This document shows positions 1 through 64,000 of a stretch of DNA of 64,000 nucleotides, piece after piece (position 1 is the first letter of the stretch; each line of letters opens with the position of its first letter). The notes under the pieces were generated by a model. That model worked only from the letters and a program-made list of their open reading frames with translations, did not search any database and was not told the DNA's origin. The stretch covers positions 1-64,000 of the forward strand of contig NZ_SJEE01000016.1 in assembly GCF_006937785.1 (NCBI RefSeq). Reading direction: 5' to 3'. Made by a program: the position numbers and the translations under genes. The stretch is from Pseudanabaena sp. UWO311 (GTDB taxonomy: Bacteria > Cyanobacteriota > Cyanobacteriia > Pseudanabaenales > Pseudanabaenaceae).

Positions 1-122
1 CAGTGAACCGTAAAATTTCAACATCTCCGTCTCAAGTTCTTCGCTGTAATAACCCAAAATTATTCCTTTTCTTTCTTTATCTGAGATTATCCTAATTTGC
101 ACAAGTTATTTGTTTTTCATTC

Positions 123-161
123 CTTATGAGGATATCCCGCTACGCGGGATATCCTCATAAG
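123..161. repeat. Perfect palindrome, GCTACGC apex
   Basis: The two arms 123-140 and 144-161 are perfectly complementary around a TAC loop. It lies in the 233-base gap upstream of the first gene and has no T-run. It is a member of the GC-NNN-GC hairpin family that recurs through the window. Nothing else was recognised in 1-233. Confidence 0.75.
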
Positions 162-233
162 TTTATTTATGCGTAGCTACTTAGTTAAAGAAAATGCGAT
201 AATTTTTAGCTATCAGTTATTAGCTTTATCATC

Positions 234-1433
234 GTGACTTCAATCCCCAAACGAGTTTTATTTATTAGTAACGGTCACGGTGAAGACCTAAATGCTTGTG
301 AAGTTCTCAAAGCTTTACGGCACAAATATCCTGAGATAGAGACGATCGCATTGCCGATTGTTGGTGAAGGGAATGCCTATCGTCGGGCTGGTGTAGCGAT
401 CGCTACTCAGACCAAGATCTTGCCATCGGGGGGATTTGCCTATATGAGTGTGCAGAAGCAGATTGCAGATTTTCAATCTGGATTGATTAATCTGACTTGG
501 CAACAAATTAAGGCGGCGAGAGAATGTGGCAAAACTTGTGATTTTGTGTTTGCGACAGGTGATGTAGTGCCTGCGCTATTTGCGTATTTAACGGGGTTGC
601 CCTATGCCTTATTTTTAGTGTCATCATCAGCATTTTACGAAAACCGTTATGTTCCTCGCTGGCTGCAAGCACTAATGATGCGATCGCCACGATGTCGCCA
701 GATTTTGACCCGCGATGCTTATAGTGCGGAACTGATTAGAAAAAGAGGCTATCAGAATACGAGCTTTGTTGGTTATCCAATTATGGATGTATTGGAACCG
801 TCAGGCAAAGATTTGGCTTTGAGTCCTGATGTGCCTGCGATCGCCTTACTCTCTGGAAGTCGGCTACCTGAAGCTGCCGAAAATCTCGTATTACAGTTGC
901 GATTATGTGTAGCGATCGCTCAAGAATTTGCTCCCAATCCTGTGCAATTCCGAGCTGCGATCGTACCGAGCCTGACACCCAAATTGCCTGAATTGGCTGC
1001 TCAAGCTGGCTGGGAATATGCCGATGGCAAAATGTATCATGCAAAATCAAATATCTATGTTCTTTGCTTCAGTGATGCTTTTGCAGATATTCTGCATCAT
1101 TGTGATTTGGCGATCGGTATGGCGGGAACTGCTGTCGAGCAGATGGTCGGCTTGGGAAAACCTGTGATTCAAATCATGGGCAATGGTCCTCAATTTTCCT
1201 ATCGCTTTGCGAATGCACAGGAACGTTTGCTAGGTTTATCAGTTCAAACGATTGGGAAGGAACCAGCTACTCCCCAACTCTTGCAAAAAGCGGCGCAATG
1301 CGTGAAACGAACTCTCAGCGATCGCGATTATTTGGAACGTTGTAAACAAAATGGAATGGAACGGGTTGGCGCAAAAGGTGGTTCTGAGAGATTAGCTGAT
1401 GCGATCGCGCAAATATTGGCAAAGTCTTTTTAA
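234..1433 (+). CDS. Lipid-A-disaccharide synthase-related protein
   Basis: This 399-residue protein resembles the cyanobacterial family called lipid-A-disaccharide synthase-related protein, a GT-B-fold relative of LpxB. The N-terminus carries the SNGHGED motif at residues 12-18, and a glycine-rich GMAGTAVEQ segment near residue 300 fits the nucleotide-sugar binding half. Family members are thought to be glycosyltransferases, but their substrate is not established. The start is a GTG; no upstream ATG gives a better start. HIP1 sites occur throughout, so it looks native. Its last 76 bases are duplicated downstream at 2137-2212. Confidence 0.8.
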   Translation: MTSIPKRVLFISNGHGEDLNACEVLKALRHKYPEIETIALPIVGEGNAYRRAGVAIATQTKILPSGGFAYMSVQKQIADFQSGLINLTWQQIKAARECGKTCDFVFATGDVVPALFAYLTGLPYALFLVSSSAFYENRYVPRWLQALMMRSPRCRQILTRDAYSAELIRKRGYQNTSFVGYPIMDVLEPSGKDLALSPDVPAIALLSGSRLPEAAENLVLQLRLCVAIAQEFAPNPVQFRAAIVPSLTPKLPELAAQAGWEYADGKMYHAKSNIYVLCFSDAFADILHHCDLAIGMAGTAVEQMVGLGKPVIQIMGNGPQFSYRFANAQERLLGLSVQTIGKEPATPQLLQKAAQCVKRTLSDRDYLERCKQNGMERVGAKGGSERLADAIAQILAKSF

Positions 1434-1619
1434 CCTATATTTGTCTGTATAACTCACCTTTACAGGATCTTAACCAGACAAATTCTGCATATTAGGCGCA
1501 ATAGTTGTATTATTCAGAAAGTTTTTCCATAGTTGCCATAATTTAGGTTGTCATGCTAAAAGCTTCAGTATGATTACTAGTTAGGCGTTATAACACTTAT
1601 CGCGAACTACCCGACACCT

Positions 1620-2054
1620 ATGCAACTCAGTCCTCAAATCGCTGGTCTCATCTGCATTGTCATCGGACTAGGTTCCGCCTTCTACCTGCTCTGGACATTG
1701 AGGCAACAGCACATGTCAAAGCATTGGTACACGACAACGGGAGAGATTTTGGAAAGCAACATTGAAGAAGACTCTGATGGTTGGTATCCTCATGTTCGCT
1801 ATGAGTATACTGTGCAGAGAAAGCGCTACGCGAGCGAGCGACTCTACTTTTACGCCGTTAACGGAAGTACTAAACGAGATGCTATGAAGCATCTTTCTCC
1901 CTATGCTGTTGGCAAGACTGTAACTATCTACTACGATCCAGTGAAACCAGAAGAGGCTGTACTCAACAGACATGTGCCTTTGTGGCGACATTTCTTTTTG
2001 CTTTTTTGTGCGTCGTTTTTGTTAATAGGCGGCGCGACGATGTTGCTTGGCTAA
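1620..2054 (+). CDS. DUF3592 membrane protein
   Basis: This 144-residue protein has an N-terminal membrane segment (about residues 7-27), a soluble beta-rich middle and a C-terminal membrane segment (about 122-142). The pattern W-x5-G-x-I, then P-x-V-x-Y-x-Y, then YYDPxxPEEAVL fits the DUF3592 family, whose function is unknown. The gene sits between two copies of the 3' end of the upstream gene, which suggests that the segment was inserted or arose with a local duplication. The call rests on the sequence pattern, and no function is inferred. Confidence 0.7.
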   Translation: MQLSPQIAGLICIVIGLGSAFYLLWTLRQQHMSKHWYTTTGEILESNIEEDSDGWYPHVRYEYTVQRKRYASERLYFYAVNGSTKRDAMKHLSPYAVGKTVTIYYDPVKPEEAVLNRHVPLWRHFFLLFCASFLLIGGATMLLG

Positions 2055-2136
2055 ATATCCTGAATCCGTAAATCCTCTGTTTAGATGATTTTTGGGATGT
2101 TTGAGCGTGTTGCGTAACTCTTCCATTGAGCGGGTT

Positions 2137-2212
2137 GGAACGAGTTGGAGCAAAAGGTGGTTTTGACAGATTAGCCGATGCGATCGCGCAAATATTGGCA
2201 AAGTCTTGTTAA
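2137..2212 (+). repeat. Duplicate of the upstream gene's 3' end
   Basis: These 76 bases match 1358-1433 at 70 of 76 positions, including the stop codon, and would encode the same C-terminus (about 25 residues, ending ILAKSC rather than ILAKSF). No start or upstream coding portion is present, so it is a gene remnant. Sequence further downstream (about 2335-2430) also resembles the region after the first copy (about 1450-1545). Confidence 0.85.
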
Positions 2213-2407
2213 TCTGTAAAATCCTCTCTGAGCGTGGATTTTACAGGTTCTAGCGTTAAGGAAGTAGTGTTTAACGCGGATTGGTAACATAAATCTAGAA
2301 GTTTTTAACTTCTGTTATGTCGGATTAATTGCATTTTTTTATATAACTTACCTATATGAAATCCTACTTGGTTAAGTTTCATGTATTACGCAAAATATTT
2401 GTGTTGT

Positions 2408-2463
2408 CCAGAAAGTTTCTGTATAATTACCTTAATTATGGTAACTATACAGAAACTTTCTGG
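2408..2463. repeat. Inverted repeat, 24-bp arms
   Basis: Arms 2408-2431 and 2440-2463 are complementary except for one position, separated by an AT-rich 8-base loop. It lies in the roughly 460-base gap 2055-2516, which otherwise holds the duplicated gene end. A related CAGAAAGTTT segment occurs near 1516 in the other copy of the duplicated region. Confidence 0.7.
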
Positions 2464-2516
2464 ATAATTATTAGTTAGTATTTCAAGTAGAACATTATTG
2501 TTTGGCATGAGGTTCA

Positions 2517-3167
2517 ATGAAATCTGGTATGTGTGGTTACTGAGGTAGTGTAGGTTTAGTGACAGAAGATCACATTCCACCTCAGTGCATTTTTCCTAAA
2601 CCACGGACTACTAGTCTTATAAAAGTTGATTGCTGTGAATCATGCCGAAAAGGTTGGTCGAAAGATGATGAGGAATTTAGGAGATTTGTTTGGTCTGCTG
2701 AAGGGGCAGAAAAACATCCATCATGTGACAAGGCAGTTGATAGTATTTTTTCTTCAATAAGAAGACTTGAGTCAAAACATTACAAAAATAGGGTTGTGAA
2801 TAGCCTAGAAGATGTAGAGGCTTATTCAGAGGGCGGAATATTTCTAGGGATTAAACCAGCAACAAAGCTAGAATGGCATAGAATAGAAGGTGTACTAAAG
2901 AGAATAGTAAAAGGGCTTTTCTTTCTGAGGAACAGTCATTTAATTCCAAACGATCATGAATTGATAATTAAAATTCCTGATCTAGAACTTGGCAATGAAC
3001 TTTCCCGCTTACCATTTGAGGAAATCGATAATATTTGCGACGGAATATTTCGTTATTGGTTATATGAGCAAAATGATGGAAGTTCCACTTCTCTTTGGCT
3101 AATGTCATTTTGTCAGGCTGTTTGGGCTCTCGGTTACATTCGCCCTGTGCGATCACCTATCCCTTAG
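2517..3167 (+). pseudogene. HNH endonuclease-like gene with in-frame TGA at the zinc knuckle
   Basis: From ATG 2517 the frame reads MKSGMCGY, then TGA at 2541-2543, then GSVGLVTEDHIPPQC and on to 3167. The family usually has a C-x-x-C knuckle followed by an E/D-H-I-P-P motif, so the stop takes the place of the second cysteine. The portion after the stop (GTG at 2559, 202 residues) keeps DHIPPQC and a second CESC knuckle. It could still be made from the GTG but would lack the first knuckle. The region to about 3690 has no HIP1 site, consistent with acquired DNA. A single-base sequencing error is an alternative. Confidence 0.65.
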
Positions 3168-3296
3168 AGTTCTTTTATGAAATAGAACACACCTTATTTT
3201 TGTTTTAACGAAAGCAATCTATGTAGAGCAGTTTCTAGTCAGTTACAATTCGAGCAGATCGAGTTCGGATAATCAGTGCACGAGAGGCAACCCGAA

Positions 3297-3563
3297 ATGA
3301 GCAAAGGTTTTACGAAGATGGAGAATAATCAAGACCTAGAAGACGATTTACGTCCTGAGTACGACTTTAGCAGGATGAAGGGCGGTGTTAGAGGGAAATA
3401 TGTCGAACGCTACAGAACAGGAACAAACATAGTATTACTTGATCCTGATGTTGCTCAAGCATTTCCAACTAGTGAAGCCGTTAACGAAGCACTTCGGCTG
3501 CTCATGCAAATTGCCCAAAGGCAGAAACCTAACAATGCTTTGGAGCCGACCTCTCAAATATAA
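3297..3563 (+). CDS. Small CopG/antitoxin-like cyanobacterial protein
   Basis: This small protein contains the block DFSRMKGGVRGKYVERYRTG followed by a segment ending in NEALRLLMQIAQR. Such proteins are common in cyanobacteria, and some are annotated as antitoxin-like or CopG-type; no toxin partner is visible here. Possible starts are GTG 3276, ATG 3297 (preceded by GAGAGG) and ATG 3318; 3297 is chosen for its ribosome-binding site. The last residues, NNALEPTSQI, come from reading into an attC-like sequence, which is typical of an integron-cassette gene. Function is not known. Confidence 0.6.
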   Translation: MSKGFTKMENNQDLEDDLRPEYDFSRMKGGVRGKYVERYRTGTNIVLLDPDVAQAFPTSEAVNEALRLLMQIAQRQKPNNALEPTSQI

Positions 3564-3612
3564 TCTTTAAAATCCAAAGGTTATATTTGTCAGCTCAACT
3601 GCATTGCTAAGC
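3527..3612 (+). other. attC-like (integron cassette) recombination site candidate
   Basis: The 5' end ACCTAAC matches the R'' consensus RYYYAAC exactly. The 3' end GCTAAGC matches R' GTTRRRY at six of seven positions. The arms 3530-3550 and 3589-3609 pair imperfectly, with two stem blocks separated by mismatches as in attC sites, and the centre forms its own AT-rich stem. The 86-base length is in the normal attC range. The stop codon of the preceding gene lies inside it. No integrase or second attC was seen. Confidence 0.5.
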
Positions 3613-3644
3613 CAAACCGATAAGTCGATTGTTGTCGTGGTTTT

Positions 3645-5003
3645 TTAGAGAGTGAATGTAAAGTCTTTGACTAACATTCCTGGAACGAGAATACCGCCAA
3701 GCGATCGCGTTTCATAGGTTCCAGTGTTAGGAATAAATTCACGAAAATCTGTAAAAGCTTCGAGATTTTCACCGAGAAAGTCATAGATACTATCATCAAA
3801 ACGTAGATTCTCAATTGGAGCGATAAACTCACCATTCTCAACCCAGAAACAAGCATAGCGAGTCATCCCAGTAATTCTACCGCCACTGCGATCGCTCCAA
3901 TTGAGATAATGCAAATTTGATAGATAGAGTCCCGTATCTAACTGTTTGAGAATGTCGGACTCGGCTAAACTTCCTGCGGCAACTTCAGGCGATCGCATCG
4001 ACTCACCTTCATCCGCACCATTGGCAACCTTGCTATATTCCTTCGCACTGCGAGAACTCACCAATGTGTTAACCAGTTTCCCTTCAGCAATAATAGATAA
4101 ATATTCTGGAGCAATTTCTCCTAAATCGTTAAAACGAGGCACATTCCCATAGGTGAAGTTTTCACTAATAGATAGCAATGGCGAAAGAGTTTTCTCTTGA
4201 TTTTTTAATTTCAATAGAGCGCTACTACTCTGCTGCAAACCTGATTCTCCCGCACTCCATGCCAAAAAGCCCAATAGCTCCGATGAAGCCGCAGGTGCAA
4301 AGTAAGTACGGTACTGACCACGCTCTAAAGTTTTACTTGGCTTTTGTAAGGCTACTAATTGTTGCTGAGAGCGATTAATCTGTAAGTTATAAGCCTCTGC
4401 TTCCCAATCTTTGCCAGCATAAATACCCTTAACCGCTTTTTCGCCTGAATCCGTCTGGACAAACATTGAATAATCAACAAAAAATGAATCCGTCGCAAAC
4501 CAATGTCTTTGACCTGCGGAGTTCGCATTAGCGCGAATTACCGAACCTGAAGCATAGAAGCCTGTAAAATCAACATTATTCACTGGCGCGAGAATTGTAG
4601 CGATCGCATCTTCTGGATTCAACAAATTTCCTTGATAAACCTCGCGGCTGGAGCCTTGGTTCTCAGGAAGGACAAGATAAGGATTTTCAGGAATTTGTGC
4701 CACTTCTTGCCTGAGATATTCAAGATTAGCGATCGCATAAGCCATATCAACTTCGCGATCGCCTGTAAACGGAAACTTCGCAAAAGCTTCTCGCTGATTA
4801 TAAATTAGCAAAATAGTCACATTCCCATCAGCGACCACTCCTGACTGTCGGACTTTAGCATGGTTAAATCTGGTGAATTGACTACGCTCACTCTCTAAGT
4901 TAATCGTTAAATGTTCACCATGATGCAGACTATCAATCAAGCGATCGGCGAGTTGATAAAATGCTTTTTCTAGAGACTGTTCTTCTAGATGTCTGCTCAT
5001 CAA
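3645..5003 (-). CDS. TldD/PmbA family protein, TldE-like
   Basis: This 452-residue protein has the layout of the TldD/PmbA family. In characterised systems TldD and TldE form a metalloprotease pair that cleaves peptides such as antibiotic precursors or unfolded proteins. No HExxxH zinc motif is visible, which fits the non-catalytic TldE/PmbA subunit better than TldD. No TldD partner lies in the window. It follows the DevA-like gene on the same strand, with a strong hairpin between them. The protein starts MMSRH; either methionine could be used. HIP1 sites are frequent. Confidence 0.75.
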   Translation of the reverse strand: MMSRHLEEQSLEKAFYQLADRLIDSLHHGEHLTINLESERSQFTRFNHAKVRQSGVVADGNVTILLIYNQREAFAKFPFTGDREVDMAYAIANLEYLRQEVAQIPENPYLVLPENQGSSREVYQGNLLNPEDAIATILAPVNNVDFTGFYASGSVIRANANSAGQRHWFATDSFFVDYSMFVQTDSGEKAVKGIYAGKDWEAEAYNLQINRSQQQLVALQKPSKTLERGQYRTYFAPAASSELLGFLAWSAGESGLQQSSSALLKLKNQEKTLSPLLSISENFTYGNVPRFNDLGEIAPEYLSIIAEGKLVNTLVSSRSAKEYSKVANGADEGESMRSPEVAAGSLAESDILKQLDTGLYLSNLHYLNWSDRSGGRITGMTRYACFWVENGEFIAPIENLRFDDSIYDFLGENLEAFTDFREFIPNTGTYETRSLGGILVPGMLVKDFTFTL

Positions 5004-5033
5004 AAAATTAACTCCAAATAAATTAATTACAGC

Positions 5034-5088
5034 CTACAGAAAATTTTTGAAAGCGCCGCAAAGCGGCGCTTTCAAAAATTTTCTGTAG
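5034..5088. repeat. 26-bp perfect hairpin, GCAAAGC apex
   Basis: Arms 5034-5059 and 5063-5088 are perfectly complementary around an AAA loop. It lies in the 123-base gap between the DevA-like and TldE-like genes on the same strand and could attenuate read-through. A weaker inverted arrangement follows at about 5091-5125. Confidence 0.8.
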
Positions 5089-5126
5089 ATTAAGTATAGG
5101 CGGCGCAAAGTGCCAACCATACTTAT

Positions 5127-5921
5127 CTACAGCATAAATGTACGCGAATCAACACCTGAAGCATCGCGATTCGCCAGAAAATCATTCATCACATTGTCAG
5201 ATTCTAAATTGCCATCCACCAAGTTAATAATGCGATCGGCAACATCAAGAATACGATTGTCATGGGTCACCATCAAAATAGTGATGTTTTCCTCCTTAGC
5301 CATTTTTTGCATCAAAGTCACCACATCGCGCCCAGATTTTTTATCTAGCGCCGCCGTTGGCTCATCGGCAAGGATTAAATTCGGACGATTGACCAAAGCC
5401 CTTGCGATCGCTACCCGTTGTTTTTGTCCACCCGACAAAGCATGGGGCTTATAGTCAATCCTCTCACCCAATCCAAGCTGAGTCAAAATTTCCGCAGATT
5501 TATTCGTTGCGATCGCATTACCAGCCTTATGGGTAAATAGATCCGTGGACATCATCACATTTTGTCTAGCCGTCAAAGAATGAAAGAGGTTATGCGCCTG
5601 AAATATAAAGCCAATATTTTTACGTATTTGCACCAATTTTTTAGGATTTAGCCCTTTTAGTTCCTGACCCAAAACTTTCAGACTACCATCTTGGATTGTC
5701 CGTAAAGCTCCAATTAAAGTTAGGAGCGTAGTTTTACCTGAACCCGAGGGTCCCGTCAGGATCACAATTTGCCCAGGGTAGATCTCTAGATTGATGTCAA
5801 ATAAAACTTGCTTAAATAAATCTCCTTCTCCGTAATGAAAATTTAAATTGCGGATTTGGACTGATGGCTCGAAGTTAGCGGATAAAGACTGTGTCGTAGG
5901 ATCTAGGTAGGTATCGAGCAT
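5127..5921 (-). CDS. devA: DevA-type ABC exporter ATP-binding protein
   Basis: This 264-residue ATPase has Walker A GPSGSGKTT, signature LSGGQKQR, Walker B LILADEPT and a downstream TILMVTHD switch histidine. The phrase NLFHSLTARQNVMM is typical of the DevA family, which energises the DevBCA exporter of heterocyst glycolipids in Nostoc and related exporters elsewhere. It stands alone here: the matching DevB-like and DevC-like genes are at 29454-32156. The product should work at the cytoplasmic face of the inner membrane. Dev-type exporters also occur in cyanobacteria without heterocysts, so heterocyst function is not implied. Confidence 0.8.
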   Translation of the reverse strand: MLDTYLDPTTQSLSANFEPSVQIRNLNFHYGEGDLFKQVLFDINLEIYPGQIVILTGPSGSGKTTLLTLIGALRTIQDGSLKVLGQELKGLNPKKLVQIRKNIGFIFQAHNLFHSLTARQNVMMSTDLFTHKAGNAIATNKSAEILTQLGLGERIDYKPHALSGGQKQRVAIARALVNRPNLILADEPTAALDKKSGRDVVTLMQKMAKEENITILMVTHDNRILDVADRIINLVDGNLESDNVMNDFLANRDASGVDSRTFML

Positions 5922-6069
5922 AAGCTATGTCCTGTGAGCAAAATAAATAAAAAATTATAAGATTTATTCAAACTATCAATGAAGCTCTCAGACTATATTA
6001 ATTATGGCAGGTGCATTTATTACCTGTGTACTCAAATCTACTTAATTATTTATTAAAGGTTCTAAAATT

Positions 6070-6618
6070 ATGGCATCACGAACCTTAGTCAAAAATTATG
6101 TCGCACAATGGATGCAAATGGGCAAAACCGTAAGCTTGTCTACTCAAGGTGAACAAGTTCGGATCTATAAGATTTTGCAAGGGGAAAAATACTCACCTTC
6201 ATTTAACCAACTTTGGGATGAAATTAGCACTACTAAAGCCCAAGAAGCCTATTTAAGTGGTACTGATCAAACCGTTAGTGAATTACTCAGCAATAAATGG
6301 GAAATTGTTGCTTGTGCCCGTTGCAACTTGCTTGTACCATCCATCGACATCGGTCCGAGAGTTCCCGTTTGTTGCCCCTGTAGTGATTTACCCACTCATC
6401 CCAACCTTGACTTGGTTGCTCCTCATAGACCAGTCACATTGGCATCACATCTTGACGATCTATGCGATCGCCTATCACAAAAATCAGAGAATCAAGATCA
6501 AGAAGCTCATGAAGAATCCCACGACGATACCTATACATCTGACGAAGAAAATACCCAAGCTATCCACAATCTCAGAACCTCAATTTTAAAACTCGTCAAA
6601 TCTGACCAATCAGAATAA
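6070..6618 (+). CDS. Cyanobacterial hypothetical protein with CxxC and CCPC
   Basis: This 182-residue protein is not assigned to a named family. The N-terminal half (about 1-75) is basic and has the look of a small alpha/beta domain. Residues 77-112 hold CARC and CCPC pairs that could bind zinc, and the C-terminal third is acidic and low-complexity. It lies just upstream of the polysaccharide operon on the same strand, 57 bases before the first ABC ATPase, so it might be cotranscribed with it. HIP1 is present, so it seems native. Function unknown. Confidence 0.6.
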   Translation: MASRTLVKNYVAQWMQMGKTVSLSTQGEQVRIYKILQGEKYSPSFNQLWDEISTTKAQEAYLSGTDQTVSELLSNKWEIVACARCNLLVPSIDIGPRVPVCCPCSDLPTHPNLDLVAPHRPVTLASHLDDLCDRLSQKSENQDQEAHEESHDDTYTSDEENTQAIHNLRTSILKLVKSDQSE

Positions 6619-6675
6619 TTTTCAGATCGATGATACTACTAGCACTTCTTACCGATACCATTTAAGAACTTAAAA

Positions 6676-7956
6676 ATGTCTGATGTCGTAATTCGGGTCG
6701 AAAATTTAAGTAAAAAGTACATTATTGGTCACCAAAAGCAAGAACGCCATTCGTCTTTCCGCGATGTGATCACTAATCGGGCAAAGTCTCTATGGCAAGG
6801 ACTGACCAGCGATCGCAAAGCAAACCTTGACGATCGCAGTGAAGAGTTCTGGGCACTCAAGGATGTGTCCTTTGAAATTAAGCAAGGCGATCGCGTTGGC
6901 ATCATCGGACGCAATGGTGCAGGTAAATCCACTCTTCTCAAAATCCTCAGTCGTATCACCGAACCCACCTCTGGCAGGATCTCCATCAAAGGTCGAGTTG
7001 CTAGTCTTTTAGAGGTTGGTACTGGTTTTCATCCCGAATTAACAGGTCGAGAGAATATATATCTCAACGGTGCAATTTTGGGAATGGATAGATCCGAAAT
7101 TAAGAAAAAATTTGACGAAATAGTTGCTTTTGCGGAAGTGGAAAAGTTTTTAGATACACCAGTTAAGCGTTATTCTTCAGGAATGTATGTCCGCTTAGCG
7201 TTTGCGGTAGCAGCGCATTTAGAGCCAGAGATTTTAATTGTTGATGAGGTATTAGCAGTAGGAGATGCTCAGTTTCAAAAGAAGTGTTTAGGCAAGATGG
7301 AAGATGTCGCAGAGAAAGAAGGACGAACAGTTCTGTTTGTTAGTCATAATTTATCAACTGTTCAAAACTTATGTTCTATGGGGATTTATTTACAGTTGGG
7401 AGAAATCCAACTTCAAGGATGTACAGAGCAAGTTATTGAAAAATATTTAGATGAAAGTCAGAATCAGATTAAATCATTAAACCTGAAAGATAGAAAAGAT
7501 CGGAAAGGTACTGGCAAGGTAAAAATCATTGATTTTTTTATAACTAACCATGCAGGAAAAAGACAAGAGATATTAAGCTCTGGGGAAGACTATATTTTTG
7601 TTGTGGAAGTTGAAAAAAGCAACTCAATTGAGAAGCTAGATAATGTAGTATGCAGTATAGATATACTCGACTCTAAAGGAGATGTTTTCTTTCTAGTTAG
7701 ATCGAATTTCACCAATCAAAATTTTAATTTGCATAACAAAACTTGCAGAATCGAATGTGAGATCAAAGATCTCAATATAGCTACAGGAGTATATAGTATT
7801 CAGCTTTTTCTCTCACATGCGGAAGTAGAGATTCTAGATTCTATTAAAAACGTTGCGGCATTAGTGGTTGAAGGTGGCGATTTTTTCGGGACGGGCAGTA
7901 TTGGCTTGCCATCTCATTGTAAAGTGTTAACCCGTGCTTCTTGGAGCGTAACGTAA
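6676..7956 (+). CDS. Polysaccharide ABC exporter ATPase (Wzt/KpsT type)
   Basis: This 426-residue protein has an ABC domain in the first half (Walker A GRNGAGKST, YSSGMYVRLAFAVAA signature, Walker B ILIVDEVLAVGD, LFVSHN) and a C-terminal beta domain of about 170 residues. That matches Wzt proteins, which drive O-antigen export with a Wzm permease and read the glycan end with the C-terminal domain. No permease is in the window. The ABC half is nearly identical to that of the gene at 9088-10338, while the C-terminal halves are unrelated at sequence level. HIP1 sites stop after the first 220 bases. Confidence 0.85.
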   Translation: MSDVVIRVENLSKKYIIGHQKQERHSSFRDVITNRAKSLWQGLTSDRKANLDDRSEEFWALKDVSFEIKQGDRVGIIGRNGAGKSTLLKILSRITEPTSGRISIKGRVASLLEVGTGFHPELTGRENIYLNGAILGMDRSEIKKKFDEIVAFAEVEKFLDTPVKRYSSGMYVRLAFAVAAHLEPEILIVDEVLAVGDAQFQKKCLGKMEDVAEKEGRTVLFVSHNLSTVQNLCSMGIYLQLGEIQLQGCTEQVIEKYLDESQNQIKSLNLKDRKDRKGTGKVKIIDFFITNHAGKRQEILSSGEDYIFVVEVEKSNSIEKLDNVVCSIDILDSKGDVFFLVRSNFTNQNFNLHNKTCRIECEIKDLNIATGVYSIQLFLSHAEVEILDSIKNVAALVVEGGDFFGTGSIGLPSHCKVLTRASWSVT

Positions 7957-7969
7957 ATTTTTTGTTACT

Positions 7970-8938
7970 ATGACTAGCCTAAATACTCCAGTAGTTTTTA
8001 TTATCTTCAATCGTCCAGATCTGACACAAATTGTATTTGATGCAATTCGACAAGCACAGCCTAAACAACTATTTGTGATTGCTGATGGCACACGTAATGA
8101 GACTGAATTAATCCTTTGTCAGCAGTCTCGTTCTGTAATTGAGCTAATTGACTGGGATTGTGAAGTATTTCGTAATTATTCTGAAGTTAATCTTGGATCT
8201 AGAAAACGAGTCAGTAGTGGAATAGATTGGGTATTTGAGCAAGTATCAGAAGCGATAATTTTAGAGGATGATTGTCTTCCCCATCCTTCATTTTTTAGCT
8301 ATTGCCAAGAGCTACTAGCTTATTATCGGGAAGACAATAGGATTTGGTGCATAAGTGGTGATAACTTCCAAGATGGTCAATGGAGAGGAGATGGTAGTTA
8401 TTATTTCTCAAATTATGCTCATTGCTGGGGCTGGGCTACTTGGCGCAGATGTTGGCAGAAGTATGATCGCAAATATACAAATTGGCTAAAATTCAACGAT
8501 GGCAGATATTTGAGAGGTGTTTTAGATAGTGAATTAGAAATTCAATACTGGACAGAAATTTTTGGAAATCTATATAATTTAATCTGTGAATCTAAGTATC
8601 CCAATTGGGACTACACTTGGGCATTTACATGTTGGCAGAATCATGGATTAACGACTCTTCCGAATGTTAATCTCATTTCAAATCTTGGATTTAGGAGTGA
8701 TGGTACAAATCTAACCAAGGAGTCAAAATTGGCGAATTTACCTATTGAAGATATTGGTCAAATTAAGCATCCATCCTTCACTGTGCGCGATCGCACTGCT
8801 GACGAATATACATTTGATCATGTATTTGGTGGTAAGGAGATGAGGGAATTAGCTTTAAAAAACAAGACATTGAGAGGTAAATTGATCAACAAATTAAAAT
8901 TTTTTAAAAGCAAATTAAAATCCTTGAAAAGTTTATAA
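7970..8938 (+). CDS. Glycosyltransferase, HlpA-like / GNT-I-like
   Basis: This 322-residue protein starts PVVFIIFNRPD and has an acidic LEDDC motif at 98-102, the likely metal/nucleotide-sugar site of a GT-A fold. The HCWGWATWRR block at 151-160 is typical of proteins annotated as hemolytic protein HlpA-like or family 2-like glycosyltransferases in O-antigen clusters. It begins 13 bases after the ABC ATPase gene and probably adds a sugar to the exported glycan. Donor and acceptor are unknown. The C-terminus is lysine-rich. Confidence 0.75.
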   Translation: MTSLNTPVVFIIFNRPDLTQIVFDAIRQAQPKQLFVIADGTRNETELILCQQSRSVIELIDWDCEVFRNYSEVNLGSRKRVSSGIDWVFEQVSEAIILEDDCLPHPSFFSYCQELLAYYREDNRIWCISGDNFQDGQWRGDGSYYFSNYAHCWGWATWRRCWQKYDRKYTNWLKFNDGRYLRGVLDSELEIQYWTEIFGNLYNLICESKYPNWDYTWAFTCWQNHGLTTLPNVNLISNLGFRSDGTNLTKESKLANLPIEDIGQIKHPSFTVRDRTADEYTFDHVFGGKEMRELALKNKTLRGKLINKLKFFKSKLKSLKSL

Positions 8939-9087
8939 GACAGGGAATATGCGCCAGTTCCATAAATGATCTAACAAAGGCACCTAAAGATCTAAAGCAG
9001 ATCTATATCACAAGATAACTATCTACATGATTTTCAGAGTGATGATATTATCAGTAATTCTTGGCAATACGATTTAAGGACGCAAAA

Positions 9088-10338
9088 ATGTCTGACATAG
9101 TAATTCGGGTCGAAAATTTAAGTAAAAAGTACATTATTGGTCACCAAAAGCAAGAACGTCATACGTCTTTCCGCGATGTGCTCTCTAATGGGGCAAAGTC
9201 TCTATGGCAAGGATTGACCAGCGATCGCCAAGCAACCCTTGATGATCGTAGTGAAGAGCTTTGGGCACTCAAGGATGTGTCATTTGAAATTAAGCAAGGC
9301 GATCGCGTTGGCATCATCGGACGCAACGGCGCAGGCAAATCCACCCTCCTCAAAATCCTCAGCCGCATTACCGAACCCACCTCTGGCAGGATCTCCATCA
9401 AAGGTCGAGTTGCTAGTCTTTTAGAGGTTGGTACTGGCTTTCATCCCGAATTAACAGGTCGAGAAAATATATATCTCAACGGCGCAATCTTGGGAATGGA
9501 TAGATCTGAAATCAAGAAAAAATTTGACGAAATAGTTTCCTTTGCGGAAGTAGAAAAGTTTTTAGATACACCAGTTAAGCGTTATTCCTCAGGAATGTAT
9601 GTCCGCTTAGCGTTTGCGGTAGCAGCGCATCTAGAACCAGAGATTTTGATTGTTGATGAAGTATTAGCCGTAGGAGATGCTCAGTTTCAGGAGAAGTGTT
9701 TAGGCAAGATGGAAGATGTGGAAAAAGAAGGTAGAACTGTTTTGTTTGTCAGTCATAATTTAGGCGCGATTAGAACTTTATGCAAAAAAGGATTATATCT
9801 AAAGAAGGGTAAACTGTTAGGGAATGATAGTATAGAGAAAACCATCAGTTTTTATTTAGATTTAAACACAGCAGATAATCTGAGTTATTTCGCTAAGCAA
9901 CATAAAGAGACTCCCTACATTAAAAAAGTTTGTGCTTCTCAGTCAATTAATCAAGCTAGTAAAAAATTTGCCATTGATCAGCCAATCACTATTCAAGTTA
10001 AACTAGAAAACTGCGAAAACAATGAATTTTTGGTCGGTATAGTTATTCGTAATCAACAAGGAATATGGGTACATCACTCTAGCGATGAATTTAGAGAACA
10101 CAAAGAAGAACAGATTGGAAGTACAAATGCTAATCGAAATTGCATAATTCCTGCCTATGGACTAGGATCAGGTAAGTATCATGTTGATCTATGCCTAGCT
10201 CAAAGAAACTATGAGGAGTTTGACAATATTATAGATGCTTTAAATTTTGAAGTTGAATTTACTGGAAAAAGATCAAATCAGACAATCGATAGCGATTGGA
10301 AAGGAGTATGTGGACCAGGAATTCTTCTATGGCAATGA
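9088..10338 (+). CDS. Second polysaccharide ABC exporter ATPase (Wzt/KpsT type)
   Basis: Paralogue of the gene at 6676-7956. The ABC half is nearly identical up to the LFVSHNL segment, apart from one missing codon (EDVEKEG instead of EDVAEKEG), and then the sequence diverges abruptly. The C-terminal domain (about residues 245-416) would recognise a different glycan end. A start at 9061 (TTG) is possible, but ATG 9088 aligns with the paralogue start. The leader of about 60 bases before both genes is also related, so the duplication included the 5' region. Confidence 0.85.
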   Translation: MSDIVIRVENLSKKYIIGHQKQERHTSFRDVLSNGAKSLWQGLTSDRQATLDDRSEELWALKDVSFEIKQGDRVGIIGRNGAGKSTLLKILSRITEPTSGRISIKGRVASLLEVGTGFHPELTGRENIYLNGAILGMDRSEIKKKFDEIVSFAEVEKFLDTPVKRYSSGMYVRLAFAVAAHLEPEILIVDEVLAVGDAQFQEKCLGKMEDVEKEGRTVLFVSHNLGAIRTLCKKGLYLKKGKLLGNDSIEKTISFYLDLNTADNLSYFAKQHKETPYIKKVCASQSINQASKKFAIDQPITIQVKLENCENNEFLVGIVIRNQQGIWVHHSSDEFREHKEEQIGSTNANRNCIIPAYGLGSGKYHVDLCLAQRNYEEFDNIIDALNFEVEFTGKRSNQTIDSDWKGVCGPGILLWQ

Positions 10339-10374
10339 TTTATTATTAGCATTAAGAGAAATACAAGAACAAAT

Positions 10375-11052
10375 ATGTTTAGTAACATTTCTACCAATTT
10401 AAAAGAAATTAAGAAAAGATTTTTCCTTAATAAAGACGACTTTATACTTAATCAAGTTAAACCATATACATTTTGTGGCTCAGAGAAACTTAAGAACTTA
10501 ATGAAACTTGGGTATTATATCAATTCCCAAAATATTCAGGGTGACTTGGTTGAATGTGGCACATACAAAGGTGGCTCTGCTGCTGTCATTTCACGATATT
10601 TAGGTAGAGATAGACATCTTTGGCTTTATGACAGTTTTGAGGGAATGCCTGAAACATCTATTAAAGATGGCGAAAAAGCTAAAGAGTATGTTGGAGAAGG
10701 TATAGCATCAGAAGAGGATGTTTATGAAATCCTTAAATTAGTTAACACAGACCTAAGCCAAGTTACTATACATAAAGGTTTATTTCAGGAATCTTTCGCC
10801 GAAAAAAAACCTAAAAAAGTTGCTTTCCTACATTGTGATGCAGATTGGTATGAATCAGTACTACTTGTACTAAAAACTTTTTATCATCTCATTCCTGAAG
10901 GTGGAGTAATTGTTCTTGATGACTTCGGCTATTGGGAAGGAAGCAGAGAGGCTTTTTACGATTTTTGTCAAGAGTATGACATTAAACCACTTGTCGAACG
11001 TGTGTCTGGCGATCAACTTTTTTGGTATAAAGGTAAGACCTCAAATCGGTAA
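10375..11052 (+). CDS. TylF/MycF-type methyltransferase
   Basis: This 225-residue protein has an S-adenosylmethionine motif ECGTYKGGSA at 60-69, the acidic HCDADWY segment at 153-159 and LDDFG at 181-185. These are the hallmarks of the macrocin O-methyltransferase (TylF) family, which methylates sugar hydroxyls using a divalent metal held by aspartates. In this operon it likely methylates a sugar of the surface polysaccharide, possibly a terminal cap. The gene is AT-rich and lacks HIP1 like its neighbours, suggesting acquisition with the cluster. Confidence 0.8.
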   Translation: MFSNISTNLKEIKKRFFLNKDDFILNQVKPYTFCGSEKLKNLMKLGYYINSQNIQGDLVECGTYKGGSAAVISRYLGRDRHLWLYDSFEGMPETSIKDGEKAKEYVGEGIASEEDVYEILKLVNTDLSQVTIHKGLFQESFAEKKPKKVAFLHCDADWYESVLLVLKTFYHLIPEGGVIVLDDFGYWEGSREAFYDFCQEYDIKPLVERVSGDQLFWYKGKTSNR

Positions 11053-11058
11053 TCATTA

Positions 11059-11601
11059 ATGCAGAGAAAATGGCTGTTCAAATGGAATAAACCCAAAAAA
11101 GTATTGTGGTACTCTGAATCAGAATTTGATGAGGTATGGAAAAATAGAATTGCTGTAATGGCATCCTATATTAATATCTCTGGCACAGTGGCTGATTTTG
11201 GTTGTGGCTTGATGTGGTTGGAGCCACTTTTAAAACCAGAAAATAGTTATCTACCTATTGATTATATTTCAAGAGATAGTCGTACGCTAGTTATAAATTT
11301 GAACGTGGATTTAATTCCAGAAATCAATGCTGAGATAGCATTTCTAAGTGGGGTTTTAGAGTACGTAGAAGATGTAAATAATTTCATTTGTCAGCTAATC
11401 AATAGGAATTTCAAAAAAATTATATTGTCGTACTGTACCTTAGAAAAGTTTAGCAACCTAAATGGCAGAATCTCTTTAAACTGGATAAGTCACAAATCTA
11501 TTTTTGAAATACTATACTTGTTCTCCAGCAAATACAACTTAGTAAATATTGATGATGTAAACGGCAATACAATTTTTGTTTTTGACCAAAAAAACGTATG
11601 A
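11059..11601 (+). CDS. Class I methyltransferase-like protein
   Basis: This 180-residue protein has VADFGCGLMWLEPLL (a degenerate glycine-rich SAM loop at about 48-62) and a LSGVLEYVEDV segment that resembles motif III of class I methyltransferases. It is shorter than usual and lacks a full C-terminal substrate half, so it may be a small or degenerate member. It starts 6 bases after the TylF-like gene, and its end overlaps the next start (ATGA at 11598-11601), indicating translational coupling. The substrate is unknown. Confidence 0.6.
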   Translation: MQRKWLFKWNKPKKVLWYSESEFDEVWKNRIAVMASYINISGTVADFGCGLMWLEPLLKPENSYLPIDYISRDSRTLVINLNVDLIPEINAEIAFLSGVLEYVEDVNNFICQLINRNFKKIILSYCTLEKFSNLNGRISLNWISHKSIFEILYLFSSKYNLVNIDDVNGNTIFVFDQKNV

Positions 11602-12578
11602 AAATCTGCTTATTTGATCCAAGTATTGAAAACAATGATTATTCATCAAGTTCAAATCTTGGTGATTTAATTATTCAAGAAGCTGTTAATCGAGAATTGA
11701 TTAGCATATTTAATGAGTGTGAGATAAAAAGAATTTCAACTCAAACTTATTTAAAACAAGAGCAGATTAGAACATTTCACAATTGCTCACTTATTTTTGT
11801 TGGTGGAACCAATCTACTTTCTTCAAAGATGAATGAATATAGACAGTGGAAAATATCTCTATTTAATTCTTTCAGGATAAGTAATGCAATTTTGTTAGGA
11901 GTTGGGTGGTGGCAATACCAAGAAAATCCTAATCTATATACAAAGACTATTTTAAGATGTGCTTTATCTAATAAAGTATTACATTCAGTTAGGGATAACT
12001 ATACTAAACTAAAGCTAGAATCCATAGGGATTAAAAATGTTTTAAATACTGGATGTCCAACTATGTGGCCATTAGCAGAGCTCAAACCTGATGAAATTGC
12101 ATCGTCAAAAGCTGAAAATGTACTTTTGATGCTTACTGACTATTACCAAGATATTGATTTAGACAAAAAACTGATTGAAGTATTGGTAAGCCAATATAAA
12201 ACCGTTTTTGCATGGCCACAAGGTAGAAATGACTTGGAATATATACGTAATTTCAACTTGCCAGTAGTGATACTTAAACACTCTCTAGAATCATTAGATG
12301 ATTTTATAAAATCAGGAATTCAATTTGACTATATTGGCACAAGATTACATGGCGGTATTAGATGTCTTTTGGCGCGAAAAAGATCGCTAATTCTTGAGGT
12401 TGATAATCGAGCTAAAGAGATAGCTATTGATACTGGCATAACTACAGCACAAAGGAATAATTTTGACTATATAAAGCAATGGATAGAAAAACCATTAATT
12501 ACAAAAATTAATCTGGACGTAAAACTAATTAATAAATGGAAAAGCCAATTCAATGCTAAACACGATTCAATATCTTAA
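11598..12578 (+). CDS. Polysaccharide pyruvyl transferase family protein
   Basis: This 326-residue protein has the family pattern NLGDLIIQEA near the N-terminus, LIFVGGTNLLSS at about 70 and a late TRLHGGIRCLLARK block at about 250. Members add pyruvyl ketals to sugars from phosphoenolpyruvate, or act as related glycosyltransferase-like enzymes, in exopolysaccharide synthesis. It overlaps its upstream neighbour by 4 bases and its downstream neighbour by 26 bases, so it is tightly embedded in the operon. There is no HIP1 site, and base composition is AT-rich. Confidence 0.8.
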   Translation: MKICLFDPSIENNDYSSSSNLGDLIIQEAVNRELISIFNECEIKRISTQTYLKQEQIRTFHNCSLIFVGGTNLLSSKMNEYRQWKISLFNSFRISNAILLGVGWWQYQENPNLYTKTILRCALSNKVLHSVRDNYTKLKLESIGIKNVLNTGCPTMWPLAELKPDEIASSKAENVLLMLTDYYQDIDLDKKLIEVLVSQYKTVFAWPQGRNDLEYIRNFNLPVVILKHSLESLDDFIKSGIQFDYIGTRLHGGIRCLLARKRSLILEVDNRAKEIAIDTGITTAQRNNFDYIKQWIEKPLITKINLDVKLINKWKSQFNAKHDSIS

Positions 12579-13413
12579 TCTCGGTTGTGGAGAGCATTTT
12601 CATAGCTCTTGGAAAAACATAAATTTTATATCTACAGGAAAAGATGTTATAGCGCACGACTTAAAACAAGGAATTCCCTTTGCTGATAATTCCTTTGATG
12701 TAGTCTATCACTCCCATGTGTTAGAGCATTTCCCTAAGCTAGACGCAGTAACATTTATTAGAGAATGCTATCGTGTGCTACGTCCTCAAGGAATCTTAAG
12801 AGTAGTAGTTCCAGATCTTGAGCAAATAGCCAGAATGTATTTGCATTGCCTAGAAAATGCCAGTATTAATCCTGAAGAATGGGAGCAAAACTATCAGTGG
12901 ATATTATTAGAAATGTATGACCAAACAGTGAGAAATAAATCTGGTGGAGAAATGCTCAATTTTCTATCCAAACAAAACATCTCTAACCGAGAATTTGTGA
13001 TCAAACGCTGCGGAGTTGAAATTGACAACTTTATAAATAATTCTCAAAAACAGTCTTTTTTAAAAAATAAGCCTGAAAATAATTTTAAAAAGTTCCTTAA
13101 GCATATTTATCGACTATTGCGATATTCTAATTACCGCCGTCAGGCAGTTCTCAATCTTATCCTTAGTCAAACAGAACTAGATGCGCTAGAAATAGGGCAG
13201 TTTAGACAAAGTGGAGAGGTTCATCAGTGGATGTACGATCATTATTCTTTATCTTGTTTGTTAAAAAAATGCGGATTACAAGAAATCACAAAACGAACTG
13301 CTCATGAAAGCTATATCCCTGAATGGACTAGCTTTAATTTAGATACAGAGCCTGATGGTTCTGTTTATAAGCCAGATTCTCTGTATATGGAATCTATAAA
13401 ACTAGTCTTATGA
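12553..13413 (+). CDS. Class I SAM methyltransferase
   Basis: This 286-residue protein has LNLGCGEHFH at 8-17 (SAM loop), FADNSFDVVYHSHVLEHF (motif II/III) and YRVLRPQGILRVVVPDL, a standard Methyltransf_11 layout. It presumably methylates a sugar or a related intermediate of the polysaccharide. The start ATG lies inside the upstream gene, and the stop overlaps the next start by 4 bases. A middle lysine-rich insertion (about 150-190) is unusual for the family. No HIP1. Confidence 0.75.
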   Translation: MLNTIQYLNLGCGEHFHSSWKNINFISTGKDVIAHDLKQGIPFADNSFDVVYHSHVLEHFPKLDAVTFIRECYRVLRPQGILRVVVPDLEQIARMYLHCLENASINPEEWEQNYQWILLEMYDQTVRNKSGGEMLNFLSKQNISNREFVIKRCGVEIDNFINNSQKQSFLKNKPENNFKKFLKHIYRLLRYSNYRRQAVLNLILSQTELDALEIGQFRQSGEVHQWMYDHYSLSCLLKKCGLQEITKRTAHESYIPEWTSFNLDTEPDGSVYKPDSLYMESIKLVL

Positions 13414-14627
13414 AAATTTTACATATAAATCAATCTGATACCTCGGGTGGTGCTGCGATCGCAGGATATCGTCTTCATCAAGGATTATTAGGACAAGGGA
13501 TTGATTCTAAGATGTTGGTGGGAATTGTTAAGACTGATAGCGATCGCATAGTGGCTGTTCCTCGTAAACCACGTACTGAAAATCTACTCAATCGTTTTAC
13601 GAGGTATTCTGGGCTTAACTACATCAATCTTCTTAGCAGTTTTGATATTCCTAATCACAAATTTTATCAAGATGCAGATATTCTAAACTTTCATAATTTA
13701 CATGCAGGCTACTTTAACTATTTAGCTGTTTCAAAATTAACTAAAACAAAACCTGCAATCTTTACTCTCCACGATATGTGGAGCTTTACTGGACATTGTG
13801 CTTATAGCTATGACTGCGATCGCTGGAAAATTGGCTGTGGGAAATGTCCTTATCCTGACACCTATCCTGCCATTTGTCATGATAGTACTCTCATTGAGTG
13901 GAAACTCAAAAATTGGATTTACAGTAAATCAAATCTAACTATCGTTACTCTCAGCCATTGGCTAACTGAACAAGCTAAAGCAAGTATGCTCAGTTGCTTT
14001 TCTATCCACCACATTCCTAATGGTATTGATACAAATGCATATCAACCATTAGATCGACATTTATGTAAGGCTGTTTTAGGTATTCCTCAAGATAAAAGAG
14101 TGCTTCTATTCGGTGCAGAAAGTCTTAAAGATAAACGAAAAGGTGGGGATTTATTATTAAATGCTTTACGGCAATTACCGAAATCTCTTAAAGCAGAGGT
14201 ACTACTCCTGACTTTTGGCAATGGCAGTGAAGCGATTACTGCTGAATTGGGAATACCAACTATTGGCTTGGGATATATTAGCAGCGATCGCTTAAAGTCT
14301 ATTGCTTATTCGGCAGCTGACCTGTTTATTTTCCCTACCCGTGCTGATAATTTACCTTTGGTATTACAAGAAAGTATGGCTTGTGGAACACCAATGGTTT
14401 CCTTTGATATTGGCGGTGTTCCAGACCTAGTAAGGCCGATGGTCACGGGTTATTTAGCAAAGACAGAAGATGCCAAGGATTTTTGTAATGGCATTGTGAC
14501 GTTACTAGAAGATGATCAACTACGGCAAACCATGAGCGACAATTGCCGTGCGATCGCCCTTGCAGAATATCCTTTAGAATTGCAAGCAGAGCGTTATATC
14601 AAACTTTACAAAGAGATTTTGCTTTAA
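13410..14627 (+). CDS. Family 4 glycosyltransferase
   Basis: This 405-residue GT-B enzyme begins KILHINQSDTSGGAA and contains the C-terminal block FIFPTRADNLPLVLQESMACGTPMVSF, with the E-x7-E-like donor site of GT4. A CGKCPYPDTYP motif near 145 is typical of a WcaC/WfgS-like subgroup. It transfers a sugar from a nucleotide donor and is the last gene of the operon, ending before the hairpin at 14637. HIP1 reappears in this gene, so the HIP1-free stretch ends here. Confidence 0.85.
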   Translation: MKILHINQSDTSGGAAIAGYRLHQGLLGQGIDSKMLVGIVKTDSDRIVAVPRKPRTENLLNRFTRYSGLNYINLLSSFDIPNHKFYQDADILNFHNLHAGYFNYLAVSKLTKTKPAIFTLHDMWSFTGHCAYSYDCDRWKIGCGKCPYPDTYPAICHDSTLIEWKLKNWIYSKSNLTIVTLSHWLTEQAKASMLSCFSIHHIPNGIDTNAYQPLDRHLCKAVLGIPQDKRVLLFGAESLKDKRKGGDLLLNALRQLPKSLKAEVLLLTFGNGSEAITAELGIPTIGLGYISSDRLKSIAYSAADLFIFPTRADNLPLVLQESMACGTPMVSFDIGGVPDLVRPMVTGYLAKTEDAKDFCNGIVTLLEDDQLRQTMSDNCRAIALAEYPLELQAERYIKLYKEILL

Positions 14628-14636
14628 ATCACAAAA

Positions 14637-14667
14637 GTAAGAGGCGGTGCTTTGCACCGCCTCTTAC
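14637..14667. terminator. Hairpin between converging genes, GCTTTGC apex
   Basis: Fourteen-base perfect arms 14637-14650 and 14654-14667 around a TTT loop. It lies in the 44-base gap between the converging glycosyltransferase and ndhD genes, so it may terminate both. Confidence 0.7.
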
Positions 14668-14671
14668 TGGA

Positions 14672-16186
14672 CTATTCTATCAGAGCAATATGACTTGGCT
14701 TAGTGTGATTTGGCGCGATCGCATCGGCGGAACTCTCGATCATTTTGGTGGCAAAGTTGGGAACTAGTCCAAAAAACACGATGATCAGCGCGAGAGCGAT
14801 CGCAGGAAATTTTTCTTGCCATTTCGCAAAGGGAAAATTACTGATCGGTGGTTGACTGGCAGCTTTTTCGACAGCAAGCCGTCCGAAAAACACGCGATCA
14901 ATCATGATGAGGAAATAGACCGCAGTTAATCCAGTCCCAATCATACAGAGAAGCGTTTGGATTGGGAACACCGCAAAACTGCTACGGAAAATCACAAATT
15001 CAGCAATAAACCCAATCATTCCTGGTGTACCTGCGCTTGCCATGGCTGCCAAAATCATCAGCGAACCTGTAATTGGTAAACCACGTTCAGGATTGAGCAA
15101 ACCATTGAGGGAGTTGATATCTCGGGTTCCTGTTTTCTTGTAAACAATACCCACCAGAATAAATAGTAGTGCCGAGATGAGCCCATGACTAACCATCTGA
15201 AAAGTAGCACCTACAAGTGACAAGGGCGTAGCAGCGGCTAAGGCGAGTAGGATATAACCCATATGTCCTACAGAACTATAGGCAACCATTTTCTTCATGT
15301 CAGTTTGAGCGATTGCGGTAAGACATCCATAAATGACACTGACCACAGCCCAACCAGCCAGAAATGGGGCGATCGCTTGCCATGCCTCGGGCAGTAACCC
15401 CAGTCCAAATCGCAATAGACCATAAGTTCCTAGTTTCAGCAGAACTCCTGCGAGTAACGTAGAAACTGGGGTTGAGGCTTCAACGTGAGCATCGGGTAGC
15501 CATGTATGCAATGGCACGATTGGAATTTTGATACCAAAACCAAGGAGTAGCAGAATTAGCAAAATTCCTTTGGTGGTTTTCGATACGCCTTCAAGATTTA
15601 AGTCTTGATAGTTAAAGGTAAAGGCAATATCACTACTGCCCAAAAACGCCATGCCAAAGAAAGCCGCTAAGATCAGCACACCTGAGATGGCAGTATAAAT
15701 TAAAAACTTAGTAGCCGCATAGCCACGTTTTTCTCCGCCCCAAATCGCGATTAGTAAGTAGAGAGGGATTAGTTCAACTTCAAAGAACAGGAAGAAAAGG
15801 AGTAAATTTTGAGAAAGAAATGCTCCATTGACACCTCCCCCAAGCAGTAATAGCAGGGGAAAATAGAGTCGAGGACGTTGGACATCATTGCTGATATAGA
15901 TAGCAACAATCAGCAATAATCCATTCATTAGAACTAGTGGGAATGATAGACCATCAACACCTAGCCGATAGGTTAGTCCGATTGGATCTAACCAAGCTAA
16001 GGATTCGCTTAATTGGATTGTGGATAGACTAATATCAAATTTGGTGATTAAGAAAATCGACCATCCAAATGTAGCGATCGCAATTCCTAATGATATTCGG
16101 CGTAGCTGCTGGGAGTCGAGGGCTGCTCCCACTAAAATGATAAGTAGTGTACCTGCGATCGGTCCCCAAACTAATGTACTAAGCAT
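14672..16186 (-). CDS. ndhD: NAD(P)H-quinone oxidoreductase subunit 4 (NdhD)
   Basis: This 504-residue polytopic membrane protein is the NuoM/NdhD antiporter-like subunit of NDH-1. It has the conserved FFEVELIPLYLLIAIWGG segment and the HTWLPDAHVEASTPVS block with its proton-channel lysines and glutamate. It follows ndhF on the same strand, 59 bases apart with a hairpin between. The ndhF-ndhD pairing is typical of the CO2-uptake complexes (NdhD3/F3 or NdhD4/F4). Since no cupA gene follows and a ChpX/CupB-type gene is at 32805, the constitutive D4/F4 type is the better guess. Confidence 0.9.
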   Translation of the reverse strand: MLSTLVWGPIAGTLLIILVGAALDSQQLRRISLGIAIATFGWSIFLITKFDISLSTIQLSESLAWLDPIGLTYRLGVDGLSFPLVLMNGLLLIVAIYISNDVQRPRLYFPLLLLLGGGVNGAFLSQNLLLFFLFFEVELIPLYLLIAIWGGEKRGYAATKFLIYTAISGVLILAAFFGMAFLGSSDIAFTFNYQDLNLEGVSKTTKGILLILLLLGFGIKIPIVPLHTWLPDAHVEASTPVSTLLAGVLLKLGTYGLLRFGLGLLPEAWQAIAPFLAGWAVVSVIYGCLTAIAQTDMKKMVAYSSVGHMGYILLALAAATPLSLVGATFQMVSHGLISALLFILVGIVYKKTGTRDINSLNGLLNPERGLPITGSLMILAAMASAGTPGMIGFIAEFVIFRSSFAVFPIQTLLCMIGTGLTAVYFLIMIDRVFFGRLAVEKAASQPPISNFPFAKWQEKFPAIALALIIVFFGLVPNFATKMIESSADAIAPNHTKPSHIALIE

Positions 16187-16212
16187 ATTTGATTAAAAAT
16201 AATAATTAAAAC

Positions 16213-16251
16213 AATTAAATATTCAGTGCCGTTGGCACTGAATATTTAATT
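16213..16251. repeat. 18-bp perfect hairpin between ndhF and ndhD
   Basis: Arms 16213-16230 and 16234-16251 pair perfectly around a GTT loop with a CC-GTT-GG apex. The right arm overlaps the last codons and stop of ndhF. It lies within the operon and could tune ndhD expression or stabilise the ndhF mRNA end. Confidence 0.75.
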
Positions 16252-18117
16252 CAGACCATAAAAAGCAGCAAATCCGATCACAATTAAACCGATCATGATC
16301 GTCAGCACATACTGCTGTAACCTGCCTGTTACCGTATATTTCAAGCTTTCGCCACTAAAGATTGAGGCAAAGCCAACAAAGTTGACTGACCCATCGACTA
16401 AATAGCGATCAATCCAAGCCAAAAATTTAGAACCACCGCCCACAATTAAGACCACTGTGTATTTATAGATGGATTGGACATAGAGGTCATAGGCTAGCAA
16501 ATCCTGCACAGCTTTCCATAACTGACGAGTAGGCTTGGGCAACATCGGTACTGAGCTACCAGTTTCGTAGGGTTTGATGTAGATATATGCACCTAATCCA
16601 AAACCTAGAAGCCCAGAAGCAGAAAGTACGACAGTACCCCAGATATCTACTGTATCTAAGTCAATATCTACGAATTCCCATGATGGTAACAAGATGGGCA
16701 CTAGCAAAGTAATGATCGTTAGAGAGACTAATGGAAGTGCAACTGGCCAAGCAACTTCTGGCGCGCGGCGGGTTTTGGGCTGAGTGGGTCCAAGAAATAC
16801 GAGTGCAAACATTCGCATGAGGCCAAAGGCAGTAATGCTATTGACTAATAAGGCGATCGCAATTAGCCAAGGATCACTATTCCAAAAGGTTTCTTCCCAG
16901 CGTAAGAGTGTCCAAAATCCACCAAAGGGAATCAAAGCCACTAAGCCCAATGAACCAATAGTAAAACCAACTAGACTAGCGGGCATTCGTGTTTTGATGC
17001 CGCCCATTTCGGTGAGATCTTGAGTCATTGTGGTCATCATCACAGCGCCTGAGCTGAGGAATAGTAGTGCTTTGCTGATGCCATGACTAAAGAGCAAACC
17101 CAATGCTAGATCGGGTTGTTGCATCCCCACCGCAATAAAAACTAGACCGAGGTAAGCACTGGTTGAGTGGGACAAAGCTCGCTTCATATCGATTTGGGCG
17201 ATCGCGACTAATGATGTACCGATCGCTGTAATTGCGCCAATCACCACCGAAACTTCCGCCGCGACTGGGAACAGAGTTAGTACGGGCTGAAACTTAATCA
17301 AGACATAGGCTCCCGCGCCCACAACGACGGAATTTCGCAAAATCGAAGCAGGGTTTGGCCCCTCCATTGCCTCATCTAGCCATAGATGCAGTGGGAACTG
17401 GGCGCATTTACCCAGTGGTCCCGCAATTAGAGCTAGACCTAATAATGTGCCAAATTGTTGATTCTCAGCAAAATAGGCGATCGTTTGTGGTGCACCAGCC
17501 CAAGTTTTAAGATCGGAAAAATTCAAACTATCCGTAAGATTGGACAATGTAACTACAGCCATTAACAAAAATAAGTCGCCGACTCTCTTTGTCCAAAATG
17601 CATCTCTAGCGGCAGTTACTACTAGGGGCTGTGCATACCAAAATCCGACCAGTAAATAAGTTGATAGGGTGAGCATTTCGAGCAGAGCATAGCTGAAAAA
17701 TAGTGAGTCACTAAAAGCAATCCCTGTGATCGCAGCTTCAAAAAAGCCAATTAAGGCGCAAAATCTGGCGATCGCCCAATCAGTTTCAAGAGAGCCTAGT
17801 CCATAGACCTGTGAGATTAGACTCATCACGGCAATCATCACTGCCGCGCCGACACTAGTCGTGGAGACATCAAAGGCGCAAGCAAGATTTAGATCAAAAG
17901 CTTGGAACCAAATAAATTCAAATTGTTGAGAAGGTTGTCCCCAAATTGATGTCAGCAGCCAACAGCTATGAACTAGTGCTAGTACAGTCATCAATATATT
18001 TAGGTAAGCCGCAGGACGGGGGCCTGATCGACGCACTATCCTTAATGACCAAGGGAGTGTCAGCACTGCGCCCAGCAAACCATAGCAAGGCAATAACCAA
18101 GCTGTTTCTAGGATCAT
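16246..18117 (-). CDS. ndhF: NAD(P)H-quinone oxidoreductase subunit 5 (NdhF, CO2-uptake type)
   Basis: This 623-residue antiporter-like subunit has many membrane segments. The central SYALLEMLTLSTYLLVGFWY and FPLHLWLDEAMEGPNP blocks are typical of the NdhF3/NdhF4 branch that forms the distal arm of the NDH-1MS complexes. In these, NdhF and NdhD hold a ChpX or ChpY protein that hydrates CO2 on the cytoplasmic face of the thylakoid. The NdhF4/NdhF3 split cannot be decided by eye. The gene starts at ATG 18117 and is first of the ndhF-ndhD pair. Confidence 0.85.
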   Translation of the reverse strand: MILETAWLLPCYGLLGAVLTLPWSLRIVRRSGPRPAAYLNILMTVLALVHSCWLLTSIWGQPSQQFEFIWFQAFDLNLACAFDVSTTSVGAAVMIAVMSLISQVYGLGSLETDWAIARFCALIGFFEAAITGIAFSDSLFFSYALLEMLTLSTYLLVGFWYAQPLVVTAARDAFWTKRVGDLFLLMAVVTLSNLTDSLNFSDLKTWAGAPQTIAYFAENQQFGTLLGLALIAGPLGKCAQFPLHLWLDEAMEGPNPASILRNSVVVGAGAYVLIKFQPVLTLFPVAAEVSVVIGAITAIGTSLVAIAQIDMKRALSHSTSAYLGLVFIAVGMQQPDLALGLLFSHGISKALLFLSSGAVMMTTMTQDLTEMGGIKTRMPASLVGFTIGSLGLVALIPFGGFWTLLRWEETFWNSDPWLIAIALLVNSITAFGLMRMFALVFLGPTQPKTRRAPEVAWPVALPLVSLTIITLLVPILLPSWEFVDIDLDTVDIWGTVVLSASGLLGFGLGAYIYIKPYETGSSVPMLPKPTRQLWKAVQDLLAYDLYVQSIYKYTVVLIVGGGSKFLAWIDRYLVDGSVNFVGFASIFSGESLKYTVTGRLQQYVLTIMIGLIVIGFAAFYGLN

Positions 18118-18258
18118 TGATTTTACTATAGAGTTTTTACTATGTTTATCTTAAAATCTATTAGATATTCTAAGAGTTTACCGTAAAATGCTTTGCACCC
18201 CTTTGTTTAATCCAAGTGATTAATATATATGATTAATTCATGTGGTTAATTCATGTAA

Positions 18259-18603
18259 TTAATGCATTTGAAAATAGCGATCTAATAAAACAAAGCGATT
18301 GCAGGCTTGTTGATGCCTTTTTTGCCATGTGGCGGGACTACGCGCAGTTTGCAACATTGTTAAATCTACGCCAAGCATTTTTAATTGTTTATCAATTTCC
18401 ACTTGCAAAGATAAATTTTGCGGTGTTATCTCTAAATTAGTATTTATAAGATTTGACTGAAAAAATGTTTGAATTTCGCGATGCGATCGCAGCCAATCCT
18501 TAGCGATCGCAGGTGCAGGTTCTTTTTGGGAGGCGATCGCAATTTGCAATATTTCTAACTGACTTTGCAAATCATGAACTAAATCTAAATAATTTTGTGA
18601 CAA
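18259..18603 (-). CDS. patD: PatD-like heterocyst frequency control protein
   Basis: This 114-residue helical protein has a C-terminal block of the form KQLxMLGVDLxMLQTARSPATWQKR, which resembles the PatD family. In Nostoc PatD limits heterocyst frequency, but the family is widespread, including in non-heterocystous cyanobacteria. A role in a strain without heterocysts is unknown. It is a single gene on the minus strand, upstream of the ndhF start, with HIP1 sites. The assignment is from memory of the C-terminal pattern and is moderate. Confidence 0.5.
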   Translation of the reverse strand: MSQNYLDLVHDLQSQLEILQIAIASQKEPAPAIAKDWLRSHREIQTFFQSNLINTNLEITPQNLSLQVEIDKQLKMLGVDLTMLQTARSPATWQKRHQQACNRFVLLDRYFQMH

Positions 18604-18675
18604 GATCTTAGCAGTGAAATTTATCTGATACTACAACATTTGACTATAAATTTATCGCCAAGTGTATCGGCACAT

Positions 18676-18722
18676 AAAAGCCATAGAGTGACGACGTGAA
18701 GCGTTGTCACTCTATGGCTTTT
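18676..18722. repeat. Hairpin with degenerate MITE-like left flank
   Basis: Arms 18676-18695 and 18703-18722 pair with a wobble, around a GTGAAGC apex. The left flank from about 18654 (TCGCCAAGTGTATC) matches the flank of the element at 19439 and resembles that at 50411. The right arm overlaps the stop codon of the downstream minus-strand gene (18712). Confidence 0.65.
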
Positions 18723-19428
18723 GTAAGTTCAGCATCTCTTTCTGGACATTCATACCAATGACTAATGCATCATTCAGCATAGAACTATACTGATCGGCTT
18801 GGTTCTTAACTTCTAAGGACTCTAATGCAATTAGATTTTGCTCAATATTATCAAAAAGCTGGTGATGACTACTTAAAAAGTTCCGATGCTCTCGGAGGAT
18901 TTTTTCTGTAGTTAAGCCACAAATTAGACTATCTCTAGTTAGCTCAAGAGCTTGCAGTATATCTTCGCGATGATCGAGGTGCTGATCGCGATTTACGGAT
19001 TGATTGCTAGCAGACTTTAGGCGATCGCAAATATCGATAGCTGCGATTACTTGATTATATTTATCCACTTCATCGAGAAGATGTGATAAACAAGCCATTT
19101 TTTTAGCTCTCTTCCAAGCAAACAGGTTCCAACCAGCAAACAGAATTAATACAAATGCGAAGACAAAAATGGCAAACCCAACTTGATCTTGACGATTATC
19201 TATGGGTCTCCCAAGAGATTGAAAGATCAAAATGCTAATTGGCAAACTGAAAATTGAAATTAAGAATATGATGATAGCTTCGTTCAGTAAAAAAGGAACC
19301 AAGCATTTTTTTCTTTGGAGCATAGAAATCCTATAAGCACTTCCAATAAATAAAAGGCTAATCTCTTTTCCTGTTACCCTCTCTAGATCCTGTTCGGTGA
19401 TCTGCAAATTCCTAATGTCAGTTTGCAT
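18712..19428 (-). CDS. Hypothetical protein with two membrane segments
   Basis: This 238-residue protein is not recognised. It has two hydrophobic segments (about residues 44-68 and 82-104) forming a hairpin in the membrane, then a long helical cytoplasmic or lumenal tail (about 110-238). It lies beside another unrecognised membrane protein gene (19537-20295) on the same strand, separated by a palindromic element, so the two might have once formed an operon. There is a HIP1 site in the tail. Function unknown. Confidence 0.6.
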   Translation of the reverse strand: MQTDIRNLQITEQDLERVTGKEISLLFIGSAYRISMLQRKKCLVPFLLNEAIIIFLISIFSLPISILIFQSLGRPIDNRQDQVGFAIFVFAFVLILFAGWNLFAWKRAKKMACLSHLLDEVDKYNQVIAAIDICDRLKSASNQSVNRDQHLDHREDILQALELTRDSLICGLTTEKILREHRNFLSSHHQLFDNIEQNLIALESLEVKNQADQYSSMLNDALVIGMNVQKEMLNLQKP

Positions 19429-19438
19429 GGTTGTTTGG

Positions 19439-19524
19439 TATAGCTGTCGCCAAGTGTATCAAGAAATAAAACCCAAAATAGAGTTGCGGCGCTTCGCGCC
19501 GCAACTCTATTTTGGATTTTGGGT
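19439..19524. repeat. MITE-like element (family 1) with 20-bp hairpin
   Basis: It begins TATAGCTGTCGCCAAGTG, then AAAACCC, and contains perfect arms 19473-19492 and 19496-19515 around a TTC loop (GCTTCGC apex). The left flank matches those at 18654 and 50411. The right terminal repeat is degenerate, so the right boundary is approximate. Confidence 0.6.
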
Positions 19525-19536
19525 ATAAGTTCAAAT

Positions 19537-20295
19537 TTAAGAGACAAATAAATGCTTAATAGCATTCCAGACCGCCATATAAAAATTACCTTCACGCGGA
19601 CGGAAAAGATCGAATTTGGAGCCAAAGGAGCCAAAAAATGGTCTGAGCGTCCAAGCCATCTGACTTCCAACAAAAGCATAAAGCCCTAGCCAAAACTTCA
19701 AAATCGATATCCGTACTTTGCGATTTTTGTCGATCGCTGTATCTTCTATCACTAAGCCTTTATCTGAGACAATAGTTTCCACTTTTGGCAGTAAAACTTG
19801 ATAGAGAAAATAAACTCCAATAATTCCTGTTAACGTAAATATGACAACGTTTAACAACAGGAAAAAGAAATAGCTTTCTGTCGTAATCAAGAAGAATAAA
19901 GTGACTGGCGCGAAACCAAATAATAAAGTACTCGTAATAGTTACTGCACAAAGTAAAATCGCCGTATATTGACTCAGACGAGTTTTTGCACCGAAGTAAA
20001 CATTAAAGAAATAGAGCGCAGGCAAGCAAATTGCTAGGGTAATAAGAAACAAAAATGGCAACTTAGCTGCCGAGGATAAAACCTGCATCCAAGAACTAAC
20101 AGCACCGATCAATCCGCCATAAATCGCTAAAAATATGGAGCTACAAACTAACAAGCCAAATATTTTGGTGTTGACTTTGATGCCGTCATAGATTTCTTGA
20201 ATGAACCGATCGCGATCGCTAAGTAAGTCAATAAGAACTGAAAAAAATGGCATAAAGTTATTAGGGCTGAAGTTAAACTTGATAACTCTGGACAT
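19537..20295 (-). CDS. Multipass membrane protein, unrecognised
   Basis: This 252-residue protein has about five hydrophobic segments between residues 45 and 175 and a final short one near 205. The layout resembles Yip1-like or actin-binding WH2-annotated cyanobacterial membrane proteins, but I do not assign a family. An N-terminal amphipathic stretch (FFSVLIDLLSDRDRFIQEI) precedes the first membrane segment. It lies between two palindromic elements, with the start 22 bases before the terminal repeat of the next. Function unknown. Confidence 0.6.
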   Translation of the reverse strand: MSRVIKFNFSPNNFMPFFSVLIDLLSDRDRFIQEIYDGIKVNTKIFGLLVCSSIFLAIYGGLIGAVSSWMQVLSSAAKLPFLFLITLAICLPALYFFNVYFGAKTRLSQYTAILLCAVTITSTLLFGFAPVTLFFLITTESYFFFLLLNVVIFTLTGIIGVYFLYQVLLPKVETIVSDKGLVIEDTAIDKNRKVRISILKFWLGLYAFVGSQMAWTLRPFFGSFGSKFDLFRPREGNFYMAVWNAIKHLFVS

Positions 20296-20316
20296 TTTTT
20301 GAACAGTAAATGTTCC

Positions 20317-20423
20317 TTACAGTGCTTTGTGCTCAAACCCCAATCAAGAAAAATTTTGAAAGCATTGCGAAGCAACGCTTTCAAAATTTTTCTTGTGGCT
20401 CGTTTAATCGGCAATTGCTGTAA
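20317..20423. repeat. MITE-like element (family 2), TTACAG...CTGTAA ends
   Basis: The outer ends TTACAG (20317-20322) and CTGTAA (20418-20423) are inverted. Inside are 19-bp perfect arms 20345-20363 and 20377-20395, plus an inner GCGAAGC apex. The left end TTACAGTGCTTTGTGCTCAAA is shared in near-identical form with the elements at 37004 and, reversed, at 23879. Confidence 0.7.
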
Positions 20424-20432
20424 GTCATAAGT

Positions 20433-20475
20433 CCAACGATTAATAGCGTCGCTTCGCGACGCTATTAATCGTTGG
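20433..20475. repeat. 20-bp perfect hairpin, GCTTCGC apex
   Basis: Perfect arms 20433-20452 and 20456-20475 around TTC. The right arm runs into the end of the mannosidase gene (stop at 20465), so it was placed at or became part of the gene's 3' end. Confidence 0.75.
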
Positions 20476-23400
20476 AATAGAAAAAAGTTTTAATTTCGTA
20501 GGGCTTAAATGTAACTTTCAAGTGATTAGACTCCCCTTTATCTGTAGAAAGTAACGTGTTTTTGTTTTCCATCAAATCGCATTCCCAAATATTCTCTGCT
20601 TGCAATAAATCGAGTGAAATCTCTATTTCCGTCTCAGTTGTTTGCCCATGCGCCTCATAAAAACGCATAATCCAGCCTGATTGATCCTGCGATCGCTTAA
20701 AAGCCGAGAGAATAATATTGGGGGCAGAAACTTCTAAAAAACTTTGTCGCTTGTTTGAAATTAGTAAATTTGGAATTGGGGAATGTTGTAACACAAGAGG
20801 ATTGTTTAGCTCTTGAGCCAGTTGGACAATGTTTGCTTCTCGCCAATCACCTTGATGGGGAACTAAGCGATAGGTAAATTCATGATGACCGCGATCGCTA
20901 TTTGGACTGGGCCAGTTAGGACTACGCAGCAAAGTTAAACGTAAACAGTCAGGCTTTGCGTCATAGCCATACTTACTGTCATTGAGAATACTCAAACCAA
21001 CCCCAGAGTTTGCTCCCGCCGCAGGCGGGAGCAAACTCTCTGGGATTGAAGAAACCGCAATATCTGCCCAATATTGGGCAGAGACTTCCCATTTTGCTTT
21101 TGATTCGAGTGTTTCGCCTAGCGTACTACGCTGAATCGTTCCCATTGGGATTTCGTAAGTAGCATAGGGCGATCGCCAATTCACAGGAAAGGCTACTTTG
21201 ACTAAGGTATATTCCTCTTGCCACTCCACCCAATTTTTAACAGTAATAAATGGCTCAAAGGCTAATAGTTGAATCTCTTGAATAAAGGTTGAATTACGGA
21301 ACTTTTGGACGGTGCGGACTGATACTTGTAGGCTACTATTGCTAGAAATCTCAATTGCTTCAAGCGTTGTCGATTCTAATTTTTTGTTTTCATAATTTGG
21401 ATCAATATTCCATGCATCCCAATATTGTCCCTTGTCTTCAAAGAACTTTAGAGTGCTGGGTGATTGCAAGATCGCTTTTTGCGATCGCTTGTCAAATATT
21501 TGCCCGATCGCACCCATTTTAAGCTCAACCTCAACTTTAAGATATCTATTCTCTAGATAAAACTTTTCACTATCAGAAATAATACTTAAAGGCTCATTTG
21601 TCTCGACAATTCCTCCAGATTCCATCTCTGCAAATCCAAAGCTAGGAATATTCGCTAGCCAACAAAATGAACCGTCTGGCTTTTCGACTAACTGCGATCG
21701 CGACCAGTTGAGAAAATTCCATGCTTGCAAATTAGTGTTTTCTTGAATGTCACGGGGGAAAAGGCGATCGCAAATTTCTCTTGCCTCAGTCCATGTGCGA
21801 TCGGCATCAGTAAATACTTCAGGAATTGATGTGCCAGTGAGAATATCATGAAATTGATTGAGTAATAATCCTTGCCAAGCATTCTCTAATTGAGTTTGAG
21901 GATAGGGAATATTTGTAATTAAAGATGCGATCGCACTATATTTTTCGGCATTGCCAATTAGGACTTCAATTTGGCGGTTTTGGCGTTTTTGTTCGGCTTT
22001 GGAGGTAAATGTGCCGCGATGAAATTCTAAATAGAGTTCATCTTGCCAAACTGGTAAATCTGTGGGTAATTTCTCTTTTAGATTTAATAGAAAATCCTCT
22101 AATGTGCTAGGCTGCATCTCAAAGAAGATGGGTGAATCCGCCCACTTGCGTCCCATGTCGAGCATATCCGCAGTTGGTCCCCCACCATGATCGCCAACAC
22201 CATAAAGCCATGCAGTCTCAGGGATATCGTGGTTTTCTTCTTGAGTAGCAAGATATTTAGCGATCGCGACTGGCTCTAGTCCCAGCCCAATCTCATTACT
22301 AAAATAAGTAAAGATACGACTTCCATCCACACCTTCCCACCAAAAAAGTTGATGCGGGAATTTGTTAGTGTCATTCCACATTAGTTTTTGCGTGACAAAT
22401 GCTTCAAAGCCACTTTTTAAGAGGATCTGCGGCACTTGCCAATGAAACCCAAAGGTGTCTGGCAACCATGCGATTTTGACCTCTTTATTAAATTTCCCTC
22501 GAAAATATTCTTGACCATAGAGAATTTGTCTAATTAAAGATTCTCCACTCGGCAAGTTCCCATCTGGCTCCACCCACATACCGCCGATCGGCTCCCATTT
22601 ACCCTCGGCAACGGCAGATTGAATGCGGGCAAATAATTCAGGATATTCGCGTTCCATCCATTGGTAAGAGACAGCTGTACTTTGATTGAAGATTAATTCT
22701 GGGTATTGCTCTTGGATGTTTAAAGCCGATGTAAATGTGCGTTGCATTGCATCTTTAGTTTCTGCGATCGCCCATAACCAAGCCACATCAATATGCGAAT
22801 TCCCCAGCATATAAATCTGGCGCTGTTTCAGGAATTCGCTATATTGCAGAAGCGGCTTGCGAATTTCCGCGAGATGCGCAAAGAAGCTTTCACTTGTAAT
22901 CGATGCAGACATTGCGAATAGATTAATTAATCTGTTCGCGGCAGTTTCAAGAGCTAGCAAATCAACTTGATGCCTAGTAAAAATTGGGATATAAGTCTGG
23001 AGAATTTCTAATTCGATCGCTAACTGATCAGGATCGCATGGTTGACGCAAATATTCAAAGATTAATTCTGAAAGTTGCAATGCGCCTATGTCGTGTTTAG
23101 GACTATTTAGCTTGATCTCTAGGATAAATTCTTCATGAGGTTCCGCATAATCAGTTAACAAAATCCGACATTTTTGATCAAATAAATCTCCTTCTTGGAC
23201 TTTACTGCCATTAATCCACACCTCGCAAATATCCACCCACCATATTAAATTTAGCCGAATAGTAGAGCCGATTATCGATAATCCAGCATAGCTGTCTGGC
23301 ACTTGCCAAGCTTGCCTTAGATGAATATCTTCCTCGCATTGCAAGAAAGATACCATAGGCTTATTTTGCTTAGAGCTTACTGTTGGCAAAGTCTCCCAAG

Positions 23401-23521
23401 TACCTTGTTTATTTTCTCTTTGCCAATTGTCGAGTATAGATAAACGCGATCGCGATTTTAATTGTTCAATAACTTTAGTCAGACTTGTCACTAAATCAAT
23501 CATTCTATCTATATCTCCCAA
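20465..23521 (-). CDS. Alpha-mannosidase, glycoside hydrolase family 38
   Basis: This 1018-residue enzyme belongs to GH38, which releases alpha-linked mannose with retention. It has the zinc-binding HID motif at 243-245, the catalytic WLPDTFGF with nucleophile D355, and the long C-terminal beta domains. Full-length GH38 proteins are of this size. There is no clear signal peptide, suggesting a cytosolic enzyme. About residues 828-839 derive from a palindrome inserted in frame (21005-21039). HIP1 sites are frequent, so the gene itself is native. Its 3' end overlaps another hairpin. Confidence 0.85.
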   Translation of the reverse strand: MGDIDRMIDLVTSLTKVIEQLKSRSRLSILDNWQRENKQGTWETLPTVSSKQNKPMVSFLQCEEDIHLRQAWQVPDSYAGLSIIGSTIRLNLIWWVDICEVWINGSKVQEGDLFDQKCRILLTDYAEPHEEFILEIKLNSPKHDIGALQLSELIFEYLRQPCDPDQLAIELEILQTYIPIFTRHQVDLLALETAANRLINLFAMSASITSESFFAHLAEIRKPLLQYSEFLKQRQIYMLGNSHIDVAWLWAIAETKDAMQRTFTSALNIQEQYPELIFNQSTAVSYQWMEREYPELFARIQSAVAEGKWEPIGGMWVEPDGNLPSGESLIRQILYGQEYFRGKFNKEVKIAWLPDTFGFHWQVPQILLKSGFEAFVTQKLMWNDTNKFPHQLFWWEGVDGSRIFTYFSNEIGLGLEPVAIAKYLATQEENHDIPETAWLYGVGDHGGGPTADMLDMGRKWADSPIFFEMQPSTLEDFLLNLKEKLPTDLPVWQDELYLEFHRGTFTSKAEQKRQNRQIEVLIGNAEKYSAIASLITNIPYPQTQLENAWQGLLLNQFHDILTGTSIPEVFTDADRTWTEAREICDRLFPRDIQENTNLQAWNFLNWSRSQLVEKPDGSFCWLANIPSFGFAEMESGGIVETNEPLSIISDSEKFYLENRYLKVEVELKMGAIGQIFDKRSQKAILQSPSTLKFFEDKGQYWDAWNIDPNYENKKLESTTLEAIEISSNSSLQVSVRTVQKFRNSTFIQEIQLLAFEPFITVKNWVEWQEEYTLVKVAFPVNWRSPYATYEIPMGTIQRSTLGETLESKAKWEVSAQYWADIAVSSIPESLLPPAAGANSGVGLSILNDSKYGYDAKPDCLRLTLLRSPNWPSPNSDRGHHEFTYRLVPHQGDWREANIVQLAQELNNPLVLQHSPIPNLLISNKRQSFLEVSAPNIILSAFKRSQDQSGWIMRFYEAHGQTTETEIEISLDLLQAENIWECDLMENKNTLLSTDKGESNHLKVTFKPYEIKTFFYSND
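21005..21039. repeat. Palindrome inside the mannosidase coding region
   Basis: Perfect 16-base arms 21005-21020 and 21024-21039 around GCA (CC-GCA-GG apex). It is in frame and codes for roughly ESLLPPAAGANSG. Its structure is the same as that of the intergenic hairpins, which suggests insertion or capture of the element in a permissive loop. Confidence 0.7.
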
Positions 23522-23705
23522 TTCGAGTTAAACGTTACTTAAACCAGTTTACTCATTTAGACACCACGAATCTTTCGGTTACAGAAAATAATGATATAAA
23601 CTGACGTGTTTTGCTGTATAGCCCACTCAGCTAGTTGTGATTGCGTCCAATACTGCCATCTTCCTTAGGGCTGTGCAATTTAATAAAGTAGCAAATATAA
23701 AACCA

Positions 23706-23740
23706 GAATTGGTGGGGCGGCTTCGCCGCCCCACCAATTC
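23706..23740. repeat. 16-bp perfect hairpin, GCTTCGC apex
   Basis: Arms 23706-23721 and 23725-23740 pair perfectly around TTC. It lies in the 354-base gap 23522-23875, inside a larger partly inverted arrangement with AATAAAGTA near 23681 and TACTTTATT near 23758. The rest of the gap is occupied by the next element; no gene is seen. Confidence 0.75.
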
Positions 23741-23780
23741 TCTAAAATCTGGAATGGTACTTTATTTATTCGCTTGACCA

Positions 23781-23879
23781 TTACATGGAAAACAAGCCAG
23801 AGCAAAATTTTAAAAAGTGGTGTAAAGCAACACTTTTTAAAATTTTGTTCTGGTTTGTTTTAGGTGCAAAGCACTTTAA
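23781..23879. repeat. MITE-like element (family 2), reversed copy
   Basis: A long imperfect palindrome (about 33-base arms with wobbles) whose right end, read on the minus strand, is TTAAAGTGCTTTGCACCTAAA, matching the ends at 20317 and 37004. It overlaps the stop codon of the methyltransferase gene at 23876-23878. Confidence 0.6.
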
Positions 23880-24826
23880 GCTGCTTTAGCAATCACAGTA
23901 CGATGACGTGGTGTATTAGCGATGCTCGTTGGAGCCTCAAAACCTGCGGCAACTAATTCAGATGCGAGGTCAAAAGAGAAGTACTGATCGAGATATGGTT
24001 CCGTACTTTTGAGTAGAGTCAAAATATAGGGGGGCATTTTGACATAGATATCTGAATAGGGATTCATATCCATGAGTGCAAAGTGACCATTAGGCCGCAA
24101 AACACGGCGCATCTCCCGCAGGATTTGGCGAGAAGCCTCTTGAGGTAACTCGTGGAATAGCAGAAAGCAGGAAACAAAATCGAAGGAACTATCAGGTAAT
24201 CCTGTTTGTTCGGCGGTGGCATGAATCCATTGTACTTGTTGATTTTCTGCTAATTCAGGATGTTTGGTACGAGTATTGTAATTTGCGATCGCTAAAAAAT
24301 GTGGTGACAAATCCAGCCCAGTAATTTTGGCTTGAGGATAAGCGTTATGGAGCGCGAAAGTACTCATGCCCACACTGCAACCGATATCGAGAATATCCTG
24401 AGGCTGAGTGCTAATCTTTTCTTTCACAATATCAAAATAGCTCTGACGCAACCTCGCATCACCCTCAATTGGAGGTGTTTCATCCTTCCAGATGCGAGAG
24501 TGAACAGCATATGCCGCAGATTCTACTTCAGTTGCAGGCAACCAGCCAAGGTTACCTTCTTCATAAGCATGAAAAGGCTTAAGATAATATTCAGGATACT
24601 TTAAGTTTGGATTTCGAACCTGGATTAGTTCAGCTTCAAGATCTTGTTTTTGGAGATCGGCGGCAATTTGAAGCCAGTTTACGCCCATCGACTCAGCACG
24701 TTCGATCATCATTTTCCGAGCGCGTTGCTTAGCTATGTTAAATAAAGGCGCGATCGATAAAAGACCATTTACTAAACGGGAAGCTAGTCCAATTTTTGGG
24801 GTCGGATTTGAAGTTGCAACAGTCAT
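23876..24826 (-). CDS. Class I SAM methyltransferase
   Basis: This 316-residue protein has ILDIGCSVGMST (SAM loop at about 145), LDLSPHFLAIA, FDFVSCFLLFHELP and MRRVLRPNGHFALMDM, a complete Methyltransf_11/25 set. The first 120 residues form an extra N-terminal region seen in cyanobacterial and plastid relatives of unknown substrate. It stands alone on the minus strand. The final codons lie in a repeat element. The substrate cannot be told from sequence. Confidence 0.8.
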   Translation of the reverse strand: MTVATSNPTPKIGLASRLVNGLLSIAPLFNIAKQRARKMMIERAESMGVNWLQIAADLQKQDLEAELIQVRNPNLKYPEYYLKPFHAYEEGNLGWLPATEVESAAYAVHSRIWKDETPPIEGDARLRQSYFDIVKEKISTQPQDILDIGCSVGMSTFALHNAYPQAKITGLDLSPHFLAIANYNTRTKHPELAENQQVQWIHATAEQTGLPDSSFDFVSCFLLFHELPQEASRQILREMRRVLRPNGHFALMDMNPYSDIYVKMPPYILTLLKSTEPYLDQYFSFDLASELVAAGFEAPTSIANTPRHRTVIAKAA

Positions 24827-24879
24827 AATTAATTTTAAAAATTTAATTCCTGAAATTAAAGCGTAACAGGATTAACTTG

Positions 24880-25425
24880 CTACTCTCTGATTTTACGTGG
24901 CTTCATGGCGATCGCGGGATTGCCGAGGTAAATTGTCATTGGTTCTAGTGATCGCGTCGCAACGCTGCCTAAGCCCAAAACAGCGCCCTGCCCGACTCTT
25001 ACCCCTGCGGCAACAATCGCTCGCGCTGCGATCCAACTACCTGCTTCGATATAAATTGGGGCGGTGCTAAGGGCAAAACTGCGATCGCGCCAGTCGTGAT
25101 TACCCGTACAGAGGTAAACCCCTTGCGAAATACAGCAATGGCTTTCGATTGTAATCAAATCGAGATTATCTAGCCAAACATCTTCCCCGATCCAAACAAA
25201 ATCTTTGATCACCAAGCGCCAAGGAAATTTGACCCGCACCCCAGTTTTAATCCTCACCCCCTGCCCAATTTCTGCCCCAAACCAACGCAAAATATTAACC
25301 TTCAAACCCGAAAAAGGGATTAAATAACTACGCACTAAAGGCTCTCCTACAAAGTACCAAAGCACCTGTTTCCAGATCGTTGCGCCTGTTGTATATGTAC
25401 CCGTTGTGTAGCGATCAAGGCGCAA
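24880..25425 (-). CDS. WcaF/HpsU-type acetyltransferase
   Basis: This 181-residue protein is a left-handed beta-helix acyltransferase with hexapeptide repeats (about residues 50-165). The GNHDWRDRSFALSTAPI segment is typical of the WcaF family (colanic-acid acetyltransferase). The same family includes HpsU, a hormogonium polysaccharide gene of filamentous cyanobacteria. It would acetylate a sugar of an exopolysaccharide using acetyl-CoA. It starts 39 bases before the hairpin at 25465. Whether it is the HpsU orthologue needs context not present here. Confidence 0.75.
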   Translation of the reverse strand: MRLDRYTTGTYTTGATIWKQVLWYFVGEPLVRSYLIPFSGLKVNILRWFGAEIGQGVRIKTGVRVKFPWRLVIKDFVWIGEDVWLDNLDLITIESHCCISQGVYLCTGNHDWRDRSFALSTAPIYIEAGSWIAARAIVAAGVRVGQGAVLGLGSVATRSLEPMTIYLGNPAIAMKPRKIRE

Positions 25426-25464
25426 AGTTGTAGCTCCTCACAGCGTTCTGAACTGAAATAAAAT

Positions 25465-25517
25465 CCAAGATTTTTATTGAGAGCATTGCTTTGCAATGCT
25501 CTCAATAAAAATCTTGG
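25465..25517. terminator. 25-bp perfect hairpin in divergent gap, GCTTTGC apex
   Basis: Arms 25465-25489 and 25493-25517 pair perfectly around TTT. It lies between the divergent acetyltransferase and DUF3110 genes, so it is not at the end of either; a terminator role is doubtful. Confidence 0.6.
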
Positions 25518-25568
25518 AGTAGGCATGTTATACAATATTAGAGCTTTTTGAATGGTCGAGTTTTTTCT

Positions 25569-25952
25569 ATGCAAGTTTGGGTATTGCTGTTTAACGCCAA
25601 CACCGATAACGAAGGTATTTATACTCTAGAAATTGAAGGCAATAATATTATTGTCGCCTTTGAGCAAGAGGATGACGCGATTCGTTATGCAGGTCTATTG
25701 GAGGCTCAAGATTTTTTGTCGCCGACAGTTGAACGCATCGACAAGCAAGATTTAGAAGAATTTTGTGAAGAAGCAGGCTATGACTTAAACATTGTACCGA
25801 CCGATGCTTTGTTGGTTCCTCCTGAGAAAAATGTTGACAAAACTGATTGGTCTAGCGATCGCGATCGCAATTTACCAGAATCAGATGATGAGGATGAGGT
25901 AGAAGATCCCGTAATTGCCATGATGCGTCGTCGTCTAGAGAATTTACTGTAG
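25569..25952 (+). CDS. DUF3110 domain protein
   Basis: This 127-residue protein starts MQVWVLLFNANTDNEGIYTL, the signature of cyanobacterial DUF3110. It has an acidic, low-complexity C-terminal part (DEDEVEDP). An in-frame ATG at 25548 would add seven residues, but the family normally begins at MxVxVLLFN. Proteins of this type are conserved in oxygenic phototrophs, including plastids, with no firm function. It is followed on the same strand by the thioesterase and argJ. Confidence 0.8.
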   Translation: MQVWVLLFNANTDNEGIYTLEIEGNNIIVAFEQEDDAIRYAGLLEAQDFLSPTVERIDKQDLEEFCEEAGYDLNIVPTDALLVPPEKNVDKTDWSSDRDRNLPESDDEDEVEDPVIAMMRRRLENLL

Positions 25953-26036
25953 TGATTCTCAATTTGTCTTTCCACATATCGATGACAAACTCAGAACTAC
26001 AAAACCTGATTAGAATTTGTTATAGGTATTACCACG

Positions 26037-26519
26037 ATGTCTGATCTACCTTCCAATACTTTAACCAACATCATTACCAAATTTGAACCGACAGCTGAAG
26101 GTAATGAAAGTGATGGTTGGTTTAACTATCCTGTACGTGTTTATCCTCATCACACTGACTATGCGGGCGTAGTGTGGCATGGTACTTATCTAACTTGGAT
26201 GGAAGAGGCAAGGGTAGAATGCTTACGCACTGTAGGTATGAGCTTTGAGGAGTTAGTTTCAGCGGGTGTGGACTTACCCGTTGCCGAGATGAATCTGCGC
26301 TATCACCGCTCGGCGCGAATGGGTGATGATGTGCTGGTAATGACTAGGCTTGTACCAGATAAAGTCCGCCTGAACTGGGAATATCAAATTCGCACTGAAA
26401 CAGATCTATGTGTAACAGCAGTGGTTACCCTCGTACCTGTAGATTTTGAAAAACGTAAGTTGTTGCGATCGCTACCAAGCTCCTTAGAAGGGGCGATCGC
26501 TAAGCTTACGGGAATTTAA
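26037..26519 (+). CDS. Acyl-CoA thioesterase, hotdog fold (4HBT)
   Basis: This 160-residue protein has RVYPHHTDYAGVVWHGTYLTWMEEAR, the usual hotdog motif in which Asp-Tyr-Ala-Gly-Val and the following W-x-G-x-Y segment build the active site of YbgC-like 4-hydroxybenzoyl-CoA thioesterases. It hydrolyses acyl-CoA esters; the substrate is not determined. It is not obviously the DHNA-CoA hydrolase of the phylloquinone pathway. It sits between DUF3110 and argJ on the same strand. Confidence 0.8.
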   Translation: MSDLPSNTLTNIITKFEPTAEGNESDGWFNYPVRVYPHHTDYAGVVWHGTYLTWMEEARVECLRTVGMSFEELVSAGVDLPVAEMNLRYHRSARMGDDVLVMTRLVPDKVRLNWEYQIRTETDLCVTAVVTLVPVDFEKRKLLRSLPSSLEGAIAKLTGI

Positions 26520-26521
26520 GT

Positions 26522-26548
26522 TTTAAACCTCGCATTGCGAGGTTTAAA
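26522..26548. repeat. Short hairpin, GCATTGC apex
   Basis: Twelve-base perfect arms 26522-26533 and 26537-26548 around ATT, right after the thioesterase stop. No strong T-run follows. Confidence 0.6.
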
Positions 26549-26578
26549 TGCATAGTAACTGAGGAAATCAATCAAATC

Positions 26579-27790
26579 ATGGCAAATTGGCAAGTAATTG
26601 CAGGCGGTGTGACCGCAGCAAAGGGCTATAAAGCAGCAGGGATTACAGCAGGACTGAAACCATCGGGCGCACCTGACCTAACTTTGATCGCCTCCGATGT
26701 CCCTGCGATCGCCGCAGGTGTATTTACCAAGTCTTGCGTCAGAGCCGCCTGTGTGGACTTTAACCGTGAAGTATTAGCTAAGGGCGGCTACATCAGTACG
26801 ATCCTCTGCAATGCGGGTCAAGCCAATGCCAGTACAGGTGTAGAGGGCTGGCGCAATGCCGTTGAATGCGCTGAACTTGTACAGAAAGCTTTAAATACCT
26901 CAGATGGCGTTTTGGTGGCTTCTACTGGTGTCATCGGTAAGCAATTGCTGATGGAAAAGATGCGGGCAGGCATTGCCAAAATTGCCCCATTAATTTCACC
27001 CGACGGTGGTGAAGATGCTTCGCGATCGATCATGACCACGGACACTGTGCCCAAGAGTATTGCCTTAGAAACGGTGATCGATGGTAAGCCAGTTAGAATT
27101 GGCGGCATCTGCAAAGGATCGGGGATGATTCACCCCAATATGGCGACGATGCTGGGCTTTGTCACTTGCGATGCGGGAGTAGAGCCAAAGCTTTGGCAAA
27201 AGATGTTGTCTAGTTCTATCGATGCCAGCTTCAATCAGGTTACTGTCGATGGCGACACCAGCACCAATGACATGGTGTTGGCACTTTGCAATGGTCAGTC
27301 TGGCGTAACTATTGATGATGAAGATTCTGATGCAGCGCAGCAGATACAGTCAATGCTCAAAGAGGTTTGCATGAGCTTAGCTAAGGCGATCGCTCGTGAT
27401 GGTGAAGGCGCAACCTGCATGATTGAGGTCAATGTCACTGGCGCATCTAGCACCGAGGCTGCTCGTCAAATTGCCAAAACCATTGTCGGTTCATCGCTTG
27501 TAAAATCCGCAATTTTTGGTAACGATCCGAACTGGGGCAGAATTGCCGCCGCCGCAGGGCGATCGGGTGTTGATTTCAATCAAGATTTGTTGAATATTCA
27601 ACTGGGTGGTTTTGTAATGATGAAGGATGGCACACCGCAGGAATACGATCGCAATGCTGCTAGTGACTATCTCAAAAATGACACCGTAATCATTAATGTC
27701 GGTGTCGGTGATGGTAGTGGTGATGGCACTGCATGGGGCTGTGATCTCAGCTACGATTACGTCAAGATCAACGCTGAATACACAACTTAA
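26579..27790 (+). CDS. argJ: Bifunctional ornithine acetyltransferase / N-acetylglutamate synthase
   Basis: This 403-residue ArgJ moves the acetyl group from N-acetylornithine to glutamate in the cyclic arginine pathway, and may also use acetyl-CoA. The self-cleavage site M-A-T-M-L is present, with T190 as the new N-terminal nucleophile, and a downstream DGDTSTNDMVLALCNG block is conserved. Length is normal. The start is preceded by TGAGGA. It is followed by a well-formed hairpin with a T-run. HIP1 is abundant. Confidence 0.95.
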   Translation: MANWQVIAGGVTAAKGYKAAGITAGLKPSGAPDLTLIASDVPAIAAGVFTKSCVRAACVDFNREVLAKGGYISTILCNAGQANASTGVEGWRNAVECAELVQKALNTSDGVLVASTGVIGKQLLMEKMRAGIAKIAPLISPDGGEDASRSIMTTDTVPKSIALETVIDGKPVRIGGICKGSGMIHPNMATMLGFVTCDAGVEPKLWQKMLSSSIDASFNQVTVDGDTSTNDMVLALCNGQSGVTIDDEDSDAAQQIQSMLKEVCMSLAKAIARDGEGATCMIEVNVTGASSTEAARQIAKTIVGSSLVKSAIFGNDPNWGRIAAAAGRSGVDFNQDLLNIQLGGFVMMKDGTPQEYDRNAASDYLKNDTVIINVGVGDGSGDGTAWGCDLSYDYVKINAEYTT

Positions 27791-27821
27791 AAAAGAGGCG
27801 TGCTTTGCACGCCTCTTTTTT
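27789..27821 (+). terminator. argJ terminator, GCTTTGC apex
   Basis: Fifteen-base perfect arms 27789-27803 and 27807-27821 around TTT, ending in six T residues. It overlaps the argJ stop codon. This is the most terminator-like hairpin in the window. Confidence 0.8.
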
Positions 27822-27851
27822 ATATATCGATCACGGGTTATTTTTTAAAAG

Positions 27852-28706
27852 TTAAACTTTAGGCGATCGCTTTGGTTTTAAAGACTTAGGCATCTTGGGC
27901 TGTTTTGTGGAAATCTTTTGCAGTTTTTGGACTTGTTTTAGAGTTAGTCCAGTAAATTGGGCAACTAAATCTGTGGAGACATTTGAAAGCAACATGTTTA
28001 GAGCTATTTGACGAGCAGTTTCAGCCTTGCCTTCAGCCTTACCTTCAGCTTTGCCTTCAGCTTTGCCTTTTGCCTCGCCTTCCAGTAAAATATCCTGATA
28101 AATCACTGATTCTTTCATGATTTCACTCCTTAGTAGTCTTTGGATGATTGCTTTGTCTAAGGCTATACCCGATATTATAGCGGTAGATGCTGCCACGTTA
28201 CTTTGGACTCGTTTATCGGCAATATGAGTAATTTGTCTTGCCACATCCCTTAAAGTTGCTTCAGGGTTGCTTGTTTGGGTTAAGACAGCGAGTGGCAATA
28301 GCCCAAGGTATTGCCGAAAGATGTCAGTGGGTTGTTCCCAGAGACGAATGACATTAAATTCATGGTTTAGCTGCTTAGAGCTAAAGCTGGTTTGGTATGC
28401 AAGTGGTGATTTTGTTGGCTTTAAATAGATGACAGTTTGATGAATTTCTTTAGTCGGATATTTTCCGTAAAGTCTCAACCAATAATTCGCCATCCGATAA
28501 GCCATTGTCTCATCGGTTTTGGTCTGGAACTCCAAATGCACAACTATTTCCGACGACTCTAGAAATATGACGGAATCTGCACGGATTGGCTCGGCGGAGA
28601 GTTCCGATGGTTCAAGTTTGGTTAGCGGAATAGATTTCCCCAAGAGCCAACAGGCAAAGTCTTCGGGGAAGTTCTCAGCTAGAAACTTGCAGGTATTGTC
28701 ATACAT
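27852..28706 (-). CDS. Rpn/PD-(D/E)XK family putative nuclease
   Basis: This 284-residue protein has the N-terminal pattern MYDNTCKFLAENFPEDFACWLL and a core with RADSVIFL followed by VVHLEFQT, a variant of the D...ExK nuclease motif. Such Rpn-like (transposase_31-related) proteins are very common in cyanobacteria and are recombination-promoting nucleases in enteric models. Near residue 210 there is a tandem GKAE repeat, then helical and basic tails. It is probably a single-gene unit, divergent from 28721 with only 14 bases between starts. Confidence 0.7.
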   Translation of the reverse strand: MYDNTCKFLAENFPEDFACWLLGKSIPLTKLEPSELSAEPIRADSVIFLESSEIVVHLEFQTKTDETMAYRMANYWLRLYGKYPTKEIHQTVIYLKPTKSPLAYQTSFSSKQLNHEFNVIRLWEQPTDIFRQYLGLLPLAVLTQTSNPEATLRDVARQITHIADKRVQSNVAASTAIISGIALDKAIIQRLLRSEIMKESVIYQDILLEGEAKGKAEGKAEGKAEGKAETARQIALNMLLSNVSTDLVAQFTGLTLKQVQKLQKISTKQPKMPKSLKPKRSPKV

Positions 28707-28720
28707 CTGTTTTAGAAGTA

Positions 28721-29137
28721 ATGAATCATAAAATTTTCTTAGGCTATATTTTTTTGTTCTTCAGCTTTTACTCTTTTGGATGCAACGCAATTCCATTCTC
28801 TGAGGTATCAAACAAGGAACATTATCGAGTGAAATCACCAGATGGTGAAGTTGATGCAGTTTTAAGGAAAAGTGATGGAGGTGCAACCACCTCTGTAAGT
28901 TATAACTTATTTATTCTACCTAAAGGAACAAGCAGCAAGGAATTACCGCTCGAACACTCACAACTTATTGCAGATAAAGTGGAAGATCTGAGAATAACTT
29001 GGATAGAAAACAAAATCCTCCAAATCGATTGTAAAAGCGCCCGAATTTTTCGCTTTTTAAATTTTTGGCAATCGAAGGAGATTCAAGATTATAAATACAT
29101 AGTTGAAATAAGAATTTCTCCAAATTGCCATCTTTAG
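28721..29137 (+). CDS. Hypothetical secreted or membrane-anchored protein
   Basis: This 138-residue protein has an N-terminal hydrophobic segment (KIFLGYIFLFFSFYSFGC) that could be a signal peptide; the final SFGC is a weak lipobox. The rest is a small beta-rich domain (KSPDGEVDAVLRKSDGG...). I do not recognise a family. The start codon is 14 bases from that of the divergent Rpn-like gene. It is AT-rich and has no HIP1, so it may be acquired. Confidence 0.5.
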   Translation: MNHKIFLGYIFLFFSFYSFGCNAIPFSEVSNKEHYRVKSPDGEVDAVLRKSDGGATTSVSYNLFILPKGTSSKELPLEHSQLIADKVEDLRITWIENKILQIDCKSARIFRFLNFWQSKEIQDYKYIVEIRISPNCHL

Positions 29138-29167
29138 TTTTTTGTGATCTTTCACAAGCTGACATAT

Positions 29168-29291
29168 TTCAAAAATAGTGATCGCAGGTTGCTTCTTGAA
29201 AGTGAGGATTTTTGAGATCGCATACACAATTCAAAAATAGCGATCGCAAGTTGCTTTTTAAAAATTAGGATTTTGGCGATCGCGAACATAA
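29168..29291. repeat. Two tandem copies of a 62-bp HIP1-bearing repeat
   Basis: Copies start at 29168 and 29230 with TTCAAAAATAG, then a GATCGCA block, GTTGCTT, and a GATTTT stretch ending in a GATCGC block. They fill part of the 316-base gap 29138-29453, upstream of devB. No gene is seen in the gap. Confidence 0.75.
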
Positions 29292-29453
29292 AAACAAGGA
29301 AGTAAGCGCCTTATCCTGAAAAAATTTTTAGATTTACTTTACGAAGTTAGCGCTAATGTAGGATGCCTGAGGCATGGACAAACTGTTATAGCTTGGTAAA
29401 CTATTGGCTAGTTTTTAAAATCTGGTTTGAAGTATTAAAGAGGCAAAGAGCAT

Positions 29454-30710
29454 ATGCAAGTAGATGAACAGGCGGACAAACAGGTAGAAACGTCTACGGA
29501 AATCAGTAGTATGAGAGATACACCAAGCACCTCTGCCAGAAATCAACCTAGCAATATGAAAAACGCCCTAGGCTCAAAAGGCTCCAACAAATTTTTAATC
29601 CCTGCGATCGCACTTGCCCTAGCCTTACTGGGCGTAAGTATTTGGTTTGTGATCGGGCGTTTTAGCAGTAACCCCGCGCCTACGCCAGCAACCAATACCA
29701 ACACCAAAGATCAGCCAAAAGCCATCAGTGCATTAGGGCGCTTAGAGCCACAAGGCGAAGTTATCAAAGTTGCCTCACCCTCAGCACTGGGCACATCGCG
29801 TATTGTGAAATTGATGGTCAAAGAAGGCGATACCGTCAAACAAGGACAAGTGATTGCCATTCTCGACAGTTACGATCGCTCTGTAGCAGCATTACTCCAA
29901 GCACAAAGCCAAGCTCAAGAAAGCGATCGCAACCTTGCTAGAGTTCGCTCAGGCGCAAAAAGTGGTGATATTGTTGCCCAAGAAGGTAACGTCATGTCTG
30001 CCGCCGCCAATATCAAATCTTTAGAAGCCAATGCCTCCAGAATTAAGGCTGAATTAGAAATTGCAGGTCGAGATTACAATCGCTTTCTTGAAGTTTTCAA
30101 GGAAGGCGCAATTTCCCAAACTGTTCTTGATACTTATCGCCTCAAGGTTGAGACTTTGCAAGGTCAATTTATGCAAGCTCAGCAACAAATTCAGCAAGCA
30201 CAATTCCAGTTGCGTCAGTCTCAGGGTTTGCTTAGTAGCATTAGAGAAGTTCGTCCGACTGATGTCCAATTTGCCGAAGCTCAACTTCAAACTGCGATCG
30301 TCAATGTCAAAAAAGCAGAAGTTGATCTTGATCTAGCGCAAGTTCGTGCTCCGATTGATGGACAAGTTCTTAAAATCAACTCTAAAACTGGTGAAGTCGT
30401 CAGCCAGACAAATGGAGTCATGGATCTTGGCAATACTAGTCAGATGTATGTAGTTGCAGAAATCTATGAGACTGATATCGGCAAAATCAAGGTTGGACAG
30501 ACTGCCACGATTGAGAGTGAAGCTTTTGAAGGTCTGATTACGGGCAAAGTTGATCGTATTGGTTTACGGATTGCCAAAAATGATGTTCTCGGAACTGACC
30601 CAGCCGCCAAAACTGATGTGCGGATTATCGAAGTCAAGATTAAGTTAGATGACAGTAAAAAGGTTGCAGGGCTTACCAATTTGCAAGTCAGAGTCAAGAT
30701 TGAAAGCTAA
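29454..30710 (+). CDS. devB: ABC exporter membrane fusion protein, DevB/HlyD type
   Basis: This 418-residue protein has a short cytoplasmic N-terminus, one membrane segment (about 44-66), a barrel-sandwich (AISALGRLEPQGEVIKVA), a long coiled coil (about 140-270) and a C-terminal beta domain. The ISALGRLEPQGEV signature is typical of DevB. With DevC (next gene) and a DevA ATPase it forms a tripartite exporter spanning the periplasm to a TolC-like channel. The ATPase gene is at 5127-5921. The start at 29454 follows AGGCAAAGAGC. Confidence 0.85.
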   Translation: MQVDEQADKQVETSTEISSMRDTPSTSARNQPSNMKNALGSKGSNKFLIPAIALALALLGVSIWFVIGRFSSNPAPTPATNTNTKDQPKAISALGRLEPQGEVIKVASPSALGTSRIVKLMVKEGDTVKQGQVIAILDSYDRSVAALLQAQSQAQESDRNLARVRSGAKSGDIVAQEGNVMSAAANIKSLEANASRIKAELEIAGRDYNRFLEVFKEGAISQTVLDTYRLKVETLQGQFMQAQQQIQQAQFQLRQSQGLLSSIREVRPTDVQFAEAQLQTAIVNVKKAEVDLDLAQVRAPIDGQVLKINSKTGEVVSQTNGVMDLGNTSQMYVVAEIYETDIGKIKVGQTATIESEAFEGLITGKVDRIGLRIAKNDVLGTDPAAKTDVRIIEVKIKLDDSKKVAGLTNLQVRVKIES

Positions 30711-30770
30711 TGAAAGCGCAAATCGCGCTCATTAACTTTCAAATATTTTTTAAAATCGCTAGATGAATTT

Positions 30771-32156
30771 ATGATTTTTGCCGTACCTCTTGCTTGGCTA
30801 CAACTTACTTACGAAAAAAGCCGTCTACTAGTTGCGATCGCAGGAATTACATTTGCGGTGGTCTTAATGTTTTTGCAATTAGGATTCCGCGATGCTCTAT
30901 TTAACAGTGCAATTCGACTACAAAGTAATTTAGTGGGTGATTTAGTGATGATCAGCCCTCAATCTACTAATTTAGTAGGGATGCGGAACTTCTCTCAGCG
31001 CCGCCTATATCAAGCTTTAGGAATGAAAGAAGTCGCTTCTGTAAATCCTCTTTACATTGGCATTGGCGCATGGAAAATCAAAGAAGACCCAGCAGGACAA
31101 ACTCGAAACATTCTCGTCCTAGGCGCAAATCCTGATGCTAAGGTTTTTAAGATGCCAGGTTCCATATCAAATATCGATCGCGTTAAAACTCAAGACGTAG
31201 TTCTATTCGATCGTGCCTCTCGTGCGGAATTTGGCCCAATTGTTGGCGAATGTGGCACTTTAGCTTTAAAATCCCAATTTAATGATGAAGCTTTTGTCTG
31301 CAATCATTTGGTCAGCCGTGAAGTGGCTAATCGCAAACTTACTGTCGGCGGACTATTTGAGCTAGGAGCATCTTTTGCCGCTGATGGCGCAATGATTACT
31401 AGTGACACTAACTTCCTAAGAATTTTTGATAATCGACGTGCGGGATTAATTAATGTAGGTTTGGTTAATTTAAAACCTGACGCATCTCCCTATGAAGCGA
31501 TGCGAAACTTTATCCTTAGTCAGCCCAGTGACAAAGTAGTTTTGCCGCGTGAAAAATTACAACCCGATGGCAAACGAATTCGGAGTTTGTTTCAAGAGAA
31601 GATCGGTGCAGATGGCAAAATTACTAGTGAAGAAGATAAAAACAAAGTAGTGATTTCCAAATCTGATTTAACAGTTGAAGATCTGAAAAAGACTGAGGAT
31701 GCTGCGATCGATGATACAAGAATCTTGACGATCCAAGGCTATATTGACTTTGAGAAAGGCTATTGGCAAAAAAGCACTGCGATCGGCTTTATTTTTACTC
31801 TTGGAACTGTGATGGGTTTTATCGTAGGAATTGTGATTGTCTACCAGATTCTCTATACTGATGTCTCCGATCACCTCGCTGAATATGCAACTCTAAAAGC
31901 GATGGGTTATGGCAATCTATACTTAGCTCAAGTTGTAATTCAAGAAGCTTTTGCACTATCGATTTTAGGCTTTATCCCAGGATTAGGAATTTCTTTCTTT
32001 CTATATAATCTCACCAAAAATGCGACATTATTACCTTTGTATATTTGGGACAAAGCAATTCCAGTTATGCTCTTAACAATAGTCATGTGCGTAATTTCCG
32101 GTGCGATATCCCTACGCAAAGTCCAATCTGCCGATCCTGCGGAGATATTCGGATAG
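30771..32156 (+). CDS. devC: ABC exporter permease, DevC type
   Basis: This 461-residue permease has four membrane segments (about 15-35 and three in the last 120 residues) and the large periplasmic loop typical of MacB/DevC permeases. It begins VPLAWLQLTYEKSRLLVAIAGI, as DevC does. DevC is usually near 390 residues; here an extra charged segment (roughly 245-320, rich in D, K and E) lies in the periplasmic loop. It follows devB by 60 bases. Confidence 0.85.
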   Translation: MIFAVPLAWLQLTYEKSRLLVAIAGITFAVVLMFLQLGFRDALFNSAIRLQSNLVGDLVMISPQSTNLVGMRNFSQRRLYQALGMKEVASVNPLYIGIGAWKIKEDPAGQTRNILVLGANPDAKVFKMPGSISNIDRVKTQDVVLFDRASRAEFGPIVGECGTLALKSQFNDEAFVCNHLVSREVANRKLTVGGLFELGASFAADGAMITSDTNFLRIFDNRRAGLINVGLVNLKPDASPYEAMRNFILSQPSDKVVLPREKLQPDGKRIRSLFQEKIGADGKITSEEDKNKVVISKSDLTVEDLKKTEDAAIDDTRILTIQGYIDFEKGYWQKSTAIGFIFTLGTVMGFIVGIVIVYQILYTDVSDHLAEYATLKAMGYGNLYLAQVVIQEAFALSILGFIPGLGISFFLYNLTKNATLLPLYIWDKAIPVMLLTIVMCVISGAISLRKVQSADPAEIFG

Positions 32157-32164
32157 AGAGCGAT

Positions 32165-32749
32165 ATGAATGACTTAGAAAACGTTAAAAGCTTTAAAAGT
32201 ATCCAAGATATTTTAGAGAAGACCGAAAGCATTGGATTTCAGATGGTGTCAGACCCTCTTGTTGGCTCATTGCTGCATACTCTAGTCACAAGTAAGCCCT
32301 CAAGTCGATTTTTAGAACTTGGCACTGGAACAGGAGTATCGACAGCGTGGATTCTGAATGGAATGGATTCACAATCAACGCTACTATCAGTTGAGAATAA
32401 TGCAGAGCTTGTAGCTATTGCGAAAGAGTATCTAGGAGAAGATTCACGAGTAACCTTTCATGTAGGAGATGCTGGTGATTTGATTCAGCAATTGAGCAGT
32501 GGTAAAGAGCAGTTTGATATAATTTTTGCGGATACATGGGCAGGTAAATACACTCATTTTGAGGAGGTTCTGCAATGTTTAAAGTCTGGAGGATTATATG
32601 TTATTGATGATATGTTGCCTCAGAGTAACTGGCCAGAAGGTCACGAATTAAAGGTAAATGCGCTGATTTCTGAGCTTGAGAACCGTAGTGAGTTGAGTAT
32701 AACTAAAATAAGTTGGGCTAGTGGAGTTATAATCGCTGCAAAGAAATAG
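32165..32749 (+). CDS. O-methyltransferase-like SAM enzyme
   Basis: This 194-residue protein has FLELGTGTGVSTAWIL (SAM loop at about 46-61), a VENNAELV segment and IIFADTWAGKYTHF with DDM as motif III, as in catechol-type and O-methyltransferase-like proteins. The start ATG 32165 lies 6 bases after the devC stop and is preferred to an upstream in-frame start inside devC. Proximity suggests cotranscription with devBC, but the substrate is unknown. Confidence 0.75.
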   Translation: MNDLENVKSFKSIQDILEKTESIGFQMVSDPLVGSLLHTLVTSKPSSRFLELGTGTGVSTAWILNGMDSQSTLLSVENNAELVAIAKEYLGEDSRVTFHVGDAGDLIQQLSSGKEQFDIIFADTWAGKYTHFEEVLQCLKSGGLYVIDDMLPQSNWPEGHELKVNALISELENRSELSITKISWASGVIIAAKK

Positions 32750-32752
32750 GCA

Positions 32753-32789
32753 AAATAAAAAAGCGGCGCTAAGCGCCGCTTTTTTATTT
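32753..32789. terminator. Hairpin between converging genes, GCTAAGC apex
   Basis: Perfect 17-base arms 32753-32769 and 32773-32789 around TAA, with a T-run in the right arm and an A-run in the left, so it can act in both directions between the methyltransferase and chpX-like genes. Confidence 0.75.
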
Positions 32790-32804
32790 CTTGGATTTTT
32801 TAAT

Positions 32805-33941
32805 TTATTGCAATGTATATAAACGCGATCGCGATAGACGATCTAAAAAAGGAGCAAGAAATTTGTCATTAGCTTGCTTTTCTTGAGGATCTTCAGTTTC
32901 CAACGCATGGGGTGCTAAACCTCTCAGAGCAGCTGTAGTTACGCAAAACATCGACTTTTGGAAAGAGAGACAAATCTTGACCAGTAAATCCTCTTCACCG
33001 CGATCGCCTTTTTTGTAAATCTCATGCAAATAGTCTGGCAAAAAATGCCGCATATCTTGCATCAGCAATGTGGGTGGAATCCCTGCACCGCCTACGGGCA
33101 GATGATCGGCGTATAGTACACCATAGTTGAATTGCGAAATTTCCGTAGAAATTTGATGCGCTTGGGCATTGTAAGAAACCGTGCCACGAAATGGAAAAGA
33201 ACGGAAAAATACAGCCTCCACATAGGGCACAGCTGTATCCATTAGAAACGTCAAATTTGCTGATGCAGGTACGATTTCGTAATCTTTGCCATTGATCGAT
33301 ACTTTATAAACGTAAGGCACACTAGCGTTGGTAACTAGACCATTTTGAACATGCTGCACAACATCGGGAATACTCTTAATTTCACCGCGATCATAGCGAT
33401 CGCTTAAGTCTAAAAACAGCGGCGACATAAACGACCAAAAATACCCCAGAGCACTGTAGTAGGTCATTAATCGCACCTGCTCTAGCAAAAAATCTGGAAA
33501 TAATTGATTTACCAACGCCGTTAACGGATTCCTACCAACTTTGGCAGCGATCGCTAACTTGGCAAATTTTTTAAATTCTTCGGAGTCTAAATAAGCGTCT
33601 AGACCGCCACCGCCATGCCAAAACATTGCTTTCATGCAATATTCAGCAAATTCAAAATTGATGCGATCGTGCCACCAATGGCGACCGAGTTTATTTAAGG
33701 AGAAATCACCATTAAAAAACTTAAAAAATGGAAAAAACACGAGAAACTGATGCTCAGAAATATAGGTGAGATTCCGATAATATTCACCCAGCACGACACC
33801 ATAGCTTTTGAGGATGCCAACAACCTCTAGCAAGTTCTCAGGGGAATCTGGAAGCAATGCACCACCTGATTCTAGGCGTTGCTTTACCGCAGCAAGGGCT
33901 GGTTCAATAATTTTATTTTGACTCGATACACTCATAACCAA
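32805..33941 (-). CDS. cupB: CO2 hydration protein (ChpX/CupB type)
   Basis: This 378-residue protein matches the cyanobacterial CO2 hydration protein family (ChpX/ChpY, also CupB/CupA) that binds NDH-1MS complexes and turns CO2 into bicarbonate at the thylakoid. Its HQFLVFFPFFKFFNGD and WWHDRINFEFAEYCMKAMFWHGGGG blocks are distinctive. The length is nearer CupB (about 380) than CupA (about 450). The matching ndhF/ndhD genes are at 14672-18117. The protein begins MVMSVSS; either methionine is possible. HIP1 is common. Confidence 0.85.
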   Translation of the reverse strand: MVMSVSSQNKIIEPALAAVKQRLESGGALLPDSPENLLEVVGILKSYGVVLGEYYRNLTYISEHQFLVFFPFFKFFNGDFSLNKLGRHWWHDRINFEFAEYCMKAMFWHGGGGLDAYLDSEEFKKFAKLAIAAKVGRNPLTALVNQLFPDFLLEQVRLMTYYSALGYFWSFMSPLFLDLSDRYDRGEIKSIPDVVQHVQNGLVTNASVPYVYKVSINGKDYEIVPASANLTFLMDTAVPYVEAVFFRSFPFRGTVSYNAQAHQISTEISQFNYGVLYADHLPVGGAGIPPTLLMQDMRHFLPDYLHEIYKKGDRGEEDLLVKICLSFQKSMFCVTTAALRGLAPHALETEDPQEKQANDKFLAPFLDRLSRSRLYTLQ

Positions 33942-33951
33942 ATTTTACAAT

Positions 33952-34020
33952 GCTTCTGGCTAAAACCCAATAAGTAAGGTGTGCTTCGCCAACCTTACTT
34001 ATTGGGTTTTAGCCAGAAGC
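33952..34020. repeat. 29-bp perfect hairpin
   Basis: Arms 33952-33980 and 33992-34020 pair perfectly, with an 11-base loop containing GCTTCGC. It lies between chpX-like and HAD genes on the minus strand, and the right arm covers the last codons of the HAD gene (stop at 33999). It contains the AAAACCCAA core seen in family 1 elements. Confidence 0.8.
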
Positions 34021-36011
34021 AATTTTTTTAACCGCTTCAGCAACTTGCGTTGGATAATCGCCAAGGGTACTAATTTTTTGACCAGTGGAGAGCTAACTTG
34101 CAGACTTGCTTCACTCCATGCATTGCGATGCACATTAAAGCCATCCTGTTTTGCGATCGCATATTTAATGACATCACCTAAGCGTAAAGGCATTGCCCAA
34201 TAAAAGTGATAAAGCTCATTGGGATCATCAAAAAATGGACAATCCATGAATGCCTCTGCCTCCTGTTGCGTTGGTGAGTTATTAAAAGCAAGAAACATTT
34301 CATCTAAGGCTTCACGCAATAATTTGGGAGAAGTATCGAAAGAAAAATCAGCAGGCGATCGCTCCACCAGAAGACGAACAAAATCTACTACAGATTGCTG
34401 AAAAGATTTTAGCCCCCAGCCCAGAGCAGGTTCATTACTCTTATGCTTGAGCAATGGAACTACCGAACCGTCGGCTTGCAAAGTATACTCAAGGGTTGTG
34501 CCTTCACAGCCTGCACAAAAGACTTCCATCGCAGACACATAACGATAGTCGATATCATTGCGAAGTCCCACAGAATTATTTAAATTAAAGAAAAAGGCAA
34601 GTGCTTCTCCTTTATGCTTAAGTCCGCCAGTAGGTTTATCCAAGGCAAAATAGAAGCCGATGGGCATCCTAGTACCAAACATCTCAAAAGCATTTTCTAG
34701 AGAAAGCTGTAAACTACCTCGCCAGCCGACATCAACCAAGCCAAAGGCTTTTCCATCAAGCATTTTCTCCTGAAGTAAATAAGCTTTTAAAACTTCGCGT
34801 TTCCGCTCCGCAACTTGGAGAACTAACGTATGTAAAGGTTGATGCTGTTCTAGCTTAGATCGTAGCGAAATTCTTTCTTTTGCTGTTAAATCTTTTTGCC
34901 AAGACGCTTCGGGATAGCCCAACGGCTCAAAAATTGGCTTGGCAGCTTGGTGATCGAGACACATTCGGGCAAGCAGACTATCAATAGTAAAAAAAGTCGT
35001 ATCATCAAACATCCATTCCCAAAAAGCTTTGTTAATCTTAGTTAGCCCAGGCATTCTCAATGCTTGACGGCTGACATAGAGATAACGAAGTTCTACTTCT
35101 GGATAAATCTTCGGAGCAAGCTCCTTGGCAATTTGTAGCAACATTTCCCCATCCCTTGCTAAGAAGTAAATGCGGGCGAGTTGTTTTGCCTTAGCCTGTT
35201 GCAAAATCCAAATTGTATAGGCGGTTAAGATCGGTGCAGCAACGGAAGCCGCAATATCTCGAACAATTGATTCTTTTGGTGTTTGTGTCTCTCTATTGAG
35301 ACGTGTATAGCGAGATATACCTGCCCAAAGAGAAGTAATTCCATTCGTAGCATCAGTATATTTTTGGAGTATTAATTCATAACGATTTGGATTTGCATCA
35401 TTAAAGTAAATAGAATTAATCCCTAACGATCGAGGCTGAGTAACATCAGACTGCCAATTGTTACCGACATGAGTGATATCTTCAGGATGCAAGTTTAAAT
35501 CTTTTAAAACCTGTAAAAACAGATCGCCTCTTCCCTTAGATTTTCGCTCCTGTGAAGATACATAAAGCTGATCGCCTTCTTGCCAAAAGCCATGATACTT
35601 GAGCTGTCCTTCCAGAAAGGACTCAGGTAAGTACATATCTGATAGGAACAAAATGTTTGGGTGCGATCGCCTTGCTTGTTCGATCAGTTGATAAGCCCTA
35701 GGAACAGCCACTAGATATTCCAATTCAACTTCTAATTCTAGATTTTTGAGTTTGTCAATGGTTTCCGCCTCAATTTCTAAGGTGTTCGCAATTTCGCGAT
35801 AGATCTCATCTAGATTAGCTTCTCCAGCTTCATAGAACAGACGTGATCGCTGTTCAGCGTTAACTCTAATCTCATAAAAGGTTTGGGCTGAGAAATTGAT
35901 CCAGCCAAACTGCAAAGCGCGATCGCCACAGATTTTAAAGATTTCAGTTGGTTCACTTACTATTCTTGTGAGCAGAGTATCAAAAATATCAAAGCTAAAT
36001 ATTGGGGTCAT
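33999..36011 (-). CDS. HAD-family protein of polysaccharide-cluster type
   Basis: This 670-residue protein has an N-terminal HAD hydrolase domain (motif I DIFDTLL at 8-14, SDMYLP motif II near 125, and HVGNNWQSD motif IV region near 180). A large C-terminal part of about 430 residues has no known catalytic motif I recognise. Such HAD fusions occur beside capsule and glycosyltransferase genes. The next gene upstream on the same strand is a glycosyltransferase. Function is probably in cell-surface glycan assembly; this is inferred from context. Confidence 0.65.
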   Translation of the reverse strand: MTPIFSFDIFDTLLTRIVSEPTEIFKICGDRALQFGWINFSAQTFYEIRVNAEQRSRLFYEAGEANLDEIYREIANTLEIEAETIDKLKNLELEVELEYLVAVPRAYQLIEQARRSHPNILFLSDMYLPESFLEGQLKYHGFWQEGDQLYVSSQERKSKGRGDLFLQVLKDLNLHPEDITHVGNNWQSDVTQPRSLGINSIYFNDANPNRYELILQKYTDATNGITSLWAGISRYTRLNRETQTPKESIVRDIAASVAAPILTAYTIWILQQAKAKQLARIYFLARDGEMLLQIAKELAPKIYPEVELRYLYVSRQALRMPGLTKINKAFWEWMFDDTTFFTIDSLLARMCLDHQAAKPIFEPLGYPEASWQKDLTAKERISLRSKLEQHQPLHTLVLQVAERKREVLKAYLLQEKMLDGKAFGLVDVGWRGSLQLSLENAFEMFGTRMPIGFYFALDKPTGGLKHKGEALAFFFNLNNSVGLRNDIDYRYVSAMEVFCAGCEGTTLEYTLQADGSVVPLLKHKSNEPALGWGLKSFQQSVVDFVRLLVERSPADFSFDTSPKLLREALDEMFLAFNNSPTQQEAEAFMDCPFFDDPNELYHFYWAMPLRLGDVIKYAIAKQDGFNVHRNAWSEASLQVSSPLVKKLVPLAIIQRKLLKRLKKLLLAKTQ

Positions 36012-36132
36012 ATAGATAAAGATATTTGATTCTTTTGAGGAGTAATAGCGTTGTGTTATCAGATCCGAGCTAATAAATTTTTAAAAAGCTCTGCCTTGCA
36101 AGAAGTTTAAAAAAATTATTCTAGTTCGTTTG

Positions 36133-36978
36133 TTAGTTAATAAAGACCGATTGCCAAAATTTATGCCTAATATCACTTACATAATGTCTCATGGCAATTT
36201 GCTTAGAAACAAATTTGTCTGAATACATAAACTGATCATCAACATTCATAATGTATTTCTCCCTAGCAAGAGCATTGCCTTTATTTAGTTTGATCGTTAG
36301 ATTGACAATCGTTTGTTCAGAGAAATAATTTGGAGGCTCTTTTAGGCTAGCCAATCTTTGCACAGATACATCCCAATTCAAGGTTTTTTTGAATAGAATA
36401 AATCCTGCATTAATTGGATTTTGCTGTTCAATATCCTCATAAATAAGCCGTTTGTCTAATGAGCTTTTGCAGTCGGGAAGATAGTAAGTATGGACATCCT
36501 CTAAAGCAGTTGCTAATTCAGCTAAATCCGAAGCTCCTTGAAAAAACAAAATGTCTGAATCCGTGTAAAGTGTGGCTTCCTCAATAGGAATGGACATCAG
36601 AGCCGCTAATTTTTTGCCCATGGCCTGCTGAGATGCATACTCATAGACGGATTGGGGCAAGTCATCCCTTTGGAATTTAGTCAGAAGTTGAACATCTACA
36701 CAGGGATGTACACGACGAAGCAATTTAATGCTCTCTTCCGTATAACTTCCATCAGACATGATCGTAAATGCTTTAGGAATTCCTACATAGCGAAGGAAAG
36801 ATCGTAGACTGGCTACCTGTTCGGGTAAGTCTCGTTCACATGATAGGGCATATACTTTAATAGGGACTTGGCGCTCTTGGGCGATCGGAAAACTAACTAA
36901 GTTTGACAGGCTAGATTTATAGATAGAGCGAAGAAAATTACCTTGAATTTTTGCCGCGTGATAACCAATGTTTACCAT
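36133..36978 (-). CDS. GT-A-like glycosyltransferase
   Basis: This 281-residue protein has a DSD motif at 140-142 in ATLYTDSDILFF, the metal-binding site of GT-A enzymes such as family 8, and conserved EQTIVNL and DDQFMY segments. The likely role is sugar transfer in surface glycan synthesis, consistent with the neighbouring HAD protein. Donor and acceptor are unknown. The start at 36978 is clear. Confidence 0.7.
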   Translation of the reverse strand: MVNIGYHAAKIQGNFLRSIYKSSLSNLVSFPIAQERQVPIKVYALSCERDLPEQVASLRSFLRYVGIPKAFTIMSDGSYTEESIKLLRRVHPCVDVQLLTKFQRDDLPQSVYEYASQQAMGKKLAALMSIPIEEATLYTDSDILFFQGASDLAELATALEDVHTYYLPDCKSSLDKRLIYEDIEQQNPINAGFILFKKTLNWDVSVQRLASLKEPPNYFSEQTIVNLTIKLNKGNALAREKYIMNVDDQFMYSDKFVSKQIAMRHYVSDIRHKFWQSVFIN

Positions 36979-37003
36979 TCATTCCTCTTCAAAGTTAGTT
37001 GTT

Positions 37004-37107
37004 TTAAAGCGCTTTGCGCTCAAATTTAAACCAATAAACTTTTGAAAGTGCTGCTACATAACACTTTCAAAAGTTTATTGTGTTTTCTTGATCGTAAATT
37101 GCTTTAA
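37004..37107. repeat. MITE-like element (family 2)
   Basis: Ends TTAAAGC (37004-37010) and GCTTTAA (37101-37107) are inverted. It holds 19-bp perfect arms 37032-37050 and 37062-37080. The left end TTAAAGCGCTTTGCGCTCAAA is almost the same as at 20317. It lies in the 215-base gap between the ABM-domain and glycosyltransferase genes. Confidence 0.7.
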
Positions 37108-37193
37108 TGATGATTACTAAGCAATTATAAAGCCGAAATATTGCGATCGCGAATAAAATAAAAAGAAAGCAAATGAATCATTAAGTGCCTCAT

Positions 37194-37790
37194 TTACTTT
37201 CTTTTTTTCTTAGCTCGTTTTTGAGATGAGGGATAGAGCCAAAAGGCTAGTATTTTAGTTATATATGGCATAACTGGATAAGACAGTAAAGCAGATATAA
37301 AAGTAACTGAGATTAGTAAGCTTAATAGCGCAGGTAGTCCTTGCAACAATGGAGCTACAAGCAAGTTAGAGAGCAAAATCAGCGGATAAACTGTAATCAC
37401 ACCAATAATTACTTGCTTATAATAAGGTGGCTCTTTTGGATTTACTGATTTACTCTTAGGCAAGCTAAACCATATCTCTAATCCATTTTGCTGATGTTGT
37501 TGAGATCTATTGGAGATAAATTCTTCAGATCTTTGCATCCATTGTTGATAAACAGGTGAAGCAAGCCAATTTTTGCAATGAGCATAGTTGTCAAATTTGA
37601 CGATAACTACATATTCTGGATATTGATGATCACGAGGACGAATGATCTCAACCCCCATAAACCCCTCAAACTGTTGAGCTGATTGATTAATTCCTTTTGT
37701 CCAAGTTTCATACTCTTCTATAAGATGTGACTCAACGACTTCTGAGATAACTAAGGTAATCGGATCTGAATTCTGTCCAAGATTCTGCAT
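37194..37790 (-). CDS. ABM-domain membrane protein
   Basis: This 198-residue protein has an N-terminal antibiotic-biosynthesis-monooxygenase-like domain (about 10-115) followed by two membrane segments (about 127-147 and 153-175) and a basic tail ending KRAKKKRK. Proteins with this combination are annotated as ABM-superfamily membrane proteins of unknown function; many ABM domains bind small aromatics or haem. It stands alone between a repeat element and dnaB. Confidence 0.65.
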   Translation of the reverse strand: MQNLGQNSDPITLVISEVVESHLIEEYETWTKGINQSAQQFEGFMGVEIIRPRDHQYPEYVVIVKFDNYAHCKNWLASPVYQQWMQRSEEFISNRSQQHQQNGLEIWFSLPKSKSVNPKEPPYYKQVIIGVITVYPLILLSNLLVAPLLQGLPALLSLLISVTFISALLSYPVMPYITKILAFWLYPSSQKRAKKKRK

Positions 37791-37846
37791 AGAGTAGCTA
37801 GATAGTCTAGCTATAGTTGAGCTTATCTAAATTATATCTCTAAATA

Positions 37847-37899
37847 AAACCTAATATTTGGTGAGGCGGGCGAAGCCCGCCTCACCAAATATTAGGTTT
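37847..37899. terminator. 25-bp perfect hairpin after dnaB, GCGAAGC apex
   Basis: Arms 37847-37871 and 37875-37899 pair perfectly around GAA. It sits 6 bases past the dnaB stop on the minus strand, where it could end transcription; there is no long T-run. Confidence 0.7.
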
Positions 37900-37905
37900 G
37901 TGATC

Positions 37906-40575
37906 TTAACTGCGACTAGAAGCCATATTCTCAAACTTAGTTAAGCGCGGTTCAAAGAGTAATTTAACTGTTCCAACTGGCCCATTACGATGTTTGGCAA
38001 TAATAATTTCAGCAACTCCGCGATCAGGTGTTTCTGGATTGTAATATTCATCACGATATAAATTAATCACTAAATCCGCATCCTGCTCAATACTGTTATG
38101 CACATAAAAATTATTTGCCACAAAGTTAGCCAAGATTGGCACTGTCAAGTCATACACCAATTCTTCTTCAAACAAATCAATAGTTTTTACTTTGTCCCAG
38201 TAAATATCACTAGTAGCAAGATTTAGAATATCCTCTGACTCCAAAATTTCAGATAGCTTATAGGCGCGATCTCGACCAATTGCATTTTTGTAAAGACTCG
38301 TACCGCAATATTTCATACCAAGACTAGCTTGCATTTGCCTAGTTGTTAACCCCATTTCTTCTCTAGCTATATTTACATGCATTTTCCAGGCTTCTTTAGG
38401 GATTAAATCTCTATTAGTATTAGCTTTCCCAGAGTTATTTATATATATATTGATTGATTGCAGAGCTTCTTGCTTGTATTTACCAACTGCACCAACAAGA
38501 TTGATAAATTTTTCTAGATCGGGCTTACCGCCTACAACAACATGATATTGATCACGTCCTTTCTGACCTTGCGATACAACCCGTAGAGTTGCATTAATAC
38601 CTATTCTCAACAATAAAGACTGTACGCCTGTTGATAATTTCTCACTACTAGAAGCATAGTAAACTACGGGATAGTAAGATTTCTTACTTGTGAGAATACA
38701 ACCATCAGTAGCCCATAGATGCCGCAAAAAGAGGGCGATCGCTTCTTGAGGTTGTTCAAAAACTTGGCATGGAATAAATTTTTCATGCGATCGCAAACCA
38801 AATACACCAAGATTTTCTAACCATTTAGTAACAGGATTTTTAACACCGTGAGTTAGGTGATAAGCAGATTCTAAATAAACTTGATACCAATCTCGCTCTT
38901 GTTTGATCCTTGGTGAAATTTGTTCGCGAAATACTTCAGTTGCTAAACTTGACACTAATTCTGCTAGATCAATTTCTCTAGTGGTGTATTGAATTGCATG
39001 ACGTGGCAATGTGCAACCATCTCCAATCAAATGCCCCAACAGAGCTAGTTCAGTTTCTCCCATTGTTTGTAATTCTGGACTGGGAATCTGCCGAGGCATG
39101 GCTATGCAATCGCCTATTTGTAATTCATCAAGTCTCTTCCATCCTTGAATTGTCAGAAATTGATGATTTGCAGTGGCTTTAATTGATCGCCCCAATTGAG
39201 TTTTGAGTTGGTAAACGGGTTTAGAACCAGTGCAAAAAGCATTACTCACTATTGCTCGTTCTCTCTTAAAGGTCTGGGGATTAACTGCCCAGATTGCAAA
39301 ATCTGATTTACCGACAAGATCGCGAATGGAAATTTCTGCGCCTGTGTCTGCCATTGTGATTAACGAATCACCACTAAGACACCCAGATTCTCTCAAGTCA
39401 GAAAGCATTGGACGCTTATTAGTTCTTGCTTCTACGCCTCGGCTTAGTTGGGATAGAGCAATTACTGGTACATTCAATTCACGCGCTAAAGCTTTTAGAG
39501 ATCGCGTAATTCTGGAAATTTCCTGCACCCGATTATCGGAACCAGAGCCTTCCATTAATTGCAAATAATCAATCAAAATTAAACCTAGCACCCCTCCCTT
39601 TTCTGACTGCAATCGACGAGCCTTAGAGCGTAATTCCGTAATTGGCGGATTGGGTGTATCGTCAATAAATAGCGGCAACTCAGATAGCCCACTAATCGCC
39701 ATCGCCACAGTCCCCCATTCATTTTCGCTAATTTGTCCAGTGCGGAGGCGATTACTATCGATCCCCATATCACTGGAACGAACTTTGGACTGACTAGCTA
39801 GTAGACGATAAACCAACTGCTCCTTCGACATTTCCAAACTAAAAATAGCCACAGGCAAACGATGGATTTCTGCCATTTTTCGCGCTATTTCTAAACCGAA
39901 GGCAGTTTTCCCCATTGACGGACGACCAGCGAGAACAATCAGATCCGATCGCTGTAATCCGTTAGTCATCGCGTCGAAATCATAAAATCCTGTAATTAAC
40001 CCCGTAGCCGTTGAATTACCCGTACCTAGAGAATTAAAACGATTTTCTAATTCATAAAAGGTTTTCGTAAGAATGTCAGCGGCAGGAACTAGCCCTTGTT
40101 GAGCACGGGATTGAGTGACTGCAAAAATTTTCTGCTCAGATTGATCAAGAAGTTGTGGCAATTCAATTTCATTGCTATAACTTATTTCGACTACGCCTCT
40201 AGCAGCTTCAGCAAGTTTACGTCGGGCATATTTATCAGCAACTAATTGCGCATAAAAATCGATATTGACGGCGCTAACGGTGCGATCGCATAGTTGAGCG
40301 ATTTTAGTTTGACCACCTATTTTTTCGAGCATATCGCGATCGCTTAGCCATGTTGTCAAGCTCATCATGTCTGTGGGATTAGACTGATTATGTAACATCA
40401 GGCAAGCCCGAAAAATCTCCTGATGTGCCGCTACATAGAACATTTCAGGACGCAAAGTATCTAGTACTCGGGAAACTGCCTCTGGGTCGATCAAGATGCC
40501 ACCTAAGACAGCCTCCTCTGCCTCAATGTTTTGTGGTGGTAGGCGATCGCTGATAGATTCAAAATCTTGGCTCAT
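37906..40575 (-). CDS. dnaB: Replicative helicase DnaB with intein
   Basis: The 889-residue precursor contains DnaB in two parts: residues 1-398 and 828-889. The N-extein has the DnaB N-domain and RecA-like core (Walker A AGRPSMGKTA near 216, LILIDYLQLM near 332). The extein resumes with SIEQDADLVINLYRD. Spliced DnaB would be 460 residues, a normal length for this hexameric replicative helicase. The intein sits at DLRESG^C, the same site as the Synechocystis DnaB intein. Without splicing the helicase would not work. Confidence 0.95.
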   Translation of the reverse strand: MSQDFESISDRLPPQNIEAEEAVLGGILIDPEAVSRVLDTLRPEMFYVAAHQEIFRACLMLHNQSNPTDMMSLTTWLSDRDMLEKIGGQTKIAQLCDRTVSAVNIDFYAQLVADKYARRKLAEAARGVVEISYSNEIELPQLLDQSEQKIFAVTQSRAQQGLVPAADILTKTFYELENRFNSLGTGNSTATGLITGFYDFDAMTNGLQRSDLIVLAGRPSMGKTAFGLEIARKMAEIHRLPVAIFSLEMSKEQLVYRLLASQSKVRSSDMGIDSNRLRTGQISENEWGTVAMAISGLSELPLFIDDTPNPPITELRSKARRLQSEKGGVLGLILIDYLQLMEGSGSDNRVQEISRITRSLKALARELNVPVIALSQLSRGVEARTNKRPMLSDLRESGCLSGDSLITMADTGAEISIRDLVGKSDFAIWAVNPQTFKRERAIVSNAFCTGSKPVYQLKTQLGRSIKATANHQFLTIQGWKRLDELQIGDCIAMPRQIPSPELQTMGETELALLGHLIGDGCTLPRHAIQYTTREIDLAELVSSLATEVFREQISPRIKQERDWYQVYLESAYHLTHGVKNPVTKWLENLGVFGLRSHEKFIPCQVFEQPQEAIALFLRHLWATDGCILTSKKSYYPVVYYASSSEKLSTGVQSLLLRIGINATLRVVSQGQKGRDQYHVVVGGKPDLEKFINLVGAVGKYKQEALQSINIYINNSGKANTNRDLIPKEAWKMHVNIAREEMGLTTRQMQASLGMKYCGTSLYKNAIGRDRAYKLSEILESEDILNLATSDIYWDKVKTIDLFEEELVYDLTVPILANFVANNFYVHNSIEQDADLVINLYRDEYYNPETPDRGVAEIIIAKHRNGPVGTVKLLFEPRLTKFENMASSRS
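38095..39381 (-). other. DnaB intein with LAGLIDADG homing endonuclease
   Basis: The intein is residues 399-827 (429 residues). It starts with catalytic Cys (CLSGDSLITMAD), has the TxxH block (TANHQF), and ends ANNFYVHN before the Ser of the extein. Between are two LAGLIDADG-like motifs, LLGHLIGDG and LRHLWATDG, so the homing nuclease domain appears intact. One HIP1 site lies inside it. The full-length nature suggests recent or maintained homing. Confidence 0.9.
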
Positions 40576-40651
40576 ATAACTTGCTGACTAGTTTGCTGTC
40601 TGGAGAAAATACTTAGAAAGTTGGAGGCTAGGTTTGAGTGCATTCATAATT

Positions 40652-40681
40652 CTAGGTTTTAATTGCAAAATTAAAACCTAG
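40652..40681. repeat. 13-bp perfect hairpin
   Basis: Arms 40652-40664 and 40669-40681 pair perfectly around GCAA. It is the first of three palindromes that fill the 318-base gap 40576-40893; no gene was seen there. Confidence 0.65.
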
Positions 40682-40702
40682 TTACCTAGGCACAACTAAA
40701 TA

Positions 40703-40759
40703 TAAAACCCCAAAATCTTTATCGCCCGCGCAGCGGAAGGTACAGATTTTGGGGTTTTA
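40703..40759. repeat. Two-part palindrome with CCCGCGCAGCGG core
   Basis: Perfect 16-base outer arms 40703-40718 and 40744-40759 enclose a 25-base non-identical core with CGCCCGCGCAGCGG. The element at 52352-52416 has the same design and a related core. Confidence 0.65.
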
Positions 40760-40770
40760 ATTCCCATTTT

Positions 40771-40868
40771 ACTTAGGACATAAAACCCAAATAAAGAGAG
40801 GCGGCGCGAAGCGCCGCCTCTCTTTATTTGGGTTTTGATTTGTCCAAGCTATCTCTTGCGTTGCTATA
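40771..40868. repeat. MITE-like element (family 1)
   Basis: Contains perfect 26-bp arms 40782-40807 and 40811-40836 (GCGAAGC apex) beginning AAAACCCAA. The right end has GTCCAAGCTATCTCTTGCGTTGCTATA, whose reverse complement starts TATAGC and contains GGACA, like the left ends at 19439 and 50411. The right flank segment is repeated at 48073-48091 with one change. Confidence 0.7.
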
Positions 40869-40893
40869 GTGCTTGTAGTGATGAGCAATTTAT

Positions 40894-42369
40894 ATGAGAT
40901 TTGAGGAAATATTTGTTTTTGTGGTAGCAGGATGTGTAGCGATCTACCATCAACGGTCACAGCAACGCGCCAACAATCAAACTCAAATATTTATTTTGTG
41001 GATTCTGGCGGTTGCCTTGCCAAGTTTAGCGATCGCATGGACAAAGTTTAATCCCATAGCATTGCCATTAACTTTTGTGATACTTGTATTTTTGCTATGT
41101 GTATGGATATATAGCAGTTTCTCCACATCTCTCAACTTAAATCCAGAAGTCATCAACCTTGATATCACCGAAGAAAAGGCACTCAAAGATTGTTTCTCCT
41201 CCAATGTTTACCATCTGACAGGCTTAGAATATCGCCCTCAAGAAATATACTGTCGAGGAAATCTGCGATCGCAAAATCCTAAATATACCTACGAAACTAT
41301 TAACCAAAATATTCAAAATACATTTGGCGATCGTTTTGTCTGTTATTTACAAGAAAGTCCATTAGAAAATTTAGGTACAAGCTTTGGTAGAGATCAAAAT
41401 AGTCAGGGAAACGAAACAAACTACTGCTTTTATTTAACACCAAAGCATTTATCTAACTCTCAACTTGCTTTAAGCGATCGCCAAAGTTGGATTGCAAGCA
41501 TTATTAGTATCGTATTGACTGCTTTCACCATATTAGTTGTAGGTGCAAATCAGCGAATTGAATCTTTAAGTTTAAGCAACTTACAGCAAGGAATTCCTTA
41601 CTTTTTAGGTATAACTAGCATTTTTATTGCAAGGGCGATCACGCAATACTACATAACCAAACACTATAGATTGCAACTTCTACCACCATTTTCACTGCCA
41701 TGCTTAGGTGGTTTTGGCTTGTTAGGCAGTTTAAATACCAATCTCCCCACAGGAGAACTAAACCCCACACATCAGCGACGCATCATTTTTGATCTAGCCG
41801 TGATTCCAGCCATTGCGGGCTTGGTAATCTCCATCTTTTTATTGTTTTTGGGAAACTGGATGCTAATTCCCGCAGCTCTGCCGCTAATCGATCCTGAGAT
41901 CGCGCCATCTTTATTAATTACAAACTTAAATACCTTCGATATCAAAAACTCGATTTTTGCAACAATATTGCAAACAATTTTTTCCTTAGGTAAAACTGCA
42001 ACTACTTCAGACGCGATCTCCACCTTTTCTCCACTTACCCTAGCTGGCTGGGCTGGATTAGCTCTTAGCGCTTTCCAACTAATGCCATTTGATTTATTGG
42101 ACGGAGGCAATCTTATAATTGCTATGTTTGGGCATAGGCAAGCCATCCAAATTGCGCGGATCGCAAGACTAGTATTGTTGGCGATCGCTTTGCTTGCACA
42201 ACCTTGGCTACGGATTTACTGCTTCTTATTATTTTTATTACCCACCCCACGCTCTCTTATTTTGAATGAACGCATGGAAATTGGTAAAACTCGCGATCTA
42301 ATCGGCATGATATTAGTTGCGATCGCAGTACTAATTATCCTGCCTATACCAAAAGCCGTTTTGTTATGA
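40894..42369 (+). CDS. Site-2-protease-like membrane protein lacking HExxH
   Basis: This 491-residue protein has the multi-pass layout of EGY/site-2 protease (M50) relatives, with the PPFSLPCLGGFGLLGS block following the metal motif. The zinc motif position (about 247-251) reads RAITQ instead of HExxH. The C-terminal NPDG-type motif survives as FDLLDGG (399-405). It is therefore likely a catalytically dead pseudo-protease, as with plant EGY3. It would sit in the thylakoid or plasma membrane. HIP1 sites are common, so it is native. Confidence 0.6.
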   Translation: MRFEEIFVFVVAGCVAIYHQRSQQRANNQTQIFILWILAVALPSLAIAWTKFNPIALPLTFVILVFLLCVWIYSSFSTSLNLNPEVINLDITEEKALKDCFSSNVYHLTGLEYRPQEIYCRGNLRSQNPKYTYETINQNIQNTFGDRFVCYLQESPLENLGTSFGRDQNSQGNETNYCFYLTPKHLSNSQLALSDRQSWIASIISIVLTAFTILVVGANQRIESLSLSNLQQGIPYFLGITSIFIARAITQYYITKHYRLQLLPPFSLPCLGGFGLLGSLNTNLPTGELNPTHQRRIIFDLAVIPAIAGLVISIFLLFLGNWMLIPAALPLIDPEIAPSLLITNLNTFDIKNSIFATILQTIFSLGKTATTSDAISTFSPLTLAGWAGLALSAFQLMPFDLLDGGNLIIAMFGHRQAIQIARIARLVLLAIALLAQPWLRIYCFLLFLLPTPRSLILNERMEIGKTRDLIGMILVAIAVLIILPIPKAVLL

Positions 42370-42571
42370 CCCAAGAGAGCGTTGTAGCGCAAAGCACCGT
42401 AACTAACACCCTCTCATTTTTTCCTCCAAAGGTTAACGCCTATGCTCCAAGTTAATGTTTTATTTTAAATTTTCAAGACTTTAATGTGATTTTGGCATTA
42501 TCATTAACCTTGGCATTAGGTAGCCACGATTTGTTGCTACTGGTAACATCAGTTAAGTCAACAGTAGATAC

Positions 42572-43228
42572 ATGTTCATCCTGAAGCGCCAAGACGTTGA
42601 GATCGTTAACGTCCAAAACCCACAAAACAAAGACCAACAAATACCGATTTTGCAATATCAGGGGCAAACATTTCGGTTGCTCAACATGTTTGGAGATAAT
42701 CGAGATGAGGCTTTAGCACTTTGGCGTGACTTAACTGATAACAAAGGCAAAGCTTGCGTATTATTAGAAGAGCCTCAGCGTTTTAGCGTGTGGGGTCGAG
42801 TCAAACTAGACCAACTCCATACAGCATCTACTCAGAGTTCTTCCGTAGGTACACATCTTGTTCAGGGCTGTTTACTCATATTACAAGCTGTGTATATTGA
42901 TGTTGAAGATCTCCTTGGTGTTAGGCAAGCAGGTTCATTCAAGCAAGATTTACTTAAGTTCATGCAACAAGGAAAATTTGCTCAAAGCGAAACAATTTCG
43001 GCTCTAGAAGCAGTTTTGTCGATCAATCCACTTAATAGTGTGCAAATCCCCAACTGGGATGAAAGCAAATTGCAGCTTCTTTTAGGTGAAGTACATCGAC
43101 TAGCAACTTCCTATTTTGGAAATAATAGTTTTGTCGAGAGTGCGATCGCAGCTTTAAATGAATTACCTGAATCAGCATCCGTAACTGCTTGGCTGACAAA
43201 AACTCCTAAAGGTAAGCTCTGGAAGTAA
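42572..43228 (+). CDS. Npun_F0813-like cyanobacterial protein
   Basis: This 218-residue soluble protein starts MFILKRQDVEI and has the pattern ALWRDLTDNKGKACVLLEEPQRFSVWG that I associate with the cyanobacteria-specific Npun_F0813 family of unknown function. It has no membrane segment or known catalytic motif. It follows the pseudo-protease by 200 bases. The stretch 42370-42571 holds no recognised gene or strong signal. Confidence 0.6.
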   Translation: MFILKRQDVEIVNVQNPQNKDQQIPILQYQGQTFRLLNMFGDNRDEALALWRDLTDNKGKACVLLEEPQRFSVWGRVKLDQLHTASTQSSSVGTHLVQGCLLILQAVYIDVEDLLGVRQAGSFKQDLLKFMQQGKFAQSETISALEAVLSINPLNSVQIPNWDESKLQLLLGEVHRLATSYFGNNSFVESAIAALNELPESASVTAWLTKTPKGKLWK

Positions 43229-43344
43229 TCTAACTGGCTACTTTCTATGTTTTCTTCTAAAGTTATGACTTGTAGCACAATACTTGTTATTTTCTTTTTT
43301 TAAATACTTTGATTTCTTATGGTTGTAGCTAAGGTGCAAGATTC

Positions 43345-44286
43345 ATGAGTAGAGCTAAATCTCCCTCGCCGTCAGGGATTTCCACGCAATCTATTGTTTG
43401 GGCAGCGATCGGATGGGCAGCCCTAGCTCTAATGTTCTACCTATTTTTTAATGTCCCAACCGATGGACCACATACCATCAAACCCGAAGAATGCGCCAAG
43501 GCAATAAAAGACCTATTCGTCAGACCAAATTGGTATCGATACGGAACGTACATTTTTCAAACTGTAGCGATCTCTTGTTCAGGGATACTCTGTCTACGTA
43601 ACTGGCGGAGTTCTAAAATCATTAGCGGTCGCAATGTTTGGTTAGGGCTGGGAATAGGTATCCTGTCTTGGGGTATCGGAAATTTAATTTTTGGTTATCT
43701 AGATTTTCAATACCAAAGTGGATTAATTGCAGGCGGAGCAAAAGGCGCTAAGAATTTAGTTCAAACATTTCCATCAATCGCCGATATATTCTTTACAGCT
43801 ACTTACGTATTTTTATCATGGGGGATGGCGATGTCCGTGATTGGACGCAGGTTAAATCTGTATCCTAAGCAATGGGCGATCGTCGGGGCTGTTGGATTTG
43901 TTGGAGTCGTTGTAGCTGCCTATGTTACCTTCGGAGTCGGCGGTGAGTTTTCTCTAGATACAGGAAAAATACTGAATATTGTTTATGCCCTTGGCGATAT
44001 TTGGTTACTAATTGTCGCCACAATTCTTTTACTCGCTTTTTGGGGTGGTAAAGCTGCTCAATCTTGGCGATTGCTTGGTAGTGCTGGTATCGCTATGTTC
44101 TTTGGTGACTTATGGTTTAACTACAGCATCAATACTGGTATCAGTAAAGTTTGTGAAGGTAAACAATATCAAAGTGGTGAACCTGCCGAATTTTTCTGGA
44201 TTCTTGCATTTATTCTCTGGGGCATGGCAGCCGCTTTAGAGTTTGATTTATCTTCACGACCAACTACTCGTAGTCGTCGAAATTAA
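43345..44286 (+). CDS. Conserved multipass membrane protein
   Basis: This 313-residue protein has about eight membrane segments, from residue 16 to near 300, and a short basic tail. Segments such as GLGIGILSWGIGNLIFGY and PSIADIFFTATYVFLSWGM are small-residue rich. I recognise no catalytic motif and do not name a family. AAGGTG precedes the ATG at 43345. The stop overlaps the next hairpin by one base. Function unknown. Confidence 0.7.
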   Translation: MSRAKSPSPSGISTQSIVWAAIGWAALALMFYLFFNVPTDGPHTIKPEECAKAIKDLFVRPNWYRYGTYIFQTVAISCSGILCLRNWRSSKIISGRNVWLGLGIGILSWGIGNLIFGYLDFQYQSGLIAGGAKGAKNLVQTFPSIADIFFTATYVFLSWGMAMSVIGRRLNLYPKQWAIVGAVGFVGVVVAAYVTFGVGGEFSLDTGKILNIVYALGDIWLLIVATILLLAFWGGKAAQSWRLLGSAGIAMFFGDLWFNYSINTGISKVCEGKQYQSGEPAEFFWILAFILWGMAAALEFDLSSRPTTRSRRN

Positions 44287-44320
44287 ACAATAAAGGGGCG
44301 CTAAGCGCCCCTTTATTGTT
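44286..44320. terminator. Hairpin between converging genes, GCTAAGC apex
   Basis: Perfect 16-base arms 44286-44301 and 44305-44320 around TAA. It fills the whole 32-base gap between the membrane protein and sugar transferase genes and overlaps both stops, so it may terminate both transcripts. Confidence 0.75.
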
Positions 44321-45014
44321 AGTATGCTCCATTTCCTTTGGGGAAAATCACAACCAAAATAGTTTTAAATATCAGATGCAGATCAAGCAAAAAACTCATG
44401 CGTTTAACATAGCTCGCATCGATCTGTACCCGTTTGCTGTAAGGAATATCATTTCGTCCCGATACTTGCCATAGTCCTGCAATACCTGGGCGAACACTGA
44501 GCACTCGATCGATCGCAGTGCCATATTTACTTAGTTCATCTTGAACCAATGGTCTTGGACCAACTACACTCATATCGCCAATAAGTACATTCCAAAATTG
44601 AGGCAACTCATCCAAACTTGTCGTCCTCAAGAACTTACCAATTTTAGTAATCCGAGGATCATGTTTAAGTTTAAAAGATGCTTCATATTCAGCTCGGCTA
44701 ATCGGACAGGCATTTAAATAATCTTCAAGAGCTTGATCTGCACCATTAATCATCGTTCTAAACTTAATGCAATTAAATTTAGAACCATTTAAACCAACTC
44801 TAGGATGAATATATAGAACTGAGCCAGGAGAGCTAATGAAAACAAGCAACGTAATTGCTAAATAAACTGGCGAAAACACAGTTAAAACAATTGATGCAAA
44901 TGCGATATCAAAGACTCTTTTTCCCCAAGTTGCATAATGATCTGTACGATCTGTAACCGATTTCTTTGGACGGAGGCTAACTTGACTATTTGCTTTGCTT
45001 CTAGTAATCATCAA
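44319..45014 (-). CDS. Sugar transferase (polyprenyl-phosphate glycosylphosphotransferase)
   Basis: This 231-residue protein has one membrane segment (about 34-56) followed by the bacterial sugar transferase domain: IKFRTM, LRTTSLDELPQFWNVLIGDMSVVGPRP and RPGIAGLWQVSGR. These enzymes (WcaJ/RfbP type) load the first sugar-1-phosphate onto undecaprenyl phosphate to begin exopolysaccharide synthesis. The short form without the extra N-terminal membrane domain is present here. It is divergent from holA. Confidence 0.85.
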   Translation of the reverse strand: MMITRSKANSQVSLRPKKSVTDRTDHYATWGKRVFDIAFASIVLTVFSPVYLAITLLVFISSPGSVLYIHPRVGLNGSKFNCIKFRTMINGADQALEDYLNACPISRAEYEASFKLKHDPRITKIGKFLRTTSLDELPQFWNVLIGDMSVVGPRPLVQDELSKYGTAIDRVLSVRPGIAGLWQVSGRNDIPYSKRVQIDASYVKRMSFLLDLHLIFKTILVVIFPKGNGAY

Positions 45015-45052
45015 ATCTCTTCACCACACCACATAGTTGAACTAATCATACA

Positions 45053-46036
45053 ATGCCTGTCTACTTTTATTGGGGCGATGACGACTATCAAATTTCTCAA
45101 GCAGTAAAAAAATTGATAGACACTCATGTCGATCCGATGTGGCTTGACTTTAATTATGTCAAAATCATTGCTACAGGGGATCTTGAGATGATGGATGGGC
45201 TAAACCAAGCCGTAACTTCGCCCTTTGGCATGGGTAGTCGGTTAACTTGGTTAGCTGATACTGCGATCGCCCAACGTTGTTCTGAATCGCTACTATCAGA
45301 GCTAGAAAGAACTTTTAAGAATTTACCTGTAGACTCCTACATCTTGTTTACAACATCCAATAAGCCTGACGGGAGAGCCAAATCTACCAAGTTGTTGCAG
45401 AAGTATTCCCAGATTTTAGAATTTTCGCTAATACCTCCTTGGAAAACTGATGCGATCGTCCAATTAGTAAAACAGACCGCCGCAGAAATTGACTTAAAAA
45501 TAGCATCAGATGGCATAGATCTCCTAGTTGATGCAATTGGCAATGATACTCGCCGACTGACAATGGAATTGCAAAAGTTACAACTGTCACATTATGGGAA
45601 AACGAATCCACTTACTGCTAAAGAAATAGCACCACTTGTGCAAGTCTCAGCTCACAATAGTTTGCAATTAGCAAGTGCAATTCGCTCTGCAAATACTAGT
45701 CAAGCTCTCTCTTTAATTGCGGAATTACTGCGAAATAACGAAGTGGGTTTACGAATTTGCGCAACTTTGGTGGGTCAGTTTCGCACATGGCTATGGATTA
45801 AGCTGATGCAAGAATCAGGAGAACGAGATGATAAGGCGATCGCTGATGCTGCGGAAATTGGCAATCCTAAGCGAGTATATTTTCTGAAGCAAGAAGTACA
45901 GGGGCTAAATAGTCAAAAGTTAATGAGATCGCTAAGTATTTTGTTGCGACTAGAAGCCGATCTCAAACTTGGTAAAGATGAAACGGCGACGTTGCAAACG
46001 GCAATTATTGAGCTATGCCAAGCTATGACCAAATAA
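45053..46036 (+). CDS. holA: DNA polymerase III delta subunit
   Basis: This 327-residue protein matches the clamp-loader delta subunit: it begins PVYFYWGDDDYQ, the usual DNA-pol-III-delta start, and has the NDTRRLTMELQKL block of the middle domain. It opens the beta clamp during loading. No metal or ATP motif is expected in this family. It is followed by a 25-bp hairpin. Confidence 0.85.
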   Translation: MPVYFYWGDDDYQISQAVKKLIDTHVDPMWLDFNYVKIIATGDLEMMDGLNQAVTSPFGMGSRLTWLADTAIAQRCSESLLSELERTFKNLPVDSYILFTTSNKPDGRAKSTKLLQKYSQILEFSLIPPWKTDAIVQLVKQTAAEIDLKIASDGIDLLVDAIGNDTRRLTMELQKLQLSHYGKTNPLTAKEIAPLVQVSAHNSLQLASAIRSANTSQALSLIAELLRNNEVGLRICATLVGQFRTWLWIKLMQESGERDDKAIADAAEIGNPKRVYFLKQEVQGLNSQKLMRSLSILLRLEADLKLGKDETATLQTAIIELCQAMTK

Positions 46037-46083
46037 GAAAAGTCGCACTTATGGCTTTGCCATAAGTGCGACTTTTCTTATTT
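46031..46083 (+). terminator. holA terminator, GCTTTGC apex
   Basis: Perfect 25-base arms 46031-46055 and 46059-46083 around TTT, with the holA stop codon in the left arm and a T-rich right end. Confidence 0.75.
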
Positions 46084-46141
46084 ATAAGATTTGAAAACAT
46101 GATCGCTGCTAACATGACAAATAGATCCTTTAGTCAGAAAT

Positions 46142-47272
46142 ATGTCCGAACATTCCGCAACAGTTAATGTTGCACTAAATAGCGATAACCAACCTAATCG
46201 TAGTTATGACATTGCGATCGCATCGCATAGCCTCAAAAACTTAGGCGATAAATTAGTAGAAATTGGTTTAGGCAAAAAAAGCAAAAAAATTCTCATCGTC
46301 TCGAATCCCGTCATTTATAAGCACTATGGCGAAACTGTCCAGACTTCCTTAAGTAATGCAGGTTTTGATGTTGCTCATTTAATCTTGCCCGCAGGTGAAC
46401 GCTTTAAAACTGCAAACTCACTTCAAAAGATTTATGATGCGGCTCTTGTCCATCGTTTAGAACGCTCATCAATGATTGTGGCCCTCGGTGGTGGCGTGAT
46501 TGGCGATATGTCGGGCTATGCCGCCGCGACTTGGTTGCGCGGTATTGATCTTGTTCAAGTTCCCACCACACTTTTGGCAATGGTGGATTCCGCAATTGGT
46601 GGCAAGACGGGGATCAACCATCCACAAGGTAAAAATCTAATCGGTGCATTCTATCAACCCCGACTAGTGTGGGTCGATCCTGAAGTCTTAAAAACTTTGC
46701 CAGCCCGTGAGTTTCGCTCAGCAATGGCAGAGGTTATTAAGTACGGCGTAATCTGGGATCAAGAATTATTTGATTTATTAGCTAATTGCGATCGCCTTGA
46801 TCAGCTACGCTATATTTCATCAGAATTGCTACAAACAATTTTGTATCGTTGTGCCAAAGCTAAAGCTGAAGTCGTATCCAAGGATGAGAAAGAAGGAAAT
46901 CTTCGCGCCATTCTTAACTATGGTCATACAGTCGGTCATGCGATTGAGTCCGTTACCAACTATCGCCTTTACAACCATGGCGAAGCTGTGGGTTTAGGAA
47001 TGGTAATAGCGGGTGAGATCGCTGTCGATCTTGGTCTATGGTCTGAGTTAGATCAAGCCAAACAAGTAGCCTTAATTGCTAAAACTCGTTTACCACAGAC
47101 AGTACCTACGGACATTAATCTTGAATCAATTATTGAGTCGCTATCTACCGACAAAAAAGTAGAAGCTGGCAAAGTTCGCTTCATTTTACCAACGGCGATC
47201 GGATCGGTAACTCTTAGCGATCGGGTAACCTCAGAGCTGGTTAACCAAAATTTACGAAAAATAATGGCATAA
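46142..47272 (+). CDS. aroB: 3-dehydroquinate synthase
   Basis: This 376-residue enzyme converts DAHP to 3-dehydroquinate in the shikimate pathway, using NAD and a divalent metal. It has [34 protein letters not shown] and [11 protein letters not shown], the usual nucleotide and zinc motifs. Length is normal. HIP1 sites are present. Confidence 0.95.
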
Positions 47273-47275
47273 TAC

Positions 47276-47304
47276 TTGACACATTAAGTGGTAGTTCGTA
47301 CTAT
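47276..47304 (+). promoter_or_regulatory. Consensus sigma-70 promoter upstream of infC
   Basis: TTGACA (47276-47281), a 17-base spacer and TACTAT (47299-47304) make a near-consensus housekeeping promoter just after aroB. It would give an infC leader of about 140 bases, long enough for leader control. Confidence 0.55.
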
Positions 47305-47450
47305 ACTTAAACGTTTATGTCAAGCAAAAAATTGCTAAGCCTAAATATTTCAAACTCTTAATTTGAATATCACGCTTCAGATCGGCATATATTTGTCAAC
47401 CATTAGTAATTTAAACCAATACCCCCAAGAGTCTAGACAACAGAGATTTC

Positions 47451-47975
47451 ATGACTAAAAAGCCAATTAAAGACCTTCCCCAAATCAACGAACGCATCAG
47501 ATATCCAAAAATTCGAGTCATTGATATGGAGGGGGAGCAACTCGGCATCCTAACCCCCAAAGAAGCCTTGAAAATGGCTGAAGAAAAAGAGCTAGATCTC
47601 GTGCTGGTCAGCGACAAAGCTGATCCTCCTGTTTGTCGAATCATGGACTATGGCAAATTCAAATTTGAGCAAGAGAAGAAAGCACGCGAAGCTCGTAAAA
47701 AGCAACATACTTCCGATGTTAAAGAAGTGAAGATGCGTTACAAAATTGAGGAGCATGACTATAAAGTGCGAATCAATCACGCAGAACGCTTTTTGAAAGA
47801 AGGTGATAAAGTCAAAGCAACCGTAATGTTTCGTGGTCGAGAAATTCAACACGTTGATCTTGCTGAAGTTTTGTTGAATCGTATGGCTAGTGATCTAGAG
47901 TCTGTCGCTGAGATTCAACAATATCCTAAGCGCGAAGGAAGAAACATCACTATGTTAATGGCTCCCAAGAAATAA
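47451..47975 (+). CDS. infC: Translation initiation factor IF-3
   Basis: This 174-residue protein has both IF-3 domains, with [13 protein letters not shown] at the start, the [19 protein letters not shown] linker region and the C-terminal [12 protein letters not shown]. It binds the 30S subunit and proofreads initiator tRNA. The start is ATG, not the rare AUU/AUC codon of E. coli. It is preceded by the promoter at 47276 and followed by a hairpin. Confidence 0.95.
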
Positions 47976-48008
47976 TCAAAAAGCCTCGCAACGCGAGGCT
48001 TTTTGATT
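47974..48008 (+). terminator. infC terminator, GCAACGC apex
   Basis: Perfect 16-base arms 47974-47989 and 47993-48008 around AAC with five T residues in the right arm, overlapping the infC stop. Confidence 0.75.
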
Positions 48009-48028
48009 TATACATGTTTTCAGTTAGA

Positions 48029-48095
48029 TTAAGACCCAATCAGTAATTCACAGCTTGGGTCTTAAGAGTCCTAGCTATCTCTTGCATTGCTCTAA
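48029..48095. repeat. Degenerate family 1 element
   Basis: AAGACCCA (48031-48038) pairs with TGGGTCTT (48057-48064). The segment 48073-48091 matches the right flank of the element at 40771 at 18 of 19 positions. The central hairpin has been lost. Confidence 0.5.
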
Positions 48096-48213
48096 CAAAA
48101 TTATCCAAAATGTAGACAGATCCGTCCCTTCGCAGTAAATGATTAGGGATCAGCAGCAAAGCCAAACACCACTAATCATTTATTTAACACGAGTTCAGGA
48201 TAATTTGAACCGA

Positions 48214-48254
48214 GCTTTGAGATAGGGTTTGCTACGCAAACCCTATCTCAAAGC
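48214..48254. repeat. 19-bp perfect hairpin, GCTACGC apex
   Basis: Arms 48214-48232 and 48236-48254 pair perfectly around TAC. The AAAGC at its right end is shared with the next hairpin. The gap 47976-48435 holds only such repeats and no gene. Confidence 0.75.
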
Positions 48255-48300
48255 CCAAAAGTAAAAGCCTTGCTAAGCAAGGCTTTTACTTTTGGGCTTT
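48250..48300. repeat. 24-bp perfect hairpin, GCTAAGC apex
   Basis: Arms 48250-48273 and 48277-48300 pair perfectly around TAA. It overlaps the hairpin at 48214 by five bases, so the two are mutually exclusive at their joint. Confidence 0.75.
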
Positions 48301-48401
48301 TAAAATTTGCAGCTTAACGCGAACTGACGTTATTTAATTTCCTTTTTTGGGATGTAAAAGGATAGATTAAGTAAAACTCAGATCCAGAAAGTTTTTTTAA
48401 G

Positions 48402-48430
48402 ACCTCCAAATTGCAACGCCATTTGGAGGT
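48402..48430 (-). terminator. Hairpin after the lipoprotein gene
   Basis: Ten-base arms 48402-48411 and 48421-48430 pair just beyond the stop of the minus-strand lipoprotein gene. No T-run follows on that strand, so it is a weak candidate. Confidence 0.4.
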
Positions 48431-48435
48431 TTGGA

Positions 48436-49302
48436 TTAACGAGTAGGAGGCAATAGCGTAAATGGAGCAGTTGTAGGCTGAGGGTTTGCTGGGGCAGGGG
48501 CTGCGGCTGGCGCAGCTGCAGGGTCAACAGGTTGATCAGGATTAGAACTAACAATAGGAGCACCTACAGCACGTAATACCTCAACTCCATTTTGCTGTAA
48601 CACAACAATTGGTGGCTCTGCATTGGTATCAATTCGCTTCACCAATACTCTACCGTTAGAAATCATTTGCCCAGCCCTAACATAACGAGATGTGGACTCA
48701 CCAAAGGCACTAATAATTGCGTAGATTGTACCTGCAACTTCAACAGTACCTGTGACTTTTGTACCATCGGCAGCTCTAGTGTCAGGTGGCAACACTACTT
48801 TACTCGGACGGTTAGATGTTCTTACAACTACAGCAGCCCGTAGATTAGGTTGTACTTGTACTTTCTTTGCCAACAATGTTTCTAATTTTGGTACTGGATT
48901 AATCACAGTACTAGTGAAGGGATCGCGAGATTGTTTGGAGTCAACGCCAATTTTTTGCTCTAGTTCCTGAACTCTTGCCTGCTTATCTGTGATGGTAATC
49001 AGATCCTGTGTTTTCTGTCCAGCGACAAATGGAGTATTAAAAGTTGGCGCGGTAGTTTCAACCACCTTCGGTGGAGTAGCTATGGTTGCGCCAGCCGCAA
49101 TACTGGGCAATGGCTTGCCTTCTTCCGCAAGTCCTTTCATTTGTTCGCAATCAGTCCCAGAGGCAAATTTAGCAGTTTTGACAACGCCTTGTCTGAGCTC
49201 TCGTTTCGTGCTGATCGTACATTCGACTGGTGTACCCTCACCGCAAGCACTAAGGATTGTAGTAACGCTAAGAATCACGCCAGCTAGGTAATAAATACGC
49301 AT
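48436..49302 (-). CDS. Cyanobacterial lipoprotein, unrecognised
   Basis: From ATG 49302 (preceded by AGAGGAACT) the protein is 288 residues and starts with a lipoprotein signal ending LSAC at 17-20. A longer reading from 49374 would bury this signal and is rejected. After a low-complexity stretch there is a folded region (about 120-250) with VTGTVEVAGTIYAIISAFGE and GQMISNGRVLVKRID, somewhat like PilP-type beta domains, and then a proline/alanine-rich tail. Role unknown; a link to pilus assembly is only a guess. Confidence 0.65.
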   Translation of the reverse strand: MRIYYLAGVILSVTTILSACGEGTPVECTISTKRELRQGVVKTAKFASGTDCEQMKGLAEEGKPLPSIAAGATIATPPKVVETTAPTFNTPFVAGQKTQDLITITDKQARVQELEQKIGVDSKQSRDPFTSTVINPVPKLETLLAKKVQVQPNLRAAVVVRTSNRPSKVVLPPDTRAADGTKVTGTVEVAGTIYAIISAFGESTSRYVRAGQMISNGRVLVKRIDTNAEPPIVVLQQNGVEVLRAVGAPIVSSNPDQPVDPAAAPAAAPAPANPQPTTAPFTLLPPTR

Positions 49303-49562
49303 AATAAAGTTCCTCTGCTGCCTACTTGGTTTTCGGTACAGCGTCATCCGAATTTTTGTCGATTTTGACTGCAAGATAGTAAAGCATTATGGTAATTTTG
49401 GCAATCATTAACAAGAGATAACATCAAGTTTCATGATTAACCCAATTTTTGGGCTGAAGTTTTTATGTTGCAGTCATACCAACTATCGAAATTGTTTTGG
49501 TCATAGCAGTTTACGCTTCAATGAAATTGATGTGTAGCATTAGTCACTCTAGTTAAGACATT

Positions 49563-49615
49563 AAAAAAATTCATAGAGTTTCGGCGCGAAGCGTCGAAAC
49601 TCTATGAATTTTTTT
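49563..49615. repeat. 25-bp near-perfect hairpin, GCGAAGC apex
   Basis: Arms 49563-49587 and 49591-49615 pair with a single wobble around GAA. It lies in the roughly 300-base gap 49303-49688 between divergent genes, in which no gene is seen. The site is upstream of both genes, so termination is not its obvious role. Confidence 0.7.
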
Positions 49616-49688
49616 AGCTATAGCTATGAAGACAGAGTCAGATTGCTGTCATCTATACTTTTAGTAATAGTGATTGGCGGAGAAATTT

Positions 49689-50348
49689 GTGGAAATTACA
49701 TCTGAAGTTTATCAAGGTCAGTTTGGTGAATTTACAATCACGAAAAATGATCGCCTTGGGGTAATTGTGTATCGTAGTGCTTTAGCGATCGCATCTCTTT
49801 GTTTTAGCGTGGGCGCAATATTAGTGCTGTTGCAGCCCAATAATCCTGAAATTCTAAATAATTGGTTAACTTGGCTGTATATCGGTTTTTCCATAGGATT
49901 AGGTGTTGCCCTTTGGACAATTCATATTTATCTGGAATTGCTACATAGGGTTTTGCAAATCTTTTGGGCAATCGGCGCGATCGCTTCGGTAGGTGTAGCA
50001 CTTTATTTTCCTGAGCCTTTAGCGATCGCTATTTACAATAATCCGATCGCGCTTATTGGTGTCGGGTTTAGCTTTGCTGCTCTAACTGGAATTTTTTTCA
50101 AAGAGACTTTTTGTTTTAATCGTTTTGAAACAAAGTTTTTAGTCCCCCTATTGCCTCTGCTCATTCTTGGTCATTTGGTGAATATTTTACCTGTAGCGAT
50201 CGAGCGAGGACTATTAGGTGCTTGGGCTGTTTTGTTTGTAATCTTTGCGATTCGTAAAGTGACTCAAGAAATTCCACCTGATATTGGTGATAAGTCGGTC
50301 TTTGCCTACCTCAAAGCTGAAAAACTTAGTAAGCAACAAGCTGCATAA
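49689..50348 (+). CDS. DUF2301 membrane protein
   Basis: This roughly 219-residue protein has about six membrane segments and the RSALAIASLCFSVGAILVLL and FGFSFAAL-like blocks seen in the cyanobacterial DUF2301 family, of unknown function. A TTG start at 49674 is possible. The GTG at 49689 is preferred because GGCGGAG lies 8 bases before it. The segment FKETFCFNRFETKFL lies between membrane spans. Confidence 0.7.
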   Translation: MEITSEVYQGQFGEFTITKNDRLGVIVYRSALAIASLCFSVGAILVLLQPNNPEILNNWLTWLYIGFSIGLGVALWTIHIYLELLHRVLQIFWAIGAIASVGVALYFPEPLAIAIYNNPIALIGVGFSFAALTGIFFKETFCFNRFETKFLVPLLPLLILGHLVNILPVAIERGLLGAWAVLFVIFAIRKVTQEIPPDIGDKSVFAYLKAEKLSKQQAA

Positions 50349-50353
50349 TAACG

Positions 50354-50387
50354 ATTTCCGAAAGTGTGGCTGCACTTTCGGAAATCA
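50354..50387. terminator. Hairpin after DUF2301 gene
   Basis: Perfect 14-base arms 50354-50367 and 50374-50387 around a six-base loop. There is no T-run. Confidence 0.6.
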
Positions 50388-50410
50388 AAAACTAGCCCCA
50401 ATGAGGGTTT

Positions 50411-50520
50411 TATAGTTGTCGCCAAATGTACTAGGACGTAAAACCCAAGAATTGATTGGCAGCGCTTCGCGCTGCCAATCAATTCTTGGGTTTTGGTTTG
50501 TCCAAAGATGCTTGTGGCTT
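50411..50520. repeat. MITE-like element (family 1)
   Basis: Starts TATAGTTGTCGCCAAATG, with GGACGTAAAACCC, then perfect 26-bp arms 50440-50465 and 50469-50494 (GCTTCGC apex). The right flank GGTTTGTCCAA resembles the one at 40840. Right boundary approximate. Confidence 0.7.
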
Positions 50521-50599
50521 TACCTCAAAAAGTCCATGCCTAAAAAGATTTATAAAGCAACGCTCTCTATATTTTTATTCATCGGCATAATAAATATTT

Positions 50600-51295
50600 A
50601 TGAATAAAGCTTTTACTTCTCAAGCTGATGACTGGACACCTGCGATCGCTATTGTGCAGAAGCGCTACGATCGCGAATATCGTAATGAAGCATTTGATTT
50701 GCCCGCTGAGGTGGAGTCGATGCCGCTTTTTCGGGAGTGGATAAGTCATGCTCTATCTAGCAAAATTGCTTCGCCTTTTTGGGAATTGGCGCAATTTCAA
50801 AAAAATCAGCGTTGCCTAGATATTGGCTGTGGCGTAAGTTTTTTGATTTATCCTTGGCGAGACTGGGAAGTATTTTTTTATGGACAGGAAATTAGTTTTG
50901 TGGCAAAAGAAGCTCTTAATTCAAGGGGTTCGCAACTAAATTCCAAATTATTTAAAGGGGCGCAACTTGGGGCAGCACATCAGTTAAGTTACGAGAATGT
51001 TTTTTTTGATCGTGTGATTGCAACTGGGTTTAGCTGCTATTACCCACTTGAGTATTTGAAATTGGTTTTGCGTGAAGCTAAACGGGTATTAAAACCGAAT
51101 GGAGTAATGATTTTTGACGCGCTCAACCCTGATTTGGAATTTGCGGAAAATTGGGCAATTTTAGAGACCTATTTAGGATCAGAGGTATTTCTGACTCCGC
51201 TTAGTGAAGTTACTGAGCTTGTGCAATCTATGGGTGGCAAAATTACTGCCAAAAAAGACGGGTTGCTATTTTCCATGTATCGCGTTCAATGGTAG
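50600..51295 (+). CDS. Class I SAM methyltransferase
   Basis: This 231-residue protein has CLDIGCGVSFLIYPW (SAM loop near 72), a DRVIATGFSCYYP segment (motif II/III) and AKRVLKPNGVMIFDALNP, a Methyltransf_11 set. The first 70 residues carry a cyanobacterial N-terminal region (AIVQKRYDREYR). The substrate is unknown. It is followed at once by a hairpin that touches the stop. Confidence 0.75.
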   Translation: MNKAFTSQADDWTPAIAIVQKRYDREYRNEAFDLPAEVESMPLFREWISHALSSKIASPFWELAQFQKNQRCLDIGCGVSFLIYPWRDWEVFFYGQEISFVAKEALNSRGSQLNSKLFKGAQLGAAHQLSYENVFFDRVIATGFSCYYPLEYLKLVLREAKRVLKPNGVMIFDALNPDLEFAENWAILETYLGSEVFLTPLSEVTELVQSMGGKITAKKDGLLFSMYRVQW

Positions 51296-51296
51296 T

Positions 51297-51331
51297 TTGT
51301 TGAGAGTGGCGCAATGCGCCGCTCTCAACAA
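51297..51331. terminator. Hairpin after methyltransferase gene, GCAATGC apex
   Basis: Sixteen-base arms 51297-51312 and 51316-51331 around AAT with one wobble. It lies in the 53-base gap before the DUF4090 gene. Confidence 0.7.
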
Positions 51332-51348
51332 GCATTTGGTTTTTACTT

Positions 51349-51636
51349 ATGTCCGAAAATTCTCAAACAACGGGTGCTGATGCGATCGATGTCGCGATCG
51401 CGCAGGGTATCGACTTTGATGGCACACCAATTGACCCTAAGAAACTTGATCTCTATAGCAGCGTAATGGCGCTTGAAGGCAATCGTCAGCGTAGTGGCGT
51501 AACTAATACCATGCGATCGCGCATTGTCCGTATTGGTGCAAAACACATCCCTCAAGATGAACTCAATCAAAAGTTGCTGGATGCAGGTTTTGCCCCACTA
51601 AAGGACAAAGACATAGCCTTTTTTTACAATAAATAA
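51349..51636 (+). CDS. DUF4090 family protein
   Basis: This 95-residue protein contains GIDFDGTPI, LYSSVMALEGNRQRSGV and IVRIGAKHIPQDELNQKLL, a pattern I associate with the cyanobacterial DUF4090 family. It is small, soluble and without known function. It ends shortly before another pair of hairpins. Confidence 0.6.
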   Translation: MSENSQTTGADAIDVAIAQGIDFDGTPIDPKKLDLYSSVMALEGNRQRSGVTNTMRSRIVRIGAKHIPQDELNQKLLDAGFAPLKDKDIAFFYNK

Positions 51637-51679
51637 CTTATTCGTTACCCCTTTCTCAGCCTAAAAAAATAGACAGTAA

Positions 51680-51732
51680 AACCCAAGAATTAGAGGTGCG
51701 GCGCTCCGCGCCGCACCTCTAATTCTTGGGTT
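51680..51732. repeat. 25-bp perfect hairpin, GCTCCGC apex
   Basis: Arms 51680-51704 and 51708-51732 pair perfectly around TCC and begin AACCCAAGAATT, related to family 1 (50440). The left flank AGACAGTAAAACCC is a shortened form of GGACATAAAACCC. Confidence 0.75.
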
Positions 51733-51738
51733 AGAAGG

Positions 51739-51777
51739 AAATAAGAAAGGTTTCGCTCAGCTCAACCTTTCTTATTT
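51739..51777. repeat. Hairpin with 14-bp arms
   Basis: Arms 51739-51752 and 51764-51777 pair perfectly around an 11-base loop. It lies between the hairpin at 51680 and the L,D-transpeptidase gene. Confidence 0.55.
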
Positions 51778-51845
51778 ATTAAAGCTTTTGGCGAATTTCC
51801 AGTAAATTTTGGGCATACTTGTCGATATGCAACCTTGCGATCAAC

Positions 51846-52355
51846 ATGATTAAGTATTGGAAAACTAGATCTACTGCTTTAATTACCGCTTTGTTTTTAA
51901 CGGGACTGAGCGGCGGAGTTAACTTAATTAATGTAGATAGGGCGATCGCGCAAACCACATCTCGTTCTGTCCGTAGCCAAGATATTGAAAGACTAAAGCG
52001 ATCGGGACAGCGCTGGATCGAAATTCGTCTGCGTAGTCAGAGACTATTGGCATGGCAAGGCAATCAACTCGTTTATGCTGTGGTTGTGTCCACGGGCAAA
52101 AGCGCTACGCCCACCCCTACAGGTATTTTTAACATTCAGACTAAACACCCTACGGCGAGAATGCAGGGTGAGGACTATAACGTACCTGATGTTCCGCATG
52201 TGATGTATTACAGTGGCAACTATGGCATTCATGGGGCATATTGGCATCGTAGCTTTGGAATACCTATCAGTCATGGCTGTACTAATGTCGCTCCAGATCA
52301 TGCTGCATGGCTGTATCGATGGGCTTCTGTGGGGACACCCGTAGTTGTGCGTTAG
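51846..52355 (+). CDS. L,D-transpeptidase (YkuD)
   Basis: This 169-residue protein begins with a signal-peptide-like segment (about 9-35, ending AIAQ) and contains HGAYWHRSFGIPISHGCTN, the YkuD catalytic motif with H129, S142-H143-G144 and nucleophile C145. Such enzymes cross-link peptidoglycan stems in the periplasm or attach proteins. An earlier in-frame start at 51819 would put extra residues before the signal and is not preferred. The stop is inside the next palindrome. Confidence 0.85.
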   Translation: MIKYWKTRSTALITALFLTGLSGGVNLINVDRAIAQTTSRSVRSQDIERLKRSGQRWIEIRLRSQRLLAWQGNQLVYAVVVSTGKSATPTPTGIFNIQTKHPTARMQGEDYNVPDVPHVMYYSGNYGIHGAYWHRSFGIPISHGCTNVAPDHAAWLYRWASVGTPVVVR

Positions 52356-52416
52356 CAAAACCCTAAAAACTGCACCGCCCACGTAGCGGGTGGTACAGTT
52401 TTTAGGGTTTTGCTAA
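52352..52416. repeat. Two-part palindrome with CCGCCCACGTAGCGGG core
   Basis: Perfect 21-base outer arms 52352-52372 and 52396-52416 enclose a 23-base core with its own seven-pair stem and ACGTAGC loop. The design matches that of 40703-40759. The stop of the transpeptidase gene lies in the left arm. Confidence 0.7.
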
Positions 52417-52531
52417 ATAAAACTTAACGAGCTAGAAATAGACAGAGGCGATCGCCTCGCAGTAACCTAGAGACGGTATCTGTAATCATTTTATTTTTCA
52501 CATTACAGTCTTTAGGAATAAGGATAAAACT

Positions 52532-52723
52532 ATGGCAGTTGCACGTGGTTCTAAGGTTCGCATTTTGCGTAAAGAGTCCTACTGGTATCGCGAAGTCGGT
52601 ACTGTGGCTTCCGTTGATAAAAGCGGCATCATTTACCCAGTGATTGTTCGTTTCGACAGCGTTAACTACTCCAACATCGCAACCAACAACTTTGCGATCG
52701 ATGAAGTTGAAGAAGTCGCCTAG
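52532..52723 (+). CDS. psaE: Photosystem I reaction centre subunit IV
   Basis: This 63-residue PsaE has [25 protein letters not shown], an SH3-like barrel that helps ferredoxin docking and cyclic electron flow at the stromal (cytoplasmic) side of photosystem I. The loop between the third and fourth strands is short ([12 protein letters not shown]), like the Nostoc form, and there is no C-terminal tail. AAGGAT precedes the ATG. No convincing promoter could be picked in the upstream 110 bases. Confidence 0.95.
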
Positions 52724-52743
52724 ATTCTTCTAACTCAAAACCC

Positions 52744-52782
52744 AAAAACAAGAAGGGACGCTTTGCGCCCCTTCTTGTTTTT
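52744..52782 (+). terminator. psaE terminator, GCTTTGC apex
   Basis: Eighteen-base arms 52744-52761 and 52765-52782 with one mismatch around TTT, ending in five T residues, 20 bases after the psaE stop. Confidence 0.75.
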
Positions 52783-52827
52783 ATGGGTCTGAAAACTACT
52801 TTTTACTTTTACTTTTTTACTTGTCAA

Positions 52828-53697
52828 ATGCCCGAATTACCAGAAGTTGAGACAGTTCGTATTGGTTTAAATGAAAATACGCTGGGTTGGCAGATTGAAG
52901 GTGGTGAGGTATTGCTGCCCCGTGCGATCGCCTATCCTGAAAATTCAGAGGCGTTTTTAGCAGCAGTCATTGGTGCTGAGTTCACAGAATGGCAACGACG
53001 GGGAAAATATTTAATTGCTCAGCTTTCACAGGGTGATCGGTTGGGGGTGCATTTACGAATGACGGGGAGTTTGCTTTGGTGCGATCGCGATACTACTGTG
53101 GGCAAGCATACGCGGGTGAGGTTGTTTTTAAAGGAAAAAGGAAAAGGGAAAAAGGAAAAAAAGGAAAGATTGAAGGAGTTGCGGTTTGATGATCAGCGAA
53201 CTTTTGGTAAGGTTTGGTGGGTTCCATCTCATCAAACAACAGAATCAATTATTACAGGGTTACAGAAATTAGGTTTGGAACCATTTGATCCTGAGTTTAC
53301 GCCAGAGCATTTAGCCGCAAAATTTAGCCGTACTGGTCGCCCGATAAAAACTGTGCTCCTAGATCAGGAAACTGTCGCAGGGATTGGGAATATCTATGCT
53401 GATGAATCATTATTTTTGGGCAAAATCCATCCTCAAAAAGCTGCAAATTCTCTTAGTTTGGAACAGGTCACATCTCTGCGTCAAGGAATTATTCGTTCTC
53501 TGAGTGATGGTATAGCGAAGGGTGGAACGACTTTTAGTTCTTTTCAGAATGTGGCTGGACTGAAGGGGAATTACATCGATACTGCTTGGGTATTTCGACG
53601 AACTGGTCAGCCTTGTAATGTCTGCGGTACATTAATCTCAAGGATTAAGCTCGGTGGGCGCTCAACACATTTTTGTTCTCAATGTCAGAGTTTATAG
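52828..53697 (+). CDS. mutM: Formamidopyrimidine-DNA glycosylase
   Basis: This 289-residue enzyme removes 8-oxoguanine and cuts the strand, using Pro2 as nucleophile. It starts PELPEVETVR and ends in a zinc finger CNVC...CSQC. The start is ATG 52828, since an upstream in-frame start would bury the catalytic proline. A lysine-rich insert (about residues 102-117) sits between the two domains and is coded by an A/G-rich tract at 53131-53180. HIP1 is common. Confidence 0.9.
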   Translation: MPELPEVETVRIGLNENTLGWQIEGGEVLLPRAIAYPENSEAFLAAVIGAEFTEWQRRGKYLIAQLSQGDRLGVHLRMTGSLLWCDRDTTVGKHTRVRLFLKEKGKGKKEKKERLKELRFDDQRTFGKVWWVPSHQTTESIITGLQKLGLEPFDPEFTPEHLAAKFSRTGRPIKTVLLDQETVAGIGNIYADESLFLGKIHPQKAANSLSLEQVTSLRQGIIRSLSDGIAKGGTTFSSFQNVAGLKGNYIDTAWVFRRTGQPCNVCGTLISRIKLGGRSTHFCSQCQSL

Positions 53698-53820
53698 CGA
53701 TCGCCTTTTCCCTCAAATCAAACAGCGATCGCCCTTCACAACCCATAAATGCGATCGCCCTTTTCCACATCAAACAGAGATCTCCACTCATCATTCACAA
53801 AACGGATCTCCTATCAATCA
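53697..53820. repeat. HIP1-bearing tandem repeat array A
   Basis: About 2.3 units of a 53-54-base repeat, with unit starts near 53697, 53751 and 53804 (GCGATCGCC, GCGATCGCC, CGGATCTCC) and an inner ATCAAACAGCGATCGCC block. It fills the gap between mutM and the broken PD-(D/E)XK gene. The same unit occurs at 54473-54629. Confidence 0.75.
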
Positions 53821-53827
53821 ATAAAAA

Positions 53828-54417
53828 TCACCAGACTCTCGGTTGTAAACTTTCACTATTGGCAATAATTACAGAATCTCCTGCGGGTTCGATTAAAAAC
53901 AGTCCTTCTTGCGTTGCATATTCATCTGCCTTTTCATCAATTTTTATTCCTGCTACGGCTCCATAAACCTTGTAATTTTTGTATTTTGGAAATGCCTCTT
54001 TAAATCTTGCTAATACTTCTAAAAATCTCTTCACATTGCGAATTTCTAAATGTGACTTAACTTCGATCGCTACGATTTCATTACTATTTTCCACCAGAAT
54101 ATCAATTTCCATTGAGCCTCGATCATCATCACCCTTTACGCGCATAGCGGTGTAATGAACGTCAATTCCCTGTTCTCTAAAAATTCTAGCGGCGGCAGGT
54201 TTGATTAGATTTTCAACAAATTCTGCCCAGCGGCTGGTTAGTCCTCCGACTTGTTTGTTAGTTTGTTAGTTTGTTCGATTTGTTTGTTAGTTTGTTCAAT
54301 AGTCTTTCGGAGTTCTGCCATTTCTCGTTCAGCTTGGTGCTGATATTCTTGTCGTTGTTGTTCGCTTTCTCGGAAGAGGGCGAAGATGTCGTCTAGAGTG
54401 ATAGTGTTATCGGACAT
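53828..54417 (-). pseudogene. Frameshifted PD-(D/E)XK (DUF3782-like) protein gene
   Basis: From ATG 54417 the frame reads MSDNTITLDDIFALFRESEQ and then a run of EQTNKQ repeats before going out of frame to a stop. The remaining portion continues in another frame with GGLTSRWAEFVENLIKPAAA, MRVKGDDDRGSMEIDILVEN and VAIEVKS, a nuclease core with D...ExK. An extra 8-base copy (GTTTGTTA repeated at 54253-54268 on the plus strand) causes the shift. Removing it restores one continuous frame. No function is inferred beyond family. Confidence 0.75.
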
Positions 54418-54472
54418 GGTATATATGGGATTAATTGTGGTGTAAGTATTTTAGCAATTAAGATAGGTTTTT

Positions 54473-54629
54473 GTGATCGCCTATTGCCCCACATCAAACA
54501 GCGATCGCAACTCACAACCATAAACGCGATCGCCTAAATCTCAACATCAAACAGCGATCTCCTCTCATCACCGACAAAACCTGATCGCCTATTTCCATTG
54601 TCAAACAGCGATTGCCACTCACTCACTAG
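54473..54629. repeat. HIP1-bearing tandem repeat array B
   Basis: About 2.8 units of the same 53-55-base repeat as array A, with unit starts near 54473, 54526 and 54580. It lies between the broken nuclease gene and the helicase stop at 54626, so the two arrays flank the pseudogene in direct orientation. Confidence 0.75.
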
Positions 54630-56788
54630 ATTCTTAGTTGATCTAGTAGTTCTCTAGAAATACGATCTACTTGTGGATGAGATAAACGACAACTATTTGG
54701 CAAATCCATTTCATCAACAAATGGGGAAATATTAAGCCTCTGACCTTGTATTCGACCACTATCAAAAAGCAACAAATTATTTTTTGTGCGTGTAACTGTT
54801 ACATAAAAAAGCCTTCTTTCTTCTTCAATACGTCCAGCATCTTTAGCCATCTTATTAGGAAAGATTCCGTCATTAACATCAAGGACAATAACTGTATCAA
54901 ATTCTCTTCCTTTGGTACGCAGTGCCGTCATTAGCTCGATTTTAGCTTCGCGTGAATCAGTAGTTGTAGATCTTTCAATTGCTCTATCTATATCCTGTAG
55001 GAATAACTGAAAATCCTTTTCGTAGTTAACAGCTAAATCAGCAAGATGACTAAAAGGTGGATCAGAGTAAAAAATATCATCTTTCGATCTCACAAAATCT
55101 TTTTGAAAACCTATAAAGACATCACTTGCTACTTTTACACACGCAACGACTGAAGACTTTTCAAGAAAAGATTTTAAACGAATTGAAACATCTCTTGGAT
55201 TAACTCTACCTCTTCTAAATTGTCCTAGATAATCCCCAAACATATCTACTGTAGATTGAAGAGATTCTGGTTGATGTTGTATTAGCCATTCTTCAATTTC
55301 TTGGTTTTCTGACTTACTCAAAGGGGTCTTTTGTACTCTCTTAAGCAAAGCCATCATATCCGTAACATTTTCTCTAGCAGATCTAGATATCGCGTAAATA
55401 TTTGGCAAAGATAAAAAGTGACGAAAATCTTTAAATGCTCCCCCTGCAAACACATTGAGATCTGTATCAATTGCAAATTTAATTTCTCTTTTCGTGAGTA
55501 AAATTTGAATTGGAATTAGCTGACACTTTTTACGTCCTACAATAGCAACTGTATGTTTGGGATGTTTCTCTACAATATTTGCAATTAACTCATCAACAAT
55601 ATTCAAAGTTATGTAAGCTGCTGGCACTGATACGACGCGAATATTTGCATTCCCTTCTCTGATAGGAATCATTCTTTTTGCAATGCGGCTAGTGTTATGG
55701 TTGATGAGTTTTTCCGAATGCGTAACTATATTTCTAGGACACCTATAATTTTTTTCTAATGTGATAGTCTCAAAATTGTTCCCATCTAAAATTTGACCAA
55801 AACTCATCTCAGGCTTTTGAACAAAAACAGACGTACATCCTCGCCACTCATAAATACACTGATCATCATCTCCAACAATTACTAAACTGGCATTTGAAAG
55901 ATGGACTATTTGGGAAATAAGAAAAAGATCGAGAAGATTGATATCCTGAAACTCATCGACAAAAACGTGAGAAAACTGCTTTATTTTTAACCACCCCTGA
56001 GCTTGAGCATTACTAGCAAGTTGAGTCATTGCCCAGTATTTTTGATCTTCAAGCGTGATCAAGTTAGATTCCCATAATTTGTCACTGAGGTTTTTCCAAA
56101 ATGGCATCCATAGATTGATAAAAACATTGTTGAAATCACCATTTACTCCAATATCCTCTACTAGCTTTTCGATAAGCTGTGACATACCTAATGCTCTAAC
56201 TAAATCATACTGACTCTGAAGCTCTTCAACTTCATGTAAATGATTAAATCCAAGGCTTTTCATCATATTTGTAAGTTCTAGAATAGGAGAACAAAGCTTT
56301 GGATTCACTCTTTCTCCCCAAATATTGCTCTGTACCATTATTGTTTTTATCAAATTCATAGCTCTACCAAGACCTCTTCCATTGGGAGCAGCTATTTGTA
56401 AAGATGGATTTATCGATTTTAGAAGATCATAGCCAAAAGCATTTAATGTTGAAACTTTGATAGGAAGATTAGAGGAAGACGAAATTTTCTTGGCGATACG
56501 GTCTTGAATCTCGCTAGCTGCTGAGTTTGTGAAAGTCAAACATAAAATTCTTGCGTTTGGATTATTTGCTAAAACATTTACCGCTTTAGCAGTTAATGTT
56601 TGTGTTTTGCCAGAACCAGCAGGAGCGACAACACGCATGAACTTTGCTTGAGACTCAACAACCCGTTTCTGAGATTCATCTAGATCAAATTTTGATTGAA
56701 CCCTTTCCCGATTTTCCGCTATAAGCGTTTTTGTTAAATCCTGCATAAAAGCTTTTGCTAATATGCGTACATCCCCAGTTCTAATCAT
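54626..56788 (-). CDS. SF1 helicase, UvrD/Rep-like
   Basis: This 720-residue protein has APAGSGKT at 55-62 (motif I), VFVDEFQD (motif II), IVGDDDQCIYEWRG (motif III) and LFYVTVTRTKNNLL (motif VI). It is a DNA helicase of the UvrD superfamily, but an unusual one with a divergent middle. An alternative start is M15 (56746). The whole gene lacks HIP1 and is AT-rich, unlike its neighbours, pointing to transfer. It lies between a broken nuclease gene and a toxin-antitoxin pair; a defence role is possible but not shown. Confidence 0.75.
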   Translation of the reverse strand: MIRTGDVRILAKAFMQDLTKTLIAENRERVQSKFDLDESQKRVVESQAKFMRVVAPAGSGKTQTLTAKAVNVLANNPNARILCLTFTNSAASEIQDRIAKKISSSSNLPIKVSTLNAFGYDLLKSINPSLQIAAPNGRGLGRAMNLIKTIMVQSNIWGERVNPKLCSPILELTNMMKSLGFNHLHEVEELQSQYDLVRALGMSQLIEKLVEDIGVNGDFNNVFINLWMPFWKNLSDKLWESNLITLEDQKYWAMTQLASNAQAQGWLKIKQFSHVFVDEFQDINLLDLFLISQIVHLSNASLVIVGDDDQCIYEWRGCTSVFVQKPEMSFGQILDGNNFETITLEKNYRCPRNIVTHSEKLINHNTSRIAKRMIPIREGNANIRVVSVPAAYITLNIVDELIANIVEKHPKHTVAIVGRKKCQLIPIQILLTKREIKFAIDTDLNVFAGGAFKDFRHFLSLPNIYAISRSARENVTDMMALLKRVQKTPLSKSENQEIEEWLIQHQPESLQSTVDMFGDYLGQFRRGRVNPRDVSIRLKSFLEKSSVVACVKVASDVFIGFQKDFVRSKDDIFYSDPPFSHLADLAVNYEKDFQLFLQDIDRAIERSTTTDSREAKIELMTALRTKGREFDTVIVLDVNDGIFPNKMAKDAGRIEEERRLFYVTVTRTKNNLLLFDSGRIQGQRLNISPFVDEMDLPNSCRLSHPQVDRISRELLDQLRI

Positions 56789-56909
56789 AGATTTTAGAAA
56801 TATCTTTTCAAATATTAACTGATTATCTCATGTTTTTCGTGTTTATAATCAATTCGAGATAATTATACAAATTTTTCTGATTGTATATAGAGCATTAATA
56901 TTTTCTAGT

Positions 56910-57173
56910 TTAACGATCGCGATAAACTTCACGGCGATGACCAACTGAGACAACCACAACAACCAAAACCTTATCAATAATTTGATAGAGAACGCGATAA
57001 TTTCCTACCCTGACCCGATAAATATCCTTTTCCCCTGATAGCTTCTTAACTCCGATAGGTCTTGGCTCATTGGCTAAGGATTGAATCGTGAGCGTTATAT
57101 CCTGACGAATCTCAAGCGATAAAGCTTTTATTTGTCGCGCCGCCTTTGGCAATATTTGCACCTCATAGGACAT
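56910..57173 (-). CDS. RelE/ParE-type toxin
   Basis: This 87-residue protein has the RelE fold pattern: VQILPKAARQIKAL at the start, a central VKKLSGEKDIYRVRVGNYRVLYQI and a final VSVGHRREVYRDR. Members are ribosome-dependent mRNA interferases or gyrase poisons. It starts directly after the antitoxin stop, so the two are translated together. Confidence 0.8.
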   Translation of the reverse strand: MSYEVQILPKAARQIKALSLEIRQDITLTIQSLANEPRPIGVKKLSGEKDIYRVRVGNYRVLYQIIDKVLVVVVVSVGHRREVYRDR

Positions 57174-57494
57174 CTAAACTAACTCTCCCACCACCGAATC
57201 CCAAGGAATTGGCTGCTCATCTAATCTTTCTGACTCAGCGATCGCCTCTAGAGCATCTTGCAAATCTAAACGATCTTCTAGATCAGATTCTTCTAAAAAA
57301 TTAACCAATTCTCTAGGCGTAGTATCTAGAATCTTTGCTAGCGTAAAAATAGAAATCTGCGGCGTATCGTTAAAATAGAGCAAACCCTGAGAATCTTCCT
57401 GCTTTAACCATGCTAAAAAGCGATCGGGCGTAGTTCCCAAAACATCTGCTGAAGTTTCTAAATCAACAGTTAACTTTGCCATAATTTTACTCAA
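57174..57494 (-). CDS. Antitoxin of the RelE-type pair
   Basis: This 106-residue protein is acidic and precedes the toxin on the same strand, the antitoxin-first order usual for RelE modules; its TAG stop is followed at once by the toxin ATG. The DNA-binding type is not clear. It has LGTTPDRFLAWLKQEDSQG and LAKILDTTPRELVNFLEE, which may be two short helix-turn-helix-like halves. It should bind the toxin and repress the promoter. Confidence 0.65.
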   Translation of the reverse strand: MSKIMAKLTVDLETSADVLGTTPDRFLAWLKQEDSQGLLYFNDTPQISIFTLAKILDTTPRELVNFLEESDLEDRLDLQDALEAIAESERLDEQPIPWDSVVGELV

Positions 57495-57644
57495 TAGCTA
57501 AAAAGTAAGAGGCATGAATGCCATCTGAATTTAATTTTACTCTAAATATTCCACACCATCTCGATGCACGAAGAACCAATGCTCTATGGCATCTGCTATC
57601 ATCCCAATTACAAGACTGCGATCGCTAAAAACCTTCTCGAAATA

Positions 57645-58012
57645 TCACGAGATCGGCTTTAGCTTTTCTGCTAAAAAATATCCAATCATGATCCCAAAAG
57701 AACTTGCGACCAAATCACCGATATCAAAGGTGCGATTGGGGGAAAGTGATTGGGCTAACTCTTCGATGACAGTGAATACAAAAAACAACAATGGAAATAA
57801 AGGCAATGCTTTAGACCAAAATTTTACTGTGCGCCATTTCCCAGCCATCTGCCCTAAAAAGTTGCTAGCCCATAGAGGAACACATGACCAGCTTTATCAT
57901 TTTTAGTCAGATATTCTGGAAGGGCATGGTTATAGGCAAGCACAATGATTAATGTAAATACAAGCAGGTAAATTACAACCAGAATTTTCCAAACTAACTT
58001 GTTCGATTTCAT
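57645..58012 (-). pseudogene. VanZ-like membrane protein gene with -1 frameshift
   Basis: From ATG 58012 the frame reads MKSNKLVWKILVVIYLL and then NDKAGHVFLYGLATF before a TAG. The following segment MAGKWRTVKFWSKALPL and EELAQSLSPNRTFDIGD continue in the next frame. Adding one base in the five-T run (57854-57858) restores GLATFLGQMAGKW. The protein would be a small VanZ-family membrane protein of about 120 residues. A homopolymer sequencing error is as likely as real decay. Confidence 0.65.
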
Positions 58013-58037
58013 GGGAAAGATTTTAACTCAAAGTAAT

Positions 58038-59126
58038 TTAGATTGAGGAAGGCACATCTATCCATTTTTTCTGCTGGTGAGACTCTTGGGTTAAATCCAT
58101 AAGCAACTGTGACCATGCACCTTCATAAAGGCTTGGTGTCATCGGCTGTCCTGATTGAATTGACTTGACCCAGCGATCGCATATGGCTAACACAGGCGCA
58201 AGACGACCATCTGTATAGGTTTTCGGGAGGTCATATTCAGATGAAATCGGTACGACTTCCATTTCCGTGCGATCGATTTTGCCTTGGCGCAAACTGAAGC
58301 CATGCACATAATCCGATTGATTAGAACTACCCAATACAAGGGTTCCATTCTCTCCGTAAACCGTCAGCCAATGCCCACGACCGCGATAGGTGACAGTACT
58401 CAGAGAAATATTACAGGGAGTTCCATCAGTGAGTTCTAGGAGAATGTTACAGGTGTCATCGGCATCGACGGGACGCAGAACACCATTTGCATCAGGACGT
58501 TCAGAAATGCCTGTGCTGAGTTGACCTGAGAGACTCTTGATATCCCCAAATAACCAGCGCACATAATCAAAGGCATGGGAACCGATCGCACCTAATGCAC
58601 CCCCACCAAAAGCTTTTTGGCTATACCAATTCCAAACCCGCTTTGGATCGGCGCGACCTTGTACTAACCAATCAATTTGAATCAGTCTTTTTTTACCCAC
58701 ATGATTCTGATCTAGTAGATGTTTAAAGTAGCGCCATTGCGGGACGCAACGAAATTCAAAGTCAGTAGCGGTGACGACTTGACGCTTTTGGGCAAGTTGA
58801 TACAGTGCGATCGCTTGTTGAGCATTCAATGTCACAGGCTTTTCCAGCAAAATATGTTTGCCAGCTTCGATCGCGGCTTTTGCCTCTTCATAATGAAAAC
58901 TTGGTGGCGTGGAGATCGTCACCGCTTGGACTGCGGGAAGTGCGAGTAAATCCTCAAGGCGATCGCAAGCGTGAGGAATACCAAATTTATCAGCAATTTG
59001 CTGCGCTTTCGTGCGATCGCGATGGTACACCGCCACAACTTCTGTATCAGGATGAATTTGTAGAGCAGGAATATGGATAATCTGACCAAAGCCCGTTCCG
59101 ATAATACCAACACCAATTTTTGACAT
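58038..59126 (-). CDS. Gfo/Idh/MocA-family oxidoreductase
   Basis: This 362-residue protein has an N-terminal Rossmann domain (GVGIIGTGFGQIIHIPAL), the EKP motif (ILLEKPVTLN) and a C-terminal alpha/beta domain with GGGALGAIGSHAFDYV. Members oxidise sugars or related compounds with NAD(P). Its substrate cannot be told. It is divergent from nothing nearby and is followed on the same strand by the VanZ remnant. HIP1 is common. Confidence 0.85.
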   Translation of the reverse strand: MSKIGVGIIGTGFGQIIHIPALQIHPDTEVVAVYHRDRTKAQQIADKFGIPHACDRLEDLLALPAVQAVTISTPPSFHYEEAKAAIEAGKHILLEKPVTLNAQQAIALYQLAQKRQVVTATDFEFRCVPQWRYFKHLLDQNHVGKKRLIQIDWLVQGRADPKRVWNWYSQKAFGGGALGAIGSHAFDYVRWLFGDIKSLSGQLSTGISERPDANGVLRPVDADDTCNILLELTDGTPCNISLSTVTYRGRGHWLTVYGENGTLVLGSSNQSDYVHGFSLRQGKIDRTEMEVVPISSEYDLPKTYTDGRLAPVLAICDRWVKSIQSGQPMTPSLYEGAWSQLLMDLTQESHQQKKWIDVPSSI

Positions 59127-59204
59127 ATTTTTTATTGCTTGAATGACTTGAAATTTTTTCTAGCGTAGGGGCAATTCATGAATTACCCCTACGCTACGCT
59201 CTTT

Positions 59205-59813
59205 CTAAAACTCGATTCCAGCTTGGGCTTTGACACCTTGCTCCCTAAAGGGATGTTTTACAAGTTCCATTCTTGTTACCAAGTCAGCAACTTCGATCAG
59301 TTCCGCAGGAGCGCCACGACCAGTCAGAATCACATGAGAATCAACAGGCTTCTCTTTTAGCCCTGCAATCACAGTCTCAACATCGAGATAGCCTAATTTG
59401 AGAGCAATATTTACCTCATCAAGTAGAACAAGCTTGTATTCAGGATTTTTGATATAGCTAAGTCCCATTTCCCATGCTTCTTTGGTTTTGGCAATATCGC
59501 GATCGCGATCTTGGGTTTCCCATGTAAAGCCTTCGCCCAAAGCCTGAAAAACCAGTTGATCGTGCCACATTTCAAATACTTTCTTTTCCGCAGGTTCCCA
59601 TGCGCCTTTGATGAACTGAATGATCGCGACTTTATATCCATGCCCTAGCGATCGCAATACCATCCCCAACGCGGCGGTAGTTTTGCCCTTGCCGTCACCA
59701 GTATTAATGATGATCAGCCCTTTTTCGAGGTTACGCTCTGCGACTCGCTGATGTTGCACCTCTTGGCGGCGCTGCATTTTAGTGCGATGTTGTTCGGCAG
59801 TAAGTTCAGACAT
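59205..59813 (-). CDS. cobO: Cob(I)yrinic acid a,c-diamide adenosyltransferase
   Basis: This 202-residue enzyme (CobO/BtuR/CobA type) adenosylates reduced corrinoid in coenzyme B12 synthesis. The P-loop GDGKGKTT is at 39-46, and the LVLLDEVNIAL segment and the HVILTGRGAP block are conserved. Length is normal. No cobalamin riboswitch was seen in the short upstream region. Confidence 0.9.
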   Translation of the reverse strand: MSELTAEQHRTKMQRRQEVQHQRVAERNLEKGLIIINTGDGKGKTTAALGMVLRSLGHGYKVAIIQFIKGAWEPAEKKVFEMWHDQLVFQALGEGFTWETQDRDRDIAKTKEAWEMGLSYIKNPEYKLVLLDEVNIALKLGYLDVETVIAGLKEKPVDSHVILTGRGAPAELIEVADLVTRMELVKHPFREQGVKAQAGIEF

Positions 59814-59890
59814 GGAGATTTCCTGATGAATAGCAATAAAGCGATGCTTTGTTAGGTTATTTTAAACCGTCATAATGCTTAGAAAAAATT

Positions 59891-59947
59891 AAACCCAAAA
59901 AATTTAGAGCAGGTCGCTTCACGACCTCCTCTAAATTTTTTGGGTTT
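59891..59947. repeat. Long hairpin upstream of cax
   Basis: Arms 59891-59916 and 59922-59947 pair with one mismatch around CTTCA. It begins AAACCCAAA, related to family 1. It ends 20 bases before the calcium/proton exchanger start. Confidence 0.7.
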
Positions 59948-59967
59948 TGTTGGTATATTTAGCCTTG

Positions 59968-61068
59968 ATGCTACAACGGCTGCATATGTTTAAGAAAATC
60001 TTCTCCTTTGGTTTGCTTGTATTTGTCCCGATATCGGTCATCGGTCACTTGCAAGGATGGAATTCTACGCTGATATTTGTGACTTCAGCGATCGCAATCT
60101 TGCCCTTAGCAGGATGGTTAAGTACTGCAACCGAAGAAATCTCGGTGGTGTTGGGGCCTTCTTGGGGCGGTTTGTTAAATGCGACTTTTGGTAATGCGAC
60201 GGAGCTAATCATTGCGATCGTGGCACTGAATGCAGGATTTACCAGTGTTGTAAAAGCTAGCATCACTGGCTCCATCATTGGCAACCTGTTGCTGGTGATG
60301 GGTATGTCTATGCTTTTAGGCGGACTGCGCTATAAAGAGCAGGAATTTCAGCCAACTATGGCGCGATTAAATGCTTCAGTTATGAATTTAGCAGTAGTGG
60401 CAATTTTGTTGCCGACAGCCGCAAATTTTACGACTACGGGAATTAGTGAAGATGTCTTGCAAAAGCTATCGATCGCTGTAGCGATCGTGCTGATTATTGT
60501 CTATTGTCTAACCCTTCTATTTTCGATGAAAACCCATGCCTATCTCTATGATGTGGGCAAATCTGAAGCAGATGATGCCGAGGAGAAAGAAGGGCATCCT
60601 CAGGAAATCAATCTTAAGTTATGGATTTCGGTTCTGCTTGGCGTGACCTTGTTAGTTGCCTTAGAATCTGAGCTTTTAGTCGGAACTTTAGAAGAGGCAA
60701 CAGCCCAACTCGGCTTAACAGAACTATTCACTGGGGTAATTCTATTGCCGATCATTGGTAATGCTGCGGAGCATACAACGGCGATTACCGTGGCGATGAA
60801 GAACAAAATGGAACTCTCGGTCTCGGTTGCCGTAGGTTCAAGTATGCAAATAGCGCTATTTGTTGCACCTGTTTTAGTCATTATTGGTTGGTTTATGGGG
60901 CAACCAATGGATTTAAACTTCAATCCTTTTGAGCTAGTTGCGGTGGCTGTAGCGGTGCTGATCGCGAATTCGATTAGTTCTGATGGGCGATCGAATTGGC
61001 TAGAAGGATCTTTGCTGGTAGCGACATACGCAATTCTAGGCTTCGCATTTTATTTTCAACCAGTCTAA
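59968..61068 (+). CDS. cax: Calcium/proton exchanger
   Basis: This roughly 366-residue protein has about 11 membrane segments and the two alpha repeats of the CaCA family, with GNATELIIAIVAL and GNAAEHTTAITVAMK as ion-binding motifs, and an acidic loop between (EADDAEEKEG). It exchanges Ca2+ for H+. Possible starts are TTG 59947, ATG 59968 and ATG 59986; 59968 is chosen. HIP1 sites are frequent. Confidence 0.85.
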   Translation: MLQRLHMFKKIFSFGLLVFVPISVIGHLQGWNSTLIFVTSAIAILPLAGWLSTATEEISVVLGPSWGGLLNATFGNATELIIAIVALNAGFTSVVKASITGSIIGNLLLVMGMSMLLGGLRYKEQEFQPTMARLNASVMNLAVVAILLPTAANFTTTGISEDVLQKLSIAVAIVLIIVYCLTLLFSMKTHAYLYDVGKSEADDAEEKEGHPQEINLKLWISVLLGVTLLVALESELLVGTLEEATAQLGLTELFTGVILLPIIGNAAEHTTAITVAMKNKMELSVSVAVGSSMQIALFVAPVLVIIGWFMGQPMDLNFNPFELVAVAVAVLIANSISSDGRSNWLEGSLLVATYAILGFAFYFQPV

Positions 61069-61070
61069 GT

Positions 61071-61095
61071 AAAAGCGGCGCAATGTGCCGCTTTT
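61071..61095. terminator. Hairpin after cax, GCAATGT apex
   Basis: Nine-base perfect arms 61071-61079 and 61087-61095 with further inner pairing around AAT. It separates the converging cax and HNH-remnant genes. Confidence 0.6.
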
Positions 61096-61096
61096 G

Positions 61097-61348
61097 CTAA
61101 TCGCTATACAATCTCCGAAAGCGTGGATCGAGTTTGGCGCTTTTCTCTCGATTACATTTAGCACAAAGCGTTTGTAAGTTACTCATATCATTAGTGCCGC
61201 CTTGTGCTAATGGGATAATGTGATCAACTTGTAAGTTTTTAGCAGTAATATCGACTTTCTAACAGCTTTGACAATGATAATTGTCACGCTCAAAAACATA
61301 TTTTCTAACTTCAGATGGAAGATTAATGCGCGGTGTTTTATCGGTCAT
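61097..61348 (-). pseudogene. HNH endonuclease gene with in-frame TAG after the zinc knuckle
   Basis: From ATG 61348 the frame reads MTDKTPRINLPSEVRKYVF, then ERDNYHCQSC, then TAG at 61259-61261, then KVDITAKNLQVDHIIPLAQG and on to LCAKCNREKSAKLDPRFRR. It is an 83-residue HNH domain typical of cyanobacteria, broken once just after the first C-x-x-C. The ATG overlaps the ribD stop as ATGA, which would couple the two. Everything else in the frame looks intact, so the mutation is recent, or read-through occurs, or it is a sequencing error. Confidence 0.75.
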
Positions 61349-62460
61349 TGCAGATAGCCAGTAATTAAGAAGTCTGTGCCAATTTGTTGAAACTGCGATC
61401 GCGATAATTCCATAGCATCAGTCATCAGCATTAAACCAAGATCATCAATAGGGCTAGGAGCCGTAAATCCGCCAATTAACTTAGGCGCAATAAAAGCATA
61501 AATTTTTTGCACCATACTAGCCTTAATTGCGGCTGCCCCTAAGCGCCCTCCACATTCCCATAAAGCTGTATTGCAGCCACGCTTACCCAACTCTCTCATC
61601 ACAGCTTCAGGAGAGATGTCATCGAGTTCGAGAACCTCAACTTTGCGATCGCGTAGCTTTTGCTTTAATTGAAAATTGACATCAGGTAGAGTGATTACCA
61701 AAGTTTTTTCGGTGTCTGTAACTTTCCATAAATTCGCTTCATCAGGCAGATCACAGCTTTGAGTTACTACTACTCGCAAAGGGGAATGCACACTCAAACC
61801 ATGGGTATTTAAGTGGGGATTATCGAGCCTAACAGTATTGCCACCTGTAATAATTGCATCACATCCCACTCTCAAGTCATGCACTAAATGCCGCGCTTCT
61901 GAACCAGTAATCCAATAGCTATGTCCAGAAGTCGTCGCAATTTTGCCATCAAGAGTCATCGCATATTTAAAAATGCCAAATGGTAAATTCGTCTTCATAC
62001 GATAGAAGAATGCTTCATTTAGCTCTAAACATTGCTGTTCTAAAACGCCTGTAGTTACCTTCACTCCCGCCGCAATCAAGCGATCGCGACCAGTCCCAGA
62101 TACTTGTGGATTAGCATCGATCGCACCAATGACAACCTCCCCAATTCCCGCCATGATAATTGCTTCAGAACAGGGAGGCGTGCGCCCGTGATGATTACAA
62201 GGCTCTAGATTGACATATAGGGTTGCATCTCGCAGATCTTCGACTTTTTGTTGCGCTGATCGAATTGCAAATATCTCTGCATGAGGTTGACCTGCCTTAG
62301 GATGAAAGCCTTCACCCAAGACCTGTCCATCTTGTACGATTACGCTTCCCACCATAGGATTTGGCGCAGTTTGCCCTCTTGCTTTTTTAGCCAAATCAAT
62401 ACTGCGTTGCATCCAGCGATCGTGCTGTGTTGATGCTTCTTTATCTACTTTTTCTAGCAT
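61345..62460 (-). CDS. ribD: Bifunctional riboflavin biosynthesis deaminase/reductase
   Basis: This 371-residue enzyme carries out the second and third steps of riboflavin synthesis. The N-terminal deaminase has HAE at 60-62 and the zinc cysteines C88 and C97 (EPCNHHGRTPPC). The C-terminal reductase has the DGKIATTSGHSYWITG motif. Length is normal. The stop overlaps the HNH remnant start by 4 bases. No FMN riboswitch was recognised in the 113 bases upstream. Confidence 0.95.
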   Translation of the reverse strand: MLEKVDKEASTQHDRWMQRSIDLAKKARGQTAPNPMVGSVIVQDGQVLGEGFHPKAGQPHAEIFAIRSAQQKVEDLRDATLYVNLEPCNHHGRTPPCSEAIIMAGIGEVVIGAIDANPQVSGTGRDRLIAAGVKVTTGVLEQQCLELNEAFFYRMKTNLPFGIFKYAMTLDGKIATTSGHSYWITGSEARHLVHDLRVGCDAIITGGNTVRLDNPHLNTHGLSVHSPLRVVVTQSCDLPDEANLWKVTDTEKTLVITLPDVNFQLKQKLRDRKVEVLELDDISPEAVMRELGKRGCNTALWECGGRLGAAAIKASMVQKIYAFIAPKLIGGFTAPSPIDDLGLMLMTDAMELSRSQFQQIGTDFLITGYLQ

Positions 62461-62501
62461 TTAGGATAGGATTTACGGCGCTTTGAGTTGACATTAAAAA
62501 C

Positions 62502-62550
62502 AAAGAAATTTTTGAAAGTGAGGCAAAGCGTCACTTTCAAAAATTTCTTT
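62502..62550. repeat. 20-bp perfect hairpin
   Basis: Arms 62502-62521 and 62531-62550 pair perfectly; the loop contains GCAAAGC. The left flank near 62471 (TTTACGGCGCTTTGAGTTGA) resembles the ends of family 2 elements. It lies between leuA and ribD on the same strand. Confidence 0.7.
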
Positions 62551-62574
62551 TTACAAATTGTTATGGAATTAGCT

Positions 62575-64000
62575 TTACAAAGCTGCTTCTTTTTTAAGCT
62601 TGTCGCGATCGCTTATCTTCGTGGTCGGAGACTGAAGAGCAAAGTAGAGCTTATTCAAAGCACTGAGATAGGCTCGCGCCGAAGCAACAATAATGTCGGT
62701 GTTTGCAGAATGTCCAGAAAGAGTCCCGACATCAGGATGCTTAAGGCGAATCGTGACTTCGCCGAGGGCATCAATACCTGCGGTAACCGATTGCACTGAG
62801 TACTCGATCAATTGATTCGGTACATTCACAATGCGATTAATCGCTTTGTAAATTGCATCAACTGGCCCAGTCCCCACCGAAGCATCAGTAATTTCTGCAC
62901 CATCGGGCATGACGATCGTGACTGTCGCTGTAGGAATGGCGCGATCGCCGCAGCTTACTTGGACATGATCGAGCTTGAAAGCTTCGGGTGCATGACGAAT
63001 TTCGTCGTTAACGATCGCCTCTAGGTCGCGATCGCTAATCTCCCGTTTTTTATCAGCAAGTTCCTTAAACCGCACAAAGGCAGCATTAAGTTCTTGTTCT
63101 GAAAGTTCAAAGCCAAGCTCTCTGAGGCGAGAACTCAAGGCATTGCGTCCTGAGAGCTTACCAAGCACGATCAAATTGTCGGTTAAGCCGATGGATTGCG
63201 CATCCATGATTTCGTAGGTGAGGCGATTTTTCAATACGCCGTCTTGATGGATACCTGACTCATGGGCAAAGGCATTTGCGCCGACGATCGCTTTATTGGG
63301 CTGTACCAACATGCCCGTAAGATTGGACACAAGGCGAGAAGTTTTGTAAATCTGCTTTGTGTCAATATTGCAGAGTGGCACAGTTGATTCCGCAGGACGA
63401 CCGAGGAAACTATTGAAATAGGCGCGGCGCACATGCAGAGCCATCACCAATTCTTCGAGGGCGGCATTGCCTGCGCGTTCACCGATGCCGTTAATCGTGC
63501 ATTCCATTTGACGCGCCCCATTTTTGGCAGCTTCAAGGAAATTCGCCACAGCCAAGCCAAGATCATTGTGACCATGCACCGAGATAATGGCGCGATCAAT
63601 ATTTGGCACATTCTCTTTGATCCCTTTGATCAAAGCGCCAAACTCTGAGGGAGTCAAATAGCCGACAGTATCGGGAATATTGACAGTGTTTGCACCCGCT
63701 GCGATCGCAGCCTCTAATACTTGGTAGAGAAACTCAGGATCAGAGCGCCCTGCGTCCTCAGGTGAAAACTCAACATCGGCAACTTTTGATTTGGCAAAGG
63801 CAACCATCTCTGGCACGATTGCCAAAACTTCAGCGCGAGTTTTCCGAAGCTTATATTCCAAGTGAATGTCAGAAGTGGCAAGAAAAGTATGAATTCGCCC
63901 CTTAGCCGCAGGCTTGACTGCTTCGGCAGCAGCTTCAATATCGCCTCTAGTAGCCCTTGCTAAACCACAGATAGTGGGGCCAGTTTCCGTACCAACTAGC
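62575..64000 (-). CDS. leuA: 2-isopropylmalate synthase, partial
   Basis: The visible 475 residues cover the end of the TIM-barrel catalytic domain and the whole C-terminal regulatory domain of LeuA, the first enzyme of leucine synthesis. Conserved blocks include [34 protein letters not shown] and [13 protein letters not shown]. The frame stays open to the end of the window ([19 protein letters not shown] upstream of residue LEYKLRK), so the N-terminus lies beyond 64000; the in-frame TTG at 63861 is not the start. Confidence 0.95.

Follow-up and report, generated by a model that had tools for sequence, protein, structure and literature searches.

A perfect in-frame palindrome in a Pseudanabaena GH38 mannosidase gene: a permissive-loop hairpin possibly maintained by template switching

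The window, the whole 64,000-nucleotide stretch of Pseudanabaena DNA analysed here, contains a perfect palindrome in which 16-base arms flank GCA (16 + 3 + 16, read directly from the sequence). As the first-pass annotation had correctly described, it lies in frame at codons 828–839, numbered from TTG, of a GH38 mannosidase gene. The features of the locus are as follows (G numbers denote genomes, G000 being the window's own).

20465–23521, minus strand: GH38 alpha-mannosidase gene that holds the palindrome (ORF of 1018 amino acids from TTG; Pfam; Ams1 structures)
21005–21020, plus strand: left arm, AGAGTTTGCTCCCGCC (sequence)
21021–21023, plus strand: apex GCA, equal to TGC on the coding strand and inverted in G016 (sequence, alignment)
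21024–21039, plus strand: right arm, GGCGGGAGCAAACTCT (sequence)
21014–21058, minus strand: approximate insert of 15 codons, about residues 822–836, missing from short-loop homologues, with alignment-dependent edges
20997–21049, minus strand: extended imperfect hairpin (predicted mRNA fold)

On the coding strand the palindrome reads CCAGAGAGTTTGCTCCCGCC-TGC-GGCGGGAGCAAACTCTGGG and encodes the peptide PESLLPPAAGANSG. Pfam finds the GH38 N-terminal, middle and C-terminal domains on the host ORF (GH38N 9.3e-86, GH38C 2.1e-48), and the protein matches Ams1 structures (2e-123). Because a stop stands at codon 6 in G016 and G019, the in-frame ATG at codon 7 (23503) is a likelier start than the TTG. 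The closest GH38 genes among named relatives are nearly all labelled Pseudanabaena; that of G009 (L009 / L069) has an in-frame stop at residue 510 and is either a pseudogene or carries a sequence error. A 20-base palindrome without spacer (TCTGCCCAAT/ATTGGGCAGA) also occurs at 21063–21082 of the window, in conserved GH38 codons adjoining the insert. The AlphaFold model of the enzyme has a mean pLDDT of 46 and so says nothing on surface exposure or active-site distance.

In the C-terminal region of GH38, two conserved segments (WADI... and ...GLSILNDSKYGYD) flank the loop that holds the palindrome. This loop is 15 residues shorter in G004, G007, G010 and G014, a 15-residue gap falls there in all three structure chains with alignments examined (7vqo, 6lz1, 7dd9), and 18 of the 19 homologues from outside the genus show 13–19 gap positions, the remaining one (L027) having an unrelated long loop with no comparable palindrome. 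The earlier proposal that a gap in GH38 homologues would support insertion is borne out by these alignments, and the opposite case, the same residues without the palindrome, was not seen in the gapped homologues and structure chains. Most simply, the short loop would be the ancestral state, and at the level of aligned sequence the loop is shown to be a true insert relative to the outgroups. On a gene tree built without the loop, palindrome presence needs at least three changes and hairpin kind at least five.

A sample of 1.2 Mb, or 23% of the 5.2 Mb assembly, with mechanical ORF calls, was used to place the palindrome in its genomic setting. ORFs of at least 200 amino acids contain 20 palindromes in this sample (arm at least 11, loop at most 9), and only those in the GH38 gene and on contig C30 join arms of at least 16, a 3-base apex and a mid-gene place; a further three, whose arms are longer and whose apex also has three bases, are found no more than about 45 bases from where an ORF ends. 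The expected number of 16 + 3 + 16 palindromes by chance is 0.0002 in 876,759 nt of such ORFs. That a chance palindrome was fixed by protein-level constraint is exceedingly improbable: nothing was found in favour of it, and it is opposed both by this expectation and by the behaviour of the loop across the genus, where amino acids vary between lineages while complementarity stays and many loops outdo all of their shuffles (see below).

The palindrome on contig C30 (C30:38114–38148, or L104:10115–10149) is likewise 16 + 3 + 16, in frame and built on the octamer apex CTCCCGCC, within a Wzy_C O-antigen-ligase-like gene, and encodes SLPPSAGE; it is the one other coding palindrome with the same apex that a search suggested by the first-pass annotation turned up. 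The full octamer apex, CTCCCGCC-NNN-GGCGGGAG (CTCCCGCCNNNGGCGGGAG), is found at only these two places in the 5.2 Mb assembly, both coding. The two genes also have in common the reading frame LPPxAG, a coincidence without significance, since independent cases would agree 1 time in 3. Among 13 Wzy_C orthologues, G012 (L154) has an unlike palindrome in the same loop, those of G005 and G011 are worn, and the others show none by eye. The G012 palindrome, TGTTTCCCCGCC-TTC-GGCGGGGAAACA, is in frame and is the core of a dispersed CCCGCC-apex family.

Perfect inverted repeats (arms at least 10, spacer at most 8) amount to 15.1 bp per kb in the sample as against 0.23 in first-order simulated sequence, and the bacterial mean given for equal arm and spacer limits is 3.14 bp per kb (as stated in PMC13155455). 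The spacer has three bases in 231 of 354 inverted repeats with arms of at least 14, and the 329 sample hairpins (arms at least 14, loop 1–7) divide into 183 in 12 sequence clusters and 146 that are single. The window itself holds 38 palindromes with arms of at least 10, mostly intergenic and often with a 3-base apex, its hairpins including those at 14636–14668, 16213–16251, 19468–19520, 20345–20395 and 20432–20476.

Does the GH38 palindrome belong with these? The first-pass annotation called it the same kind as the intergenic palindromes, which is right for form (perfect arms, 3-base apex) and wrong for sequence: the closest other hairpin arm in the sample agrees with the GH38 arms at 69%, on which ground membership in the intergenic hairpin families was rejected. 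The CCCGCC apex occurs in two of the 329 sample hairpins, namely the two coding ones, and at ten places in the whole genome, the other eight being outside called ORFs. CCCGCC-apex repeats with conserved flanks recur (10 of 10 places opened in G000, 15 of 53 in G011). Two dispersed hairpin families with a CCCGCC-NNN-GGCGGG apex were noted (L183, L186, L213–L235), GGTTTGTTTCCCCGCC and AAAATCGGTTTTTTGAAAGCCCGCC, the flanks of the former resembling GAAGTACG...GTACCTCGC. Against the dispersed CCCGCC families, the GH38 arms reach 64% agreement with one and 44% with the other; the GH38 apex may be related to the dispersed GTTTGTTTCCCCGCC family. The arm sequence is single copy in its own genome and intragenic.

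These data bear on a reading in which a small mobile palindromic element (MITE- or REP-like) was inserted in frame, the differences between species being independent insertions or replacements in a permissive loop. Such an element would account for the clean insertion seen against short-loop homologues, and dispersed families of hairpins are indeed present, with over half of the sample hairpins clustered and with conserved flanks around CCCGCC-apex repeats, G012 holds a dispersed-family core in frame in its Wzy_C gene, and two G000 genes have the octamer apex and LPPxAG frame in common. We nevertheless consider it doubtful, as the GH38 arm is single copy, resembles no other sample hairpin or CCCGCC family beyond the agreement given above, and has an octamer apex that occurs only twice; insertion alone, moreover, does not predict the concerted changes and apex inversions between orthologues described below. 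A family-level search for Y1_Tnp, the transposase family to which the RAYT of REP/REPIN belongs, gave three matches in G000 and none in G007, though G007 has a coding palindrome and an inverted repeat density of 20.6 bp per kb in the stretch read.

REP/REPIN sequences and the small dispersed repeats of cyanobacteria are, as Elhai reportedly described in 2008, small palindromic hairpins present in many copies per genome, repeated and mostly extragenic. The GH38 arm differs in being single copy and intragenic, and it was not found as a multi-copy conserved extragenic sequence. Rickettsia palindromic elements, as characterised in PMC10969869, are about 150 bp long, form ten families with 44 integrations in one genome, and each have a conserved peptide. 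The likeness lies in palindromic DNA in frame inside genes and tolerated as a peptide insert, and the GH38 palindrome is indeed an in-frame insertion in a protein gene, with a gap in homologues and the frame kept. It departs from the elements of that account in that the insert is only about 45 bp long, in having two coding apex copies in 5.2 Mb where a repeated family in many unrelated genes was looked for, and in a peptide that differs between groups of species. Since the arms reach at best 69% agreement with any other hairpin of the sample and the octamer apex occurs only twice in the assembly, spread of an element from gene to gene on the Rickettsia pattern is not supported. The earlier account is thus partly supported: insertion holds; sequence kinship with the intergenic palindromes and Rickettsia-like spread do not. 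HIP1, whose motif is GCGATCGC (as given in PMC4390886), was also rejected, the motif being absent from 21005–21039. A literature search for Pseudanabaena with inverted repeats and genome found no paper.

The same loop was then compared across the genus, with 15 duplicate rows removed from the alignment before hairpin kinds were sorted. The loop palindrome is better than all 300 shuffles in 9 of 21 Pseudanabaena GH38 orthologues; the loops of G006 and O153 are matched by 2 of 300 shuffles, and ten others by 11 to 287 of 300. Four kinds of loop hairpin were found.

Kind 1: G000, G016, G019; CTCCCGCC apex
Kind 2: G005, G011, G022 and P. biceps O153; other arms, worn in O153
Kind 3: G013; a quasi-palindrome
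Kind 4: G018, G009; AGAGAATGTTGTTGCTCC type

When the apexes were placed manually, left and right arm of one species agreed at 17–19 of 20 positions in eight of the ten hairpin species (14 in O153, 5 in G013), and the left arms of unlike kinds agree with each other at 40–70% (20–40% for G013). Arms and amino acids thus vary between groups while arm complementarity persists. The exchange between the G000 kind and the G018/G009 kind within the closest clade is confined to about 70 bp, and the same split is seen at three scattered positions within 450 bp downstream (+228, +234, +351) and at none upstream; the swap could reflect short-tract recombination.

Within kinds, G018 and G009 are one concerted pair apart, which alters two amino acids (A/S, Q/K), and G005 and G022 are two concerted pairs apart, or one concerted and one unpaired under another apex setting. 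Among G000, G016 and G019 no concerted arm change was found at this loop, only apex changes and one one-sided change: the coding-strand apex is TGC in G000 and GCA in G016 (codon A vs Q), the one-sided arm change accompanying it. Two further palindrome sites occur in the same gene of other species (L079:9144–9182, L080:10907–10943, L074:9621–9649). At a second site in the gene the apex is AAA in G010 and TTT in G007, with nine bases added and about a dozen codons unlike those of other species, and a third site is present in G021.

Six genome pairs on disjoint gene-tree paths were compared, five of which yielded data. Of 206 hairpins tried, 14 were comparable (181 were without synteny in the pieces fetched, 2 were short and 9 had diverged). 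These 14, with 274 paired positions, show 17 concerted changes against 0.76 expected if the arms changed independently, 1 unpaired double change and 14 one-sided changes, and 5 of 11 changed loops are exact reverse complements (4 of 9 among 3-base loops; one of the five inverted sites has a 1-base loop). Control windows, mirrored and drawn at random anywhere rather than spacer-matched (1500 per pair, 2310 comparable), gave 253 double changes against 219 expected over 41,580 pairs, and 6 of 475 changed loops were reverse complements.

The concerted signal is chiefly intergenic, since 16 of the 17 changes fall outside ORFs and the remaining one at an ORF end. The ten sites outside ORFs have 16 concerted and 8 one-sided changes, and inversion accounts for 4 of their 7 changed loops. 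Well inside GH38 genes there are three sites; they have no concerted change, 1 double change that is unpaired and 6 one-sided changes, these six all belonging to one worn site of G021/G002, and of their 3 changed loops 1 is inverted. A single site where GH38 ends (3') in G004 has 1 concerted change. For the coding site in the GH38 loop the concerted signal is carried by G018/G009, G005/G022 and the contrast between kinds.

Overlapping comparisons (32 of 64 rows tried, with 26 distinct sites and 584 pairs) gave 26 concerted changes against 0.96 expected, with 2 unpaired double and 26 one-sided changes; among the 32 loops, 8 were exact reverse complements, 9 were unchanged and 15 differed in other ways. 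In G016/G018, spacers are inverted between identical arms (AAA/TTT and GCGAA/TTCGC). G011/G022 gave no comparable hairpin, 62 of 62 lacking synteny in two stretches that share only about 12 kb of alignments. Several readable orthologues of window hairpins have unlike but complementary arms or an inverted apex; the intergenic hairpins at 14636–14668 and 16213–16251 have arms that changed and yet stay largely complementary in some relatives. A filled and empty site lies at 19429–19536 of the window (hairpin 19468–19520), where G000/G018 and G016/G019 have a 108–113-base spacer with unlike hairpins in the two pairs, and G009, G011 and G022 have a 21-base spacer and no hairpin.

The hairpin could also be retained by selection because its RNA or DNA structure has a function, such as translation pausing, mRNA stability or protein binding. 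The predicted mRNA fold is very stable (−49 kcal/mol for a 106-nt piece, equalled by none of 200 shuffles, z −6.97), concerted changes between orthologous hairpins are what such selection would yield, and hairpin sites are commoner between convergent (97) than divergent (53) genes, with 174 between tandem genes, so that some intergenic hairpins may act as terminators. The GH38 palindrome itself was rejected as an intrinsic terminator, given its mid-gene place and neither arm being followed by a T run. Structural selection is an improbable explanation of the GH38 hairpin: 12 of the 21 orthologues lack a loop palindrome that beats every shuffle, which makes it dispensable to the gene; G-T mismatches, which RNA tolerates, are not clearly commoner than A-C mismatches in the 139 intergenic tandem-gene hairpins (18 vs 13); and apex inversion is not predicted. 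As structural selection would also yield concerted changes, apex inversion alone is specific to template switching.

Concerted change in the arms of orthologous hairpins, together with apexes that flip between species, points to template switching, and with modest confidence we suggest that the GH38 palindrome is a hairpin kept by this process in a permissive loop. Replication meeting the hairpin would let the nascent strand switch to the other arm or to the sister strand and then back; the switch would copy one arm onto the other, and the apex would flip when the switch spans it. Such a mutational bias would keep the palindrome, the peptide being a tolerated by-product, and only in-frame outcomes would survive. 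On this view the sequence of the stretch would be shaped by errors in copying hairpins and not by the protein. The first hairpin may have arisen either when a switch took place at a short inverted repeat, for instance the AGAG...CTCT of some short-loop species, or by insertion of a repeat core, to which the palindrome in the Wzy_C gene of G012 points best. That hairpins are tolerated because SbcC, the palindrome nuclease, has been lost was rejected, a match over model positions 1–1042 being present in 22 of 22 Pseudanabaena genomes; these matches are below the curated cut-off (passed by 3 genomes out of 36), and the search is not specific, since 14 of 14 control genomes match too.

In yeast genes, arm homogenisation and spacer inversion are treated as marks of template switching between inverted repeats (in the account of PMC8604942), and template switching has been proposed to make and keep RNA stems (in that of PMC8794818). 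Both marks are seen here, the concerted changes mainly outside ORFs and the spacer inversion with arms unchanged in G016/G018, the G000/G016 case at GH38 carrying one one-sided change. The S. cerevisiae repeats described in PMC8604942 are perfect, coding, with 10–16 base arms and 2–5 base spacers, and spacer inversions such as AA/TT and GAA/TTC replace amino acids while arms are homogenised. As far as that description goes, the likeness extends to coding inverted repeats, spacer inversions and homogenised arms; the yeast case concerns strains of one species, whereas the Pseudanabaena changes lie between bacterial species with arms that differ by lineage, and the GH38 palindrome, unlike the yeast repeats, is in an outgroup-absent insert and a genome rich in perfect inverted repeats. 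Nematomorph mitochondrial genes, too, are described as having coding perfect inverted repeats, with arms of up to 284 bp that encode conserved protein (PMC6649704); against those so described, the GH38 loop is short and variable.

Concerted changes at paired positions are usually taken as proof of selection on RNA structure. Here they accompany apex inversions, and like hairpins occur in a coding insert absent from many relatives; a mutational process may thus produce what looks like that signal. Tentatively, and as a possibility that we hold to be rather unlikely, the whole genus may be subject to a palindrome drive, in which unusually active template switching would create, lengthen, homogenise and flip triloop hairpins, mainly between genes and sometimes within them, rewriting whole protein loops in frame faster than point mutation. 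If so, the GH38 gene would naturally record the process, as different species have three such sites in it. Pseudanabaena offers a bacterial setting for measuring template switching and the role that it plays in new protein segments.
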